DNA from: Torymus aiolomorphi
Lineage: Eukaryota; Arthropoda; Insecta; Hymenoptera; Torymidae
NCBI GenBank assembly: GCA_036365515.1
Contig: CM070877.1
Coordinates: 67,938,022 to 68,002,021, forward strand
Reading direction: 5' to 3'
Length of the DNA: 64,000 nt
In this document: positions 1 through 64,000 of the stretch, piece after piece
How positions within the stretch are numbered: position 1 is the stretch's first letter
Layout of the letters: the number at the start of each line of letters is the position of its first letter
Position numbers and translations under genes: made by a program
Notes under the pieces: model-generated
Database searches by the model: none
What the model saw: only the letters and a program-made list of their open reading frames with translations
Told to the model about the DNA's origin: nothing

Positions 1-767
1 GGCGCTGGTACGGAACGACAAAAGGTTTCCAGCAGCGGCTAATAGCGGAGGCTAATAACCGCACCCAGGGGGAAGGGGAGGCCGTGAGGGACTACATAAC
101 GTGCCTCATAGCGATCAATCGAAAGATAGCGCCTCCCCCCAAGATTGAGCAACAGCTGGATCAACTCCACCGGAACCTCCGACCACAGCTGCAAGCCATG
201 GTTCGGAGGACAGACTTCCAGTCGGTAGAGGGTCTGTTAGAGCTTGCGGTGGAGGCGGAGCAGACTCTGGAAAATTCCAGAACTTATAGGCCCCCTCCAC
301 AGCCAGCGACGACGCTGCTGCCGGAGATGGCTTATAAGCCGCCCCCTAAAGCCGACCCGCAGAGGAAGCCCAAGGCAGACGCCAAGGAGGGCAAAGTAGC
401 TGCTGCGGTCGGCGTGACAGAGCCCAAATTGGAGGAATTGGAGGACATGCTTCGGCGGGTGCTAAAGCAGAGCCTTGCTGAGCTGGCAAGCCCTCGAGCA
501 GAGAACCCATCGAGGCATGCGCCTGGTGGCCCGCGTAGAGGGCGTGGCCATCAGCCGCCTGGGCGAACGGGAGCACAGAGGCCCCCGGCGCCAACTCCGG
601 TGAGCAAGGACGCGACTTCGGGAGGGGACTCTGCGCCGCCTGCCAAACCCCGGGGAGGAACCCCAGGGGAACCGAGGCCGCCGCTGAGTTGTTACTCATG
701 CGGCAAGATCGGCTACATAGCCAAGTATTGCCCTAATTGCTCAGGAAACGGGAAGGGGGGCGATTAG
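1..767 (+). CDS. gag: Ty3/gypsy gag, 5' end outside window
   Basis: The frame is open from base 3 to the TAG at 765-767, so the start lies left of the window. The product is the capsid/nucleocapsid polyprotein of an LTR retrotransposon. The N-terminal part seen here resembles gypsy-type capsid (charged helical sequence with a HRNLRP motif), followed by a Pro/Arg-rich linker. It ends in one zinc knuckle, CYSCGKIGYIAKYC. The usual knuckle is CX2CX4HX4C; here the His position is Tyr, so zinc binding may be lost or weak. It overlaps pol by about 30 bases and is expressed upstream of it. Assignment rests on the knuckle and on the downstream pol. Confidence 0.8.
   Translation, partial: RWYGTTKGFQQRLIAEANNRTQGEGEAVRDYITCLIAINRKIAPPPKIEQQLDQLHRNLRPQLQAMVRRTDFQSVEGLLELAVEAEQTLENSRTYRPPPQPATTLLPEMAYKPPPKADPQRKPKADAKEGKVAAAVGVTEPKLEELEDMLRRVLKQSLAELASPRAENPSRHAPGGPRRGRGHQPPGRTGAQRPPAPTPVSKDATSGGDSAPPAKPRGGTPGEPRPPLSCYSCGKIGYIAKYCPNCSGNGKGGD
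755..761 (+). promoter_or_regulatory. Candidate -1 ribosomal frameshift heptamer GGGGGGC
   Basis: In the gag frame the codons read AAG GGG GGC GAT TAG, which gives the pattern G GGG GGC (X XXY YYZ) two codons before the gag stop. A -1 slip here moves ribosomes exactly into the pol frame, whose open frame starts at 737. Position and phase are seen directly; function is inferred. Confidence 0.55.
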
Positions 768-800
768 AGAGAATCGCCCCCGCCCCAAGTCTCCAGGGAG

Positions 801-830
801 CTCGAGCAATGGTAGTAGACCCACTCGAGC
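801..830 (+). repeat. Copy 1 of a 30-bp motif coding ARAMVVDPLE, near the start of pol
   Basis: This segment is repeated almost exactly three times at the far end of the same pol gene (4145-4174, 4237-4267, 4347-4378). The ends are CTCGAG on both sides, so the copy can fold as a hairpin. Confidence 0.8.
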
Positions 831-3800
831 TAACCCCGGCGGCACTTCGAGTGCCGAGCCCGAACACGACTCCAGTGTGCGAGGACACTGCGGCAGCGTG
901 CGATCTCCGTCCGGCCTCCGGGGAGTCAGATGCTCACCCGCTTCCCGACCGAGGAGAAGCTTCCGTCGGCCAACCAACCAACGCAGAGACGCGCTCGTGG
1001 GTTCGAATTGAGGTGGGTGAGTTCAACCTCCGAGCGTTGTTGGATTCGGGAGCATCCACTACGGTGATGGGCACCGTCGGGCTCCAACTGGCCACAGCAC
1101 TCGGGAAAGAGTTCGTAGCGTCCGAGAAGCAAGGTGCTAGGCTTGCGGATGGTAGCCGCAGCCCCTTGCTAGGCCACGTGTTCCTTCCGATCACCGTGGG
1201 TGGGCTTACTCGCGAAATTCGAGTCGCCATTATGCCCCAGCTCGATGCAGGCTGCTACTTAGGGGTCAACTTTGTACGTGCGTTTAGGGCCGTACTTGAC
1301 CCGGATACGGACAGGCTCTTCTGCAAGGACTCAGAAGCCTATGACGAGCTGGAAGTAGCTAGCTTGACCCCCGATCCAAGTACCGTGTTGGCCATCGGGC
1401 TCGAGGACGCTACGGACCTTCAGCGGGCGGAGCTGAAGGAAATGGTAGACGCTATCCTAAGCAAGCTTCCGTCAGGCTTGGGATGCGTAGAGGGCGTGGA
1501 GCATGAGATCACTCTGCGGGACACTCGACCAATCAAGCAAAAGCACTATCCAGTCTCGGACAAGGTGCAAGAAGAGATGCACCGCCAAGTAAAGGAGATG
1601 CTCGAAAAGGGCGTGATCGAGCCCTCACGAAGTGGTTGGTCGAGCCCCATTGTGATGATCCGGAAGAGTGACGGAACACGGCGGTTCTGTGAAGACCTGC
1701 GCAAGGTGAACGCAGTCACGGAACCAGACGCCTATCCCCTTCCGAATATGCAGGATATTCTACGGAAGTTGAGGAAGGCGAAGTTCATCTCCACGCTCGA
1801 CCTTAAGAGTGCGTACCACCAGATACCTCTGGCGGCGGAAGCGCGACCCATAACAGCCTTTGCGGTCCCCGGGATGGGGTTATACCAATTCCGGCGGATG
1901 CCGTACGGGCTTACAAACGCGCCCGCCACCTTTCAGCGGCTCATAGACCAGGTGCTCGGACCCGAGCTAGAGCCGTACGTCTATGCCTACCTCGACGACA
2001 TTATAATTGTCGCCGAGACATTCAAGAAGAATAAGGAGTGCCTCCGGATGGTGCTAGTATGGCTAGTAGCCGCTGGATTGACGCTTAATGCAGATAAGTG
2101 CGTTTTCTGCAAGCCAGAGGTAGCATACCTGGGTTTCTTGGTTAACCGGGACGGCACGAGGCCGAACCCGGCCAAGATCGAACCAATTAGGGATTACCCG
2201 GTGCTCCAGAACCTGAAGGCACTGCGGAGGTTCCTAGGCACCACCTCGTGGTATCGGAAGTTCATACCGAACTACGCCACCATCGCTGAGCCGCTCACGA
2301 ATCTGACTAAGAAAAACCAAAAGTATGAGTGGCTCGAAGAGCAGCAGCACGCTTTCGATCTGCTGAGAGCGATGGTGATGACCGCTCCGGTGCTGCATCG
2401 ACCTCATCCCGAGGAGTTCTACATCGTGCAGACGGATGCGAGTGATGTGGGCCTAGGCGCAGTGCTACTTCAAGAGTTAGAAGGGCAGGAGAGGGTGATT
2501 GAGTTCGCGAGCCGTGTGCTCACATCGGCGGAACGGAATTATAGCGTTACCGAGCGAGAGTGCCTCGCGGTAGTATGGGCCATCCAAAAGTTCCACCCAT
2601 ACATCGAGTGCTACGAGTTTAAGGTAGTGACAGACCACAGCAGCTTGCGGTGGCTCTGCCAACTGAAAAACCCCACGAGCAGGTTGGCTCGTTGGGCATT
2701 GGAGCTGCAAGGCCATAAGTTCACCGTTGAACACCGCAAAGGCGCCTTGAACCACGTGGCAGACGCCCTCTCTCGTATGTATGAGGATGAGAATGGGCTA
2801 GAAGTGTCCGCGGTGTCGTGGTTCACCGACACCGCGGACACGTGGTATCAGGAGTGGTGCGCCAAGGTCAAAGGGCAGCCCAACAACTACCCCACCAATA
2901 AACTCGTAACAGGCAGTCTCTACCGGTACCGCCCCAACTCAGAGGTAGACTCAACCCTCGGCAACGATGACGATGCCTGGAAGCTGGTAGTACCAGAAGA
3001 ACATCGTCGCGAGGTGTTGCAGGAATGCCACGACGACGCCACCGCTGGACACCTCGGCAGAGAGAAGACATTCGCCAGAGTTGCGCTGCGCTATTACTGG
3101 CCGCGCTACTATGCGGAAACGCAGGAGTACGTACGAAACTGCGAGACGTGCCAGCGCTTCAAGATGGAGCAAAGGGCTCCAGCCGGCCTCATGGGGCGCC
3201 GAGTAATCGACAAACCCTGGCAGGAGACATTATCGGGCCGTTACCTCGAAGCTCCAAAGGTTGCGAGTATATCCTGGTGTTCCAGGATCTCTTTACCAGG
3301 TGGGTGGAGGCCTCCCCCCTACGTAAAGCAATCGCCAAGACGGTGATAGCGGAACTGAGACGGAAGATCTTTCTTCGATTCGGTTGCCCGGAAGTCTTCC
3401 TGTCTGACAACAGCACCGAGTTTAAGAACCATGCCGTGGAAGACTTCCTGCGGGAGCGCGGTGTGCATCACACCCACACTCCCCCCTATCACCCTCAGGC
3501 TAACCCGATAGAACGAGCCAACTGTACCCTAAAGACGATGATCGCTTCCTATCTTAAGGAGCGGCATAGTACATGGGACGAGAAGCTTCCGGAACTTCTC
3601 TTCGCCATGAATACGGCGGAGCAAAGTTCTATCGGGATGAGCCAGGCCCTACTGCTCTATGGGAGACAGCCAGAACCTCGTGGCACGCAACGGAGGATGC
3701 AAGAGGTAGCAGCAGACGCCCCGGCTCAAGAAGAAAGTTTGGCTCACTGGAAGAGGCGAATGGAGGCCCTTCCAGAGTTGCACACGCGTGCCGCTTCGAG

Positions 3801-4140
3801 AGCACGCGCGGCTCAAGAACGCCAAGCCGGCTATTATGACGCCGGCAGGCGCGAGCCAACTTTCAAACCAGGCGACAGAGTGTGGAAGCGTAACCATCCC
3901 CTATCCTCAACCGCCAAGGGCATTGCGGCGAAGCTAGCGCCGAAGTTCGAAGGTCCGTATTAGATTACGGATGCCCTAGAAGAGGTGGTGGCCGCCGAAC
4001 AGCTGAAAAGTTACCACTCGGCTCCGCCAGAATCCGACGAGCCGGAAGGGCCGGTCGACACGGAGACCGCGCCTATGAGCGAGCCCTCCGGCGACGCCCT
4101 CTTGGACGAAACGCTTCCGAGGAGACGCGGGAGGCCCCCG

Positions 4141-4380
4141 GGTGCTCGAGCAGTGGTAGTAGACCCACTCGAGCAGACACCGGTGGTACCACCCGCCTCA
4201 TCTCTTCCACGGAGGGGACGCGGAAGACCCGCGAGAGCCCGAGCAGTGGTAGTAGACCCACTCGGGCCAAATCCGTCGGTCCCATCCGTCCCCAATCAAG
4301 CGCCCGCCTGGGCTCGCCCGCCGAGAGAATGCGGAAGGCCTCTGGAAGCCCGAGCAGTGGTAGTAGGCCCACTCCGGCCC
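4141..4380 (+). repeat. Three copies of the VVVDPL-coding hairpin motif in the pol tail
   Basis: Copies begin near 4145, 4237 and 4347. All keep the core GTGGTAGTAGACCCAC (last copy GTGGTAGTAGGCCCAC). The flanking stem changes from CTCGAG/CTCGAG to GCCCGAG/CTCGGGC, so pairing is kept in two of the three. Each copy codes RARAVVVDPL or a close variant and follows an RRGRP-type basic stretch, giving a protein repeat of about 32-36 residues. Confidence 0.75.
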
Positions 4381-4600
4381 GCTCCGGTGGCCTATCCGTC
4401 CCATCTCAACCGCAGCGAGGACGCGGACGCCCTCGGAAAGTCACCTGACCTTTCCGCCTTCCTACGTCGCGGCCGGCGGGAAACCACAGCGAGCCTGCGA
4501 CGTCTAAAGACACTCCAAAACCAGTCGTCCGCGTTTCATTTCATCCATCAGCGCCCTATCTCCTTCCTGATCGATGCAGCGTCCAGAGTACGCCGAATCT

Positions 4601-4610
4601 AGGTGGGGGG
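4601..4610 (+). promoter_or_regulatory. Polypurine tract of LTR element A
   Basis: AGGTGGGGGG lies directly against the TGTGACGGG start of the LTR. This is the expected site for plus-strand priming. One T interrupts the purines. Confidence 0.6.
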
Positions 4611-5690
4611 TGTGACGGGCGCCGATATATAGTAAGTGGATCACGTACACCGCGTCGCGAGACTCGAATCTCGTGCGCTTGCACGTATCGTGATCGGCAG
4701 AGCGCCACGCAGAACAAGCGCCAAGTAGACGGAGAAGAAGACGAAGCCGCCGCGCCGCTGTGAGCGGGAAGGAGCGGCGATGTTGTTGACCGTCGTGACA
4801 CGCAACAAGTCGTTTTTTTGTGAGCTCCGCATCTCAAGTTTTGTGTGTGTGTACCGCGCCTCCACCACTGCAGCCAATCGCGCGATCGCGCCGCCACCAC
4901 TGGGAAGAGTGGAAGTGAGAGAGAGAGAGAATGCGCGAGGACGAGCACGAGAGGAAGAGAGAGGCAGCGTTGCGTAGACTGCGTGCGATGGCTGGCCAGC
5001 CACGAGTAAGTAGGCTCTACACTGATAACAGCGTTTCTTGGTGACGGGAGCGCGAGATAATTCCACCGTCATCTGCGAATGAGCGGCTCCGCCGTAACCG
5101 CGAGCGTGCGTGCAGTGATTGAAGTCTCGGCCTGTGGCGTAATTTTGTTGAATATATTGTCCGGGTTCGCGCCCCTTAGCGCGATTATCTTTATTGAATA
5201 GAATTTTAATTTTATCTTAAATAGTCGAGTCACGAGTATTCATTGAGCGCGCCTTAACCTATGCATGATTTCCCGAATACCGCCCTCTACCCTTTTCAGC
5301 AGCTGCAGCTAGTTGCAGGCATCGCCTCCTAGAGGAACACCGGTAGCGGGAGTAAGTATCTCAATAGCCGCTCGAGAGGTTAGACCGAGCGGCGTTGTAC
5401 GCGGGAAAAGCCGGCTGCGCTGGTAACGCTAGATCTTCGCGAGCAGCCGGTAGTTCGCGGGTAGAAGTTGGCTGCAGCGGCAGAGTGCAGCGCCGGTTCT
5501 AGGGGAAGGCGGCCTAGGCTTTCTACAATAGAAGCCTGGCTCGCCTGTTCGGAACCGGTGCCGAGGCGCTTCTGCCGGACGACAGGTGATTCTACAACGG
5601 TGAGTTGCCCGGGCGTAGAATACACCCGTATATTACCCCGCGAACCCCTGAGAGGGATTAATACCCTCTCCGCAAGTGAACCCCGTTACA
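4611..5690 (+). mobile_element. 3' LTR of Ty3/gypsy element A (1080 bp)
   Basis: The LTR starts TGTGACGGG and ends CCCGTTACA, an inverted pair with one mismatch, and follows a purine tract after pol. It contains a GA-rich stretch at 4911-4930. The 5' LTR is outside the window, so neither LTR divergence nor target duplication can be checked here. Confidence 0.75.
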
Positions 5691-7110
5691 CTGTATAAAA
5701 TTGAATCCATTCTGTTGGTTAGTTTTTGAGAAAGAAATTAAAAAATGAAAAGAACGTGTTTTAGGTAGCGACAATTTGCGGGAGTAAAATTGTGTTAATC
5801 GCTTCAAAATTCCTTGTAGAGGTAGATTTTTGGTTGCCACCTGCATCTTTCTTTTGGATAGATGATTGGTTCATAAATTCCAGAGATTTTTGAGGTTAAA
5901 ATTTTTATAACCTCTTTTTCGAATCGTAATTTCTCGAGAACGGCTGTATCGTATGTATCAGAATGGGATAGGTAGCATTTAAAAGAGAATTAAAATACCT
6001 ATATTATCTAAAAAAAAAAGTTTCTAGCTATCACGGTTCTTTGATTATTAACAAAAATGTAAACATGAAAAATGAAAAAAATGAGTTTTGTATGTCCAAC
6101 GATTCCGGAGGGAAAATTGTCGTAATTTCTTCAAAATTCCTTGTGGAGGTAGATTTTGGATAGCTCTTGGTCAAGTTCTTTGGGCAAAATAATTGGTCCA
6201 TACATTTCAGAGATATTTGAGGTTAAAAATTTTTAAACTTTTTTTTAAATCGTAATTTCTCCAGAACGGTTCTATGAATCAGCTACAGATTTCTAGACAA
6301 TTTTGTATGTGATATATATATTATTTATGTGAATTTTCATCAAGATCGTACGATTACTTTTTGATATTCAAAATTGTCCTATTTTATAAAGTTATTTTAT
6401 TTGTCGCCTGATAACTAGAGAAAACTTGTTTTAATTTTTTTTTAATTTGGCGGAGATGTAGAGTGTATATTATTTATTATATGCGTTTTTAGAGTAAAAG
6501 AATTCGTTTATGAATTTCAGAGATATTCGAGGTTAAAACTGATTTAGCCTTCTTTTCAAATTATAATTTTTTGGATATATCTATACTAGAAAATGGAAAT
6601 AAAACGTGCTATGCGTGCGTGTTGTTCACTTGCTTTTGTTTTTTATTGAGGGTAGTTTACAGCGCGATCAAGTTTTAACCACTTATTATACTCATTGAAG
6701 AATATATTTGAATGAAATTTCAAAAGATTATCTTTATTTTTTACTCAAAATATCGAAATTTTTTGTATAGAACATTGAGAAACGATTGAAGAACGTTAAG
6801 AAAATCAACCAATAGTCCTAAAATTTGGGAGAGATATATTTTTTTTATATATTCAAACTCAATTCGTTGCCCAATAAAATCGAACTATTACGACGAAAGA
6901 TATTTGAGGTTTAAAATAAAACTAATTGAACATGCGATAATATTTTGAAAAAATTTATTTATAAAAATATCGGGTTGTCGCACGAGAAAAAGAGTAACAA
7001 GAATGAATTTTCGAAAAATATATATTAATTTATTACGAATATTCATAAAGAAAATTGGGTATGATACAATTAATTATTGTTATAAAAAATTAAAAAGAAA
7101 AATGAATAAA
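5691..7110. repeat. AT-rich region with diverged tandem repeats of about 320 bp
   Basis: Recognisable repeated blocks include TCAAAATTCCTTGT-GAGGTAGATTT (about 5805 and 6136) and a CAGAGATaTTtGAGGTTAAAA block (about 5880, 6207 and 6517), with a weaker echo near 6898. Spacing is about 310-330 bases. No coding potential or RNA gene was seen. Confidence 0.55.
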
Positions 7111-7114
7111 TACA

Positions 7115-7726
7115 TTATTTTGAGGAAGCTAAGTACCAATGTATTGGCAGCGGTTTTGCATTATTATTGATCAATTGTGTAGTATTTTTAGTATCATGTG
7201 GGTAATCATTCTGCTGCAGGACTTGTTTTATAAAAGAAATGTTGTTTTTATGGAAACTAATATCTAGTAACCATATTGCTCGATCAACGAGGCAGTAAAC
7301 AATGCCTATTTTATTATTTAGAGGATGGTGTGAATTATAATTCAAGTATCGTCCCGAAAAGGTTAGTTTCCTATACGAATTTGTCATAATCTTTCTTTGT
7401 TCGTTCTTAATAATTTCGAGATATAAAAAACTGAAACTATTATTTTGCGATCGCTCGACAGGGAATTGTAAGTTCGTGTCATAAGAATTAAAAATATTTA
7501 GTGTGTCTTCTATATTATTCTTATTAATACACAGCACAATGTCATCCACATATCGAAAGTAAAATATCGGCTTTGATTGTAAATTTGACTAATACAATAA
7601 GATTCTAAATCTTCCATAACTACATCCAACAGAATCGGACTTATGGCATTACCCATAGCTGATCCGAAAGTCTGTCTATCAAATTTCTCGTTAAATTGAA
7701 AATAATTATTATTTAAAATATACTTT
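7115..7726 (-). pseudogene. Penelope-like element reverse transcriptase, C-terminal segment
   Basis: Read on the minus strand this holds the PLE motifs FGSAMGN..SPIL (about 7650-7690), then FYFRYVDDIV with the catalytic YVDD (about 7540-7560), and the PLE-typical TFSGRYLNYNSHHPL block (about 7320-7370). A frameshift lies near 7590. The frame ends at 7115 with no GIY-YIG nuclease visible downstream, so the copy is either an endonuclease-lacking type or 3' truncated. The rest of the RT is found beyond the LTR element B insertion, at 34312 and further right. The four-base target CTTT at 7723-7726 is the insertion point. Confidence 0.8.
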
Positions 7727-7765
7727 TGTTACGAGTAGAGGCTTCTAGAGATTAATCACGCTATC

Positions 7766-8077
7766 GGAAGCGAGCTGCATGTCAGCAGATCGCAGGACAT
7801 TGAACCTCAACTACAGCTGCGCATCAGCAGCACGCGGTGTGGAAACTTCCGAAACTCAAGTGCGTGAATGGAAGCGAGCTGCATGTCAGCAGATCGCAGG
7901 ACATCGAACCTCAACTACAGCGGCACGTCAGCAGCACGCGATGTGGAAACTTCCGAAACCCAAGCGCGTGAATGGAAGCGAGCTGCATGTCAGCAGACCG
8001 CAGCACGTCGAACCCAAGAGCGAGATGATGAAACCAGGGCGCATCGGACACAGCATCGAAAAGCTGACACGATGGCT
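7766..8077 (+). repeat. Three 104-bp tandem repeats in the U3 of LTR B
   Basis: The unit starting GGAAGCGAGCTGCATGTCAG occurs at 7766, 7870 and 7974, with exact 104-base spacing and increasing divergence in the third copy. The same array is in the 3' LTR at offset +25880. It lies upstream of the TATA box, so an enhancer role is plausible but inferred. Confidence 0.85.
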
Positions 8078-8135
8078 CGATTGGCAATCGACAAAGTTAG
8101 CGATTGACTCCCACCCACGGGCACTTTGGTACTGG

Positions 8136-8143
8136 TATAAATA
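8136..8143 (+). promoter_or_regulatory. TATA box of LTR B
   Basis: TATAAATA lies about 170 bp before the AATAAA signal in the same LTR. It is preserved in the 3' LTR. Confidence 0.6.
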
Positions 8144-8435
8144 CGGTACAGAGCACGTATGAGGAGAGTTCAAGACCATCCAGGAACGAGCGAGGAAGGA
8201 CGAACAAGGAAGCTGATCTGCACAAGTGACCCACGAGACGACGATCGCCAGTCGACCGCGCCGCACTTTTAAAACACGTTACGGATATCTCTCTCTTATT
8301 AACGGAAATAAATATCAATACACGCATATAAGCCGACTAGTATTTCACTGCATCGCTTCGAGTACAAACTTGGAGCGACCCGAGAACCAGAACCATCCAC
8401 ATCCTCGAATACGTCTTACACGTAACATATTAATT

Positions 8436-8455
8436 TGGTGCTAGGTGTGGGGTTC
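8436..8455 (+). promoter_or_regulatory. Candidate primer-binding site of element B
   Basis: TGGTGCTAGGTGTGGGGTTC begins eight bases after the LTR end. It has the TGG expected opposite a tRNA CCA end and a GGGGTTC that could pair with a T-arm. I could not assign the tRNA. Confidence 0.4.
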
Positions 8456-8727
8456 TCTTTCGAAATACGATTCGGTATCACGAAGCACGAGTGCTAACAG
8501 GAAAAGACAGGAAGGAAGGATGAGCATAGCAGGAATAACGCTAGTCATCGCCTGTATACAAGGGTAAGCCAATTCCTATCACTCCATTTTTATTCCCTCG
8601 TGGGTAACGCACGATAAGCAGATATTCCAGAAAAGACACAATCTTGTCAAAAAAAAATTGCACAGAAGGAAGAAGAATACGATACCTTCTTGAAAAAAAA
8701 GAAAAGAGAAGAAAACTGAAATCAAGA

Positions 8728-10897
8728 ATGTTCGACTTCCGAAAGAAATCGTCGAAAAACGCGGACAATCCTGCCAAGATCGCGGCAGACGCGCTACAGA
8801 GCGCTCTCAATACGGTAGCCATTGCTAACTCGTGTTCACACGCCGATGTGATAAAGTTGGCACTACAGCAGCTGGATGACACACTCCAGGTCGGATTCGG
8901 CATATTTGCCGAAGATGAAGTGGAAATAGCTGCATACTATCGGAAGGAAGTTGAGAAAATGCAGCGCATCGTAGACGAAAGAAAGAGTCGACCCCTAGCA
9001 GGCTCTCGACGGACCCGAGGGAGTTGCAAATAAGGGAAGCGGCCTTCGGTGCGGGAATTAACCGAATCCCGGAGATGCCAGTAAGCGAGCAGAGAAGTAT
9101 AAACGAGATAGCAACACTTTCCCAAGACCGCAGCATACAATACCAGCCAGCGGAATGGAAGCCTATCAAAACTGAACGGATACCAACACCGCTCATTGGT
9201 CAGACAAGGTCAGGGGACGTGTGCCCAGATGCAGGATTTATGCCATGGAAGATGCCATATCCACAAAATCCCCATATACCCGCATATGTACCTCCGTACG
9301 CACCAGACCTGACAGCCAATGCAAGGAGAGCAACGGGAGAATACGATGTAAAACCGCCACAGGGTTACTCGCAGCCGCAGGGGCCCCTTCACGGTCTTTA
9401 CAATGGGGGCTACATCGAGGGATCGGAAAACTATAACAATTAGCGCGACTGGAATCAAGAACCAGCACACACCGCCGAAAGAGCCAGGATTCATCAGGGC
9501 CAACCAGGAAATCATCCTTACGGGACAGCGGGGATACCGCTTCCTGGACCCATGGAGTCCTCCTGGTATAGATCCCGAGAACCCGAACGTAAGGACTCCA
9601 CATGTACCTTTTCGATGCCCCAGGCGACAAATATGATTCCGCATTTCGAGGGCGAGCCGGAAAAGGTGACAATATTCTGCCGTGTGGTTCGAGATTTACG
9701 TAAAGAATTAGGACCAGGAAAAGAGGACTGGCTCAAGAGCAACGTATGTCTGCGACTAAAAGGTCAAGCAGCAAAGGATTTTTTGCCATGTATAGATCGC
9801 TTTCAGTCTCTCGACCAATTACTTGAAGCGATATCCAAAAAATACAGCGACAATGAGGATACGGATCAAATAATATGGAAATTAAAAACGATAAAACAAC
9901 TGGCAGGAGAGAAAGTCACCGACTACGGTCAAAGGGTGACTATACTGCTGAGTAAGCTGCAACGGGCATACGACGCGGACCATTTGCTATGCAACGCGGA
10001 AAAAGACTCTCACAGAAGACGGGGCGAGGCAGAAGCATTAAAGCAATTTCTGTACGGACTCAAGGTGGACCTTCAACACCTAGTTAACGGCAAACAACCA
10101 CGGAGCTTGGAGGAAGCCATCACTGAAGCTAGACGAATAGAAAAGGAAATGAGTGTCCGTTTCGATAATCCAGAAGTACGGAGTATTACAGCCGGGGCCT
10201 ACAATTAGGCTAACAACTGCCCAAGAGAAATGCGGGTATTGTAAAAAAGGCAATCACAGCGAAGATGTATGTTGGAGAAAGGCTAGGGATGCCAAATTTT
10301 GTGGGTTTTGCGATATAAAAGGCCATACCCTCGAGGAATGTGTGTCAATAAAGAAGGCAGTGCAAAACGGCCAAATACGTAGAAATAAACTCGAGAGTGG
10401 ATCAGTGACTACGAGCTCGCCACAGGCGGTGTCAGCGAAATTCAACAAACGATACGACGCGTGAAACTCGGGAGGTCGAGGAACCCGAGGTGACGGAGAC
10501 CGAGATACAGCGGATCGAAACCGATCAGGCTACGACGATCGAAGAAATAGCTGAGAAAGAAGTATCGACCACGACCAAGATCACTGAAACAATAATCGCG
10601 AAAACCGAGGATCGCGGAGTTTCTATCATCATCAAAATAATGATAGGAATCGTAGTAAGGATAGAGATCAGAATAATGACCGTTCTGAATAATAATCGGC
10701 AAAAGTATAATCGTAACTACAATAGGGATGACCGATATCGTCGAGACCACGGTAGAAATCGCTACAACAACCGAATGGATACTGAGGATAGAAGAGAGTC
10801 GGACACTAAAGTTGCAAGTCGAGGTCAACAAGACACGGGTCATTTAAACTCCCAGGATGCTCGGCACCAGAGTCCTGCAGGACCGAGCAGTAACTAA
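8728..10897 (+). pseudogene. gag: gag of element B, broken
   Basis: An ATG at 8728 opens a helical N-terminal region (MFDFRKK..., to about 9033). A frameshift near 9030 leads into the frame 9024-10208, which is interrupted by TAG at 9441-9443. The part from about 9620 to 10180 (GEPEKVTIFCRVVRDLRKEL... and LKQFLYGL) looks like a capsid domain. After another shift near 10200 come two classical CX2CX4HX4C knuckles, CGYCKKGNHSEDVC and CGFCDIKGHTLEEC. The end (10470-10897) is an Arg/Asp/Asn-rich tail, probably also frameshifted. Role: virion-like particle assembly and RNA binding. Confidence 0.75.
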
Positions 10898-10939
10898 AAG
10901 AAGAGGCACCAGCCGCGCAACGATCCCATTATGTTATAA

Positions 10940-12195
10940 GATTCGCACAAGCAGGACGTCGACCTCCCATAGTAAAATTGATGAGCCCTACTTTACAAAG
11001 GGGTAGAGGCTGATTTTATATCGATACAGGCACGGATGTATTCCCCCACGCACAAGGCAGGTTATCTACGCTCGGGTCCAAAATATAGAAGAGAAGGTCG
11101 GATTTGTACCCTTACAGAACTTAGGACTAAATCTGCTGCTCGAGAATTTTGTAGTCGAAAATAAGGAAGGCAAAGCATACGCCCTTTGTTATAATACAAG
11201 CGACGAGCCCGTAAGAATCGCGGCTCCCGTCGTTACACTAGAACCCTGCGAAATAGTACGGGAAAAAGACGAAGTCTTCGATATAGAAGATAGCGACTGC
11301 TATGAGAAGGAACCCGAACATGCCAATGTTTTGCGAATAATTTCAGAGGATGAAGCAGACCGAGCAACCAGGATTTTCGAAGCACTGAACTCCGATACGC
11401 TAAAGGATCTAAACGCAGAGGAGATAGCGCACATAAAAGACTTGATAAAAGAACGCCCGCAGCTTTTCGGCTTGCCGGGAGAAAAATTAAGGGCCACGCA
11501 CTTAGTCACACACAAGTTGGTGACTACAACAGAGACGCTTGTCCGAGTAAAGAGACATCGCCATCCCCCTGCAATAAAGGAGGAGATGCAGCGACAGATA
11601 ACACAATACTTGGATGCTGGAATCATCAGACCTTCAGATAGCCCATACTCATCGATGATGTGGGTAGTCCCTAAGAAAAGTGGTAAGAACGGAGAGAAGA
11701 GGTGGCGCATGGTCACTGATTTTCACCAACTCAATGAAGTAACGGTAGGAAATAGTTACCCGCTACCGCTTACGACAGATATTATAGAGGCAGTAGCGTC
11801 AGCGAAATATATTACGGCAATTGATTTAAAAACATCAGATTCCTATGGACCCTGAAGACGCGCATAAAACGGCATTTGCAGGTCCTTATGGTCACTATGA
11901 GTACACTCGTATGGGCATGGGACTGCGGAACGCACCCGCGACCTTTCAATCCCTCATGGATCTCGTTTTAAGCGGACAGCAGGGGGTAGAATTGTACGTA
12001 TATTTGGATGACATTATTGTCTTTGCCACAGACCTGGAGGAGCATGGGAAAAAGTTCAGGCGTTTAATGAAGAGTGTAGACGAAGCAAATCTTACGATCG
12101 AGCCGAGCAAATGTCAGTTCTTGCAAAGAGAGGCCAGTTTCCTGGGACATATCGCCGGTAACGGGAAAATAAGACCGGACCCCAAGAAGATAGAA
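10940..12195 (+). pseudogene. pol: Protease and reverse transcriptase of element B, broken
   Basis: FYIDTGTDV near 11016-11042 is an aspartic protease active site (DTG). The RT follows from about 11330, with PYSSMMWVVPKKSG and RMVTDFHQLNEVT. A small deletion near 11835 shifts the frame inside the DLK..QIPMDPED motif, and the RT resumes at 11845 with GLRNAPATFQ and the catalytic YLDD (about 11998-12010). The gene is cut at 12195, inside the thumb, by the TIR transposon 12196-15741, and continues at 15746. Confidence 0.85.
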
Positions 12196-12800
12196 GGCCG
12201 AATCCATCTCAAATCAGACAGCCCGCGTATGCCTATTTCACCTATCATGTTGAAATAAAAATATTTATGTTCTACTCGAAAAAATATTTTACACGTGTTT
12301 TTTTATTTTTTTGTTTCATCAAAATTTCATGCGTTCAGCGATACCGAAAAATTCCGAGAAAATTCTTTCATTGAGAAAAAAAATTTTCAATGTGATTTTC
12401 AGACTGCTATTGTTTCAGCAGTTTTTCAAGCTTTTAAACGTGTAACACATAATTTCACTCAGTTTTGAGCCCTCTTTAACGGCCTTAATGTCATTTTCAA
12501 AAAAAAATAAAAAATCCACGAGCTATGCACTTTTTACTGAAAAATTCATTTTTTAGAGAAGTGCCTTTTTCTCGAAAACCCCATGTTTTTTTTGCACAAT
12601 TTTTGTTGTCGTGATAGAGGACGGTAATGCCTAGCTAGACGTATTTGTGAGATTCGGTACTTTTTTCCTGGGATAGCGATCACTAATGAGATAACACACA
12701 AACAAATTTTTCACGCTTAACGCTTATATATAGTCAATGATATTAGAGTCAATGTAAAGGTATTTATCTTTGTGCGTATGTAATATACATGTACGTGCGC
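12196..12800 (+). repeat. Left terminal inverted repeat of TIR transposon 1
   Basis: It matches the reverse complement of 15137-15741 with scattered substitutions. Confidence 0.8.
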
Positions 12801-12972
12801 CTACTTATAGGAGTATATGTACTAGTACATTTGTCCGCTAGATGGATATGGTTTGACTTAACATTTACAAAGAAAAGTTCGGTTTCTGCTATATATCACA
12901 CATCTCGTCTTATTTAAAACCATCATCTTTTGGAAAATTATTACATATTTACACCTTATCAACTCAACTACG

Positions 12973-14923
12973 ATGTCTCAATATTACTCAACAGAGAGAA
13001 TCAAATGTGCAGACTTTTTAGACAAACACAAACAAATTATTTACAAATCTAGTTCCGTACGTTTAAAACAACTTGAGAATCTTGCTCATCCATTGAAGCA
13101 CCTCTATCCTCATTTACCTTTGACACCTTCTACATATCTGTGTCAACATTGTTACAATCGTGCTTTAGAATTGGTGAGTAGTACTGACAATGAATTTATA
13201 ACGGATAATGAAGTTACCGATAACGTAGTTGATAGAGATGAAGATTTTTTACCAAGTACTCCAGAACGCATTGAAGAATTTAATAATGAAATAAGTACAT
13301 CTTTCTTAGGTTCTGTATCGCCTCTTAAAAGAAAAAATCTTATACATGAAAAATCAATTGAAAATTACGTAACAAAGAAGAAAAAAAAAAATACTTTCAA
13401 CATTGTCTAATACCCTTGATGTGAAGTTGAACAATGTTTATGACGTTTCTATAACAGCAAATGAATCAACTGTATGCCATTGTACAGAATGGATACAAAA
13501 TCTTGGTCTAGCCTTGCAAAAGTGTTCTACGGTATCAGAAAAAATAAAAATTCTGACTTTGCTACCTTCATCCTTTACAAAACATGAAATTTTATCTTTA
13601 TTTCCAGAAATAACAATGTATATGATCAACAAATCGAGAAATCTTGTTAAAGAAAAGGGAATTTATTCAGAACCAGATGCATATTCAGGCCATCCGATTG
13701 ATGAAAACATGGAAAAAATTGTTATGGAATATTATTTAAATGATGATTTTAATTGTTCAACACAAAGTCCTAATAAATGTGACGTTGTTACAATTAAAGT
13801 TAACAATAAAAAAGAGAAAAAAGTTAAGCGTTTTCTTACTCGAAGTTTAAAAGAGACGTATAAAGTATTTAAAAATGATTATCCAGAATTGAGAATTGGA
13901 AAATCGAAATTTTATAGTTTGCGACCAAAGTATGTCTTACTTAGCCCCATCAAAGAAGTTTGTCTCTGTATCTATTGCGCAAATTATGATTTATTTCTTA
14001 CGAGCTTAATTAATTTTAGAGGGAGTAACGTCACAGAGTTGGATGAAAGCCGGTCACAAATAATAAATGCAACAATGTGTTCTGAGCCATCTGATTTATG
14101 TTATTTACAATAATGTAAACTATGTCCAGGGATTAAGGGAATTACGTTTCATGTTTTAAAACTGCAAGATGTAGAAGGCACAGAAGAAATTACATATGCT
14201 TTGTGGGATAATGGAAACCTGATTAAAAAGACACTATCAATTTCTGCTTTTAAAGATGAAATTTCGGTTTGGACCATGAGGGTTAGTACTCACATGTATG
14301 TAAAAAATATACAACGCAAAGCTATAAAAACAGAAAGAGAAAGTGCTAAAAAAGACTCACATCATTTAGTTCTTCAAATAGACTTCGCTGAAAACTGGGC
14401 TGTGATTCATAATAAAGCTGTTCAAGGAAATCATTGGGTTAATGATCAAATTTCTATTTTCACAGCAGTCTCTTATCAAGGGGATTCGACACAAAGTTTC
14501 GCAGTTATAAGTGATGACCGAAAACATGATTCAGCGTATGCTTTGCTAGCAGTACAAAAAATTATAAAATTCTTGAAAGAAAATTGTTGTGATTCAATTA
14601 AAAAAATTACCATCGTATCAGACGGCGCTGCGAGTCACTTTAAAAATCGCTTTCAATTAGATGAACTAAAACGAGCACCGTGTGATATAAAATGGTTGTT
14701 CTCTGCTACTGGGCACGGCAAAGGAGCTGTAGATGGTGTGGGTGGACTTATAAAGCATTATGCTACTTCGCATAATCTTCGAGAGCCCCTTGAAGAAGCT
14801 ATTCAAAACGCAAATGATTTTGCAATACATGTTCAAAAATATACTGATGCTATTAAAATAATACATTTACAAGATGCTGAAATAGAACAATTCAGAAAAG
14901 AAAAAATATTGATTGGCTTATAA
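12973..14923 (+). pseudogene. Transposase of TIR transposon 1 (Sola-like, tentative), two lesions
   Basis: The ATG at 12973 opens an N-terminal part with TYLCQHCYN (to about 13390). A run of A residues (about 13376-13393) carries a frameshift into the frame 13403-14923, which has one in-frame TAA at 14111-14113. Motifs in order: basic KVKRFLTRSLKETYKVF region, CLCIYCANYDL, a CKLCPG cluster after the stop, LQIDFAENWAV (candidate first catalytic Asp, about 14380), VSDGAASHFKNR (second acidic residue, about 14625), and GHGKGAVDGVGG (about 14715). The same motif order is seen at 36.1-37.9 kb and 51.9-56.0 kb. With only one shift and one stop it is the best preserved of the three. The catalytic role of the named residues is inferred from their conservation among the copies. 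Confidence 0.65.
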
Positions 14924-15136
14924 CTCCAAAGTATCCTGGAATTAAAAAAACTCATATATGGGTTAAAAAACATGTGACGATAAAATACATTGTTTGACAG
15001 CAAAGACCGCTGATCGTCCGCTTACTGAATTAAGAACAATGAAGCAGAAAAACAAAGGTAGTAAAATAGGTATACAAATGAAAAAAAGGTATAAAAATAA
15101 AAAATCAAAAAGACGCAAATAACAAATAAATACATA

Positions 15137-15741
15137 GTTATGTGTACCTGTATATTACATACACACAAAGACAAATACCTTTACATTGACTCTAATATCA
15201 TTGACTATATATAAGCATTAGGCGTGAAAAATTTGTTTGTGTGTTATCTCATTAGTGATCGCTATCCCAGGGAAAAAGTACCGAATCTCACAAATACGTC
15301 TAGCTAGGCATTACCGTCCTCTATCACGACAACAAAAATTGTGCAAAAAAAACATGGGGTTTTCGAGAAAAGGGCACTTCCCTAAAAAATGAATTTTTCA
15401 GTAAAAAGTGCATAGCTCGTGGATTTTTTATTTTTTTTTAAAATGACATTAAGGCCGTTAAAGAGGGCTCAAAACTGAGTGAAATTGTGTGTTACACGTT
15501 TAAAAGCTCGAAAAACTGCTGAAACAATAGCAGTTTGAAAATCACATTGAAAATTTTTTTTCTCAATGAAAGAATTTTCTCGGAATTTTTCGGCATCGCT
15601 GAACGCATGAAATTTTGATGAAACAAAAGAATAAAAAAACACGTGTAAAATATTTTTTCGAGTAGAACATAAATATTTTTATTTCAACATGATAGGTGAA
15701 ATAGGCATACGCGGGCTGTCTGATTTGAGATGGATTCGGCC
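15137..15741 (+). repeat. Right terminal inverted repeat of TIR transposon 1
   Basis: This is the inverted partner of 12196-12800, ending GGATTCGGCC before the AGAA duplication. Confidence 0.8.
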
Positions 15742-15745
15742 AGAA

Positions 15746-16812
15746 GCCGTTCGCCACTTCCCCGTCCCGACAAATAAAAAGAAAATTAAGCAGTTCTTAG
15801 GACTAGCAGGCTATTATCGTCGGTTCGTAAAGAATTTTGCGAAAATGTCTTGCCCACTCTCTAAACTACTAAGAGATAAGGACGAGCAAGGCAAACAGCC
15901 GTTTGTGTGGGGGGAAGAACAACAAAAGGCGTTTGAGAAATTTAAGGAAGCTCTCTGCAGTGAACCAGTTTTAATGGCGCCGGATTTATCAAAAGAATTC
16001 ATCGTCAAGGTGATCCAGGGAATGATCACGCCTGTATTTACGCATCTCGATGTCTGCGAGGACCAGAATTACGTTACTCAACCTATGATAGAGAACTTCT
16101 TGCCGTTGTATTTGCAAAGGAACAATTTCGTCCCTTTTTATATGGACGAAAATTTACCGTTATTACGGATCATGAACCGTTGAAGCATTTTCATAACACT
16201 AAGAAACCAGATTTGAGATTCAACAGGTTAAAGGCAGAATTATGTGGTTACGAATTTGAGATAATTTATCGGCCAGGATCACGCAACTATAACGCGGATG
16301 CACTTTCCCGGAATCCTATATTGCGTGACGGTGAAGAGAACCCAGATAGACCCAGGGTGGAACTTTACGCATTAGCCGAAAAACAAGAAACAGAGGACAA
16401 CTATAACGAATACGATCCACCAGCAAAGATACGTTACGCAAATAGAGCAGCCACGAAAAGAAATCGCAACCAAGACGAAGATCACGGGTCGACGAGTGAA
16501 GGTAGCCTCGGAAATCCGAAGAAAACACCAAATCAAAACTTGTCATCAGAGTCGGATGAAAGAGAAGACTCAGAAGAGAAGTCAGGGAAGGAACTGAGAA
16601 GGCGCAAATATACGAAGCCAGCTGAAAGAGAGACAGGACGAAAATTTCCAGTCTGCAAAAAAATTAGCGGAAGTAACATAGCCGGAACCGAGCCTATATT
16701 GCCCAGGCGGAAACCGATAGACAGCTGCGTACATACGAAAAGAACCCAATATGGAGGGAGAAATCGGGATGGCAAGTACACCTTTGGCCCCCCATTTAGT
16801 GCTTCTCCCTAG
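15746..16812 (+). pseudogene. pol: Element B pol: RT thumb, RNase H and linker, broken
   Basis: Directly after the nested transposon the RT continues with TNKKKIKQFLGLAGYYRRF and KAFEKFKEAL. Near 16010 the RNase H catalytic region is disrupted by a deletion and frameshift where a TDASD-type motif is expected. A recognisable RNase H end follows in the frame of 16180 (FTVITDHEPLKHFHN, then YRPGSRNYNADALSRNP). After it comes a hydrophilic Glu/Arg/Lys-rich stretch to 16812. Confidence 0.8.
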
Positions 16813-17581
16813 AAACCAGCACGCCCGGCCCCAGACCCTAAGACAAAAACCCTTATTTGGCGAGACTCCCACGACTACGGATGAAGAGGAGACAGAGCTG
16901 ATTAAAGTTTCGTTAGCCAACCCGCAGCAAAAGGAACAGGGGATATTTGTCACACCTGAAAGAAGGAAAGACCCAGAGGCAACGATATCAGCAGGGCCGT
17001 TACGTAAGGGGATCATCTATGAGAAAGGAGAGTTTCTAGCTGTACAAAACACGGACAACCGATTCTTTCTTTGTCAGACAACTCGCACTATATCTAATAC
17101 AGAGGGACGTATTCGGATACACTGGTTGACGTAATCAGAGGAAAACGAGCAGGTGTACGCCTTGGACTACTATGATCATGTGGAATTCGCGGGTATAATG
17201 ACAAATGTCCGGTTAACAAAAATCTCAAAAAATAGATTCCACCTGCCAAGACAAGAACAAGCTCGGATATTGCAAATATTAAAGGAATCAATTGAAGCAG
17301 ATGAAAATCCGGCGCCACAGGAGCCCGACGAGGACTCCTGTAACGTTCGTAGTAAGGGTATGGACAACCTAAATCCCGAGGTAAGTAACATGCCCGCTAC
17401 GGAGAATGGGTTTGAGGCAGTACCGTCGAAGCCGGGATCTAATGCCAAACATATAACAACACTAGAGGACGTGGTCACCCAAGACTTCTATATAGGAGAC
17501 ACAATGATACAAGATGAAGGGGACCCTATAAGCGAGTCCGCGATGGCTAGATTGCGGCAATTATTAAATAATTCAGGATAA
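16751..17581 (+). pseudogene. Element B accessory region 1: BAH-like fold candidate
   Basis: Two blocks in one frame, 16751-17134 and 17135-17581, are separated by a TAA at 17132-17134. Across the stop runs a pattern EFLAVQ..DNRFFLCQT ... RIRIHWL ... VYALDYYDHVEF..I.TNVRL..I. Its alternation of short beta-like segments with LDYYDH resembles BAH-type chromatin-reader modules. The resemblance is by eye only. An acidic tail follows. It sits between RNase H and the OTU-like region, so it would be part of the pol polyprotein. Confidence 0.4.
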
Positions 17582-17658
17582 AGGAGCTCAAAAACAAAAG
17601 TCACCGTTGACATAGAAGAAAAAGAGGAAGACGGGCGTGCAGGACTCCGCATAGACGT

Positions 17659-18945
17659 ATGGGAAATGAAGGATCCGCCGGAGACTCCTCCACACTCCCG
17701 GAAACTCTTCATGAAAATATCAACCCGCACGAAAATCTTGAGTCTGATGAAAAGAGCTCACAAATGGAAGAAAGTGGAGGTCCGGAGGAAATACAGGTGG
17801 GCATAAATCCGGATCCCGTCGTTAATGATCATGAGGAAAGGGATCAGTCAAGGCTCAACCTGACGATCGAAGCCGAAATACCATCGTTTGACAAGTCACA
17901 CGAGGAAGAATGCCCGACCCGTGAATATCCTCCGAGGAAAGACTTTTATGATATTAATCCAGCCTGTGAAGAGAACGTAAGTATGAAAAGTATAGAGAGT
18001 AACGTTTCACTAACGAAAGAGATCGATGGACATACCCCTTTACAAAACCAAAATAATAACATGTTAATGGATCACGAGGATATTCAGGAGGATGATGTTG
18101 AGTCAGACTCACTTATTGAAACCGAATCAGAAGCACTCAGTATGGAAACAGACGATGAGCCGAGCAATCGGCATACTAATACCAGTACGGCTCATCAGGA
18201 AATAGAGGTAACAAACCCTCTGGAGGTCCGCGGTAACGACCATCTGAATACTTTGGCACGAAGATTTTACGTGTACACTGAAGAATCGCTATGCGCACAA
18301 CCCGAGGCATCCCTCATTTGGGATACTAACATACCGAGTTCCCCTAGGGGGAACTGTTTATTTTTCTCGTTAATAAAAATACTAGGGTTGCCCTTGACGC
18401 CGCTAGAACTGCGGGAAAAATTACTAGGAAGCCCAGCACTGAGGCACTGTGGCAGCCCGCAGGAAGCAAGTGCGATTTTGTCATCACCCACGGAATTCGC
18501 AGATGCCGATTGTGTATACATTTTCGCACAGGAATACGGTAAAAATATATGCGTGCACTATCACGAAAATGATATAGTAAAATTCTTGCACTATAAAGTA
18601 AATGATAATCCCGATTTTTTACATTTACACCTTATTGGATATCATTATACGCCATACCTTCCTGCAACCGGGAACTCACTAAGTACATTGGACCAACGCA
18701 TGCCGGTCGAGGGTAACCATAGTGAACAGCTACCTAGTGGGATATCTACCACACCCGGGATAATGACTCGCTATCTTGTAGCAGAAGCCAGGCCATCGCA
18801 CATCTCACCCCCGTGGTCTCTAAATAATAGCGACAGTATGACTTTCACGCATGTACAGCAGCTAGACGAACAACCTTCTTGGTATAAAGAAAATCTGGTG
18901 TATGTATTAACTTCTGACATTTTTCTGGAGACAGAAGTCCTATAA
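17659..18945 (+). pseudogene. Element B accessory region 2: OTU-like cysteine protease domain
   Basis: The first 180 residues are acidic and low-complexity. From about 18320 a domain appears with SSPRGNCLFFSLIKILG, matching the OTU nucleophile motif (D-G-N-C-L-F). It ends with HLHLIGYHYTPYLP near 18630, matching the OTU catalytic-His motif. Cys and His are kept, but the Asp normally before GNC is Arg. OTU proteases remove ubiquitin. A deubiquitinase inside a retroelement polyprotein would be expected to protect element proteins or alter host signalling, but that is inference. The frame stops with TAA at 18943-18945 and the same frame continues into the integrase, so the original was probably one polyprotein. 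Confidence 0.65.
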
Positions 18946-20339
18946 GCTCTACTAGAAAGGAAATACATATCGGAGGACGAACTTAGGAGTTCTGAGAGAT
19001 CCGTAGGGGAGATACATACACCGGAAACAACTAAAGGTAGAATGTTGGGAATATTCGTAAAACCACATGTGGATAGTAAACCTCTACGACCAGACTTGAG
19101 ACAGTGCGTGAGAACACTAAAACAAATACTAATGAAGTTCGGAGTACGCTCTATAGGAATTATACGAGATTTGAGGATATTATCGATAACAGAATGGAAC
19201 GTTTTCATTGAACTATGCAATAAAACCTTCCATGGGGTGGAGTTGATGGCCGTATTCTTTAGGAATAACCTGCCCATACCAAAGGTAGAGGATCGTTACA
19301 GGATAATCGAAGAATATCATGAGTCTACAATTAGTGGTCATAAGGGCATAACGAAGACATATGATAAGCTATCTTATGAGTATTATTGGAGGAACATGCA
19401 GTCTGTTGTACGTCAGTTCGTACGAGGCTGCCCGGACTGTCAAACCCAGAAGCTCGTCAGAGTTAAAACACGACTGCCAATGATTATCACAGATACACCT
19501 TCAAAACCTTTCAGCAAAATCTCCATGGATTTCGTGGGACCGAAAGACCCGACTGATGCGGGTAATCAATATATCTCAACTGTTCAAGATAATTTTAGCA
19601 AATATTGCATACTATCGCCAGTAAAGCAGGCCACAGCAGAAGAGGTCACCCGAGTACTGACTAACAAAGTTATCAGTTATTTTGGACCTCCGAGTACGCT
19701 TATAACCGATCAAGGATCGCACTTTATGAATAAAACGCTGGAAGAATTTGCTCGGATTTTCAAAATAAATAAGTTCTGTACTACGGCATATCAACCACAG
19801 ACGAATGGGGGCATCGAGAGGATGCATCACACCCTCAACGAATATCTAAAGATGTATATCAAGGAGTTCAAAAACTGGGATGTCTTACTGCCCCTTGCAC
19901 AACATTCTTACAATGCAACTCTACATGAAGGACTGGGGTACAACCCACACGAGGTTATATTCGTCGATAGAGCACGAACACCCTCCAGCTTCCCACCCCG
20001 TGAGAAACTACTTACATATAACGAGTACATAGCAGACACGACACACTCCCTGGCTCAATTACGGACAATGGCCGCGATGAACTTTCCCAATCTAAATACA
20101 AATCTAAATTCTATTATGACCAGAGACAAAACACGAAACATTTCCGGGAAGGAGAGATGGTGTATCTCGTGAAGAAACCGCAACATGGAAAAACTGACCA
20201 GGAGTATGTCGGCCCATGCGAGATCATAGAAATAAATTACGACACCCATAATGCCAAAATACTGAAAGGAGAACAGACGAGAATCGTGCACCTGGATCTT
20301 TTGAAGCGTAGTTACGAAATCCCTAGGAAGGATAAATAA
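18946..20339 (+). pseudogene. pol: Element B integrase with GPY/F-like end, broken
   Basis: This continues the OTU frame after one stop. It has an HHCC zinc finger (EEYHESTISGHKG ... CPDCQTQK, about 19310-19450) and a core with D in SMDFVGP (about 19528), D in ITDQGSHF (about 19705) and E in GGIERMHHT (about 19812), so the DDE triad is complete. A frameshift near 20150 separates the C-terminal module MVYLVKK...YVGPCEI...IVHLDLLKRSY (20157-20339), the GPY/F-like domain. Confidence 0.85.
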
Positions 20340-21165
20340 ATACGGGGAGTTAAATATTCATATTAAATTTAAATAAATTTTTGCGGCCCCTCAGACGCCG
20401 CACAAGCCAAAGACATAGCAATTGATATGATATTATCACATCATAGAACGTTATACTTTTCCAAAATAAGAGAATTTTTACAAATATACGGTACTCAGTG
20501 GTACCCCGTAAAAGGAAATATGATTCGGAAGCAAGGAAATATATAACCAGTACAAATTGAATGGGCTGACTCTTTTAATAGTAAGTAAATTGAATTGTAA
20601 TTACAAAGTCGGAGACCATTTAGAGATTTCCCACTATGTAAACTATACGATTGTAGAAAAAAAAAAGGAAAAAGATATGCTAGAGAATGTAACAGGGTAG
20701 CGAAAAATATGAAATAAAACATAGAATAAAAATAAGAAAAAAAAAGAAGTTTTTATATGTTAATACATAGAAATGAAACATGGAATCAAAATAAAATAGG
20801 ATAGGAAAAGATATACTAAAATATGGGAACAAAAAAAAAAAGAAAAAAAATATATATAAATAATGAGAGAATAGAACATAGAACGAAAATACAATAGAGT
20901 AATATATAATCAGATATATAATAAAAATATGGTAAAAAAATTAAATATTCTAATATAGCTACTTCAAGTTCTAACTTTTTCTTTTTATGAACCTTATATT
21001 GGCGATTTTTTTGCTTTTTCAAGGAGGAAGCTTTGTAATTTACAAATCAAAGATTTCGAAGGAGTCGAATAGCGACTGTCTAGTAAGAAGTAACAATTTA
21101 TTTGAACATCTACTCCTTCTCTGATCTCGGGTTTTAATTAAAACGCGAATTAAGAATACTGTTTT
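20340..21165. other. Noncoding A-rich stretch after integrase
   Basis: The sequence is A-rich on the plus strand, with many A and GAAAAA runs and no coding potential. It resembles in composition the 30930-31240 stretch before env, so the boundary of foreign DNA probably lies between them. No inverted ends were found. Confidence 0.4.
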
Positions 21166-21169
21166 AACT

Positions 21170-22047
21170 TTAAGCTGTAATTTTTAATTTGAATGGAAAA
21201 ATGTCATAAAAATATTGAAGATACTCATTAGGTGAAGGAGACCTCGGAGGAGAAGTGAACCTCTGGACGTCAGGCGCGGTGATAGTCTGGCAAGGATACT
21301 CCGCCGTGGCCTCAGATGACCGAACCGGACTAAAATCAGGTTTACGACTACCAATACTGATAGAAGGAGAACCCTGGCGATTAAGTACGGAGCACCGAGC
21401 CGAGCCTTGTCCGCTCATAAAAGCACCGTTAGGATGGTCACCTGCCGTGGGAGGTGGACACCATTGCTCCATTTCAGGTGATACTTCGGAGTCTACAGCA
21501 CTTTGGGGGGGCAAGTGCTGCCTTCACGGATTACCTGCATTCGTCTCGCAGTCGCACATCGCCGGGCATCCCTCACACGAGCGGATAAGGCCTGCCGCAT
21601 CTGCCCTAAGGTCGGTCTGGAGATTGGAGCAAACCATGAGGGAGGCGGCTGCAGTCCATTGAAGCGAGGGAAACCCTGTCGTGGATTCCTCGCGGTTGGG
21701 GACCACGATCGCTCCTCGATCCCGCAAGATGGCTCAGCCCTGGCAGAACTTTCGCACTCCGAAGGAAAAGCCTGCGAGGTCGGCATAGGTCGAGGCCGGG
21801 AGCAGCTTCGACCACGTGCATTACGTCCCCGCGCACGACACGCCTGTCAAGAGGAGAAAACATGTATATTGAAAAAAAAACTAACAAGCAAACAACCAGA
21901 AGACCAAATCAAATTATAAAGGATGTTACAACTCACACGATTAGAATAATTATGTGACACCGGCACCGGCATCATGTCGGGATGACCAATGTGGATGATA
22001 AATTGGCAGTTGATGTAACGTCCGGAGAAAGACATTGTGATTGCTGA
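21170..22047 (-). pseudogene. Two-exon Ser/Arg/Pro-rich gene of unknown function (island gene 3)
   Basis: On the minus strand a TATA-like start is followed by a TCAGTT initiator and an ATG at 22035 (MSFSGRYINCQFIIHIGHPDM...). Exon 1 ends at a good donor (CGT|GTGAGTTG, about 21935). An acceptor CTCTTGACAG at about 21848 begins exon 2, which codes a basic RARGRNARGRS stretch and then a Ser/Pro-rich region. In a run of seven C (about 21505-21511) the frame appears one base short. After that shift it reads on through SPEMEQWCPPP and TSPPRSPSPNEYLQYFYD to the stop at 21170. No family was recognised. Short exon 1 plus an RG-rich exon 2 resembles the candidate gene at 29.9-30.7 kb. Confidence 0.4.
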
Positions 22048-22092
22048 CTGACTTCTTCAACTGAAACTAGCAGTCGCGCCGCGCCTTATATA
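22040..22092 (-). promoter_or_regulatory. TATA/initiator promoter of island gene 3, hit by mariner
   Basis: Read on minus: TATA at the mariner junction (22089-22092), then AGGCGCGGCGCGACTGC and a TCAGTT-type initiator about 30 bases on, the spacing of arthropod core promoters. The mariner inserted at the TA of this TATA motif. Confidence 0.4.
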
Positions 22093-23429
22093 CGAGGGGT
22101 GTTCAAAAAGTAAGTTTCCCTAGTCTGCCGTTTTGCCCCAGCGCCATCTAGCGAGCTGGGACCAAACATAGTTTTAGCTTAGGATATACCGATAAGAGCG
22201 GAACCGGTCTTAGCTGCCGAAAAAAATTTTTTCATCAGTACCGGTTCGGAAACCATGGAGCTACCTGTGAAAAACGTGTCCACCTGTGAGTTGCGTGCAG
22301 TTATCCGCTTTTTAACTGCAAAAGGGCTTAATGGCAACGAAATTCACACTGAATTAGTGCATATTTATGGTGACAAATGCATGAGTGTGCAAATGGTGCG
22401 TCGGTGGCGTACATATTTTCTCGAGGGACGCGGGGAAGTTCATGATGAGCAGCGTGCAGGCAGGCCAAAAACCGCCATTACAGATGACACAGTCGCAGCA
22501 GTCGAAAAAATGATTATAGGCGCTTTACAATTGACAGAATTTTGGACTCAATCCCTCCTGAAATCGATATTTGTCGAACTTCAATCCACACAATCATAAC
22601 AGATCATCTTGGTTACCGTAAAGTTTGTGCGAGGTGTGTCCCACGCCTGCTTTCAGATGATCACAAACAAAAAAGACTTCAGTCTGCAGGAAAATTTCTT
22701 GACATGCTTGAAGATGAAGGCGAAAATGTTTACTCACGCATTGTTACAGGGGATAAAACGTGGGTTCACCACACAAACCCTGAAATGAAGCGACAAAGTA
22801 TGGTTTGGTAGAAATCAGAAGAGAGTGCTCCAAAAAAAGCAAAAATCCAGTATTCTGCTGGTAAGGTTATGGCCACAGTTTTTTGGGACAATGAAGGTGT
22901 TCTGTTGATTGATTTTCTTGAATCCGGTACCACGATAAATGCAGATCGTTACTGTGAAGTGCTAAATAAACTTAAAAGTGCCGTTAAACGAAAGCGTCCT
23001 GGAAAATTATCGAGAAAAGTGTTGCTTTTTCACGACAATGCACGGCCTCATTCAACAAAAAAAACACAAACCTTACTGGAAAAATTCAAATGGGAAATTT
23101 TTGATCACCCACCCTACTCTCCAGATCTCGCACCAAGTGACTTTTTTCTTTATCCTAAATTAAAGGAAAGTTTGGGTGGCCATCACTTCAATTCAAATGA
23201 TGAAGTGAAAGACATCGTTAAATTATTCTTTAAAAAACAGGGCACGGATTTTTATAAACAAGGTTTGTCAAAGCTTGAGAACAGATATAAAAAATGTATT
23301 CAAGTCCAAGGGGACTATGTAGAAAAATAGTTTATAAGTCAAACAATAAACACATATGTTACTTTAACCTAAAAATTGTGTTTTGCTTTTTTCCCGGAGC
23401 AGGGAAACTTACTTTTTGAACACCCCTCG
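22093..23429 (+). mobile_element. mariner element (1337 bp)
   Basis: Terminal inverted repeats CGAGGGGTGTTCAAAAAGTA and their inverse ending CACCCCTCG, flanked by TA on both sides (22091-22092 and 23430-23431). The TIRs are about 29 bp. It is inserted in the promoter region of a minus-strand gene. Confidence 0.95.
22255..23330 (+). pseudogene. mariner transposase (DD34D), broken
   Basis: The ATG at 22255 starts a helix-turn-helix half (ELRAVIRFLTAKGLNGNEI..., VRRWRTYF). A frameshift lies near 22530-22560. The next frame has TGDKTWVHH (first Asp) and a TAG at 22809-22811 in a Trp-rich spot (MVW-stop). The last block from 22869 has LLFHDNARPH (second Asp) and YSPDLAPSDFF. The count between the second and third Asp is 34 residues, the DD34D signature of mariner. 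All three catalytic Asp remain, so the copy died by the shift and the stop. Confidence 0.93.
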
Positions 23430-24952
23430 TATAATGGAAACCAAGCCACTTCGTGGGGGCACTTCGGCAACATCAGCACAAAAGTTGGACGGACACAGAA
23501 AGAGACACATATAAGACAGAGACACAACACACACATATATTAGAACGCCCTGTAGGAGAACTTAAGAATGCTCCGGATAAGGGCAGATCCTGCGGTGCTT
23601 TTGAATCTGCCTGGACGAGAATGACCTGCGACACTTCTCGCACACCGAATCCCCTACACGGCAACTAGACTCATGGCGCTGGAAATGGTTGGTGCTGATG
23701 AGCTTCTTACACGTGGAATACAGCATATATCCAACTTCAGCGTTATCACGGGGGTGAACTGACAAATAATGTCTCTGTAAACCACTAAACGTTACAAAAA
23801 GGTGTGAGCAAAATCTACAGGTGAACACATCAGTCCTTTTTCCCGGCACATGGCGACGAGCATGAATCCGCGCCACACCAACCGTAGGAGCCACATTGAC
23901 ACAATTCTCCGTTAGGCACTCATGGAAGGGTATAGGTCGGGAACTAGAGATTTCTCCGAAGCGCCTGTTTCTAACGATGATGTCAATGGCGGTGTCAGGG
24001 CACTTACAGTAGACTTGCGCCAGCCCACCATTCCACGGGGGCCCACCAACATTGACGGCCTCGGCTAATAACAGTCCAGTGTTGATGACTTGGTGATATA
24101 CAGCTCAACGCACATACACTGCTGTACCTGGACGCTGACACACCAGTTGGTACGCAATTCCCTTGTCCCGAAGAAAGTCTGGAGAAATCATAATTCTTTT
24201 ATGATTCACCGGATAAGGGCAGAAAGGTTCCCACGAAGACACGTTCTCTCCAGCGGCCCTCATGTCACCGAGCATATCCGACAAGGCGTCACACAGGACG
24301 TGAGAATAAGCTGGATTAACGAAGATCCAGATCTTTTCGGCATCGGCTTCGCTCCAATGCACCACGTTGAGGGAATCCAGATACCCGTCTTCAGGATGCA
24401 TCTCCGAAAACGAGAGCCTGCCGGAGAGATAGTGCGAGGGGACGTTTATCCCCGGAGAAGCAGTAATCGCAGGATTTCTCGCCGGACTGATAAGATATGG
24501 TGCGTCCTTGAGAAATGATGGCAGCGCCATTCTATCATTAGAGAAATTCGTAGCATATACCGGGCGCTCCCGTCCTGCAGCAATGCTTTCAATCATCGAA
24601 GTTACGGCTTGTTCGACAACCAACAAAGATGCAGTCGAGTCAAGTGCCGGTACACCGCTCTGGAACGAAAAGAAATTTTTGATTAATAATTAAAATCAGT
24701 ACCTTTTGTTTCTCCAATTAACATAAAGGAATTATCACAATAAGGGCAACAATTAAGGAGTTAAGAAGAATACCTTGAATCGAGGAATTAGATCTTGTAG
24801 AGTTCCAGTGACAAAACCACCATCCTTATTGTTTAAATAGACCCCTTTGACGCCAGCTCGCCGTAAACGAAGAGACTCAATAGACACCTCAGGTGATGAG
24901 ACAATTCAATTTAATTGGGCCATTGCTATCTCTCGGGGAACAGATGGTAGTA

Positions 24953-25175
24953 TATTAGGAAACTGAAAAAAAAATATACATAATAAAACAATATTAGGAA
25001 ATCGAAATTATATTAATATTATCTTAGTAAATCATTTGAAAAAAAAAAGAAACCGCTAAGGAAATATTAGGAAACTGAAAAAAATATACATAATAAAACA
25101 ATTTTAGGAAATCGAAATTATATTAATATTATCTTAGTAAAAAATTTGGAAAAAGAAACCGCTAAGGAAATATTA
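24953..25175. repeat. 112-bp tandem duplication spanning a splice acceptor
   Basis: TATTAGGAAACTG starts at 24953 and 25065, and the 112-base unit is repeated nearly exactly. The minus-strand exon 2 acceptor (polypyrimidine + CAG) of the JmjC gene is at the left edge and is duplicated about 112 bases upstream in the intron. Confidence 0.75.
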
Positions 25176-25179
25176 GGAA

Positions 25180-25880
25180 TACAGGTTTTTGTAGAGGGTA
25201 TAATTACTTGAATCATATTAATAATTAACCTTTGTTTGATACACCGGGGTAGAAACGATCCCACGTCATTTTTACGTTGATTTAAAGTACTTAAATCTAA
25301 GAAAATCAGGTATTTTTTTTTAAACATATTTAATTTTAATATCTCACTATAAAACATATGTAGCCTTCAAAATAAACGTTTCAAGAGTTCAAAAAAAAAA
25401 AAAAAGTTTTCTACAATAAAAATATTTATTATTGTATTTTTTATGACGATTTTTTATCGATGGGGTAGAAATAACCCCAGTGTGTCAAGTATGCTACACC
25501 AGGCAAGTGTGTCAAACAAAATTTAATATACTACATTCTAATAAATTAAATAAAAGGGTAGTATTCTGTTAAATGTAAACCTATTATTTACGCTCGAGGC
25601 TCTAGTTTATCACTACGAAGATTTGTAATAAGCAAGTAAATCTAAGAAAAAAAAGAAAAGCAAAAAAAAGAGTAATAAGAGTATATATTTAGTAGAGAGA
25701 AAATAAGTCTAAAGCAAAGAAAAAAAGCCAAAAGCGGAAGAAAAAAAAATATATATGATTTTTAAATAGAATAAGCATGGGATCGATTCTGAGAAAAAAA
25801 TTGAGTGTTTACATTTCCTTATGGAACTACATACTAGTAACTAATTGAAAGAAATAAATAGATAATAATATTAGAAAACC
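25180..25880. other. Intron 1 region of the JmjC gene, AT-rich
   Basis: A and T runs only. The short motif GGGGTAGAAA appears twice (about 25246 and 25462). No coding or RNA signal was seen. Confidence 0.4.
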
Positions 25881-26088
25881 TACCACATGTACAAATTTAT
25901 GTGCGTGAGACCCAGTCGGCTTGCGAATAAAGTCAAGCATCCTTGATAAACATATATCCTTGTGGATACAAACAAATTCTTGAACCTCACCGCCGTAAAA
26001 AATGTGTTCAGTTTCACAACTCATTTTGGCACAGTAGCTTTGAAAAGCGAATTATGAATGAAAAGCATGCGAGCGTAATCTAGAGACC

Positions 26089-26286
26089 GCCAGTTACTAC
26101 CACAATTACGCCGCATGTCCGTGTGCTGCAGGCTAAGCGCAGCACAGGTGGAGCGCCAGTTACTACCACAATTACGCCGCATGTCTGTGTGCTGCAGGCT
26201 AAGTGCAGCACAGGTAAAGCGCCAGTTACTACCACAATTACGCCGCGTGTCCGTGTGCCGCAGGCTAGCGCAGCGCAAGCCGAGCG
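26089..26286. repeat. Three 66-bp tandem repeats next to the JmjC gene start
   Basis: Unit GCCAGTTACTACCACAATTA starts at 26089, 26155 and 26221, with exact 66-base spacing. The repeats are far more GC-rich than the surroundings and lie about 65 bases upstream of the minus-strand ATG at 26024. They are open in one minus frame, but this looks like chance. Confidence 0.8.
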
Positions 26287-26291
26287 CCACA

Positions 26292-27695
26292 TAAGGTGAA
26301 ACGCGCTATAGCGGGACAGCATTTTTTGTTATCGTGGATTTCGCCATTTTTAATGAAACATAATTATTTTTTGAAAACTTTAACACAATATTCAAATTAT
26401 TAAAGTAATTTTCAAAAAAAAAAAACATTTTTCAACTGATATTTTAATTGTATTAACAAAAATAAGTCTAATCTATAGTTGGACATATTGAATTCAAACT
26501 ACGCTAATACCTGGACAGAGGTGCAACCTATACCGGGACAAATTAAATTTAAATGCAATTATATTGGCAAATTGAACTTTATCGAATCATTAACTTCAGT
26601 TATACATCGAAATATAATATTTAACAGTAAATAAACAAAAAAATTGAAATCCTTTCTTGTTTAATTGGCATTTTTTTGTTGCAAAACAAGCATTTCAAGA
26701 CATGATAGTTTTTCTCCAGGTCGTCTAATTTTGTGCATAATTTTGTTTTCCCTTCCTTAATTTCATCTCAATTTTCTTTAATTGTTTTAGACCTTATTTT
26801 TTTACATTATCGTACAACTACTTTACATTATCTATGTCAATCTATTATTTTTTTATATTTCATGTATTATATTGATGAAAAATCTTAAGTAGGCTATATA
26901 TTAAACGTTAAAAGTTGAGTTTTCGAGTGAATAGCATCCTTAACATCACAAATTAGATTTTATATAAATAAGTTTATAATCTGAAAAAATACTTTTGTTA
27001 AGAGTTATTTTGACATAGATAATTTCCTTTCACTTACTGTTTTAATACAACTTACCTTCTAACTACTTTTGAGTTTATGTTTTGAAGCTGCTAATTTTCA
27101 CAGTTGTTACAGCACTAGCCAAGACTATTCAGATACATACTAATTAATAATTTATTTAAGTTACTATTTACTTACAATTACTTCAATAATTGTACTATTT
27201 CTGTAGAAAAGACACGCGTAGATTACACTGTCCGACTTAAAGAATGCGCGTATCGAATACTCGGTATGGAGCACTCGTATTTCAAAATAGCTCTATAGTT
27301 GGACATGGAATATTTTAATACATAATTATAATTTAAGTCCTGTTCACTTCCTAATTTATTTCAAAATATGAATATTTTAATTTGTGATCATTATTTTTTG
27401 ACTTTGGGGTTAAATTAAATGGTCTTTTTTCTTATAAAAGGTCAAGCTATAAAAAAATACACGATTTGTATGAAAGTAGACTACTTTAAATGCGATTTGG
27501 AGGTAAACTTTTAATTTATTTTATAGTTTAAATTAATATTTAAATCAAACAATATTCACGCCTACTTGTAGCTAAGACCTTGAAATATTTAAAATAATTA
27601 TCATACTGCTTAAACATTTATTTTACTATGAGAATTTAACTGTCCAGATATAGGCATCACTTTTAGATTGTCCCGACTTAGGGCATTTCACCTTA
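26292..27695. mobile_element. Possible non-autonomous TIR element (1.4 kb)
   Basis: The left end TAAGGTGAAACGCGCTATAG and the inverse of the right end TAAGGTGAAATGCCCTAAGT share the outer ten bases and then GCGGGACA/TCGGGACA. The interior is AT-rich without coding; ATAGTTGGACAT occurs near both ends (about 26475 and 27296). No clear target duplication. Confidence 0.45.
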
Positions 27696-28590
27696 CTACT
27701 ACAACGACAGCGTATACACGTATGATAGGAATAAGTGAATGATATTATGAATTACGGCCACTTTTATATAAATAAAAGAGATTATAAGACACATACTAGT
27801 TAAGGATTAGAATTTCAATTTAAATCATTACAAGTGTAAAGGTGATCGATTATTGTTCAATAGATAGACAAGAAATTATAATAAATTATGAACAAAATTT
27901 TTAGTAACAGTTAATTATTAATTTTTTTATGTTAGTGTTGAAAGTAATCGATTACTTATTAATAATTAAGATGCAACAATAATATTATAGGTATTGTATC
28001 ATTATTATTAATTAGAGCGCCGGAAATACATAGAAATCGTTTAAACAATTATCAAAACGTAGCAGAACATTTAAGGAAAAAATAACTTAATATAGTAAAT
28101 GCAATATCATTAGTTATCATATAATAACCGTATAAAATAGGAAAAATTATAATCTATGCAATTCAGGAATGCAAGATTTGCAGAGTCAATCGCGCCACTC
28201 CAAATATATAAGTCAGCTCATTCGTGAAATTGAAAGATACGGTACAATGACCGCAGGTATAATTCTTAGAAAGAAGGAAGCAGAAAGTAAGCAAAAGCAT
28301 TTTTTGCACTTGCTTCTAGAATCATTGATTTAAATGCATTAAATATTCCATAGCGAGAAAAAATATAATGTTTCGAAAAATAACAATTACGGAAAGTATA
28401 ACAACAAAAATACACATATTAAGTGTCAATTATGACACAATTTATAATTATAATCGCATTGATTAGACTTAATTTATTTTCAAAATTTATTTAAATTAAT
28501 ATGAAAAAAATAGGAATTGACAAATAACAATGAAATGATATGACTTTTACAACAGAACATTTCCGACTTAAGAAAAAAAAAAAAAAAATT
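27696..28590. other. AT-rich spacer, nothing recognised
   Basis: No open frame, repeat or RNA gene could be supported here. Confidence 0.5.
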
Positions 28591-28664
28591 AAGGGGAGTG
28601 CGGATCGAACCCTCTACCCTTAGGTTGATAGACAAGCACCTTGCCGACCGCGCTACAAGGTGAT
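28591..28664 (-). pseudogene. tRNA-like sequence with A box, B box and T-run
   Basis: On the minus strand TAGCGCGGTCGG fits a pol III A box and GGTTCGATCC a B box, at normal spacing, and a run of 16 T follows shortly as a possible terminator. The acceptor stem does not pair and only three of five T-stem pairs form, so this is a tRNA pseudogene or tRNA-derived SINE head. Confidence 0.4.
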
Positions 28665-28919
28665 TCTTATGAGATATGATTTAAAACACATGATATAAAA
28701 GACATCATGTAGTTTCTACATAAAGAAATATTAAACAATATAATTTTTTTCTTTTAAAAGGAAAAAGTAATTAATGTTATAAAGAAATACAAATAATTCG
28801 TAAAACAAAAGTACATCAAGTAAATAAAATAAACATACAGATAGGACAGTAAATTATAATAATATACATCATAATAGGATAATAAAGGGAATAAATAAAC
28901 GATGAATGTATCATTACGG

Positions 28920-29092
28920 TTGAACTTGTGGGCCGAGACCCACGTGCGACGACCGCATCGGCAGACTCTCGCAAGCAAGCACAGTCGCACACCCCTGCGC
29001 ATAGTACACAAGAGCGCCACCGCATAGCAAGTATCATGCGGCCACGGCGCTGCGAACGACTGACACTATGCAGGTGCTTCCCATTATATAAC
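28920..29092 (-). promoter_or_regulatory. GC-rich patch with TATA and initiator, possible first exon
   Basis: Minus-strand TATATAATGG (29081-29090) is followed about 27 bases on by TCAGT (29059-29063), then a GC-rich stretch with ATG codons up to about 28920. It stands out from the AT-rich surroundings. It could be a promoter and short first exon of the island, but no downstream exon was found. Confidence 0.3.
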
Positions 29093-29099
29093 GATCAAA

Positions 29100-29890
29100 T
29101 GAACCAGCATTACTATTTGCCAATTCGCGTATCACAAACATTTATAAAAAGAGAAACTTTTTGGGAAACAGAGAAACAGAGAAACATTTGATTACCTTCT
29201 AAATTACGTATTTTAAAACTACTCACGTATTATTTTTGACTTAAAAAGGCAACTTTGAAAAAGTAGATTTTTTTAAAAATATTAACTAATTTTACGAATT
29301 CTAAAGAACTTTCTCGGCGTTACATCTCATAAACACAGATTCTAAAAAAAAAAAAGAAAAAACTCGGAACTGATTGAATTCTGAGATCAAATAGATGACT
29401 TAAAAGTCTTATTTTTTTGGACTTACAATTGAGAATTTGAAAAAGTAGCAACTTTACTACATAACATTTTGAATAATGTATTTATGAAAAATAAGATATA
29501 CGGAACACATGAACAAAAAAAATTTTTAGTTGATGTACCTTATCAATTTTCTTTGAGGAAACATTCTGCTAAAGCAGTTAGCAGCGGTTTTTTCTCGAAA
29601 CAGAATTTTTGATTTTTTATTTGTAAGAAATAATTGGGAACTCAACGGAGTAAAGGAAAGGTATCCAGAAATAAACATACAAACAAATGAAGTTAAAATA
29701 CAGTTTTATTAATTAAACATAACATATACTTATTACACAATATTATAATTATATGATAATAGAATATTTTTTTACTTCATATAAATTGACAGACCAGGAC
29801 TGCACAGATTCCAGCAGCAGATCTATAACAAAAAGAAATATATATATATATATATATACCAATAGTAAGAAATGCGGTGACCTCCAAGTA
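29100..29890. other. AT-rich spacer with (TA)n at about 29838-29860
   Basis: No gene was found. A short TA microsatellite is the only feature. Confidence 0.5.
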
Positions 29891-29907
29891 CTTACAAAAG
29901 AAAAAAC

Positions 29908-30679
29908 TTAATCCCAGCACTCAGGTTCGGAGCCCTGGCCGCCTTCAGACGTATTTCTAAGTTGCTTACATGGCTCCGACGTATGCAAGTGCCGCGCGCG
30001 GCAGCTGACCCCGGCTCGAACAGACCACGCCGTGGGAGAAACGGCCCTCGCCGAGTCATCATTAGGTGCCAAGTAGCCCCGATCCACAGACGAGCTAGGA
30101 GAACGAGGCGAGTCACGATCTGATACGACGGCCCGTGGCTGCAGCAGTTTCGGGCCAGGACTCGAAGGCGGCGTCCTCATCGAATGGACGACCTCCTCAG
30201 CATCACAAGTATGTGACGCCTGACGATCCGCCCCAGCTGTCTCTCGTTCAAGCACATCTCGCCGGCACTCAGTCTCCCTCTTCGACAGGGAACTGCGCAT
30301 CCGTTCCAACAGCGGAACCGGAGCCGGAGCAAATGACGGTCTCGGGCCCCAGCCTTTCGGGTCACCTCGAGACGGACCCATCTAACCACAGGGTCGACCA
30401 ACGGGTTGTCGCGGCGAGCCGCCGATACCACCGGGCGATCTACGGAAGGAAGGACGCCTCCCGCGAGCGCGTCCTCTACCACCATTGCGCCCAGGCCCTG
30501 GGCGAAGCCTTGTGGGACCTATAAGCGCAAGAAAAAATAATAATAATAAGAATTAGGAGAACTAGTGACGAAACAACATACATAGATGTATATACACGGC
30601 TCACCAGAGGAGACGACGGATGGAGTGGCCTGATGACCAACCTCACGGGGAAACCAGCAAACATTCCGGTGACTTCCAT
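29908..30679 (-). CDS. Candidate two-exon RG/SP-rich gene (island gene 1), unknown function
   Basis: Minus strand. TATAAATT at about 30757-30764 precedes an ATG at 30677-30679 (MEVTGMFAGF...). A donor CTG|GTGAGCC lies at about 30604 and an acceptor CTTGCGCTTATAG at 30519, giving an intron of about 86 bases. Exon 2 is GC-rich. One frame codes GRNGGRGRARGRRPS followed by a Ser/Pro-rich region ending CWD at 29908, but has a TAG inside; a second frame (30485-30177) is also open. I cannot decide the frame. Its build resembles the gene at 21.2-22.0 kb. No homologue was recognised. Confidence 0.3.
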
Positions 30680-30754
30680 AGCTCCCACGAATAGCGATGA
30701 TACGAATGATACGGAAAGAAAGCTACTAATACTATTACCTGGTACACATCTAAT

Positions 30755-30766
30755 TTATACCAGAAA
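30755..30766 (-). promoter_or_regulatory. TATA box upstream of island gene 1
   Basis: The minus strand reads GGTATAAATTAG about 80 bases before the ATG at 30679. Confidence 0.35.
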
Positions 30767-31242
30767 ATCACTGGACAACAGGAGCTCCCCACGCCGAGCC
30801 ACGGCACGGCGTGAGCGCTGTCTCAGCATCGCGCGACGGCCGATTCCTGGAAACACACACCATCAGCAGACACCGATTTCGGGTACTCAAGGAAAACACT
30901 CGGCAACATATAATAGCTAACATTGCATTTTTTTATCATGAATGAGAATTGTAATCAATTGCGTCATCTAATATAAAAATAATATAAAAACAGAGCTAGG
31001 TGCCGAGGGCGATTATGCCTATAAAATGCTTCATATGATATTTTAAATTATCATAAATAAATAATACTTACCATAAATGGAATAGGGCATCAAAAATATA
31101 TAAATTATAATACTAAAAACAGTAAAATAAGTACATCACTGTAAAACAACAATAATACTTAGAGCGTATTTAGAAAAATCCGATAGAAAGAAAAAAAAAA
31201 TAAAAAAAAAAGGAAATGAGAAATAGGAATATCTGATTTCAG

Positions 31243-33240
31243 GGCAATTTGCAGCCAGGAAAATGCGATGGCGACTACACGACCAATGGAAAGAAACCCG
31301 GGAATACTATAGAACAACTGAGCTCCCTCGTGATATCCAGTACTACATGGAGAATAATACAGCAAATAGATTTGGAACCACTAACGCAGAAGGGAGATAA
31401 ATTAATGGAAAGCTGGAGAACATTAACACGGTTTCGGAAGGAAAATAAGAATGAAAACCAATATCTACAATTGAAAGGCATCCTCAAACAAATAAAGGCC
31501 TGTAGTCAAGATATGGAAAGAGTGTTCGAATTAATGCAAGGACACGAATACCCCAAGCATAACCGGGAAAGCCGCGCATGGTTCTCCGCAGTGGGCAAGG
31601 TGAGCAAATTCCTATTTGGAACGCTCGACGAAACCACCGAAAAGGAAATAAAGGGCTTGATAGCAGGGACAAAAACGAGAACATCTGAATTATCAAAACT
31701 TCTAATAAATCAAATGGAGATTGTGTACAGAGAATTTGGTATCTTACAAAAAGAAACCATGGAAATCGAAAAGCATTTACAGATATTAAAACAGGAACAA
31801 AAACAAGAAAAAGTAGAAGTAGCCTCCAAGAGGGCAGTACAGATACTCAAAGAGCAAATACTACAATATGAGATTGACGTGCAGACCCTAACAGACGCAA
31901 TCCTGTTCGCGGGTCAGGGATCAATCCACCCGCGATTTATAGACCCAGCTCAGATACAAGAGACAGCGCGATTAGTTTCCACAACGGTGTCGGGCGCCGC
32001 ATTCCCGATTCCGAGTGAGAATGGCAGCGTAGCTAATTTAGTGAAAATTGCGGATGTTTCGATCATGTTATGTGATTCGCAACTTATATATTACATCGCG
32101 ATACCACTAGCCGATTACCGCGAGTATGATCTATATAAATCATCTCCATGGCCAATACCACAGGCCACTGCAAATGGATCAACGGCATACGCGTACATTT
32201 GGCCAAATATACCATTATTTGCGCTCAGTCGAGCTAAGGACGCATATATCAGTATCCAACCGGAGACATTAAGTAAGTGCAAACGCGTCAATAACTTATA
32301 CATTTGCAGGAGAACAGACCTCGAACAGTTACTCGACGATCGAGCAACATGCGAAGTCAAAGTAGCCGCCAGGCAAGAGCTGTCTAGACTCGCTGCTTGT
32401 AATATCAGAATAATAAAATTAAGTACTACATTTTGGGCTAGAACGAGCTCGCCGAACACCTGAATGTTCTCGGCCGGAACCAAGGACAAGTTATTAGTCA
32501 GCTGTATGAGAACAGCAGATCAGGTAGTCCCAATACAAGGAGTCGGTCTACTCGAGTTACCAGGAGGGTGCACGGCCCGATCAGAATTTATACGATTGAG
32601 CGCGACCCGCGAGGTAACCACTGGATTCAAACCGGTGGCATACGGCGGGAGCGGACTGAATATATCGGAGATAATTAACACCACAATGGTCGACTCAAGT
32701 GCATTAATGCGGCATATAATGGAAGGGTCTGCAAACTCGCCCACAGACACAAACGCTCAGGCCCAATTTCTGAAAACGGGCGAAGGGCTGAAAGAGATCA
32801 TCATTCAGGCTCGCGAGGTGGAACAGAACCAAGAGATAAACGACTAATTCGTCGCATTCAGGCAATTAGTATCATACTCCGGTGGATCGGTAATAGTAAT
32901 CATATTAATAGAGGGAATACTTTGGAAAATCTGGCCGAAAGGGGGGCGGCCGCTACTAACCAATAGAGATATTTTTACAGAAATCCAAGTACCGGCTCGA
33001 CAACCCCAAGGTCCAGTCGTACGCTATTCAACAGCAGGAGGTCGAGTATTTAGCCTTCCGCATCTTCACGAACTAGGCCTACAGGACCGTCCCTACCCAG
33101 CTCGGGGGCAGCGGAATTCGATAGTACGCAGTCCATATGTTCTTAGCAAGAAGGGGAAAAAGAGCACAAGATTACCTCGTATCTTATGTAACTTAATTTA
33201 TTGTAATTATAAAAAGAGAGAGATAGATATAGATTATTAG
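31243..33240 (+). pseudogene. env: env of element B, broken; made by splicing
   Basis: One frame carries an envelope-like protein from the acceptor TCTGATTTCAG (ends 31242) to the stop at 33238-33240, interrupted by TGA at 32461-32463 and TAA at 32845-32847. There is no in-frame ATG at the 5' end and a stop lies just before the acceptor, so translation must start in an upstream exon, as in errantivirus env mRNAs. A basic spot followed by a hydrophobic stretch and KFLFGTLDE (about 31560-31640) resembles the cleavage/fusion region of insect retroviral and baculovirus F-type envelopes. A heptad-rich region follows (31650-31880), and a hydrophobic segment near 32895-32935 could be the membrane anchor. 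It is a fossil copy. Confidence 0.7.
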
Positions 33241-33606
33241 ATTTGTAATTATTAGGTACACAAGCACGGACAATACATCACACATAAAAACATTTTTTTC
33301 TATACTTAATTTGTAACAAATACACAAGGAACACTAGCTAGCAAACAATTGTAATCCGCTCCGCAATAACAACAGCCAAACTAAGCAACCTCAGGATAAA
33401 TGTGAAAAAAGCCAACCTAGGCAACTTCAGCGACCGCTCGATGGGGATAAATTCAACACAACCTCAGCAACCGCTCGATGAGGATAAAGGCAAGAACTTT
33501 GGCCAATCCTTTAAGGAGGCCAGCCCCAACCCAGAATACAGGAAATTTTTTTCGAGGCTTGGGCTTTGGGCATCGACCAGGAGGCGGATGTTGCGGCCCT
33601 CACACG
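33241..33606. other. Element B 3' untranslated region
   Basis: No coding was seen. The purine-rich AGGAGGCGGA at 33579-33588 is the nearest polypurine-tract candidate but lies 18 bases before the LTR, which is atypical. Confidence 0.45.
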
Positions 33607-34307
33607 TGTTACGGGTAGAGGCTTCTAGAGATTAATCACGCTATCGGAAGCGAGCTGCATGTCAGCAGATCGCAGGACATCGAACCTCAACTACAGCTGC
33701 GCATCAGCAGCACGCGGTGTGGAAACTTCCGAAACTCAAGTGCGTGAATGGAAGCGAGCTGCATGTCAGCAGATCGCAGGACACCGAACCTCAACTACAG
33801 CGGCGCGTCAGCAGCACGCGATGTGGGAACTTCCGAAACCCAAGCGCGTGAATGGAAGCGAGCTGCATGTCAGCAGATCGCAGCACATCGAACCCAAGAG
33901 CGAGATGATGAAACTAGAGCGCATCGGACACAGCATCGAATAGCTGACATGATGGCTCGATTGGCAATCAACGAAGTTAGCGATTGACTCCCACCCACGG
34001 ACACTTTGGTACTGGTATAAATACGGTACAGAGCACGTATGAGGAGAGTTCAAGACCATCCAGGAACGAGCGAGGAAGGACGAACAAGGAAGCTGATCTG
34101 CACAAGTGACCCACGAGAGGACGATCGCCAGTCGACCGCGCCGCGCTTTTAAAACACGTTAGGGATATCTCACTCTTATTAACGGAAATAAATATCAATA
34201 CACGCATATAACCCGACTAGTATTTCACTGCATCGCTTCGAGTACAAACTTGGAGCGACCCGAGAACCAGAACCATCCACATCCTCGAATACGTCTCACA
34301 CGTAACA
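33607..34307 (+). mobile_element. 3' LTR of element B
   Basis: It has the same length and ends as 7727-8427, with about 20 differences in 701 positions, mostly transitions. It is followed by the CTTT target duplicate at 34308-34311. Confidence 0.9.
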
Positions 34308-34311
34308 CTTT

Positions 34312-34480
34312 ATAACGTGAAGAAATTCAGAACAATTAATATTTATTTTATTATGTAGTTGATGCCATCCCTTTTCTATAGCGTTGCAAACTAGATATTC
34401 CGGAACATTAGTAAACAAACTAACAACATCAAAGCTAATAAGCTCGTGATCCAACAGGATTTGGATATTATCGATTTATT
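34312..34480 (-). pseudogene. Penelope-like element RT, middle segment
   Basis: The minus strand codes LISFDVVSLFTNVP (RT motif with catalytic Asp), AIEKGWHQLHN and EFLHVI. It joins in frame to the 7115-7726 segment once element B and one CTTT copy are set aside. The left neighbour in the PLE frame is 35186-35395, across the tandem insertion. Confidence 0.8.
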
Positions 34481-34650
34481 AATAATCGAGTTGGTATATC
34501 GACTTTGTATGACTCAATTAAACAAATAAATTTAATTTAGGCAACTACAAAGAAATAAGGAATAAAATACAAAAAAGAATCAAAAAAGGATTTATCTTTC
34601 TTTTTGCTCTCGTCCACCGGATCTGGTGAATGTCCCGAGCATACAAAATA

Positions 34651-34717
34651 AGGTGTTTCGTCCTGGCTACTGGATTGGACTCATCAGAGATGATCCAGTA
34701 GCCATCATCAGACACCT
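34651..34717 (-). ncRNA. Hammerhead ribozyme, copy 1
   Basis: Minus strand: 6-bp stem III (AGGTGT with ACACCT), GTC cleavage triplet at 34713-34711, stem I GATGAT/ATCATC closed by loop GGCTACTGG, core CTGATGA, stem II GTCC/GGAC closed by a 13-base loop containing CCAGTAGCC, and GAAA. All invariant core bases are present. The first stem I pair (1.1-2.1) is T-T in this copy. Confidence 0.85.
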
Positions 34718-34757
34718 GCCACACAGTGTTTGTGCAGCTTACTTATAAGTATAGAGT

Positions 34758-34787
34758 GTTATTTCTCATTTCGAGAAATGACACTCC
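34758..34787. repeat. Hairpin in the hammerhead unit
   Basis: GTGTTATTTCTC and GAGAAATGACAC pair around ATTTC. The hairpin is only in the complete unit and precedes an A run of 20 bases. Confidence 0.6.
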
Positions 34788-35064
34788 ATCTGGTGGTAAA
34801 AAAAAAAAAAAAAAAAATTCTGAGTATGGGTATGTTTCAGTCCATAGCCCCAAATTATTTTATGATAGTTATTATATTCACTCATGTTCGTATTAATAAT
34901 CGGGTTGGTATATCGACTTTGTATGAGTCAATTAAACAAATAAATTTAATTTAGGCAACTAAAAAGAAATAAGGAATAAAAATCAAAAAAGAATCAAAAA
35001 AGGATTTATCTTTCTTTTTGCTCTCGTCCACCGGATCTGGTGAATGTCCCGAGCATACAAAATA

Positions 35065-35131
35065 AGGTGTTTCGTCCTGGCTACTGGATTGAACTCATCA
35101 GTGATGATCCAGTAGCCATCATCAGACACCT
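35065..35131 (-). ncRNA. Hammerhead ribozyme, copy 2
   Basis: It has the same layout as copy 1, with GTC at 35127-35125. Stem I is perfect, TGATGAT/ATCATCA. Stem II has a G-T wobble (GTTC/GGAC). The core CTGATGA...GAAA is intact. Confidence 0.87.
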
Positions 35132-35185
35132 GCCACACAGTGTTTGTGCAGCTTACTTATAAGTATAGTGTATTATCGATTTATT

Positions 35186-35395
35186 CTTTTAGTTTTAAGC
35201 TATTATCGATATGAGAAGCAGGAGTCTTTAGATTTTTTTCTAGAAATTTTGCAAAGAACTTTGATAACGAATTTATAGGAGAATTTATTGTGGAAATGAT
35301 TGGTCTTACGGGGAAACCAGTTTTGTGTATTTTTACCAAACCATAAGCTTTTCAGATATTGAATTTTTGCAAAACTGGGTGCTACTTTTTCCTAT
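35186..35395 (-). pseudogene. Penelope-like element RT, N-proximal segment
   Basis: The minus strand codes YGLVKIHKTGFPVRPIIS..INSP and a KFFAKFLEKNLK helix, the first RT motifs of PLEs (YGLPKIHK type). A stop or shift lies just before YGL. It ends at the 15-bp duplication of the hammerhead element and begins at the edge of TIR transposon 2. Confidence 0.75.
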
Positions 35396-36063
35396 TCAAC
35401 TGCCCCAGAGCCACGCGCGAGCGCCAAATCGTTCTATGTCTAACTCATATTTATGATACTAAAATGTAACTAAAAAATTGTTTTATAAGCGTTTCAAACG
35501 TATTATTTCCTCAGTTTTCCAATTGTGTAGACAGTTTTTCCGAAATTTTCCATTTTGACCTTCAAGAAGTACAAAACGTCTTATATCTCAAAAAGTGTAT
35601 TTTTAATATTTTTTTTGACCATTTAGATCGAAACCTGAGCATTTTTTACATAGGAAATGATATTTTCCAAAAAGTAATCAAGATGTTTTCTTCGAGAAAT
35701 AGAACGTGAAAGAGTAGCGCAACGGCTCTCCTGCGCCGCGGGACGTCGCGCGGGACATCGCGTAAACTAGGCCTGCCTCGCTACCTAATAACCTTTCATA
35801 ATCTTTACCTGTTCTTTCGAATTCTTTGTAATGCAAGAATAATATTTTATTGGCTTTTTTATAATAAAAAACAGTGTTTCATAGCTAACAGCACCATAGT
35901 AACTATACTAACGCTTTTTTCTCAGTGCAGATAATTTTTCTTTGTTTTTTCTAACAGTTTTTCTCGGGAAGATTTGATGTTCAGAACTTAAAGAGGTTTT
36001 TCTGAGCTTCAATGTACTTTCATCAATTGGAATAATAGCATGGTATTGTAATGTGCCTGGTAT

Positions 36064-36196
36064 GAATTGAAGAGCTCAGGGCAACAAACGGTCAGCTCAC
36101 ATTTCGAGTTGGCCCCTAGATAAACAGTATGAACCGCAAATTCAGGGACTATCTGGAAATGTGAGCTGACCGTTTGTGCCCTGAGTTCTTCAATTT
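36064..36196. repeat. Short foldback inside TIR transposon 2
   Basis: Two arms of about 44 bases, AATTGAAGAGCTCAGGGCA and its inverse, pair around about 42 bases. The left part of the transposase frame ends in it, so it may be a small insertion or local inverted duplication. Confidence 0.6.
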
Positions 36197-37884
36197 AGCC
36201 TTATCCAGTCTTGGTTTTAGTTTCAAGACAGTATCTTCATATGATTCTTTACTGCTATAAAAAACTTTGGTTTCTTTGCAATAATCTTTAGACCAGTTAT
36301 AAAGCTTTTCTGGCGTTAAAATATGATTATTAGAAGAAACTTGTAGACTCGCTCTGCACCTCTTTTTAGGTTGGCGCCTATACCATCGCTTGCACCTTTG
36401 CCGTGGCATAAAAATACCACTCAGCTAGAAGACCAAAATCTTTCTCATGAAAAAGAAGATTTAGAAAATTAAATTTATTTTTAAAATATTGACCTGCTCC
36501 ATCAGTCAAATCATAGACATTTTTTACTATGAATTTAGTTTTGATGTTAGATATGATAACTTTTTGATATTCATAAACGGCAACAGTATCATGGTTTAGA
36601 TTGTCGGAAATCACATCAATGCTTACATGTTTAAGCTCTTCATTTTCTTTATAATACACAACAACTGTAAAAACAGTTGCTTGGTTTTTGTTTCAGTGGA
36701 ACGATTGTGTAGAATTTTGCATAACAAACGCACAATTTTCGGCAAAATGACAACAAACAAGAAATTCTCCTTGTTGAAGGTTGTTTTTTAAGTCACTTAC
36801 AAAAAGTGATTGACTCTTAGCAAAAAAATCGTGAGATTTTAATTTTATCAATTTTTTTCCCAGTATGTCCATAAATTCATGAACATTTACAGTTTTAGAA
36901 GCTACTGTACACCGATCTGTTTGAAACCATGATTCATACTCTATTTGAAAAATATCACTTTCATCAAAACATTCAAGCAAATGTTTACGTAATATGGACA
37001 TATTGGGGCAATCTAAACAGTCATCCAAATAGCATCTATCGTGTGCATCATTACACATAATTGCTTGGATGCAATCGTGGTAGCTTTTAAGAGGCAATCT
37101 AGTATCTTTTGTTAAATTTTCTAGATCCATAGCACTTAGCATGAGCTTTACGTTTTCGTGATGTACACATACGCATTCATTATGCGTACCACTACAACTA
37201 CCATACTACTCAATTGTGTAAATTTAGTAAAACCAATATTAACGTGTTCATTTTCTTTTTTATATGAACTATACAGTTCATTTAAATTACCACGCAGTAA
37301 TCTTTTTTGAACATGTTCTCTTTTACCATTGCTTTGCTTAACAGATATGTAATCTTTTAAACCTGGCATAATTCGGTTTACATCATCTTTTTCATAAAAT
37401 GTTTTCACTGAATTTACAGTTTCAGTTGAAAGTAGTTAGCCACTTTTATTAGCAGGTATTGAAAAAATTCCACTTTTAGCTACTAAATTTTTTGCTTCAC
37501 GAACTTCCCGTTCAGTGCAAGCGAATCTCGCATTAAGTCCCTACGAGATCAAAACTCAGGCGCAAGAGTTAGTAACTGAACTCTCTCTTACTTATTTGTT
37601 GATTCTGAAACTTTTTTCTTAATTTCTTAAAGAACTGCAACACCAGCTTTGTGATACTCATCGTTACACACTATTTTAGCTTTTTTAGCAGAAGCTGGAG
37701 GTAAACTTGATTTATGTTTCTAAATTTGGCATTGACAGTTAGAACAAATTGTTGCTTTTTCTGGTACTAAGGGATATTCACTTCTTAAAAGTGTTGGAAA
37801 GTCGATCAAATCTTTTATTATATATGAAGGGTGATCATTTTTATTTAAAGGATTTATGCATTTTAATTTCCAAGTTGAATCCAT
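36149..37884 (-). pseudogene. Transposase of TIR transposon 2 (same family as transposon 1)
   Basis: Minus strand, ATG at 37884 (MDSTWKLKCINPLNKND). Blocks: a CSNC zinc-type pair (about 37755), PGLKDYISVK and the KRLLRGNLNELY basic block (37380-37250), a CYLDDCLDCP cluster (about 37010-37040), LVCCHFAENCAFV (about 36740, where other copies have DFAEN), DLTDGAGQYFKNK (about 36490-36510) and HEKDFGLLAEW, then YFYATAKV where others have HGKG. Several stops and frame changes, and loss of the first acidic residue (D to H) and of HGKG, make it clearly dead. Confidence 0.65.
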
Positions 37885-38489
37885 TTTAGTTGCTACAATA
37901 AACGAAAGAAATAACGAAACAAGGAGTTACCGATGATTTAATGATCAAATACACGAAAGACACTATGAAATCCAAGTTTGATTGTATTGACAGAAATTCG
38001 AAAAAAATTCGAAGAGGAATAAGATGAAAAGTCATTGCAATTATATATTTTCGACATGACGATTCACATACGGATAGAAAATTCCGATATGAAAGCCACC
38101 TATCGAAAGAAAAATGAATCATACGGTGCCGCGCGACGTCCCGCGTGCAGGAGAGCCGTTGTGCTACTCTTTCGCGTTCTATTTCTCGAAGAACACATCC
38201 TGAGCAAATTATGAAAAAAATCATTTCCTATGCAAAAAATGCTCAGGTTTCGATCTAAATGGTCAAAAAAAATATTAAAAATACACTTTTTGAGATATAA
38301 GACGTTTTGTACTTTTTAAAGGTGAAAATAGAAAATTTCGGAAAAACTACCTACACTATTGGAAAGCTGAGGAAAAAATACGTCGGAAACGCTTATAAAA
38401 CAAGTTTTTTAGTTTCATTTTAGTGTCATAAATGTGAGTTAGAAATAGCACGATTTGGCGCTCGCGCACGGCGCTGAGGTAGTTGACCT

Positions 38490-38840
38490 GAAACGCCTCA
38501 TGTGTGAATTATTGTCCAGATCTTTATTGTAAAATTTTTTTATCATGTTTAAAAAGGTCCCTCTTAATTTCAGGGTATTAACTTCTTCAGTGTATGTATT
38601 AAAAAGGTTTCAAAATTCTTTACATAATTTACTGCTAACTTGTTATCAAATCTGTTATTGAAATTAAATTTTTCACCTAGCTTCAGTATACCAGTGACAT
38701 ACGTTGAAGGTCTTGAAATTTCATTGACTTCAATTGTAATTTTTTCGTATATATTGATCTATGTCGATCTATATCTATTTCGTTGCATTTATCAAGTCCT
38801 ACTGAAAAACATTGAATTGACAGTAAGATTCACCATTTAA
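38490..38840 (-). pseudogene. Penelope-like element, N-terminal segment
   Basis: The minus strand codes ILKLGEKFNFNNRFDNKLA and a following helical stretch, typical of the region upstream of the RT in PLEs. It is separated from the YGLVKIHK segment by TIR transposon 2. The start of the gene was not found. Confidence 0.6.
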
Positions 38841-38849
38841 GTCGAGAAG

Positions 38850-41585
38850 CCATCTTATTGAGTTCTATCTACTGTTCCCAACAGGGCTTCCAAAAAATTA
38901 GGATTGCAACACCCTCGAACCGAAAACCGTGGATAACATTGTCATTTTATAACAAATAGTGAGTAAATTTTCGAGCAAATATTGCGTAATAGTATAAATT
39001 AGTGATAATATATAATACACTGTTTTGGAGGAGGGATTCACAGATTAAAAATATAAATATTTTTCGCTTTTTGGTTCACTACAACATATAAAAGTTTAAA
39101 TAAACATGTTATTGCTTTTGCAAAATTAATGATAAATTAGTATTTCGTATTGCCCGAAAGCACTAATATTACATACCGTTTGTCTGTGTTATTGGTCAAA
39201 ATTTTATGGTCATTAAAGGAGAGAATGTTAAGTTATGTAGGGGTGATTCTTAGCAGTTAAGAATGTCTATTTTACAATACTTATTGAAGAATGCACGTGA
39301 TCGTAAAAAACATTTTGAGAAAAAACTTTCTAAAAAAAATTATATTTAATCTTCCATTGCTTAGTTAAGAACAAAAGGGGATAGTACCCCAAGAAAGATA
39401 TATTTTGGCCAAAACGACGAGATAAGTCAACTTTGTATTTTAATATTATTTTAAGTGGAATGATTTTTAAGGAGATATATAATTTATTGGAATTTTTATA
39501 GCTGAAAATTGATCAAAAAACTTAATATCCTTTAAAAAAAAATATGGGCTACCCTTAAAATTTTAAGTGATGCAGATTTGTGGCCTTTCTTATTTTTAAA
39601 TTTTTAGCGTTGGTTTTATTAAGGTATCTTTATTTGTTTCTGAAATAATGAAAAAAATGTAAATAAGGGGTAGTTACGCCCTAAAAAATAATTTTGACCA
39701 AAACCACGGAACATGCCAACTTTATTTTTTAATTTTCTTTTAAATGGAATCAGTTTTAAGGCGATATATAATTTATTGTAATTTTTTATAGCCGAAAATT
39801 GATGAAAAAAGCTTAGTTTTCTTGAAAAAAAAACTAGTTGTTGCTACCCGTAAAAGTGAAAGTGATGCTGTTTTGAAGCCCTTTTATTCTACAATTTTTG
39901 GCGTCGGTTTCATTAAGCTAGCGTTATTTGTTTTTGGAATATTTGAAAAAAACTGTTTTTGAGGGTAAATTTTAGGGGTAGATTTCACCCCTTAAAGTGT
40001 CTATCAGTTCGTAAAAAAAATACGTTTCTCTTATTTTTTAATGTACTACAGCATATTGCAATATCATCCAAATCGGAGACTTACATTTAGGATACCTTCC
40101 TTGTGAGATAATAAAGATGCATCAGTTGATGCTGATGATGAAGTAGAAATTCCAGAATTAGATAACGGTGATTATGAATTTCTACTGCCATCAGGAACTA
40201 TTTGTCGGACAGCAAGTCTATTTCTAAAGTATAGACTATCTTTTGCTTTGTTAAATTTGAAGCACTGTATTAGTTATGAGTTATGGTATATCTATATTTG
40301 TATAATGATTATTTAAATGATTTTTTATCAGACATTATTAAAGATTAATTTAGTTGTGATAATAATTTAATAGAATAACTAGTGTCCACCAACATATTTT
40401 TCAAAATTATCGCTAGAGCTATGCAATATTTATAAGCTTTATTTATCATAATACGTTTCGTTGATAAAATCGACTAAGGTATTCATTGATTGAATAAAGA
40501 ATTAATAAATACTAATAAATATAATAATATAATTGGTATTCATGTGTATTTATGTATATCCGAGTATGAGACTTAATCAATTATTAAAGCCTCAAAAAAT
40601 GTGTGAAATCCTTACAAAAAAAACCTTCTAAAAGAATGTTAAATTATGTGGCAAGTAAACATGTTTCCGTAACATTGTATGAAGAAAAATAAATTAAATC
40701 ATTATTAAAAATTCTCCCACGCTTTCTCCCATCATCATCCAAGTAAGTAATGAAATCAAATATAATGTGGACAAGTATTTTTATTCCTAGTTTAATTATT
40801 CGATTCAATGTTTTATTAAACATTATTATTACCCCGCATAATAACGTAAATGAAAATTATAAAGAAAAATAATTTTTTAATCATAGTTATTAATATATTC
40901 TTGTTAAGGGCTGTATAAATTCTAATGTTGTAAATTCGCAATGTTACTATAAATCTTGAAATGACATACTAATACCACTTTCAAATAAAATATGGAGGGT
41001 CAGGCAAGTAAGTAAAAAGAAACGTTTTTGAATTGAACTTTCACAAAAAATAAACTTCTTTTGTAAAGACGGTTAGACAATTAATGTTCGAAGTCATAGA
41101 TGCTGAGACGGACTCAAGACGGTCTTAAGTAAGGTTTGAAGCTAAATGTGGCGAGCATGACTTTTCTTATTAAAAAAATTTCTTGCTTTGTTCTAACAAA
41201 CTTAATTGACATGATTGATGGCGGGAGAAAGCATGGAACAATTATTAATAATTTCTTTTATTCCCATTTCTACTGTAATGGCTATTTTATAGCCTGAAAA
41301 GCGGGGCAAAAGTGGCGTCTGATTCTCTCTTTTACTTTATTCCCGCATAATGCGGGAATACAGTAACATAGTCTAATTTTTTACGTTTATGGTGAATTAG
41401 GTTAAAACTAACAAAATTATAACACATAAATACAAAATAACTTTTTAAATCTATGAAGTGGCCACAGTGGCAATGGGAATAAAGTACTATATGTAACACG
41501 GAACTAAAGCCGATCATTCCCTTGGGTGATCACTGCCGCGGGAATAATCTGTGACTTTAGTCCCTTCTTACATAATGTACCATTA
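38850..41585. repeat. AT-rich spacer with about 300-bp tandem repeats at 39365-39990
   Basis: Blocks such as GATATATAATTTATTG-AATTTTTATAGC-GAAAATTGAT recur at about 39470 and 39765, with AGGGGTAG/TACCCC-type and TTATTTGTTT blocks at matching spacing. The rest (38850-39360, 40000-41585) is plain AT-rich sequence; a CCCGCATAATGCGGG palindrome lies at 41342-41356. Confidence 0.5.
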
Positions 41586-43735
41586 TTTTTATTTATTTAT
41601 TTATTTACACGGGCTATACAGCCATTGACAAGAATATATTAATAACAATGATTCAAAAATTATTTTTCTTTATAATTTTTTATTTTCGTTATTATGCGAG
41701 TTTTTTTCTGAGTAGTTGGAATGCATTAACGCACCGTAGGACATGCGGGTCCCCATTCCCATGTGTGGGGCTCAGTCGCTCCAGCCTTGTTGCCTATGAC
41801 GAGGTCGACGAGTCTGGAGCGGGAATACCCACTAAACTCTCACCTACATAACGTGGACTTGTTTCTCCGCGACGGCAGCCTATCCGGATTACTTGAGCGC
41901 CGTGTCCCTGATTACGCTACGGGAATTTTCCTACGTGTATTTACTCTATCCAACGTTTTGCGTATTTATGCTACCTCCGTGTATTATGTTAGCTACGATT
42001 ACATCGCGCACCTTATTCTAATGTATAATATGTAGTCTACAAGGTGTTCGTCGGCTATTTTCTCTCGAAGAACCAAAGTCTACAAAGTCCGCGCACGCGT
42101 CCCAATTTCCTTTCTTTTTTATCATCATATTTACTACGGTGTCTGGCGTTAACAACGACTATCGGCTGTCTGTACCCTGGTCTTCTAACGGTCGTTACGG
42201 TGGCTCTGTTAAGCACAATAAGCACTACGCGCCTAGTTTCATCCTGAACGCACCACGGCTCTCGTTTGGGGTGAAATAGCAGCTAAAGTATGTTACCCCG
42301 AGCACCTAATTCAGACATATCCTGCACCTTGTAATTTTTTCCCAACCGGTACCGTTCCGGGCTTCGCGATCCAGATAGCAGCAGTCCCTATCTCATCCGG
42401 GATCCACGTATGTACGTCAGGGTTTTTGTATTGTTTGCTCATAAGTAGTAGGTCCACTTATCGCTCAGCTTGAATCTGTCTGAGTAGATAGCTCGCTACT
42501 TTCCTCCTGTACATGTTACCCTGCACTATGCTGACTTCGCCAGCCATTTTCTACCTGCAGGTTTCTCTTTTATAGTGCTACCTTTAACGCCCGATACTTT
42601 GCTTTCCCTAGAGCGTGTCTTCGCTCCGCGACCTCCAGCTTAATTTCGTCGCACAATAGGCATCTAAAACACCTAATTAGCGGTATCATGCAGCATACCC
42701 TGCAGATTATCTCACCTACTTGTAGATTTCCAGCCTTAAATAGCTTTGGTGCATCCTATACTGTAGCTATCGCCAAGAGTTGGCTTCTGTGATTTGCACG
42801 CCTTCATATCACGGATCTCTAGAATGGTTTTAGTGGCACTATCCCGAATCCCGGCAGCGTCAGATCCTAGAGCTCACCTAACTGCGTCACTGAATTCGGC
42901 CTTATTTTGGGTCGAATGTAGCTCTAGAAGTATCCCCCTCCTCGGGTGCACCTAATCGTTTTAAATACATTATGGGTCTCAGCTGGGTCCACGCCAACTT
43001 TAATCTTCTGCAACACGTCCATATTTACCTTCAGCTGGCTTAATCAGCACGGTTTCCGCGCACAGCCGGATAGGTTTGACAATGCTTCTTTTTTTCTCCG
43101 TGGTTTGTGCATTTGTCGTCGTGCCAAGGGGTTTTCGCCCTTTATTACTTTTCTTCTTTTCTTTTCGTTGTGGCACAAATTGCTAGGTGTTGTTATCTGG
43201 GAAGCGAAAGACAGGTATCCTAGAGGGGTTCTCTTCTTCCTTTTGGCTGGCTAGTTGTTTCGGTTTCTTATCGTCTGGAGTCATTTGGCTTTCGGGGCTT
43301 ATTGCATCTTGGACCCTGCGTCTGCCCTTTTTCCGTTCGCTCAACCGACGATGGACCGTTAGGGTAGTCCGCCATGACTCTGCAAAGGAATCCAGAGCCT
43401 CTTGTAGCTTCGGGAGTCCTTTTTTTATATTCTTCTTGACGATTTTCTACTGCATGGTTGAGTATACAATTATTTTGATGAGCTTACTCGTCTCCTTGAT
43501 ACATGTTTACATCTTCATATCCTCTGCTGCTGATGTTCGGCTGAGCTCTTCTATGGTAACATCAGCACCCACTTCTATATCACTGGGACGATATGTGGGC
43601 GGTGCATGCGTGGCGCCTACCCTGCAGTCTCTCACGCTCTCCCTTACTTTTCTGGTGTTTACTAAATGACCCATCTTGCATATAATGTTAGATTTAAGGC
43701 GGTCTTACATCTAGTGGCTTCTGAGGCCAAAATCA
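41586..43735 (-). mobile_element. R1-like non-LTR retrotransposon, internally deleted
   Basis: Minus strand. An ORF1 remnant, an endonuclease fragment (GKNYKVQDMSELGARGN near 42310-42370, the ELGARG region of R1-clade ORF2) and a 3' tail of TAAATAAATAAATAAATA at 41588-41607 occur in the right order. The reverse transcriptase is missing, so most of ORF2 has been deleted. Confidence 0.65.
42640..43674 (-). pseudogene. ORF1 (gag-like) of the R1-like LINE
   Basis: The ATG at 43672-43674 starts MGHLVNTRKVRESVRDCRV. Several stops follow, then PEGKYGRV-type and KVGVDPAETHNVF..IRCTRGGD sequence (about 42930-43000), typical of LINE gag proteins. A Cys cluster, ICRVCCMIPLIRCFRCLLC (about 42660-42715), stands where the zinc knuckles belong. 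Confidence 0.6.
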
Positions 43736-43769
43736 GCTGAAAAAAAAGAAAAAATTAGTTTAAACAACA

Positions 43770-43790
43770 TATATATATATATATATATAT
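43770..43790. repeat. (TA)n microsatellite at the Helitron insertion site
   Basis: Alternating TA ends where the Helitron 3' terminus begins, consistent with an AT target. Confidence 0.85.
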
Positions 43791-43791
43791 A

Positions 43792-43830
43792 CTAGGGGGG
43801 GTACCCCCCCTGCTCGCTCCGCTCGCCAAC
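43792..43830 (-). repeat. Helitron 3' terminal hairpin and CTAG
   Basis: Palindrome GGGGGGGTACCCCCCC plus CTAG at 43792-43795. Confidence 0.8.
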
Positions 43831-44247
43831 CCCCCATAATAAATCTTTTATTAATAGATCAATTTTTATTTTAAGATTATTATTTTAAAATACTTAAAAT
43901 TATAAATCTTTTTCTATTATTAGAAATTTAAATAAGATCTGTGAATGAGAGACAAAAATATTTTGGGACATGAAAATATGCATGATGTTTTAGGCCATTA
44001 AGGTAAATCGTATATATAAGTACAAAAAGATATAAAAAGTCTATCTTTTCCACGCCACCCAGGAGGTAGATAGAAGGCGCGTTTTTTTTAAAGAGGTATC
44101 CCCTTTCTTACTAATATTAAATTTATTTTTTATTAAATATTTCAATTTTTTTTTATAAAATGTTAGTAAAAAAGGCCTATTCCTCTGAAAAAAACTGTAA
44201 AATTTTTAACAATTATTTTTATTTAATTAAAATTTAAATCGATGACA

Positions 44248-44480
44248 GCAGACCAATATTTGAGGTCGCTAAAAACAGACCAATTTTGAAAGTCTCTGAA
44301 AGCAGACCAATTTTTAAGGTCGCTGAAAGTTCACCAATTTTTAAGGTAATTGAAAGCAGACCAATATTTGAGGTCGCTAAAAACAGACCATTTTTGAAAG
44401 TCGGTAAAAGCAGACGAATTCTTAAGGTCGCTAAAAGTACACCAATTTTTAAGATAGCTGAAAGCAGACCAAGTTTTTAC
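44248..44480. repeat. 27-bp tandem repeats with a 108-bp higher order
   Basis: Units like GCAGACCAATTTTTAAGGTC recur every 27 bases. The GCAGACCAATATTTGAGGTC variant recurs at 44248 and 44356, exactly 108 bases or four units apart. In one plus frame each unit codes nine residues (VAESRPIFK type). It lies in the Helitron 3' untranslated region. Confidence 0.85.
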
Positions 44481-44494
44481 CTGGTTTTTTTTAT

Positions 44495-46850
44495 TTATTC
44501 ATCAAAAATTTCTTTCCAAACAATATTTATGATTTCTTCTTTATTATCTGAATCGTTTTGAATAAATATATTATTTGGATTCCTACATCTAGACAGTGCA
44601 ACATATAATTGTCCATGTGAAAATAATGGTTTTCTAAAATAAATACCTAATGCATCAAAACTTTGTCCTTGTGATTTATTTATCGTCATAGCAAAAGCCA
44701 AGACAATAGGAAATTGTTTTCTATTAACTATAAATGGCAATGAAGACGATTCTGCAGTACTTAATGTTATTCTCGGTATAAAAACGTTATTTCCTGATTT
44801 TTCTCCTGTTATTATTTCAGCTTCTATATTATATTTAAATAGTCTAATTATTTTTAATCGAGTTCCATTGCATAAACCATCATTTATGCTTAAATTTCGT
44901 ATTAACATTACTATCGCATTAATTTTTAGATGTAATTCATGTGGTGGTAAGCCTTCACGAATATTATGCAAGTATTCAATAGGAAAATTTATGTAAATAT
45001 TATCATCTGATAGATCAACACCTTTATATGTTGCGCTATCTATACTATAATAAGTCATTTCATCACTATCGATTAATTTTAATATTTTATTATTTAGAAT
45101 AGTTGAGTCTTCATTATGAGACGTTAAAATAACACTATTTATAGATAAATTATAATTTATATCTTTATATATTTTCAAACAAACATCATCAGTTTTCCAA
45201 CTATTTGGTATTTTAAACGGATTAATTATTCCCTCTCCAATATTTAATAAAAACAAAGCAAATTCCTTATTATTAGAACGAATATTTTTTTTTAAGTAAT
45301 TTATGTTAAAAAGTGGCCAAATATCTGAATATTTTATTGTTTCTTGTATAATCGTACTTCTACAGCCATTTTTAATAACTGGAAGAATTTGTCGAAAATC
45401 TCCTCCTAATATAATTAATTTTCCCCAAAAGCTAAATTTATATTACAAACATCTCTCAATGTTTTATCTACAATGTCTAAAGCTTTTCTTGGTATCATTG
45501 ATGCTTCATCCCAAATTATTGCATCTACTTCGCGTAATTTTTTCTTATCAGATTCTAATTTTAAAAATGCACTTTCGATACTTTCTAAATCTAGAGGTAA
45601 CTTAAATGTTTTATGACTTGTCATCCCTTTTGGTAATAATATTGACGCAATACCAGTCCAAGCCATTGATAAAATTTTTTTTTTTTTTGACAAAAAATAA
45701 AAAATCAATGTTTTATATAAAAATGTTTTACCTGAACCGCCAGGACCATCTATGAAATGAATTTTGCTTTCACTATTTAATAATTTCTCAAAAATATACT
45801 TTTGTTCTGAATTTAATTGAGTATACATGTTAGTAAACATTTCTTTACAATATAAAATATTAGTTTCATTAATGCCATTACATTCCGTTTTTAAGGTTTT
45901 ATTTGGTACAGGTAATCCAAAATCTATACAAGATTTTTCGTTTAATGTTAATATTTCATTTATTTGTATAAGGGCATTGTTAACTTTATCATCTTTAAAA
46001 TCTTCTATGAAAAAGTTTTTAAATTCATTCCAAATATTATTACCATTAATATTTTCAGATAGTAAAAACCAAGCAAAAAATTGACGTAGCTGATATCCTA
46101 ACATAACATCACAAGCTTCTTTAAAAATATTTTTAATTTGTAAATCATCATCAACTAAACCCATTTTTATTGCTGTTTCTCTATATGTGTTGTATGTACA
46201 ATTTTCATACGTTCGTAAATCTTGAAAGGAAGTTGCACCTTTAACACGATTCAAAATTAACTTTAAGTGAAATCGTTCAATATTCTTCGGAGAAACAATA
46301 TTTAAACGACCTATGGTATAATGTTCTAGATTTCGTTTTCGTTTTATCCAACATTTATTCTCGAAGTTGTAATATTTAGGTATATTAACATATTTTATAT
46401 TTTTTGCATAATCATCTTTTGTATTTAATTTAAACCATGCTGTTAATGTTGTTTTCCAATTTTGTAACGCTTTGGTCTCGTTATTTTCTTCAAAAATAAT
46501 TCGTTGTTGATTTTCTGTATGAACTGATAGACTTATCACTGTATGTCTTCTACCACATAAAGCAAATGTTTGTAATCGCCAAGCTGCTTCCATCGGACTT
46601 AAATATCTTCCATCAACAAATTGAGTAATTTCGTCATATATAATATCATCATTTCTATCATCAACTTTTTTTAATTTACACAATGCTCTATCTCCACCTT
46701 TATGTATGTAATCAAATATATATTTTATACTTTGAATACTGGCGCAATATTCTACATTAATATGACATTTATATTTTTTTAGTAAGAAGCTATTATAAGG
46801 TATTACCATAGAATTATCTACTGGAATTAGTTGATTATTGTTTTTAGCTT
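44495..46850 (-). pseudogene. Helitron replicase-helicase, helicase half
   Basis: Minus strand. The frame 46809-45415 codes the region after Rep (PYNSFLLKKYKCHINVEYC, KYIFDYIHKGGDRA) and the start of a PIF1-like helicase: Walker A GPGGSGKTFLYKT (about 45735-45760) and Walker B-type DAIIWDEASMIP (about 45490-45520). A one-base shift in the GGGGAAAA run at about 45420 continues it as GGDFRQILPV. The last frame (45256-44495) has motifs NGTRLKIIRLF, NKSQGQSFD and YVALSRCRN. The nicking Rep domain is lost by truncation, so it is not autonomous. Confidence 0.88.
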
Positions 46851-46860
46851 ACAGTTTAAA

Positions 46861-47340
46861 ATATTTGCTAGATCAATTATAACAAAGATTTTGTTCAATG
46901 TTAAATGAACTATGAATAAAGATAATTTTTATCATATTTCAAAATGAAACAAAAATATGTTACAATTTTTACATACATCGATCTGCGATTTCTTTTTCTC
47001 AAAATACCTACAACATTTTCAATTTTATGGCAAGATTGTGATCAGTGATCTCGACCTTTTGTTTCCCTCGAACTTTTGATGGCCAATTGGAATTTTGAAA
47101 GTCTGATAGCAAGATAATGATTAGTGATCTCGACCTCTCAAACTTTTGATATCACAAAAACACCTATTAGGTTGCGTGGAAAAGACTTTTTTTATTATTA
47201 TCAAAAGCTTGTTTAGATCACAAAAAACATTTTGATGTTCTACAACGTCAACGTTGCATTTTCATACTTTTAAGGCTAATGATAAAAGTAGCCACCAACC
47301 TACCACTTAAAAACAAAAATCCAACATCCTATTCAAAAAA
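46861..47340. other. AT-rich spacer, nothing recognised
   Basis: No gene or clear repeat, apart from two similar GTGATCTCGACCT phrases at about 47045 and 47124. Confidence 0.45.
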
Positions 47341-47344
47341 TAAA

Positions 47345-47545
47345 ATCCTCAGCAGTGACGGAGGGCACAAGGGGCAGTACAAGGGGCAGCCAATGGGCGA
47401 CCACATTTGGGCGGCAAGGGGCAGCAAGAAAATTTAAGGGGCAGCAAATCCGAATAAAAATAACGTGTAAAAACACGTAATTTTACGTTATTTTAAGGGG
47501 CAGCAAATGGGCGACCAAAAGGGGCAGCTCAGGGGCAGCTAATTC
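47345..47545. repeat. Cluster of AGGGGCAGC motifs
   Basis: AGGGGCAG occurs at least eight times in 200 bases with variable spacing, with two GGGCGACCA copies. A hairpin ACGTGTAAAAACACGT lies at about 47463-47478. The arrangement is not a strict tandem array. Confidence 0.65.
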
Positions 47546-47684
47546 ACAAAAAGCTCTACCAGCTATATATATATAGGAAGATATATATATATATATACGC
47601 ACACTATTTCTAATTAAATGTCTCAAGACTCAAGACTTAATCTGTAGACCAATTTTACTCAGAGATATAGCATTTTCAATTTTT

Positions 47685-47985
47685 TGGCATTGGCGTAACT
47701 TTTTGAGAAAACTATTCCATGGAGTTTCATGGAAGAAGGCCTAAATTACTTGAAACTCGTGCGGTTATGGCCCGAACAGTTGAAAATATAAGATTTCCTG
47801 AAGTAAATAATTTTTTTATGGAAAAACTGCTTTTAATTCATGAATTTTATGAATTTTCATTTTTAAATTATTTTTTTTAGGAAATGTTGTATTTTCAACT
47901 CTTTGGGACATAAGTACATAAAATTCAAGTAATTTAGGCCTCGTCCCATGAAAATCCATCGAATAGTTTTTTAAAAAAGTAACGC
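47685..47985. mobile_element. Foldback/MITE-like element
   Basis: Arms of about 110 bases, from TTGGCGTAACTTTTT to its inverse AAAAAAGTAACGCCAAA, pair around about 75 bases. GGCCTAAATTACTTGAA and its inverse are identical in both arms. No coding. Confidence 0.65.
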
Positions 47986-47999
47986 CAAACTTTAAAAAA

Positions 48000-49020
48000 C
48001 GACATTTTGAGAAATAAGCCTACAAAGAAAAATACCATAAAACTTAAAAAATAATCAGCCATTAGATCCCCCATTCTTCCCTTCTTGAAACTCACTTTCC
48101 TATTTACCTGTGATTTTGACTGATACTTTGGGATTATGTTTTTTTTTTTTAGACTAATATAGTGGCAAGTAAAATCATGATACAAGAATTGAAATGTGAG
48201 AAAAAGTATCACATGAAATAACAGTTTTTATACAAGTTATTTAGTCTGATTAGTTAAACAATTTTTAAGGTATGTATTATAAAATGATATTGATTTGCCA
48301 CTGCTGAGATTAAAATTGGATTGACTGCGAATATGACTTATGAAATTTGTCATACTTTAGTTGGCTGTGAAACGAAAAATATCCGAAGATCAGACATAAT
48401 AATAGACAACATTAGGAATAACTAAAACTGAAAATATTTTTGATTCCATTTTATTCTATGTAAACTAAATGTATTTTTTCTTATACATTATTTGTACTGA
48501 AAGTGTTAATATTGTATAAGACTATAGTTTTACAAAAATCTACTAAATTTTATAACTAAACAGTTCAAATTTGTTATTATTGATGATGCTAAGCAACTTC
48601 AATTTGTGCAAAACCATAAAAAATATTTTTTACTTTTTTAAATGCTCTAGCTATTGTCACAGTGAATTATTGTACTATATAATCTAAATTATAAATTTAT
48701 AGCCATTTGTGTTGACGGTACTTGTATTACTAAATCTAATATCTAAAAGTATTAGAGATTCTGTAGCTTTGCCTAATTAGGTATTGATTTATTTAATTAA
48801 ATTATCTAATTTTAAGTGTAAATATATTGAGCAAAGCGAGAGGTGACATGAGAATAGGTTTATTCCTTATTATTATTGCATCATGAGATATATTCTACTT
48901 ATTTATAATTATTATACAATAAAAACGCTTATTAGTAGTTAAATTTACACTTTAGGTAGTGTTGAAAAAAGAATTATACGCTTCTAAGTAGTAGAGAATA
49001 ATTTTGTCGACAGACAAGTA
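48000..49020. other. AT-rich spacer, nothing recognised
   Basis: No supportable gene, repeat or RNA. Confidence 0.45.
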
Positions 49021-49025
49021 TCAAA

Positions 49026-49224
49026 TGTTAGTCGGGAGAAATAAATAGTTATTGGGTAAATAGTAATAAGATATTTATTTAACTATGATGACACGGTAAT
49101 GCTTGAGCTACTCATCGCTCCGAGGCTCGATACAGACAGAAAGACTCTCTAGTCTTCTCGTTCATTCTACGCATATATAGCGCCTTCTATACTCGAACTT
49201 ATATACTACAGGTAAATTCTGACA
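49026..49224 (-). mobile_element. Copia 3' LTR (about 199 bp)
   Basis: It starts TGTCAGAATT after the purine tract and probably ends CGACTAACA at 49026. A TATATA motif lies inside. The end is chosen by the TG...CA rule only. Confidence 0.6.
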
Positions 49225-49262
49225 CTCCCCTACAATTTAAAATATCTTTACACAAATCACAA

Positions 49263-50250
49263 TTACATTTTAAATTGTCGAATTAACATTAGGTTTAATT
49301 TCTCTCTGAAATTAGTGAATTTGTTTTCAGCCAATGCCTTTGTGAAAATATCTGCTATATTATTTTCTGTACTTACATACTGTACTGCAATCAAATTCTT
49401 ACAAATCAAATCTTTAATAAAATGATACTTAATATCGCAAGTAGTGTCGCGATCTACTACTGTTCTAATAGCTTTCAGCCATACTAATCGCACTTTGATT
49501 GTTCCCATTAATCACTGGTGTTTTACACATTTCTGCACTTCTGAAGACCTTCATGACTGCTTCTAGATAAACTAGATCTGCTGATGTATGTGCATATGCC
49601 ACATATTCAGCCTCTGCCGTTGATAGTGCTTTTCCAGACTGTTTCTTTGAAGACCACATTACTGTATTTCCTGCGTGCATGATTAGTGTACCACTAATGC
49701 TCTTCCTAGCAGTCTTGTCTCCTGTCCAATCTGCATCTGAATAGGCTTTAGGTCTTCACTTGTCCTTCTCGTGAACACTAGGCACAAATCTTTAGTCTGT
49801 TTTAAATACCTTAAAAAACGCTTACCTGCTATCCATAACTGTTGAGTAGGTCTATTTAAAAATCTATTTAGAAATGACTTTGCATAAACAATGTCAGGTC
49901 TGGATGTCACAGCTAAATAAATTAAAGATCCGACTAACTACCTAAAAAGTAATTTTCCATCAGTCTCTTCTCTTTCATCCACTTGAAAATTTGGGATCAT
50001 AGGAATGCTTGTAACTTTGAACTCAGATAAATTAAACTTGTTTAGTATCTTCTTTATGAATCCTTTCTGAGATCTTTATTTTAGTCTTTGAACTTGAGAT
50101 ATTCATCCCTAGAAAATCTCTTCTCCTAGATCTTTGGATTAAACTTCTCCTTAAGTTTACTTATTAGATTCTGAACTTCTTGTTCTTCTCTACTTATGAG
50201 TATGTTGTCTATCCATACTAACATCCATACATCATTTCCTATATACATAC
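49263..50250 (-). pseudogene. pol: Copia RT/RNase H C-terminal part, broken
   Basis: MLVWIDNILISREEQEV (about 50190-50235) is the copia catalytic motif with the second Asp of VDD changed to Asn. TSRPDIVYAKSFLNRF, SSKKQSGKALSTAEAEYVA and DIKYHFIKDL...NIADIFTKAL mark the RNase H end. It is split into three frames with stops. It cannot polymerise as written. Confidence 0.88.
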
Positions 50251-51900
50251 TAGAGATAGCTAGAGGATTTTTTTTTTTTAGAAAATATAGGTATTTTAAT
50301 GCTCTTTCGAATGCTATCCATTCGATTCAAATATCTCGATCTTATCATTAAAAAAAGCAAAAATCAATTTTGAGAAAATCGAAAATTCGAAATAAAACAA
50401 AAACGCATCGGCGAATCAAAAAACGAATTTTTGACCCGCCATCACATAGAAAAATAAAAAAAAATTAGATCTGTCCGGTCAAAATCGATCGAGTAGAAGC
50501 TGAGATCCAGGCATACCCACACACACACGCGCGCGCGCGACATTTTTCAAAAATCATGTACTTGAGGTGCTGTAACTATTTTTCACATAAATATTTTTAC
50601 TTGAAATTTAGAGGAAAATTTTCTTCATTTCATATGTAATTGAACCCCTTAAGGCCCATTTTTGGGAAACACTTTCCGGAAATGTGTGGCTTCTTTTCCA
50701 TGCTCATTTTCTGTATGCTATTATGTGGAGGGGGCTCCTCCAGTTGAGTATGATGAAAACGCTCCTCTCTAGGACTCGCAAACAACCAATGAAATCATAT
50801 TTGGACATAAATAAAATAAGATTTGGCCATCAACACACACACTTTTCCTTTTTTGTGCTACTGTAACTTCAAAAACCCGTACTTTTACATTTTATTCAAT
50901 CAATTAGAACAAATTGAGAAGTTTAGAGACAATTCAGGAAAATTTCGTTTTCCAATTATCTTTGATACATGTGGTTATAGTTGTTCATATATATCTTATA
51001 TTTTTAATAGTATCTGTCATTTCAAAAGTAAAAAATATAGTTTTGATTTATCTTCGTGGGAAATTCTTAAAATTAATTGGAAATAGAGCTATAAATTGTG
51101 TATATTAATATTATAAAAATAAAAATTTTTTAGGAATATATAGTCTTTTTCTTGTATTTATAAAACTGAAATTATTAATATTATTTTTTTTGCTTACATG
51201 TTGAGGTAATTTTCACTTCTAAGCGGTCTTCATCAAGTGGAATGAAGCAGTGATATAGTCTCATATTTTGTATTGTCTTAGCCTTCTCAAATCTGCTGTT
51301 CAGTTTTCTTTTATGCTTCTGTACTTTGGTATCTGAAATCCATATTGCTCTGAATTATGTATTGAAATAGTACAAAGAATATTTAGAGATATTTACTAAA
51401 TATAAAATATTTACTAATGTAAGATTTTTATCGAGTTTTTTTGTTTAAATAATATGAAGTGGAGGTTGCAAAAAAAACCGCTGCTAACTGTATTTGATAG
51501 ACTACAAAATTCAACTTTTAGAACTAGAATATGATTTATATACTTGCAAGTTTTTGCCCGATATCTATATTTTCGTTTTTGACTTTTGGAGAAGGCAAAT
51601 TTATAACTTGTACATACGCACATACAGACATTTTCGAGAAATTGCATATTACGACTTACTTGTTGGTGAGATCAGAAACGTAAAAATTTATCAGAACACG
51701 CAGTAAAAAATTTCACCGATAGCTTTCTCTTTGAGAAAACAAAATAAAAAGAAAAATTTAGATTTTGGAGATTTTCTACTTGAATTTTAGATCACAAACT
51801 GACAGACTCAAAAAAAATTTAGAAACGTAAGAAAAAATTGGAGTAAATTATGCAGAATTGGCGATTACGCATAAAAAACTACATGCTCTAAAATTGGAAA
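50251..51900. other. AT-rich spacer with a (CA)n(CG)n tract at 50518-50541
   Basis: No gene was found. The alternating purine-pyrimidine tract could adopt Z-DNA; this is a general property of such tracts. Confidence 0.5.
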
Positions 51901-51956
51901 TTTTATTTAATTTATTAAAAATTTATTTTGTTGTTACTGATAAGATTCTTATATGC

Positions 51957-52302
51957 TCACGTTATCCCTTCAATTTCTTTAGAAGCATATTCGTACATTT
52001 CTAATGGGTTTGTTATTTGGTTCTCTGGTGGTGATCTCAGACAGTGTCTCGCCACTGTACGTTTTAAAGTACCTCCAATCCCATCACATGAGTTTGTCCC
52101 ATGACTTATTGTGAAAAAGTTATACGACACCACTTTTTTACCAAAATCTTTTTCATGGCAACACATATTTTTTATATGATTTCTATAAAAAAATTTGTTA
52201 TATATACATAAAATAAAATTTAATGAATGATTATGTCTTATACAGTATATTTGATAATACCTTACTTATTTTTGTACTGACAAGGAAAGTACCCGAACTG
52301 TC
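51957..52302 (-). pseudogene. Transposase 3 (same family as transposons 1 and 2), C-terminal part
   Basis: Minus strand CCHEKDFGKKVVSYNFFTISHGTNSCDGIGG matches the HEKDFG and SHGKG-x-x-DGIGG region of the family (K to T in the HGKG motif). A likely intron precedes it (GTAAGG donor near 52263, TTTTTTTATAG acceptor near 52185). The N-terminal part is at 55108-56049, across a palindromic insertion. Confidence 0.6.
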
Positions 52303-52965
52303 AAATTCAAAAAAATTCCAAACCCATATTAAAAAGTAGACCTCCATGCGAGATTCACGAAACCATTTTTTTTATCGGCTGAGAAACGCTTTATAAGGGT
52401 TAAAATCACCCCCAAGAAACGTTTTTTTGATATATCTCGGCTTCTACTTAACTTTTTTTAACGAAACAAAATGGAAAGAGTTTCTTATTAAAAAGTCAAG
52501 AAATCCGTGGTAGTATGAACATTAAGGGTTGCATCCCTTATTTTTTAGAGGGTGAAATTGTGTTTTGTTGTGAGAATTCATAAAATAATTAAAAATAGGT
52601 CAAAACATTATTTTTACCAACTACAATAAATAACAGTTGGTGTGTTTGGGCATTCTTCGCGAAACAACCCCTTAAGAGGTGGTAAACCACCCCTAACACA
52701 AATGAATTAGGTATATTTTTTTGGCAATTATTTTTTTCCATAAAATGGGTTCTTGAAGTCGTTAATCGGAATCCACAGTTAGATCCACAATAAAAATTTG
52801 AAAATAGTGAATTCAATATGGCGAAAAATTTTTTAGAAATATTTTAAATTCCACGAAAAATAGTATGTAGACCCCCTAGCGGAAATTATATTGTGTAAAT
52901 AAGTGTATAATAATGTAACAATGTTGTGTTATGTTATTCTATTATTTATTATTTTTTTATCATAC

Positions 52966-53004
52966 ACTTGTTTATCGTACGGTAAACAAGTGTATGATAA
53001 TGTA
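52966..53004. repeat. Near-perfect palindrome centred on CGTACG
   Basis: ATCATACACTTGTTTA and TAAACAAGTGTATGAT flank a CGTACG core. It is kept in the right arm at about 54392-54424. Confidence 0.85.
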
Positions 53005-53626
53005 GTTGTTTGTAAAAAAAGTGTAAGAAAACGTAACAAATTGTACTTTTCTACTTGATTTCGGACGCTTTTACATTTTACCACAGTTTATACCATTTTT
53101 TTAATAATTTCTTACTTTTTCTTACATTTGTCTGCGTTTTATTACTTTTCAATTTGTACTCTTAATTCAAATTTTATAGGCATTCTTACAGTTTCGTACA
53201 TCTTTTTACATTTTATTATATATTTGTATTTTTAATTACATCTTTTTACGTTTATATACAAATTTTGATACACATTTTACATCGTATCACATATTTGTAC
53301 ACTTTTTTCAAATAGTTCATAATTATACTTTTATAATAATTTATAATTGTACTTTTATTTAAATAAAGCTATAAATAAAATATTTTCAAAGATGTAAAGA
53401 AAAAATACTAAAACGTAATAAAATGTAAATTATTATGTATTAGAAATATAATTAATATATGTTACAAAATGTAAGTTACTGTATAAAAGTTTAAATTTTT
53501 ACAAATTCTTACAGATTTTTACAATTTATTATCTTTTAATACAAATTCTTATATAATTCTACCAATTTCTAAGCAGCACAACGACCCATTTTAAATCCTA
53601 CGGGTCAACCAACAGCAGACGGCAAG

Positions 53627-54020
53627 CTAGCTAATTATTCTGACGATCATAAGATTATATGTTTTACAATAATGATATTCATGAAAAGAATTTTGTAAAG
53701 ATAGTGATTTTTTGCACCATGAACATGTTATAATCGCTCGTTTACCACAAATATCGCATGTAATAAAATTAGAATTGAAGCAAAATTTTTTTGGGTTTTC
53801 AATTTCTTCTGGCCTTTCATCAATGTAACCGGCGGCGTACCAAGCATATTTGAATAAATTTTGAAACCTCGGACTTGATAATTGATTATGTACTAATGAA
53901 TGCATTTTGATTATATTATTTCTATTGTGTAAGTTGAGAACCTCATTTGTTAGAAATATCATATCCGAAAACGTTCGAACGAAGTTCTTCCACATTCGAA
54001 AACCGTAAATATCAAGCGGT
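53627..54020 (-). pseudogene. Transposase C-terminal remnant (DDE type, Cys cluster)
   Basis: The minus strand starts LQPLDIYGFRMWKNFVRTF, recalling the QPLD motif after the catalytic core of pogo/IS630-type DDE enzymes. Then NNIIKMHSLVHNQLSSPRFQNLF, and a Cys/His tail CDICGKRAIITCSWCKKSL..HEYHYC. The core itself is absent, probably lost in an internal deletion. Family assignment is weak. Confidence 0.45.
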
Positions 54021-55107
54021 TGAAGTTCAGCTTGCCGTCTGCTGTTGGCTGACCCGTAGGATTTAAAATTGGTCGTTGTGCTGCTTAGAAATTGGTAGAA
54101 TTGTATAAGAATTTGTATTAAAAGATAATAAATTGTAAAAATCTGTAAGAATTTGTAAAAATTTAAACTTTTATACAGTAACTTACATTTTGTAACATAT
54201 ATTAATTATATTTCTAATACATAATAATTTACATTTTATTACGTTTTACTATTTTTTCTTTACATCTTTGAAAATATTTTATTTATAGCTTTATTTAAAT
54301 AAAAATACAATTATAAATTATTATAAAAGTATAATTAAGAACTATTTGAAAAAAGTGTACAAATATGTGATACGATGTAAAATGTAAAATACACTTGTTT
54401 ACCGTACGATAAACAAGTGTATGATAAAAAAATAATAAATAATAGAATAACATAACACAACATTGTTACATTATTATACACTTATTTACACAATATAATT
54501 TCCGCTAGGGGATCTACATACTATTTTTCGTGGAATTTAAAATATTTCTAAAAAATTTTTCGCCATTTTGAATTAACTATTTTCAAATTTTTATTGTGGA
54601 TCTAACTGTGGATTCCGATTAACGACTTCAAGAACCCATTTTAAGGAAAAAAATAATTGCCAAAAAAATATACCTAATTCATTTGTGTTAGGGCTGGTTT
54701 ACCACCTCTTAAGGGGTTGTTTCGCGAAGAATGCCCAAAAACACCAACTGTTATTTATTGTAGTTGGTAAAAATAATGTTTTGACCTATTTTTAATTATT
54801 TTATGAATTCTCACAACAAAAGTTATTCTTAAAAAAACACAATTTCACCCTCTAAAAAATAAGGGATGCAACCCTTAATGTTCATACTACCACGGATTTC
54901 TTGGCTTTTTAATAAGAAACTCTTTCCATTTTGTTTCGTTAAAAAAAGTTAAGTAGAAGCCGAGATATATCAAAAAAACCTTTCTTGGGGGTAAACTTTA
55001 GGGGTGATTTTAACCCTTATAAAGCGCTTCTCAGCCGATAAAAAAAATGGTTTCGTGAATCTCGCATTGAGGTCTACTTTTTAATATGGGTTTGGAATTT
55101 TTTTTGA

Positions 55108-56049
55108 AACTTTTGTTTAAGGATTGTCATAAATTTTTCTAGAAATGCATGGATGAGTAGGCTTGATGGTCTTTAGTGTCACTTATCACACAAAAACACA
55201 TGTGCTTTAGATCACCTCCTTCTTCGTCTTTGTAATAAACAGCAAAAGGATGAATTGTTGCCAGCATATTATTATAATAATAGGCTTGCACAGCTTTTTG
55301 TATGATAAAGGAATAGTTTTCAGAAAAATCCATTAATATGATACAAGTGTCGGTTTGCAAATTATTTTTACAGTAAAATAAATAATTTTTTTGCATATCA
55401 GCTACAAGTTGGTGTAAAGTTAGATTCCACAAATCATCTACTAGGATATTTATAAATTTATGTGTATTTTGTGTATGGCTACAAAGTGAACCTCTGCTAT
55501 TTTTAACATCCCATTGTTGAAACATAATACTAGCATCATTATCTTACGGTGAAGTAATATTGTGTTTTTCTAACACTGCTATAATTCCTTCTTTTCCTTG
55601 GCAATTTTTACATTCATTTAGCATACACTTACCATCATCAATTGAACACACAGCACTGTCTACGAGATCCTTATATTTGATTTTATTTGTTAAAGCATTT
55701 AATTTCAACCTAATATTTTCATGTTGAAGGCACACGCATAGTTCATGGTGTCACCAGCATAGACACATTCTTCCGGTTTCAGACTTGCAAAATAAGAAAA
55801 TTTCGGCAAAACTTTTTCTTCTGCATAGTCAAGAATAAAATTATTGTATAGATCGTGAAGTGTATAGATCAGCATTTTTTTTTTAATTAATTGAGTTTCT
55901 TGTGAATCTTCACTTCTCTTTCTCTTATATTGTTTAATGTCAGGATAAATATAACAGTTTTTGGGATCTACATAGTAATTTTTAATTTTTGTATCCATTT
56001 CTGGTAAAATTTTCTTATAAGATTTCCTTTTTGTGTTTTTAGAAAACAC
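55108..56049 (-). pseudogene. Transposase 3, N-terminal and middle part
   Basis: Minus strand. Blocks match transposases 1 and 2: KKILPEMDTKIKNYY, KCMLNECKNCQGKEG cluster (about 55590-55630), CIILMDFSENYSFIIQKAVQAYY (candidate first catalytic Asp, about 55320) and CVISDTKDHQAY (about 55160-55190). Three frames are needed, so several shifts. It is interrupted by the palindromic element before the SDGA motif. Confidence 0.65.
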
Positions 56050-56149
56050 AAAATTATATAATGAATAAATATCATTTAATTAAATTGTTTCAATAAAAAT
56101 GCACAACTTGCCACCATTTTGCTTATTTTTTTTTTAACTGGATATACAT

Positions 56150-57694
56150 GGGAGCGTCCAGTAGAAATGGGCCACCGAGCGCGCGCAGTGCCTTTTCTCG
56201 CGTAAAAGGCGCTCCGTTTAACTCGTTCATAATCGTATGCTGCGTCTTTGAAAAAAAAACCAAGGACCTATATCGATAGATTTTTTCCTGCTCTTTCCAA
56301 TGGTGCCATTGTTTTTATTGCGAAACGCTTTCTTCCGGACGAAAACTCGAGTTGAATATTGAAAGCCATTTTTCTCAAAGTATATCATGTTTTTTTTTCA
56401 AAATAAACTACACCATTGGAAAGTACAACTCTCAAGCTTCAAAACCCTATCTTAGAAAAGTTGGAGAAATAAAGGGTTTAAAAGTAACAACATGAAAAAG
56501 ACAGCGCTGAGGGTCCGCGCGAGCCCCTCGCGCCCGTGCGTACGGCACGTTTAAGTGCACGCTCTATTCAATTCGCTAATAATCGTGTACCAAGTCTCTG
56601 AAAAAAGAACTAAGGACATATATCGATAGATTTTTTCCTGCTCTTTCCAATAGTGCTCTTATTTTTATTCCGGAATGCTTCCGAAAGGTAATATTGTTAT
56701 GCCAGATTAAACAATCTATAAGGTTATTTTAAATTTCTGTTTCACTGCTTTCACTGCGTTCATGGATATTTTTATGGTTAATATATTATGTTTTTCAAAT
56801 TTTTTTATATAAATGAACAAAGTTCGTTGTAATATTATACTAACTGTTACAACTAGATCCACAAAATTATGTCCACGCATTGGCATTGTAAGTTACAAAA
56901 CATTTTATATTTACAAAAAAGAAAGGGCGAAATAGCACATCGCGTGTATTAATTAATCCACCCTTGAGCATAGCGTAAAAAGTTCGGGCAGCCGCTGTCT
57001 TTTTGATCTTACTATTTTTGAACTTTGCATGTTACAACTTAAAAATATAATATTTTATAGTGTAAGACTTGTACTTTTGAAGAATATAATTCATTTTGAA
57101 GAAAAGACTGATATTTTATTGAAAAAATAGAGTTTAAACATTCAAATGGAATTTTCAACTAGAAGGAAGCATTTCGGAATAAAAATAATAGCATCATTGG
57201 AAAGATCAGGAAAAAATCTATCGATATATGTCCTTAGTTCTTTTTTCAGAGACTTGGTACACGATTATTAGCGAATTGAATAGAGCGTGCACTTAAACGT
57301 GCCGTACGCACGGGCGCGAGGGGCTCGCGCAGACCCTCGGCGCTGTCTTTTTCATGTTGTTACTTTTAAACTCTTTATTTCTCCAACTTCTCCAAGATAG
57401 GGTTTTGAAGCTTAAGAGCTGTACTTTCCAATGGTGTAGTTTATTTTGAAAAAAAACATGATATACTTTGAGAAAAATGGCTTTCAATATTCAACTCGAG
57501 TTTTCGTCTCAAGAACGCGTTTCGCAATAGAAACAATGACGCAATTGGAAAGAGCAGAAAAAATCTATCGATATAGGTCCTTGGTTTTTTTTTCAAAGAC
57601 GCAGCATACGCGTATGAGCGAGTTAAACAGAGCGCCTTTTACGCGAAAAAAGGCACCGCGCGCGCTCGGTGGCCCGTTTCTGCTGGACGCTCCC
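56150..57694. mobile_element. Large foldback element (1545 bp), ACAT target duplication
   Basis: Arms of about 550 bases start GGGAGCGTCCAGTAGAAATG on the left and end with the inverse of GGGAGCGTCCAGCAGAAACG on the right, flanked by ACAT (56146-56149 and 57695-57698). Each arm holds a direct duplication about 348 bases apart (ATCGATAGATTTTTTCCTGC at about 56271 and 56619). The centre (56700-57170) is AT-rich and noncoding. The four-base duplication fits the same superfamily as transposon 1. Confidence 0.8.
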
Positions 57695-57698
57695 ACAT

Positions 57699-58530
57699 AT
57701 GACGAGTAATGTCAAAATATTTCTTCAAAGTTGGCAGTAGATAAGCTAGGCCAGTTCTGCCTCCCCCCACCACTCGCCCACCAACCAACCTTTGCAGCGT
57801 TCTGATAGGTTGAGACGGTCGGGTCAGGCCCCACCCACATTCGGGAAGCTTCTACCCCCACCATTTTCAATGACGTCATCGAATAAAAAATTGTCAGTAT
57901 TTTATTGTCACAATTTTGCATGCAGGCCGACTTTTATTTACTAGCAACCCCCGGCGTCGGGTAGTAGGCGGCGGCCGGCAGGCGGCGGGCAGCGGGCGCG
58001 TGCGTACCAATCAGTTAGTCTTGCGTGCGTAGTATCTAAACTCCCGCGGATAAGCCTGATCTTCGCGTTAGACCAACTCATCACGGCCGGTGGTAGGGAG
58101 GGTAACCAGCTCATACCCCTGCACCACCGCTGCGACCGCGGGAGCGTCATGCCATCTAGTAGATTAATATTTTAAAACTTGCAATTGAAATCATCTTGTG
58201 TGACGATGTACCGCGACAATGCGATGAGCACGTGTGTACGTTGCATGATTGACACCAGGTAGAGGTCGCGACGAAACATTCATCATTTATGCGAAACGCG
58301 ACATTCCACAATGCAGGGAGCGAATGTCCCCCCCTTCTCCATCCGCCCACTCTGTCATCCTTCGCAGTGTCCGTTTTCACGTGATGCTTTCGCATTATTC
58401 ATTTCATCATAAATGCGATTTGCGTCACTTGCAAGGTTTTGTGATAGTAATTTTTTGAGTTATTGTAAAAGCATGTTATAATTGTTTTTCGACGTGTTAG
58501 GAATCAAAATACATGATTTTTAAAAATGTC
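57699..58530. other. GC-richer unique-looking stretch, no gene assigned
   Basis: A (GGC)-rich patch at 57950-58010 and several CpG stand out against the window. Short minus frames exist but none shows a recognisable domain. It could be host sequence. Confidence 0.3.
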
Positions 58531-58534
58531 TGTA

Positions 58535-58565
<31 letters not shown>

Positions 58566-58588
58566 GCGTGTGCGTGTGTGTGTGTGTG
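58531..58588. repeat. (GT)n microsatellite with GC interruptions
   Basis: TG dinucleotides over 58 bases, with CGTGTG variants in the middle. Confidence 0.95.
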
Positions 58589-58703
58589 TATTTTTTTATT
58601 ATATATCAATCTTCAACATATACATGTATATTATAAATAAATTATTGGGCAATAAATAAAGAAAAACTATTATTTTTTTATTGGGCATTTATTTATTTAA
58701 CCT

Positions 58704-59610
58704 TTACACATCTGATTTGCTTACCCAACTATTGTGTGAATCCTCAAATCCTAACCATTTAAAATAAATCTGGTTACCTCGCTTCTTAAGCACCTTTTCC
58801 AAAAGATAAACGTCTGCATAATTAGCCTTGAGCAGCTCTTGTTCATAGATACGACCAGCAATGATTTGATCGCGATAGTCTTTTAGCTTGTACGTAATCG
58901 GATTAGTAGCCATAACTTGACTGATTGTACAAATTTCTGTTGACCAATTAGGAGTATAGTCCTTCTCAAATACTTGCTTTATCTTGCTCACTCTTACTTT
59001 TTCTCCAATTTTAAACTTTAGTTTTGTAACTATTTTTGACTGTCGATTAAACCTCGCAAGTATTTCTACTTCATTGACTAATGTTATATCTTTTGGTTTC
59101 ATTTCGGTTGTGCGGTGTTTGCTGTTATTATACACTTTTAGCAAATTGGGTAAGATATCAAGCCACTTATACTTTCCACGTAAGCTGAATTGCACCCACA
59201 TCTTCTGCTTAAGTGTCCGATTGAAACGCTCACACATAGATGCTTTAAGATTACTGTATGTCGAAAACAGATTAATTCTATAACTTTGCATGAGACTTTG
59301 TACTGTAGCATTCTAAAATTCTTTGCCTCGATCGGTTTGTAAATTTTTTGGTTTGCGATCCTGCTGCAAAATAGACTTCATTGCTGCTGTGACATCACTA
59401 CCAGCCTTTTGCTTTACAGGAACAGCCCATGCATACTTGGAAAATGCATCGATGACAGTAAGCATATACTTATAGCCGTTGTTTTCACGAGCATAAGGCT
59501 GCATCTCGACTAGATTAGCTTGCCACATCTCATCTAAACCACGTACGATAAACTTGCATCGACGATACTTTTGACGTGCAGGCTTATGAAGCTCCTTAAC
59601 TACTTGCTAG
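58704..59610 (-). pseudogene. Polinton integrase with chromodomain
   Basis: Minus strand KELHKPARQKYRRC, then WQANLVEMQPYARENNGYKY (first Asp replaced by Asn in the usual WQADLVEM), TVIDAFSKYAW, LQTDRGKEF (second Asp), and SMCERFNRTLKQKM (Glu). A TAG lies after GKEF (about 59311-59313) and another upstream near 59605. The C-terminal part ends YFKWLGFEDSHNSWVSKSDV, a chromodomain-like motif. The D to N change at the first catalytic site plus the stops make it inactive. Confidence 0.85.
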
Positions 59611-59937
59611 TACATTTTCTCTACTCCGAATTACATACCGTATTCCTAACAATTTCGCACCCAGCTCATCTCGATCAGCCTCAACGATATCTAAAGTATC
59701 CAAATATTTTCTTATTTTAGCAATAACTTTATGCAAGCTCCTAATTACTATTCCAACTATACGCTGCAGGGTTTTCAGATTAACAGAATCGCCTGATAGA
59801 GTAGGCTCAGCAACGTTACATAACCTCTTGTTATCAATGTCGTATTAGCCATCAGAAGATACTTTGAATCCAACACCTGGAGGACCTCGACTGCCTCCAA
59901 CTCGCTCAAGGTTACTTCCGAATACATCGACACTCAT
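59611..59937 (-). pseudogene. Small Polinton protein, function unknown
   Basis: Starts MSVDVFGSNLERVGGSRGPP and has DIDNKRLCNVAEPTLSGDSV, NLKTLQRIV. I recognise the pattern from Polinton-linked small ORFs that precede or fuse to the integrase. One TAA lies after KVSSDG. The role is unknown. Confidence 0.6.
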
Positions 59938-60183
59938 GTTATAACTGATTGCAATACCAACAAGTCAAATCAATTTAAACTGTTACACAAATATGTGTTA
60001 TATTTATGTATGAGCATTGGTTTGATAATTTCTGATAGTCTCTGAATTTGCATTCGAAAACGCACACGATCGCATGCTATTGTTCCCACTGATCCGTGAC
60101 ACGCTGCTCAACTGGCATAGGATCATACATACATTACGTGAATAACTGATTTAGAACAATAGTGTACTCTCTTTGATGATATT

Positions 60184-61107
60184 TTAATATATATAACCTG
60201 CTTCTTTCTGTTCTTCAATGATAGAGTGAATCTCGTTTATGTGATTTTGATTCCCAGCCTCCACTTCAGCCAGGAGTAAACGAAGACGATTAACTAATTC
60301 ATTAGGATCATCCCAGAATACATAATCAACATGCACACCTTTTTGTGCAATAGATTTTCTTTTTGTTGATTTATTGAAAAAGTGTGCTATATAATCTTTA
60401 TATTTTTTACTAATAGACGTGTGCAAAGGTTGTGATTCATTATGACTTTTTCTAAAAGCACTTGTCACTTCTACGATTTTTCGGTAAAGAGCAATTCGAG
60501 TAGACCAGCTGTTTTTGGATAACTTACATTTTGTACTTTTACATAATGTTTTGCAAAATATATCGGTGAATTGCCGATTTTCAATAATTCATTCTCTATT
60601 CGTACTCCATATGTATTGTCAAGCGGCTTAAAATGTTTTTTAAAGTCTGTAAATAAGCTTGTTTAAATGACTCTGTTTCGTCCTCGTCTTGTGTAAACGA
60701 TTCTGATATTTCATCATCCACTTCGCTTTCAGCTATTTCAAATGATGTATTGGCTGCTCCAAACCTTATAGTTTCTTCGAGATCACTTTGTGACTCCTCT
60801 CGCACCTCCTCCTGCTCCTTTTCTTCCTCCTCTCCGTCGTTATTTGTACTGAGTTGTATAACGTTTCTTGGTTTTTGCTCTCCTGATGCTATTTTAATAA
60901 CTTTTCTCTTTTTTTGCAGCATCGATAAGTTTTCCAAGCGGACATATATATAATAGGCTTAAATGTTTCATCTAAAACTTTTTCCACGTCAGTTTTGGTT
61001 TGTCTCAGCTTCTTGTACTTTCGCATAATTGCTTCTCGAGATTTTATAATTTTATTGAGAACGTTTTGCTCTCTCTGGAAATGTGCCATGCTGACTGATG
61101 AAATCAT
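60184..61107 (-). pseudogene. Polinton-linked protein with WDDPNELV motif, broken
   Basis: Minus strand. The N-terminal KKREKLLK/KYKKLRQTK helical part (61107-60889), then an acidic stretch EEEEKEQEEVREESQ (60937-60596), then GNSPIYFAKHYVKVQNVSYPKTAGLLELLF across several shifts (60600-60480), and the C-terminal VDYVFWDDPNELVNRLRLLL..EVEAGNQNHINEIHSIIEE (60468-60184). The motif is common in insect Polinton-associated proteins. The function is not known to me. Confidence 0.65.
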
Positions 61108-61118
61108 ACTAACCTATT

Positions 61119-61313
61119 TTATTTCAAGTTAGCTATATTTATGAGAAAGTAATCGAAGACCATTCTATATAAACCAGTATCAAGTGTCCTATCTTTGTCG
61201 ATAACAAGAAAGTCATACTTAGCATTATTCCAGCAGATTGAACACAAATCTCTAAATTGACTATATGACATACGCGAGGATGTACTTAGGCGATGAACGC
61301 CGAGCTCGAACAC
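61119..61313 (-). pseudogene. Possible Polinton packaging ATPase C-terminal end
   Basis: Starts MFELGVHRLSTSS; RMSYSQFRDLCSICWNNAKYD and FLVIDKDRTLDTGLYRMVFD resemble the end of FtsK/HerA-like (A32-type) ATPases of Polintons. Short, so uncertain. Confidence 0.4.
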
Positions 61314-61609
61314 ACGTAAATAAAATAATTATTAACATCCTCTCTCTTTCTCTCGCTCTCTCTCAACACACATACCGTCCAAAGATTCCGCTGTGACGTC
61401 GTACACCTGAGCAAGCTACGATGCAGAAAAAGTTGGGAAGGGTAATTACGCCAAAATCAATATTAAAACAACAATTCAAGTTAATTCTCAGTTTATTCAA
61501 CTAAAGACCCTAACTACAATTCGCTAAGTTAATTCGCACCTGCACTCATTCTCCACGCTCTCGCATAACACGCTAGCCACCGAGAACCGTCGTACTAAAA
61601 ACCAAAAAC

Positions 61610-62243
61610 GCCGCGGTGCGATCCTGAGAATCGCCACGCACACGAACTTCTCTCTCTCTCTCTCGCTCCACTCTCCTACACTCTTCCCGGACACTCGCAC
61701 GACAAAAACCGTCTCGGCGCAATTCTCCGAAATGAGGCACGCTAATTCTCTCTCTCACGCTCACCCTCTCTCTCTCGCTCGATCTCTTCCCGCTCCACGA
61801 ATATCTAACATACGCAAGCGGAGAATCACCTCAGCGCAATTCCCCGAAATAATGCACGCGAACTCACTCTCTATCTCACTCTCCCTCTCTCTCTACTTCC
61901 CGCCCCCTATATCCTCCGAAGACTTTAGCGCAAGTTGCAGAAAATCCTCGCGGCGCGATTCCAAGAATCGCCGCACGCCCGAACCTCACTTTCTCTCTCT
62001 CTCTCTACTCCCTCGCCGCGCAGAAACTCGCACGCAAACAGAAAACCGCTGCGACACGATCCAGAGAATCGCCGCGCACACGTATCTCTCTTTCTCACTC
62101 TCTCTCTTTCTCTTTCTCCACGGGGAGTAGAAAATCCCGACGAGTAGAAGATTCCGAGAATCGCCGCGCCCCTGAATCACTCTCTCTCTTCACGCGAAGT
62201 AGAAAATCTCCGCGGCACGATTCCGAGAATCGCCGCGCCCCCG

Positions 62244-62300
<57 letters not shown>
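61610..62300. repeat. CT-rich minisatellite with GATTC-GAATC hairpin core
   Basis: About seven copies (near 61618, 61715, 61838, 61955, 62056, 62148, 62216) of a motif GCGCGATTCCGAGAATCGCC are spaced 70-120 bases apart, each followed by TCTC-rich sequence. GCGATTC and GAATCGC can pair. A pure (TC)n run lies at 62247-62297. Confidence 0.8.
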
Positions 62301-62301
<1 letters not shown>

Positions 62302-62302
62302 A

Positions 62303-64000
62303 ATGGTAAAATCATTTATAGACACTACTCCACCGCTGATTCCGTCTCAAAACGATAATTTTCTAACAGCTACATCTACTGGACAAGTATTGTTCGGGCC
62401 TTGCCTGGGAAGAGTGAACGATCTCGAATGGCACCTTACAAAATCTGTCATTGCAGTTTACAATGCAGTCGCTCCGCTCAAAACCATCACGCTCTCATCG
62501 AAGAGCAAGCCGTGGGTCACATCTGCAATACGAGCCCTCATGCGTAAACGTGACACAGCGTACAAAATTGCACGTTACACAGAGCTACCAAGAGATCACG
62601 AACGATTCTGTGCGCTAAGGTCGCTAGTATGCAATTCGCTTGATACCGCAAACATAAATTTTTAGCAGACAAACTAGAACACGCTACAGATGCAAAAGTC
62701 AAATGGAAGGTACTAAAGGGAATGCGGGTAACCGGATCGAGTCTTCCGTCGCCACTCCTCTACTTCACAGCAGAGGACCGATTATGCCCACTATGCGGCC
62801 ATAGTCAACAGGCACCCGCCTCTTTGCGAGGAAGACTTTCAACACGCACGTGATAATCACCTCAATCCAAACATGCCTCACCACTTCGACTTCAGGCCGG
62901 TCACTAATACCGACATCATAGAAGTACTCCGTTGTTCCTCTTCTAAGACCTCTGGAGTAGACGGGTTCTCTTCCGCTATGCTAACAATAGTAGCTCCCGC
63001 CCTGATCAAACCATTATTGGCGCTCTGTAACGTGTCCCTTGCAAACGCTGTTTTTCCCGAGGAATTGAAAAAGGCTAAAATCTTGCCCTTATCCAAAATA
63101 AAAACGCCTCGATCACCGTCAGACACAAGGCCCATAGCGCAGTTATCTGAATGCTCCAAAATTCTGGAGCGCATAGTACACGATCAGCTTCTTTCTTACC
63201 TTAAAACGCACAGACTCTTGCAGCCGAAGCAAGCTGGATACCGTAGGGGACACAGCACGCAGACGGCTCTGCTTGGGGTCCTTGATGACGTGAGGCAGGC
63301 TATCGATAATGGCAAGCTAATCTTTCTAATACTGTTTGACTTCTCGAAGGCTTTCGACTACCTACGCCATGATCTCCTGCTGAAGAAACTGAGAGCCCTC
63401 AACGTAACTGACAGACCGCTTCGGTGGTTCTTCAGTTACTTAGCTAATCGACTTCAAGTTGTGATTGACTCGAACGGATCTGTATCGGATTGGTTACGTG
63501 CGTCGTCGGGAGTGCCGCAGGGTAGCGTATTAGATCCGCTTTTATTCTCAGTCTACATTAATGATCTTCCGAAGGCGCTGCTCTATGCTAAACTAATGAT
63601 ATTTGCTGACGACACTCAATTCTACCTTGATTTCTTTCCGGATGACAAACACGACGCCATCACCTTGATAAACCGTGATGCCCAAGCTGTCGCAGATTAG
63701 GCTAGAATCAATGGTCTAATACTAAATCATTCTAAAACCAATGTAATGTTAATTGGAAGTTACATCTACACCTCAAGGGTTGATCTCGCATCACTCCCGA
63801 AAATCGTCATAGATAATCACCCGCTGGAGTATGTGTCCGAAGCAAAGAATCTCGGAGCGATCATAACCCCCACCCTCAACTGGAAGAATCACACAAAGCT
63901 GGTCATGCGAGAAGTTTACGCCTCCTTATATACCCTACGATTCTATCGCCACGCGCTGGTAAAGAAATTAAGGAAAAGCCTCATGGAAAGCTTAGTCTTT
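62303..64000 (+). pseudogene. Non-LTR retrotransposon reverse transcriptase (CR1/Jockey-like), runs off the window
   Basis: The 5' endonuclease is missing. The first block (62303-62665) is the linker between endonuclease and RT (SSKSKPWVTSAIRALMRKRD). After frame damage at 62640-62870 the RT runs from about 62873 with TSGVDGFSSAML, DTRPIAQLSECSKILER, QAGYRRGHSTQTALL, LFDFSKAFD, SSGVPQGSVLDPLLF and the catalytic FADDTQFYL (about 63600-63625). A TAG at 63698-63700 replaces an expected Trp; the frame continues (RINGLILNHSKTNVM) to the window end. The class is judged by motif style only. Confidence 0.88.

Follow-up and report, generated by a model that had tools for sequence, protein, structure and literature searches.

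A type III hammerhead retrozyme-like element of Torymus aiolomorphi whose head-to-head insertions point to Penelope-type reverse transcription from two adjacent start sites

A small non-coding element with a hammerhead ribozyme in each tandem unit is dispersed in the genome of Torymus aiolomorphi, mostly as two inverted arms joined head to head between target-site duplications (TSDs). The anatomy of the insertions shows that two strands were copied from two distinct starts, that the target was duplicated, that the arms were joined head to head and that several units were read through. We consider it likely that a Penelope-type machinery nicks the target on both strands and that each nicked strand then primes reverse transcription at one of two neighbouring starts on a single RNA, which is probably circular. 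An enzyme of the Penelope type is supported by comparison with Penelope-like elements (PLEs) and would be the probable agent, and we infer the single RNA per insertion, its circular form and its processing by the hammerhead. Such insertions bear both on who moves animal retrozymes and on how Penelope elements insert, and they record the two strands, the two starts and the shared variants.

The copy in the window and its ribozyme

The copy from which we started lies in the window, i.e. the whole stretch of 64,000 nucleotides analysed here, and is a one-armed insertion of a non-autonomous retrozyme-like element within a degenerate Penelope-like reverse transcriptase (RT) fragment (Table 1). A repeat search of the window gave a direct repeat at 34477-34762 and 34891-35176 (286 nt, 97% identity, spacing 414), and the two flanking copies of the duplication are identical, in agreement with the 414-bp unit present about 1.7 times and the 15-bp duplication that a sequence-only reading had reported. 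The match of the second unit extends 6 nt into the right duplication through a microhomology, TATTAT. That reading had also called the element non-coding. The longest stop-to-stop frame inside it has 86 aa, so there is no obvious coding, and with no frame above this length the element does not carry the RT plus GIY-YIG endonuclease by which a PLE is recognized.

Table 1. Features of the window copy (q1 is window position 34481; the RNA sense is the minus strand)
Feature	Position	Strand	Basis or remark
Element insertion	34481..35170	-	414-bp unit x1.7 between 15-bp target duplications
Left target-site duplication, TATTATCGATTTATT	34466..34480	.	Exact repeat and flank-pair comparison
Right target-site duplication, TATTATCGATTTATT	35171..35185	.	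15 bp, 100% identical to left copy
Unit 1, 414 bp, q1-q414	34481..34894	-	Repeat comparison
Unit 2, truncated at q276-282 (5' side of RNA sense)	34895..35170	-	Repeat/unit alignment
Putative RT start site S1, AATAATCGAG on plus strand	34481..34490	-	End used by the window insertion; internal copy at 34895
Putative RT start site S2, q372-381	34852..34861	-	Other end of two-armed relatives; not an end in the window copy
'Tail' of ~39 nt, S2 to S1	34856..34894	-	ATG 9 nt 3' of S1 (sense)
Ribozyme module, q95-q321	34575..34801	-	~93-95% identical to family B; start module unrelated
Hairpin, q126-q160	34606..34640	-	Excess of inner arm ends at the base; window picked post hoc
Type III hammerhead, unit 1	34650..34718	-	Hammerhead_3 RF00008, model 1-54, 34.1 bits, E 2.3e-5; predicted cut 34710/34711
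Type III hammerhead, unit 2	35064..35132	-	Hammerhead_3 RF00008, model 1-54, 35.2 bits, E 1.1e-5; predicted cut 35124/35125
Host PLE RT fragment, downstream part (..LISFDVVSLFTNVP..)	34323..34466	-	Joined-flank frame; tblastn; family by motif
Host PLE RT fragment, upstream part (KAYGLVKIHKTGFPVRP..), degenerate	35184..35351	-	Joined-flank frame; tblastn

When the flanks are joined at the duplication, they form a single minus-strand frame with the RT-like motifs KAYGLVKIHKTGFPVRPIIS... and DHELISFDVVSLFTNVP and one stop near the site. From these motifs we take the host fragment to be a Penelope-type RT; its short pieces gave no match in Pfam or in the PDB sequences. Using the two pieces as tblastn queries, only the window locus (L048) matches among the first 40 genomic loci compared. 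The unit is thus not tied to that PLE coding sequence, and the expectation that it would be found without PLE coding sequence elsewhere holds among these loci. For the same reason the nesting inside the PLE fragment looks incidental.

Several other features were observed in the window. Close to the element are a 104-bp tandem repeat of ~2.4 copies (33646-33894) and, at 36065-36195, an imperfect palindrome, its arm pieces measuring 34 and 19 bp. A frame of 170 aa at 36693-37205 has nine relatives at E 6e-31 or better in a large protein set. Pfam finds the protease, RT, RNase H and integrase domains of an LTR-type pol in two frames at 740-3960, an RT domain (RVT_1) at 62735-63697, and a PIF1-like helicase in two parts at 44498-46848, which we guess to come from a Helitron.

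The hammerheads are best described as type III. The whole window gives no Rfam match at the gathering threshold; the two hammerheads come from a search of 901 nt at a permissive threshold, with both scores below the curated 48.5 bits, and the third-ranked match (E 0.25) is far behind both. The predicted cuts fall between q230 and q231 and are one unit apart, so that the two minus-strand hammerheads of the sequence-only reading are recovered, at these sub-threshold scores, as type III. A hammerhead can be drawn in both units with the core, an open stem III of 6 bp, a stem II of 4 bp and a stem I; unit 1 has a mismatch beside the cut in stem I, and unit 2 has a wobble pair in stem II. The type III model is matched end to end and stem III is the open stem, which is not the type I arrangement, and we therefore call the element 'retrozyme-like, type III', outside the described type I group. 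Rfam also finds Hammerhead_3 in six of the seven relatives searched (31.6-38.1 bits), the seventh, L042, having none, and all three tested core strings are intact in 53 of the 70 units of the first locus set.

The fold of the ribozyme could be read in two ways. A stretch of 9-10 nt in loop 1 is complementary to loop 2, and the same loop letters also pair as a 12-bp hairpin that masks the ribozyme core. This hairpin is the minimum-energy fold in the two units (-32.3 and -30.2 kcal/mol), as compared with -15.0 and -13.2 kcal/mol for the hammerhead fold calculated with the loop-loop pairs excluded, and the 414-nt RNA is more folded than shuffled sequences (z -5.7). On these predicted folds the loops may pair in the active fold, or the hairpin may silence the ribozyme.

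The silencing could be extended to a different view of the template, i.e. that the conserved inverted sequence GGCUACUGGAU/AUCCAGUAGCC serves a long hairpin, that the hammerhead cuts briefly or not at all, and that multimeric linear RNA is copied and not circles. We regard this as unlikely, although the minimum-energy fold of the domain is the hairpin and not the hammerhead, cDNAs pass the cut site in complete units, and attenuation by an alternative structure has been reported for the hammerhead of a satellite RNA. The intact core strings in 53 of the 70 units speak against it; the same pairs could form between the loops of the active fold, as in the cleaving type III variants with a loop 1-2 pseudoknot described in the covered part of PMC7936874; and read-through of the cut is equally expected of circles.

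Two-armed insertions with one start of each kind

The genome (1.08 Gb, 21 contigs) contains two families of the element. With the 414-bp unit as the query there were 599 candidate places, 40 of which were scored and gave 138 matches; the family-B unit (341 bp) also gave 138 matches, in 40 scored of 529. We compared 60 loci, i.e. a first set of 40 and a later set of 20, with L057 not used. The first 40 comprise 21 loci of family A, including the window copy, 18 of family B and one third form (L042). Both families share the ribozyme module q95-q321, which hardly varies between them, and have unrelated sequence elsewhere; the units have a GC content of 34% and 37%. Since A and B combine one ribozyme module with unrelated start modules, such elements may be able to swap the part that would recruit the enzyme. 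In family A the ATG after S1 is followed by 22 open codons in 30 of 33 units. The third form, L042:1700-2200, is a single unit with a family-A-like start region and a B-like ribozyme module, and looks like a module recombinant.

These elements are non-coding, dispersed, multicopy and TSD-flanked, with a complete hammerhead in each tandem unit at scores below the Rfam gathering cut-off, which are the traits of retrozymes. The label retrozyme-like in the sequence-only reading was therefore right in kind, with many loci bearing TSDs, but the type III hammerhead and the two-armed architecture of the family differ from what it had described. Its 'tandem dimer' fits the one-armed window copy and not the family, most of which is two-armed.

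Eighteen of the 21 family A loci are two-armed, with plus units on the left, minus units on the right and the ribozyme sense outward; the opposite order was found in none. The one-armed loci of this family are the window copy and L019 (plus arm only) and L021 (minus arm only). Two arms in this order were also found at 27 of the 38 family B loci. L046 of this family has two clusters in minus-plus order, 177 bp apart, and was treated as separate insertions. An arm can have any length from a fraction of a unit to ~5 units (L015, L018).

The apparent TSDs are 10-18 nt long. A TSD score of at least 10 was found for 16 of 21 family A loci vs 7 of 420 mismatched flank pairs, and for 9 of 18 loci of the first B set vs 5 of 306, this control covering the first locus set only. 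One of these nine B hits (L035) was rejected, its repeat being inside the tandem. The 16 two-armed A loci counted below as having TSDs are 15 with scores of at least 10 plus L012, where a nested insertion interrupts the right arm and a TSD of 13 nt is obtained from the true outer end; the nested insertion itself (L012:2663-3102) has inverted ends. The 18 B loci with TSDs score at least 9 under at least one of two end callings. Several B loci have the TSD under one calling only (L029, L033 and L045 under the first, L036 and L037 under the second) because the called ends differ, and the end positions of L036 and L037 were taken from the sequence since the aligner had halted a few nt off.

The two outer ends of an insertion are nearly always different. 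All 16 two-armed A loci with TSDs combine an end at q1-3 (S1) with an end at q372-381 (S2), usually separated by 37-39 nt, and 17 of the 18 such B loci have their ends at b295-313 and b260-269, typically ~36 nt apart. The lone TSD-bearing exception in family B, L033, has the ends S2 and b16. Combining the two families, 33 of the 34 two-armed insertions with TSDs are S1+S2, while S1+S1 or S2+S2 occurs in 0 of 34. Under an independent and equal choice of the two sites, 33 mixed pairs out of 33 would have a chance of ~1e-10. As the start modules of A and B are unrelated, the S1+S2 pattern is shown by two independent start modules.

The two-armed loci without TSDs are less regular. There are two in family A (L020 and L022) and nine in family B (L032, L040, L058, L061, L062, L067, L070, L073 and L076). 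Among these 11, L058, L070 and L073 are mixed, L032 is S1+S1, and all others are internal or unclear at one end or more. L022 (1473-2952) is a palindromic locus without TSD, its symmetric arm ends (q78/q78) lying between long inverted flanks.

Inverted arms with TSDs could in principle have other origins. In the twin priming of LINE-1, priming by the other target strand on the same RNA leaves an inverted segment, and a LINE could thus give inverted 5' segments with TSDs to a SINE-like passenger. We think it very improbable that our element is such a passenger: the second start would be expected at scattered internal sites, while here it is one fixed site ~36-38 nt from the first, and no poly(A) run was found at the element ends inspected. 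Inverted arms with TSDs also resemble foldback elements, but a foldback DNA transposon or a rearranged satellite, instead of a retroelement, is hardly credible for arms that range from less than one to ~5 units, with unlike ends and an apparent TSD varying from 10 to 18 nt.

Variants and junctions of the two arms

The rare variants of an insertion tend to be the same in its two arms. The divergences within arms, between arms and between loci are alike (3.47%, 3.31% and 3.64%), which makes the overall identity uninformative about the template, and we used rare shared variants instead. A variant was considered rare if carried by at most two other loci, and L042, L046, L062, L071 and L076 were excluded from the test. 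Nine of 18 family A loci have a rare variant common to both arms, vs a mean of 1.35 and a maximum of 6 with swapped arms (0 of 2000 swaps); the corresponding numbers for family B are 9 of 24 loci, a mean of 2.46 and a maximum of 7 (0 of 2000), and for the first B set alone 7 of 14 loci, a mean of 2.11 and a maximum of 6. No shared rare variant was found in half of the A loci and 15 of the 24 B loci. The common polymorphic columns give weak support, the observed value being reached by 52 of 1000 shuffles for A and 25 of 1000 for B; column q90, an apparent mutation hotspot, was counted in this test and not in the rare-variant test.

We collected 27 shared rare variants, 19 of which are covered by at least three units of their own locus. 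Eleven of the 19 are present in every covering unit of both arms (one each in L010, L023, L045 and L058, two each in L014 and L024, and three in L068), which is the trace that several rounds on one template sequence would be expected to leave. The other eight are in some units only (two in L015, three in L022, two in L037 and one in L040), and a rearranged block in L015 is confined to the third unit of one arm and to the other arm. Mixed arms were found in L011, L015 and L018; to produce them, the template would have to be multimeric or mixed, or conversion would have to come later, and variants could also have been spread by gene conversion from one arm to the other. In L011 (1930-3098) two variants alternate between the units of one arm and one unit is without ~q124-q324, as though the template had been a dimer and a part of it had been passed over; mixing would also fit the alternation. 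An arm of L027 (1557-2068) jumps from q323 to q162 twice via a 10-nt overlap, creating a 152-bp sub-repeat.

A single RNA would be the most economical template for both arms, since each site is used once and rare variants are common to the two arms. Two-strand priming of the PLE kind could also work with two RNAs, carried by a dimeric particle in which each subunit keeps to its own start site, which we consider possible but doubtful. A PLE protein is a predicted dimer that extends both strands (PMC11167929, in the portion covered), and such a particle accounts for the S1+S2 ends. The shared variants would be expected of two RNAs from a single active locus, and the mixed arms of L011 and L015 fit more than one RNA. 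A symmetric dimer alone, however, does not forbid S1+S1; the loci differ in their variants (between-locus sharing 0.020), so that unrelated RNAs would often give differing arms; and the 11 of 19 testable variants found in all covering units of both arms favour one template sequence.

The positions where the arms meet bear on self-priming, in which the inverted arm is made by copying a single cDNA or antisense transcript that has folded back on itself, a route proposed for head-to-head Penelope copies in the covered part of PMC3846280. It would explain the head-to-head polarity and the variants common to both arms, and the near-equal junctions of L010 and L025 in family A and of L040 and L060 in family B agree with it. 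But it predicts that arms meet at the same unit position, and in 16 of 18 family A junctions they meet more than 5 nt apart. Neither does it predict an S1/S2 pairing, whereas an insertion has S1 at one outer end and S2 at the opposite one, adjoining a TSD copy. We therefore consider self-priming quite improbable. Over the 42 junctions measured, 16 overlap by 1-12 nt, 6 overlap by more, 3 are flush and 17 are gapped.

The inner ends of the arms give no direct trace of cleavage in the genome, as they are not clearly enriched at the cut. Four of 84 inner ends fall 3 nt or less from the cut (2 of 36 vs 0.6 expected, and 2 of 48 vs 1.0 expected), and run-off at the cut, considered as a sign of linear cleaved templates, was rejected since this is not clearly beyond chance. 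Complete units read through the cut site. At the base of the hairpin we counted 6 of 36 inner ends in family A (P 2e-4) and 6 of 48 in family B (P 4e-3), in windows picked post hoc, which makes this pile-up only a lead. Two sub-threshold matches to microRNA precursors in L024 (3230-3336 and 301-398) are perhaps inverted repeats.

Penelope elements, a proposed mechanism and known retrozymes

PLEs with a comparable layout are present in the same genome. The GIY-YIG domain (PF01541) gave at least 120 matches, all above the cut-off, from 150 scored of 4041 candidates. Among the matches listed, 12 of 12 pairs less than 8 kb apart are minus-plus, i.e. outward, so that head-to-head Penelope copies seem common in the genome among these matches. 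We examined one PLE copy, L078, which has inverted arms of 686 bp with 99% identity and a GIY-YIG-type motif. Going outward, one arm ends in ...AATTCTATCA directly at the TSD, and the other runs 38-41 nt further to the other TSD copy, with an ATG 12 nt into this one-arm tail; the exact duplication, (A)TTAATACTTTTA, has 12-13 nt. By eye each arm has a minimal type I hammerhead core, CTGAAGAG-GTTGGC...GCCAAC-GAAAC-GTC, for which Rfam gave no score. There is no convincing sequence match between L078 and families A and B. From its anatomy, this one PLE copy and the non-autonomous elements share the polarity, the TSD and the one-tail rule, and the retrozyme families have the PLE-like traits of head-to-head arms, a TSD and a tail on one arm.

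Published work on PLEs points in the same direction; the papers are cited here for the portions covered. Frangieh and others found that the PLE protein of a lizard (Anolis, Poseidon) cuts and extends both strands with a preference for ATT, and that it starts at two adjacent internal sites bounding the genomic tail, no strand difference in the start site being seen (PMC11167929). Arkhipova and others described Penelope of Adineta vaga with inverted pLTRs placed head to head and an optional tail at one inverted pLTR, and favoured self-priming (PMC3846280). Our insertions agree with the two-strand cutting and extension in vitro of PMC11167929. They share with the PLEs of both papers the head-to-head inverted arms, a tail of 30-40 nt, two-strand cutting and two adjacent internal starts. 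The published PLE TSDs have 8-10 bp in these papers, compared with the 12-13 nt of L078. Unlike our element, PLEs encode an RT and an endonuclease and carry a minimal type I hammerhead. The sequence-only reading had suggested mobilization by PLE machinery from the nesting on the same strand. The mobilization is supported by the head-to-head copies, the two start sites and L078, but the nesting carries little weight.

We propose the following mechanism, which rests on the layout of the insertions and on this comparison. The minus-strand RNA of the element would have a type III hammerhead and a start module with S1 and S2 ~36-38 nt apart, outside the ribozyme module. A Penelope-type RT/GIY-YIG protein would cut both target strands ~10-18 bp apart, and each cut strand would prime reverse transcription, one from S1 and the other from S2. 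Each cDNA would climb the RNA for a fraction of a unit to ~5 units, passing the hammerhead cut site, and the two cDNA ends would then be joined into head-to-head arms between the target duplications. A single RNA, probably circular, would template both arms. In the window copy the S1 strand alone (1.7 units) would have been kept, with its end joined to the other target end via TATTAT.

We tentatively suggest, as plausible though not yet probable, that a single circular RNA captures both cut strands and that two RTs run round the same circle ~36-38 nt apart, each making one arm. One RNA offers each site once, so every proper insertion would have one S1 and one S2 end. If true, this single-circle rule would also account for two general features of Penelope elements, their inverted pLTRs and their 'optional tail'. 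Having one of each start per insertion adds a rule to the work in PMC11167929, where it is not stated in the portion covered. We found no statement of this rule in the covered portions of the PLE and retrozyme literature.

The element resembles several groups of hammerhead-bearing sequences in animals and plants, and it widens the range of retrozyme-like elements to include one whose hammerhead is of type III and has long complementary loops. The animal retrozymes of Cervera and de la Pena (2020) have type I hammerheads, and these authors suggested that PLEs mobilize them (PMC7229834, in part). Like the metazoan non-LTR retrozymes of that paper, ours has small low-GC tandem units (~150-450 bp), a hammerhead and TSDs longer than the 4 bp of plant elements, but theirs is type I and ours type III. 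A two-armed, head-to-head layout with two start sites is the rule here, while the covered main text of PMC7229834 is without the words 'inverted' and 'head-to-head'.

With plant LTR retrozymes (in part from PMC7761336) the element shares the type III hammerhead and the idea of a circular RNA, and, as for plant retrozymes in PMC7229834, its ribozyme may be blocked in a stable fold. In plant LTR retrozymes the TSD has 4 bp and the LTRs enclose a long internal region with a PBS and a PPT. Our element differs from them in its uniform tandem units, which lack such an internal region, and in its longer apparent TSD.

De la Pena and others reported animal type III hammerheads with loop 1-2 pairing (PMC7936874, again in part). 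Our element is like their delta-like RNAs of toad and termite and the sequences of dipteran genomes in having an animal type III hammerhead with Watson-Crick pairing between loops 1 and 2. In the toad and termite hammerheads helix I is longer and includes an additional hairpin, and the loops pair over ~4 nt, against ~9-10 complementary nt here. The termite genomic hammerheads are isolated motifs in that paper, whereas here the hammerhead is part of a mobile tandem element.
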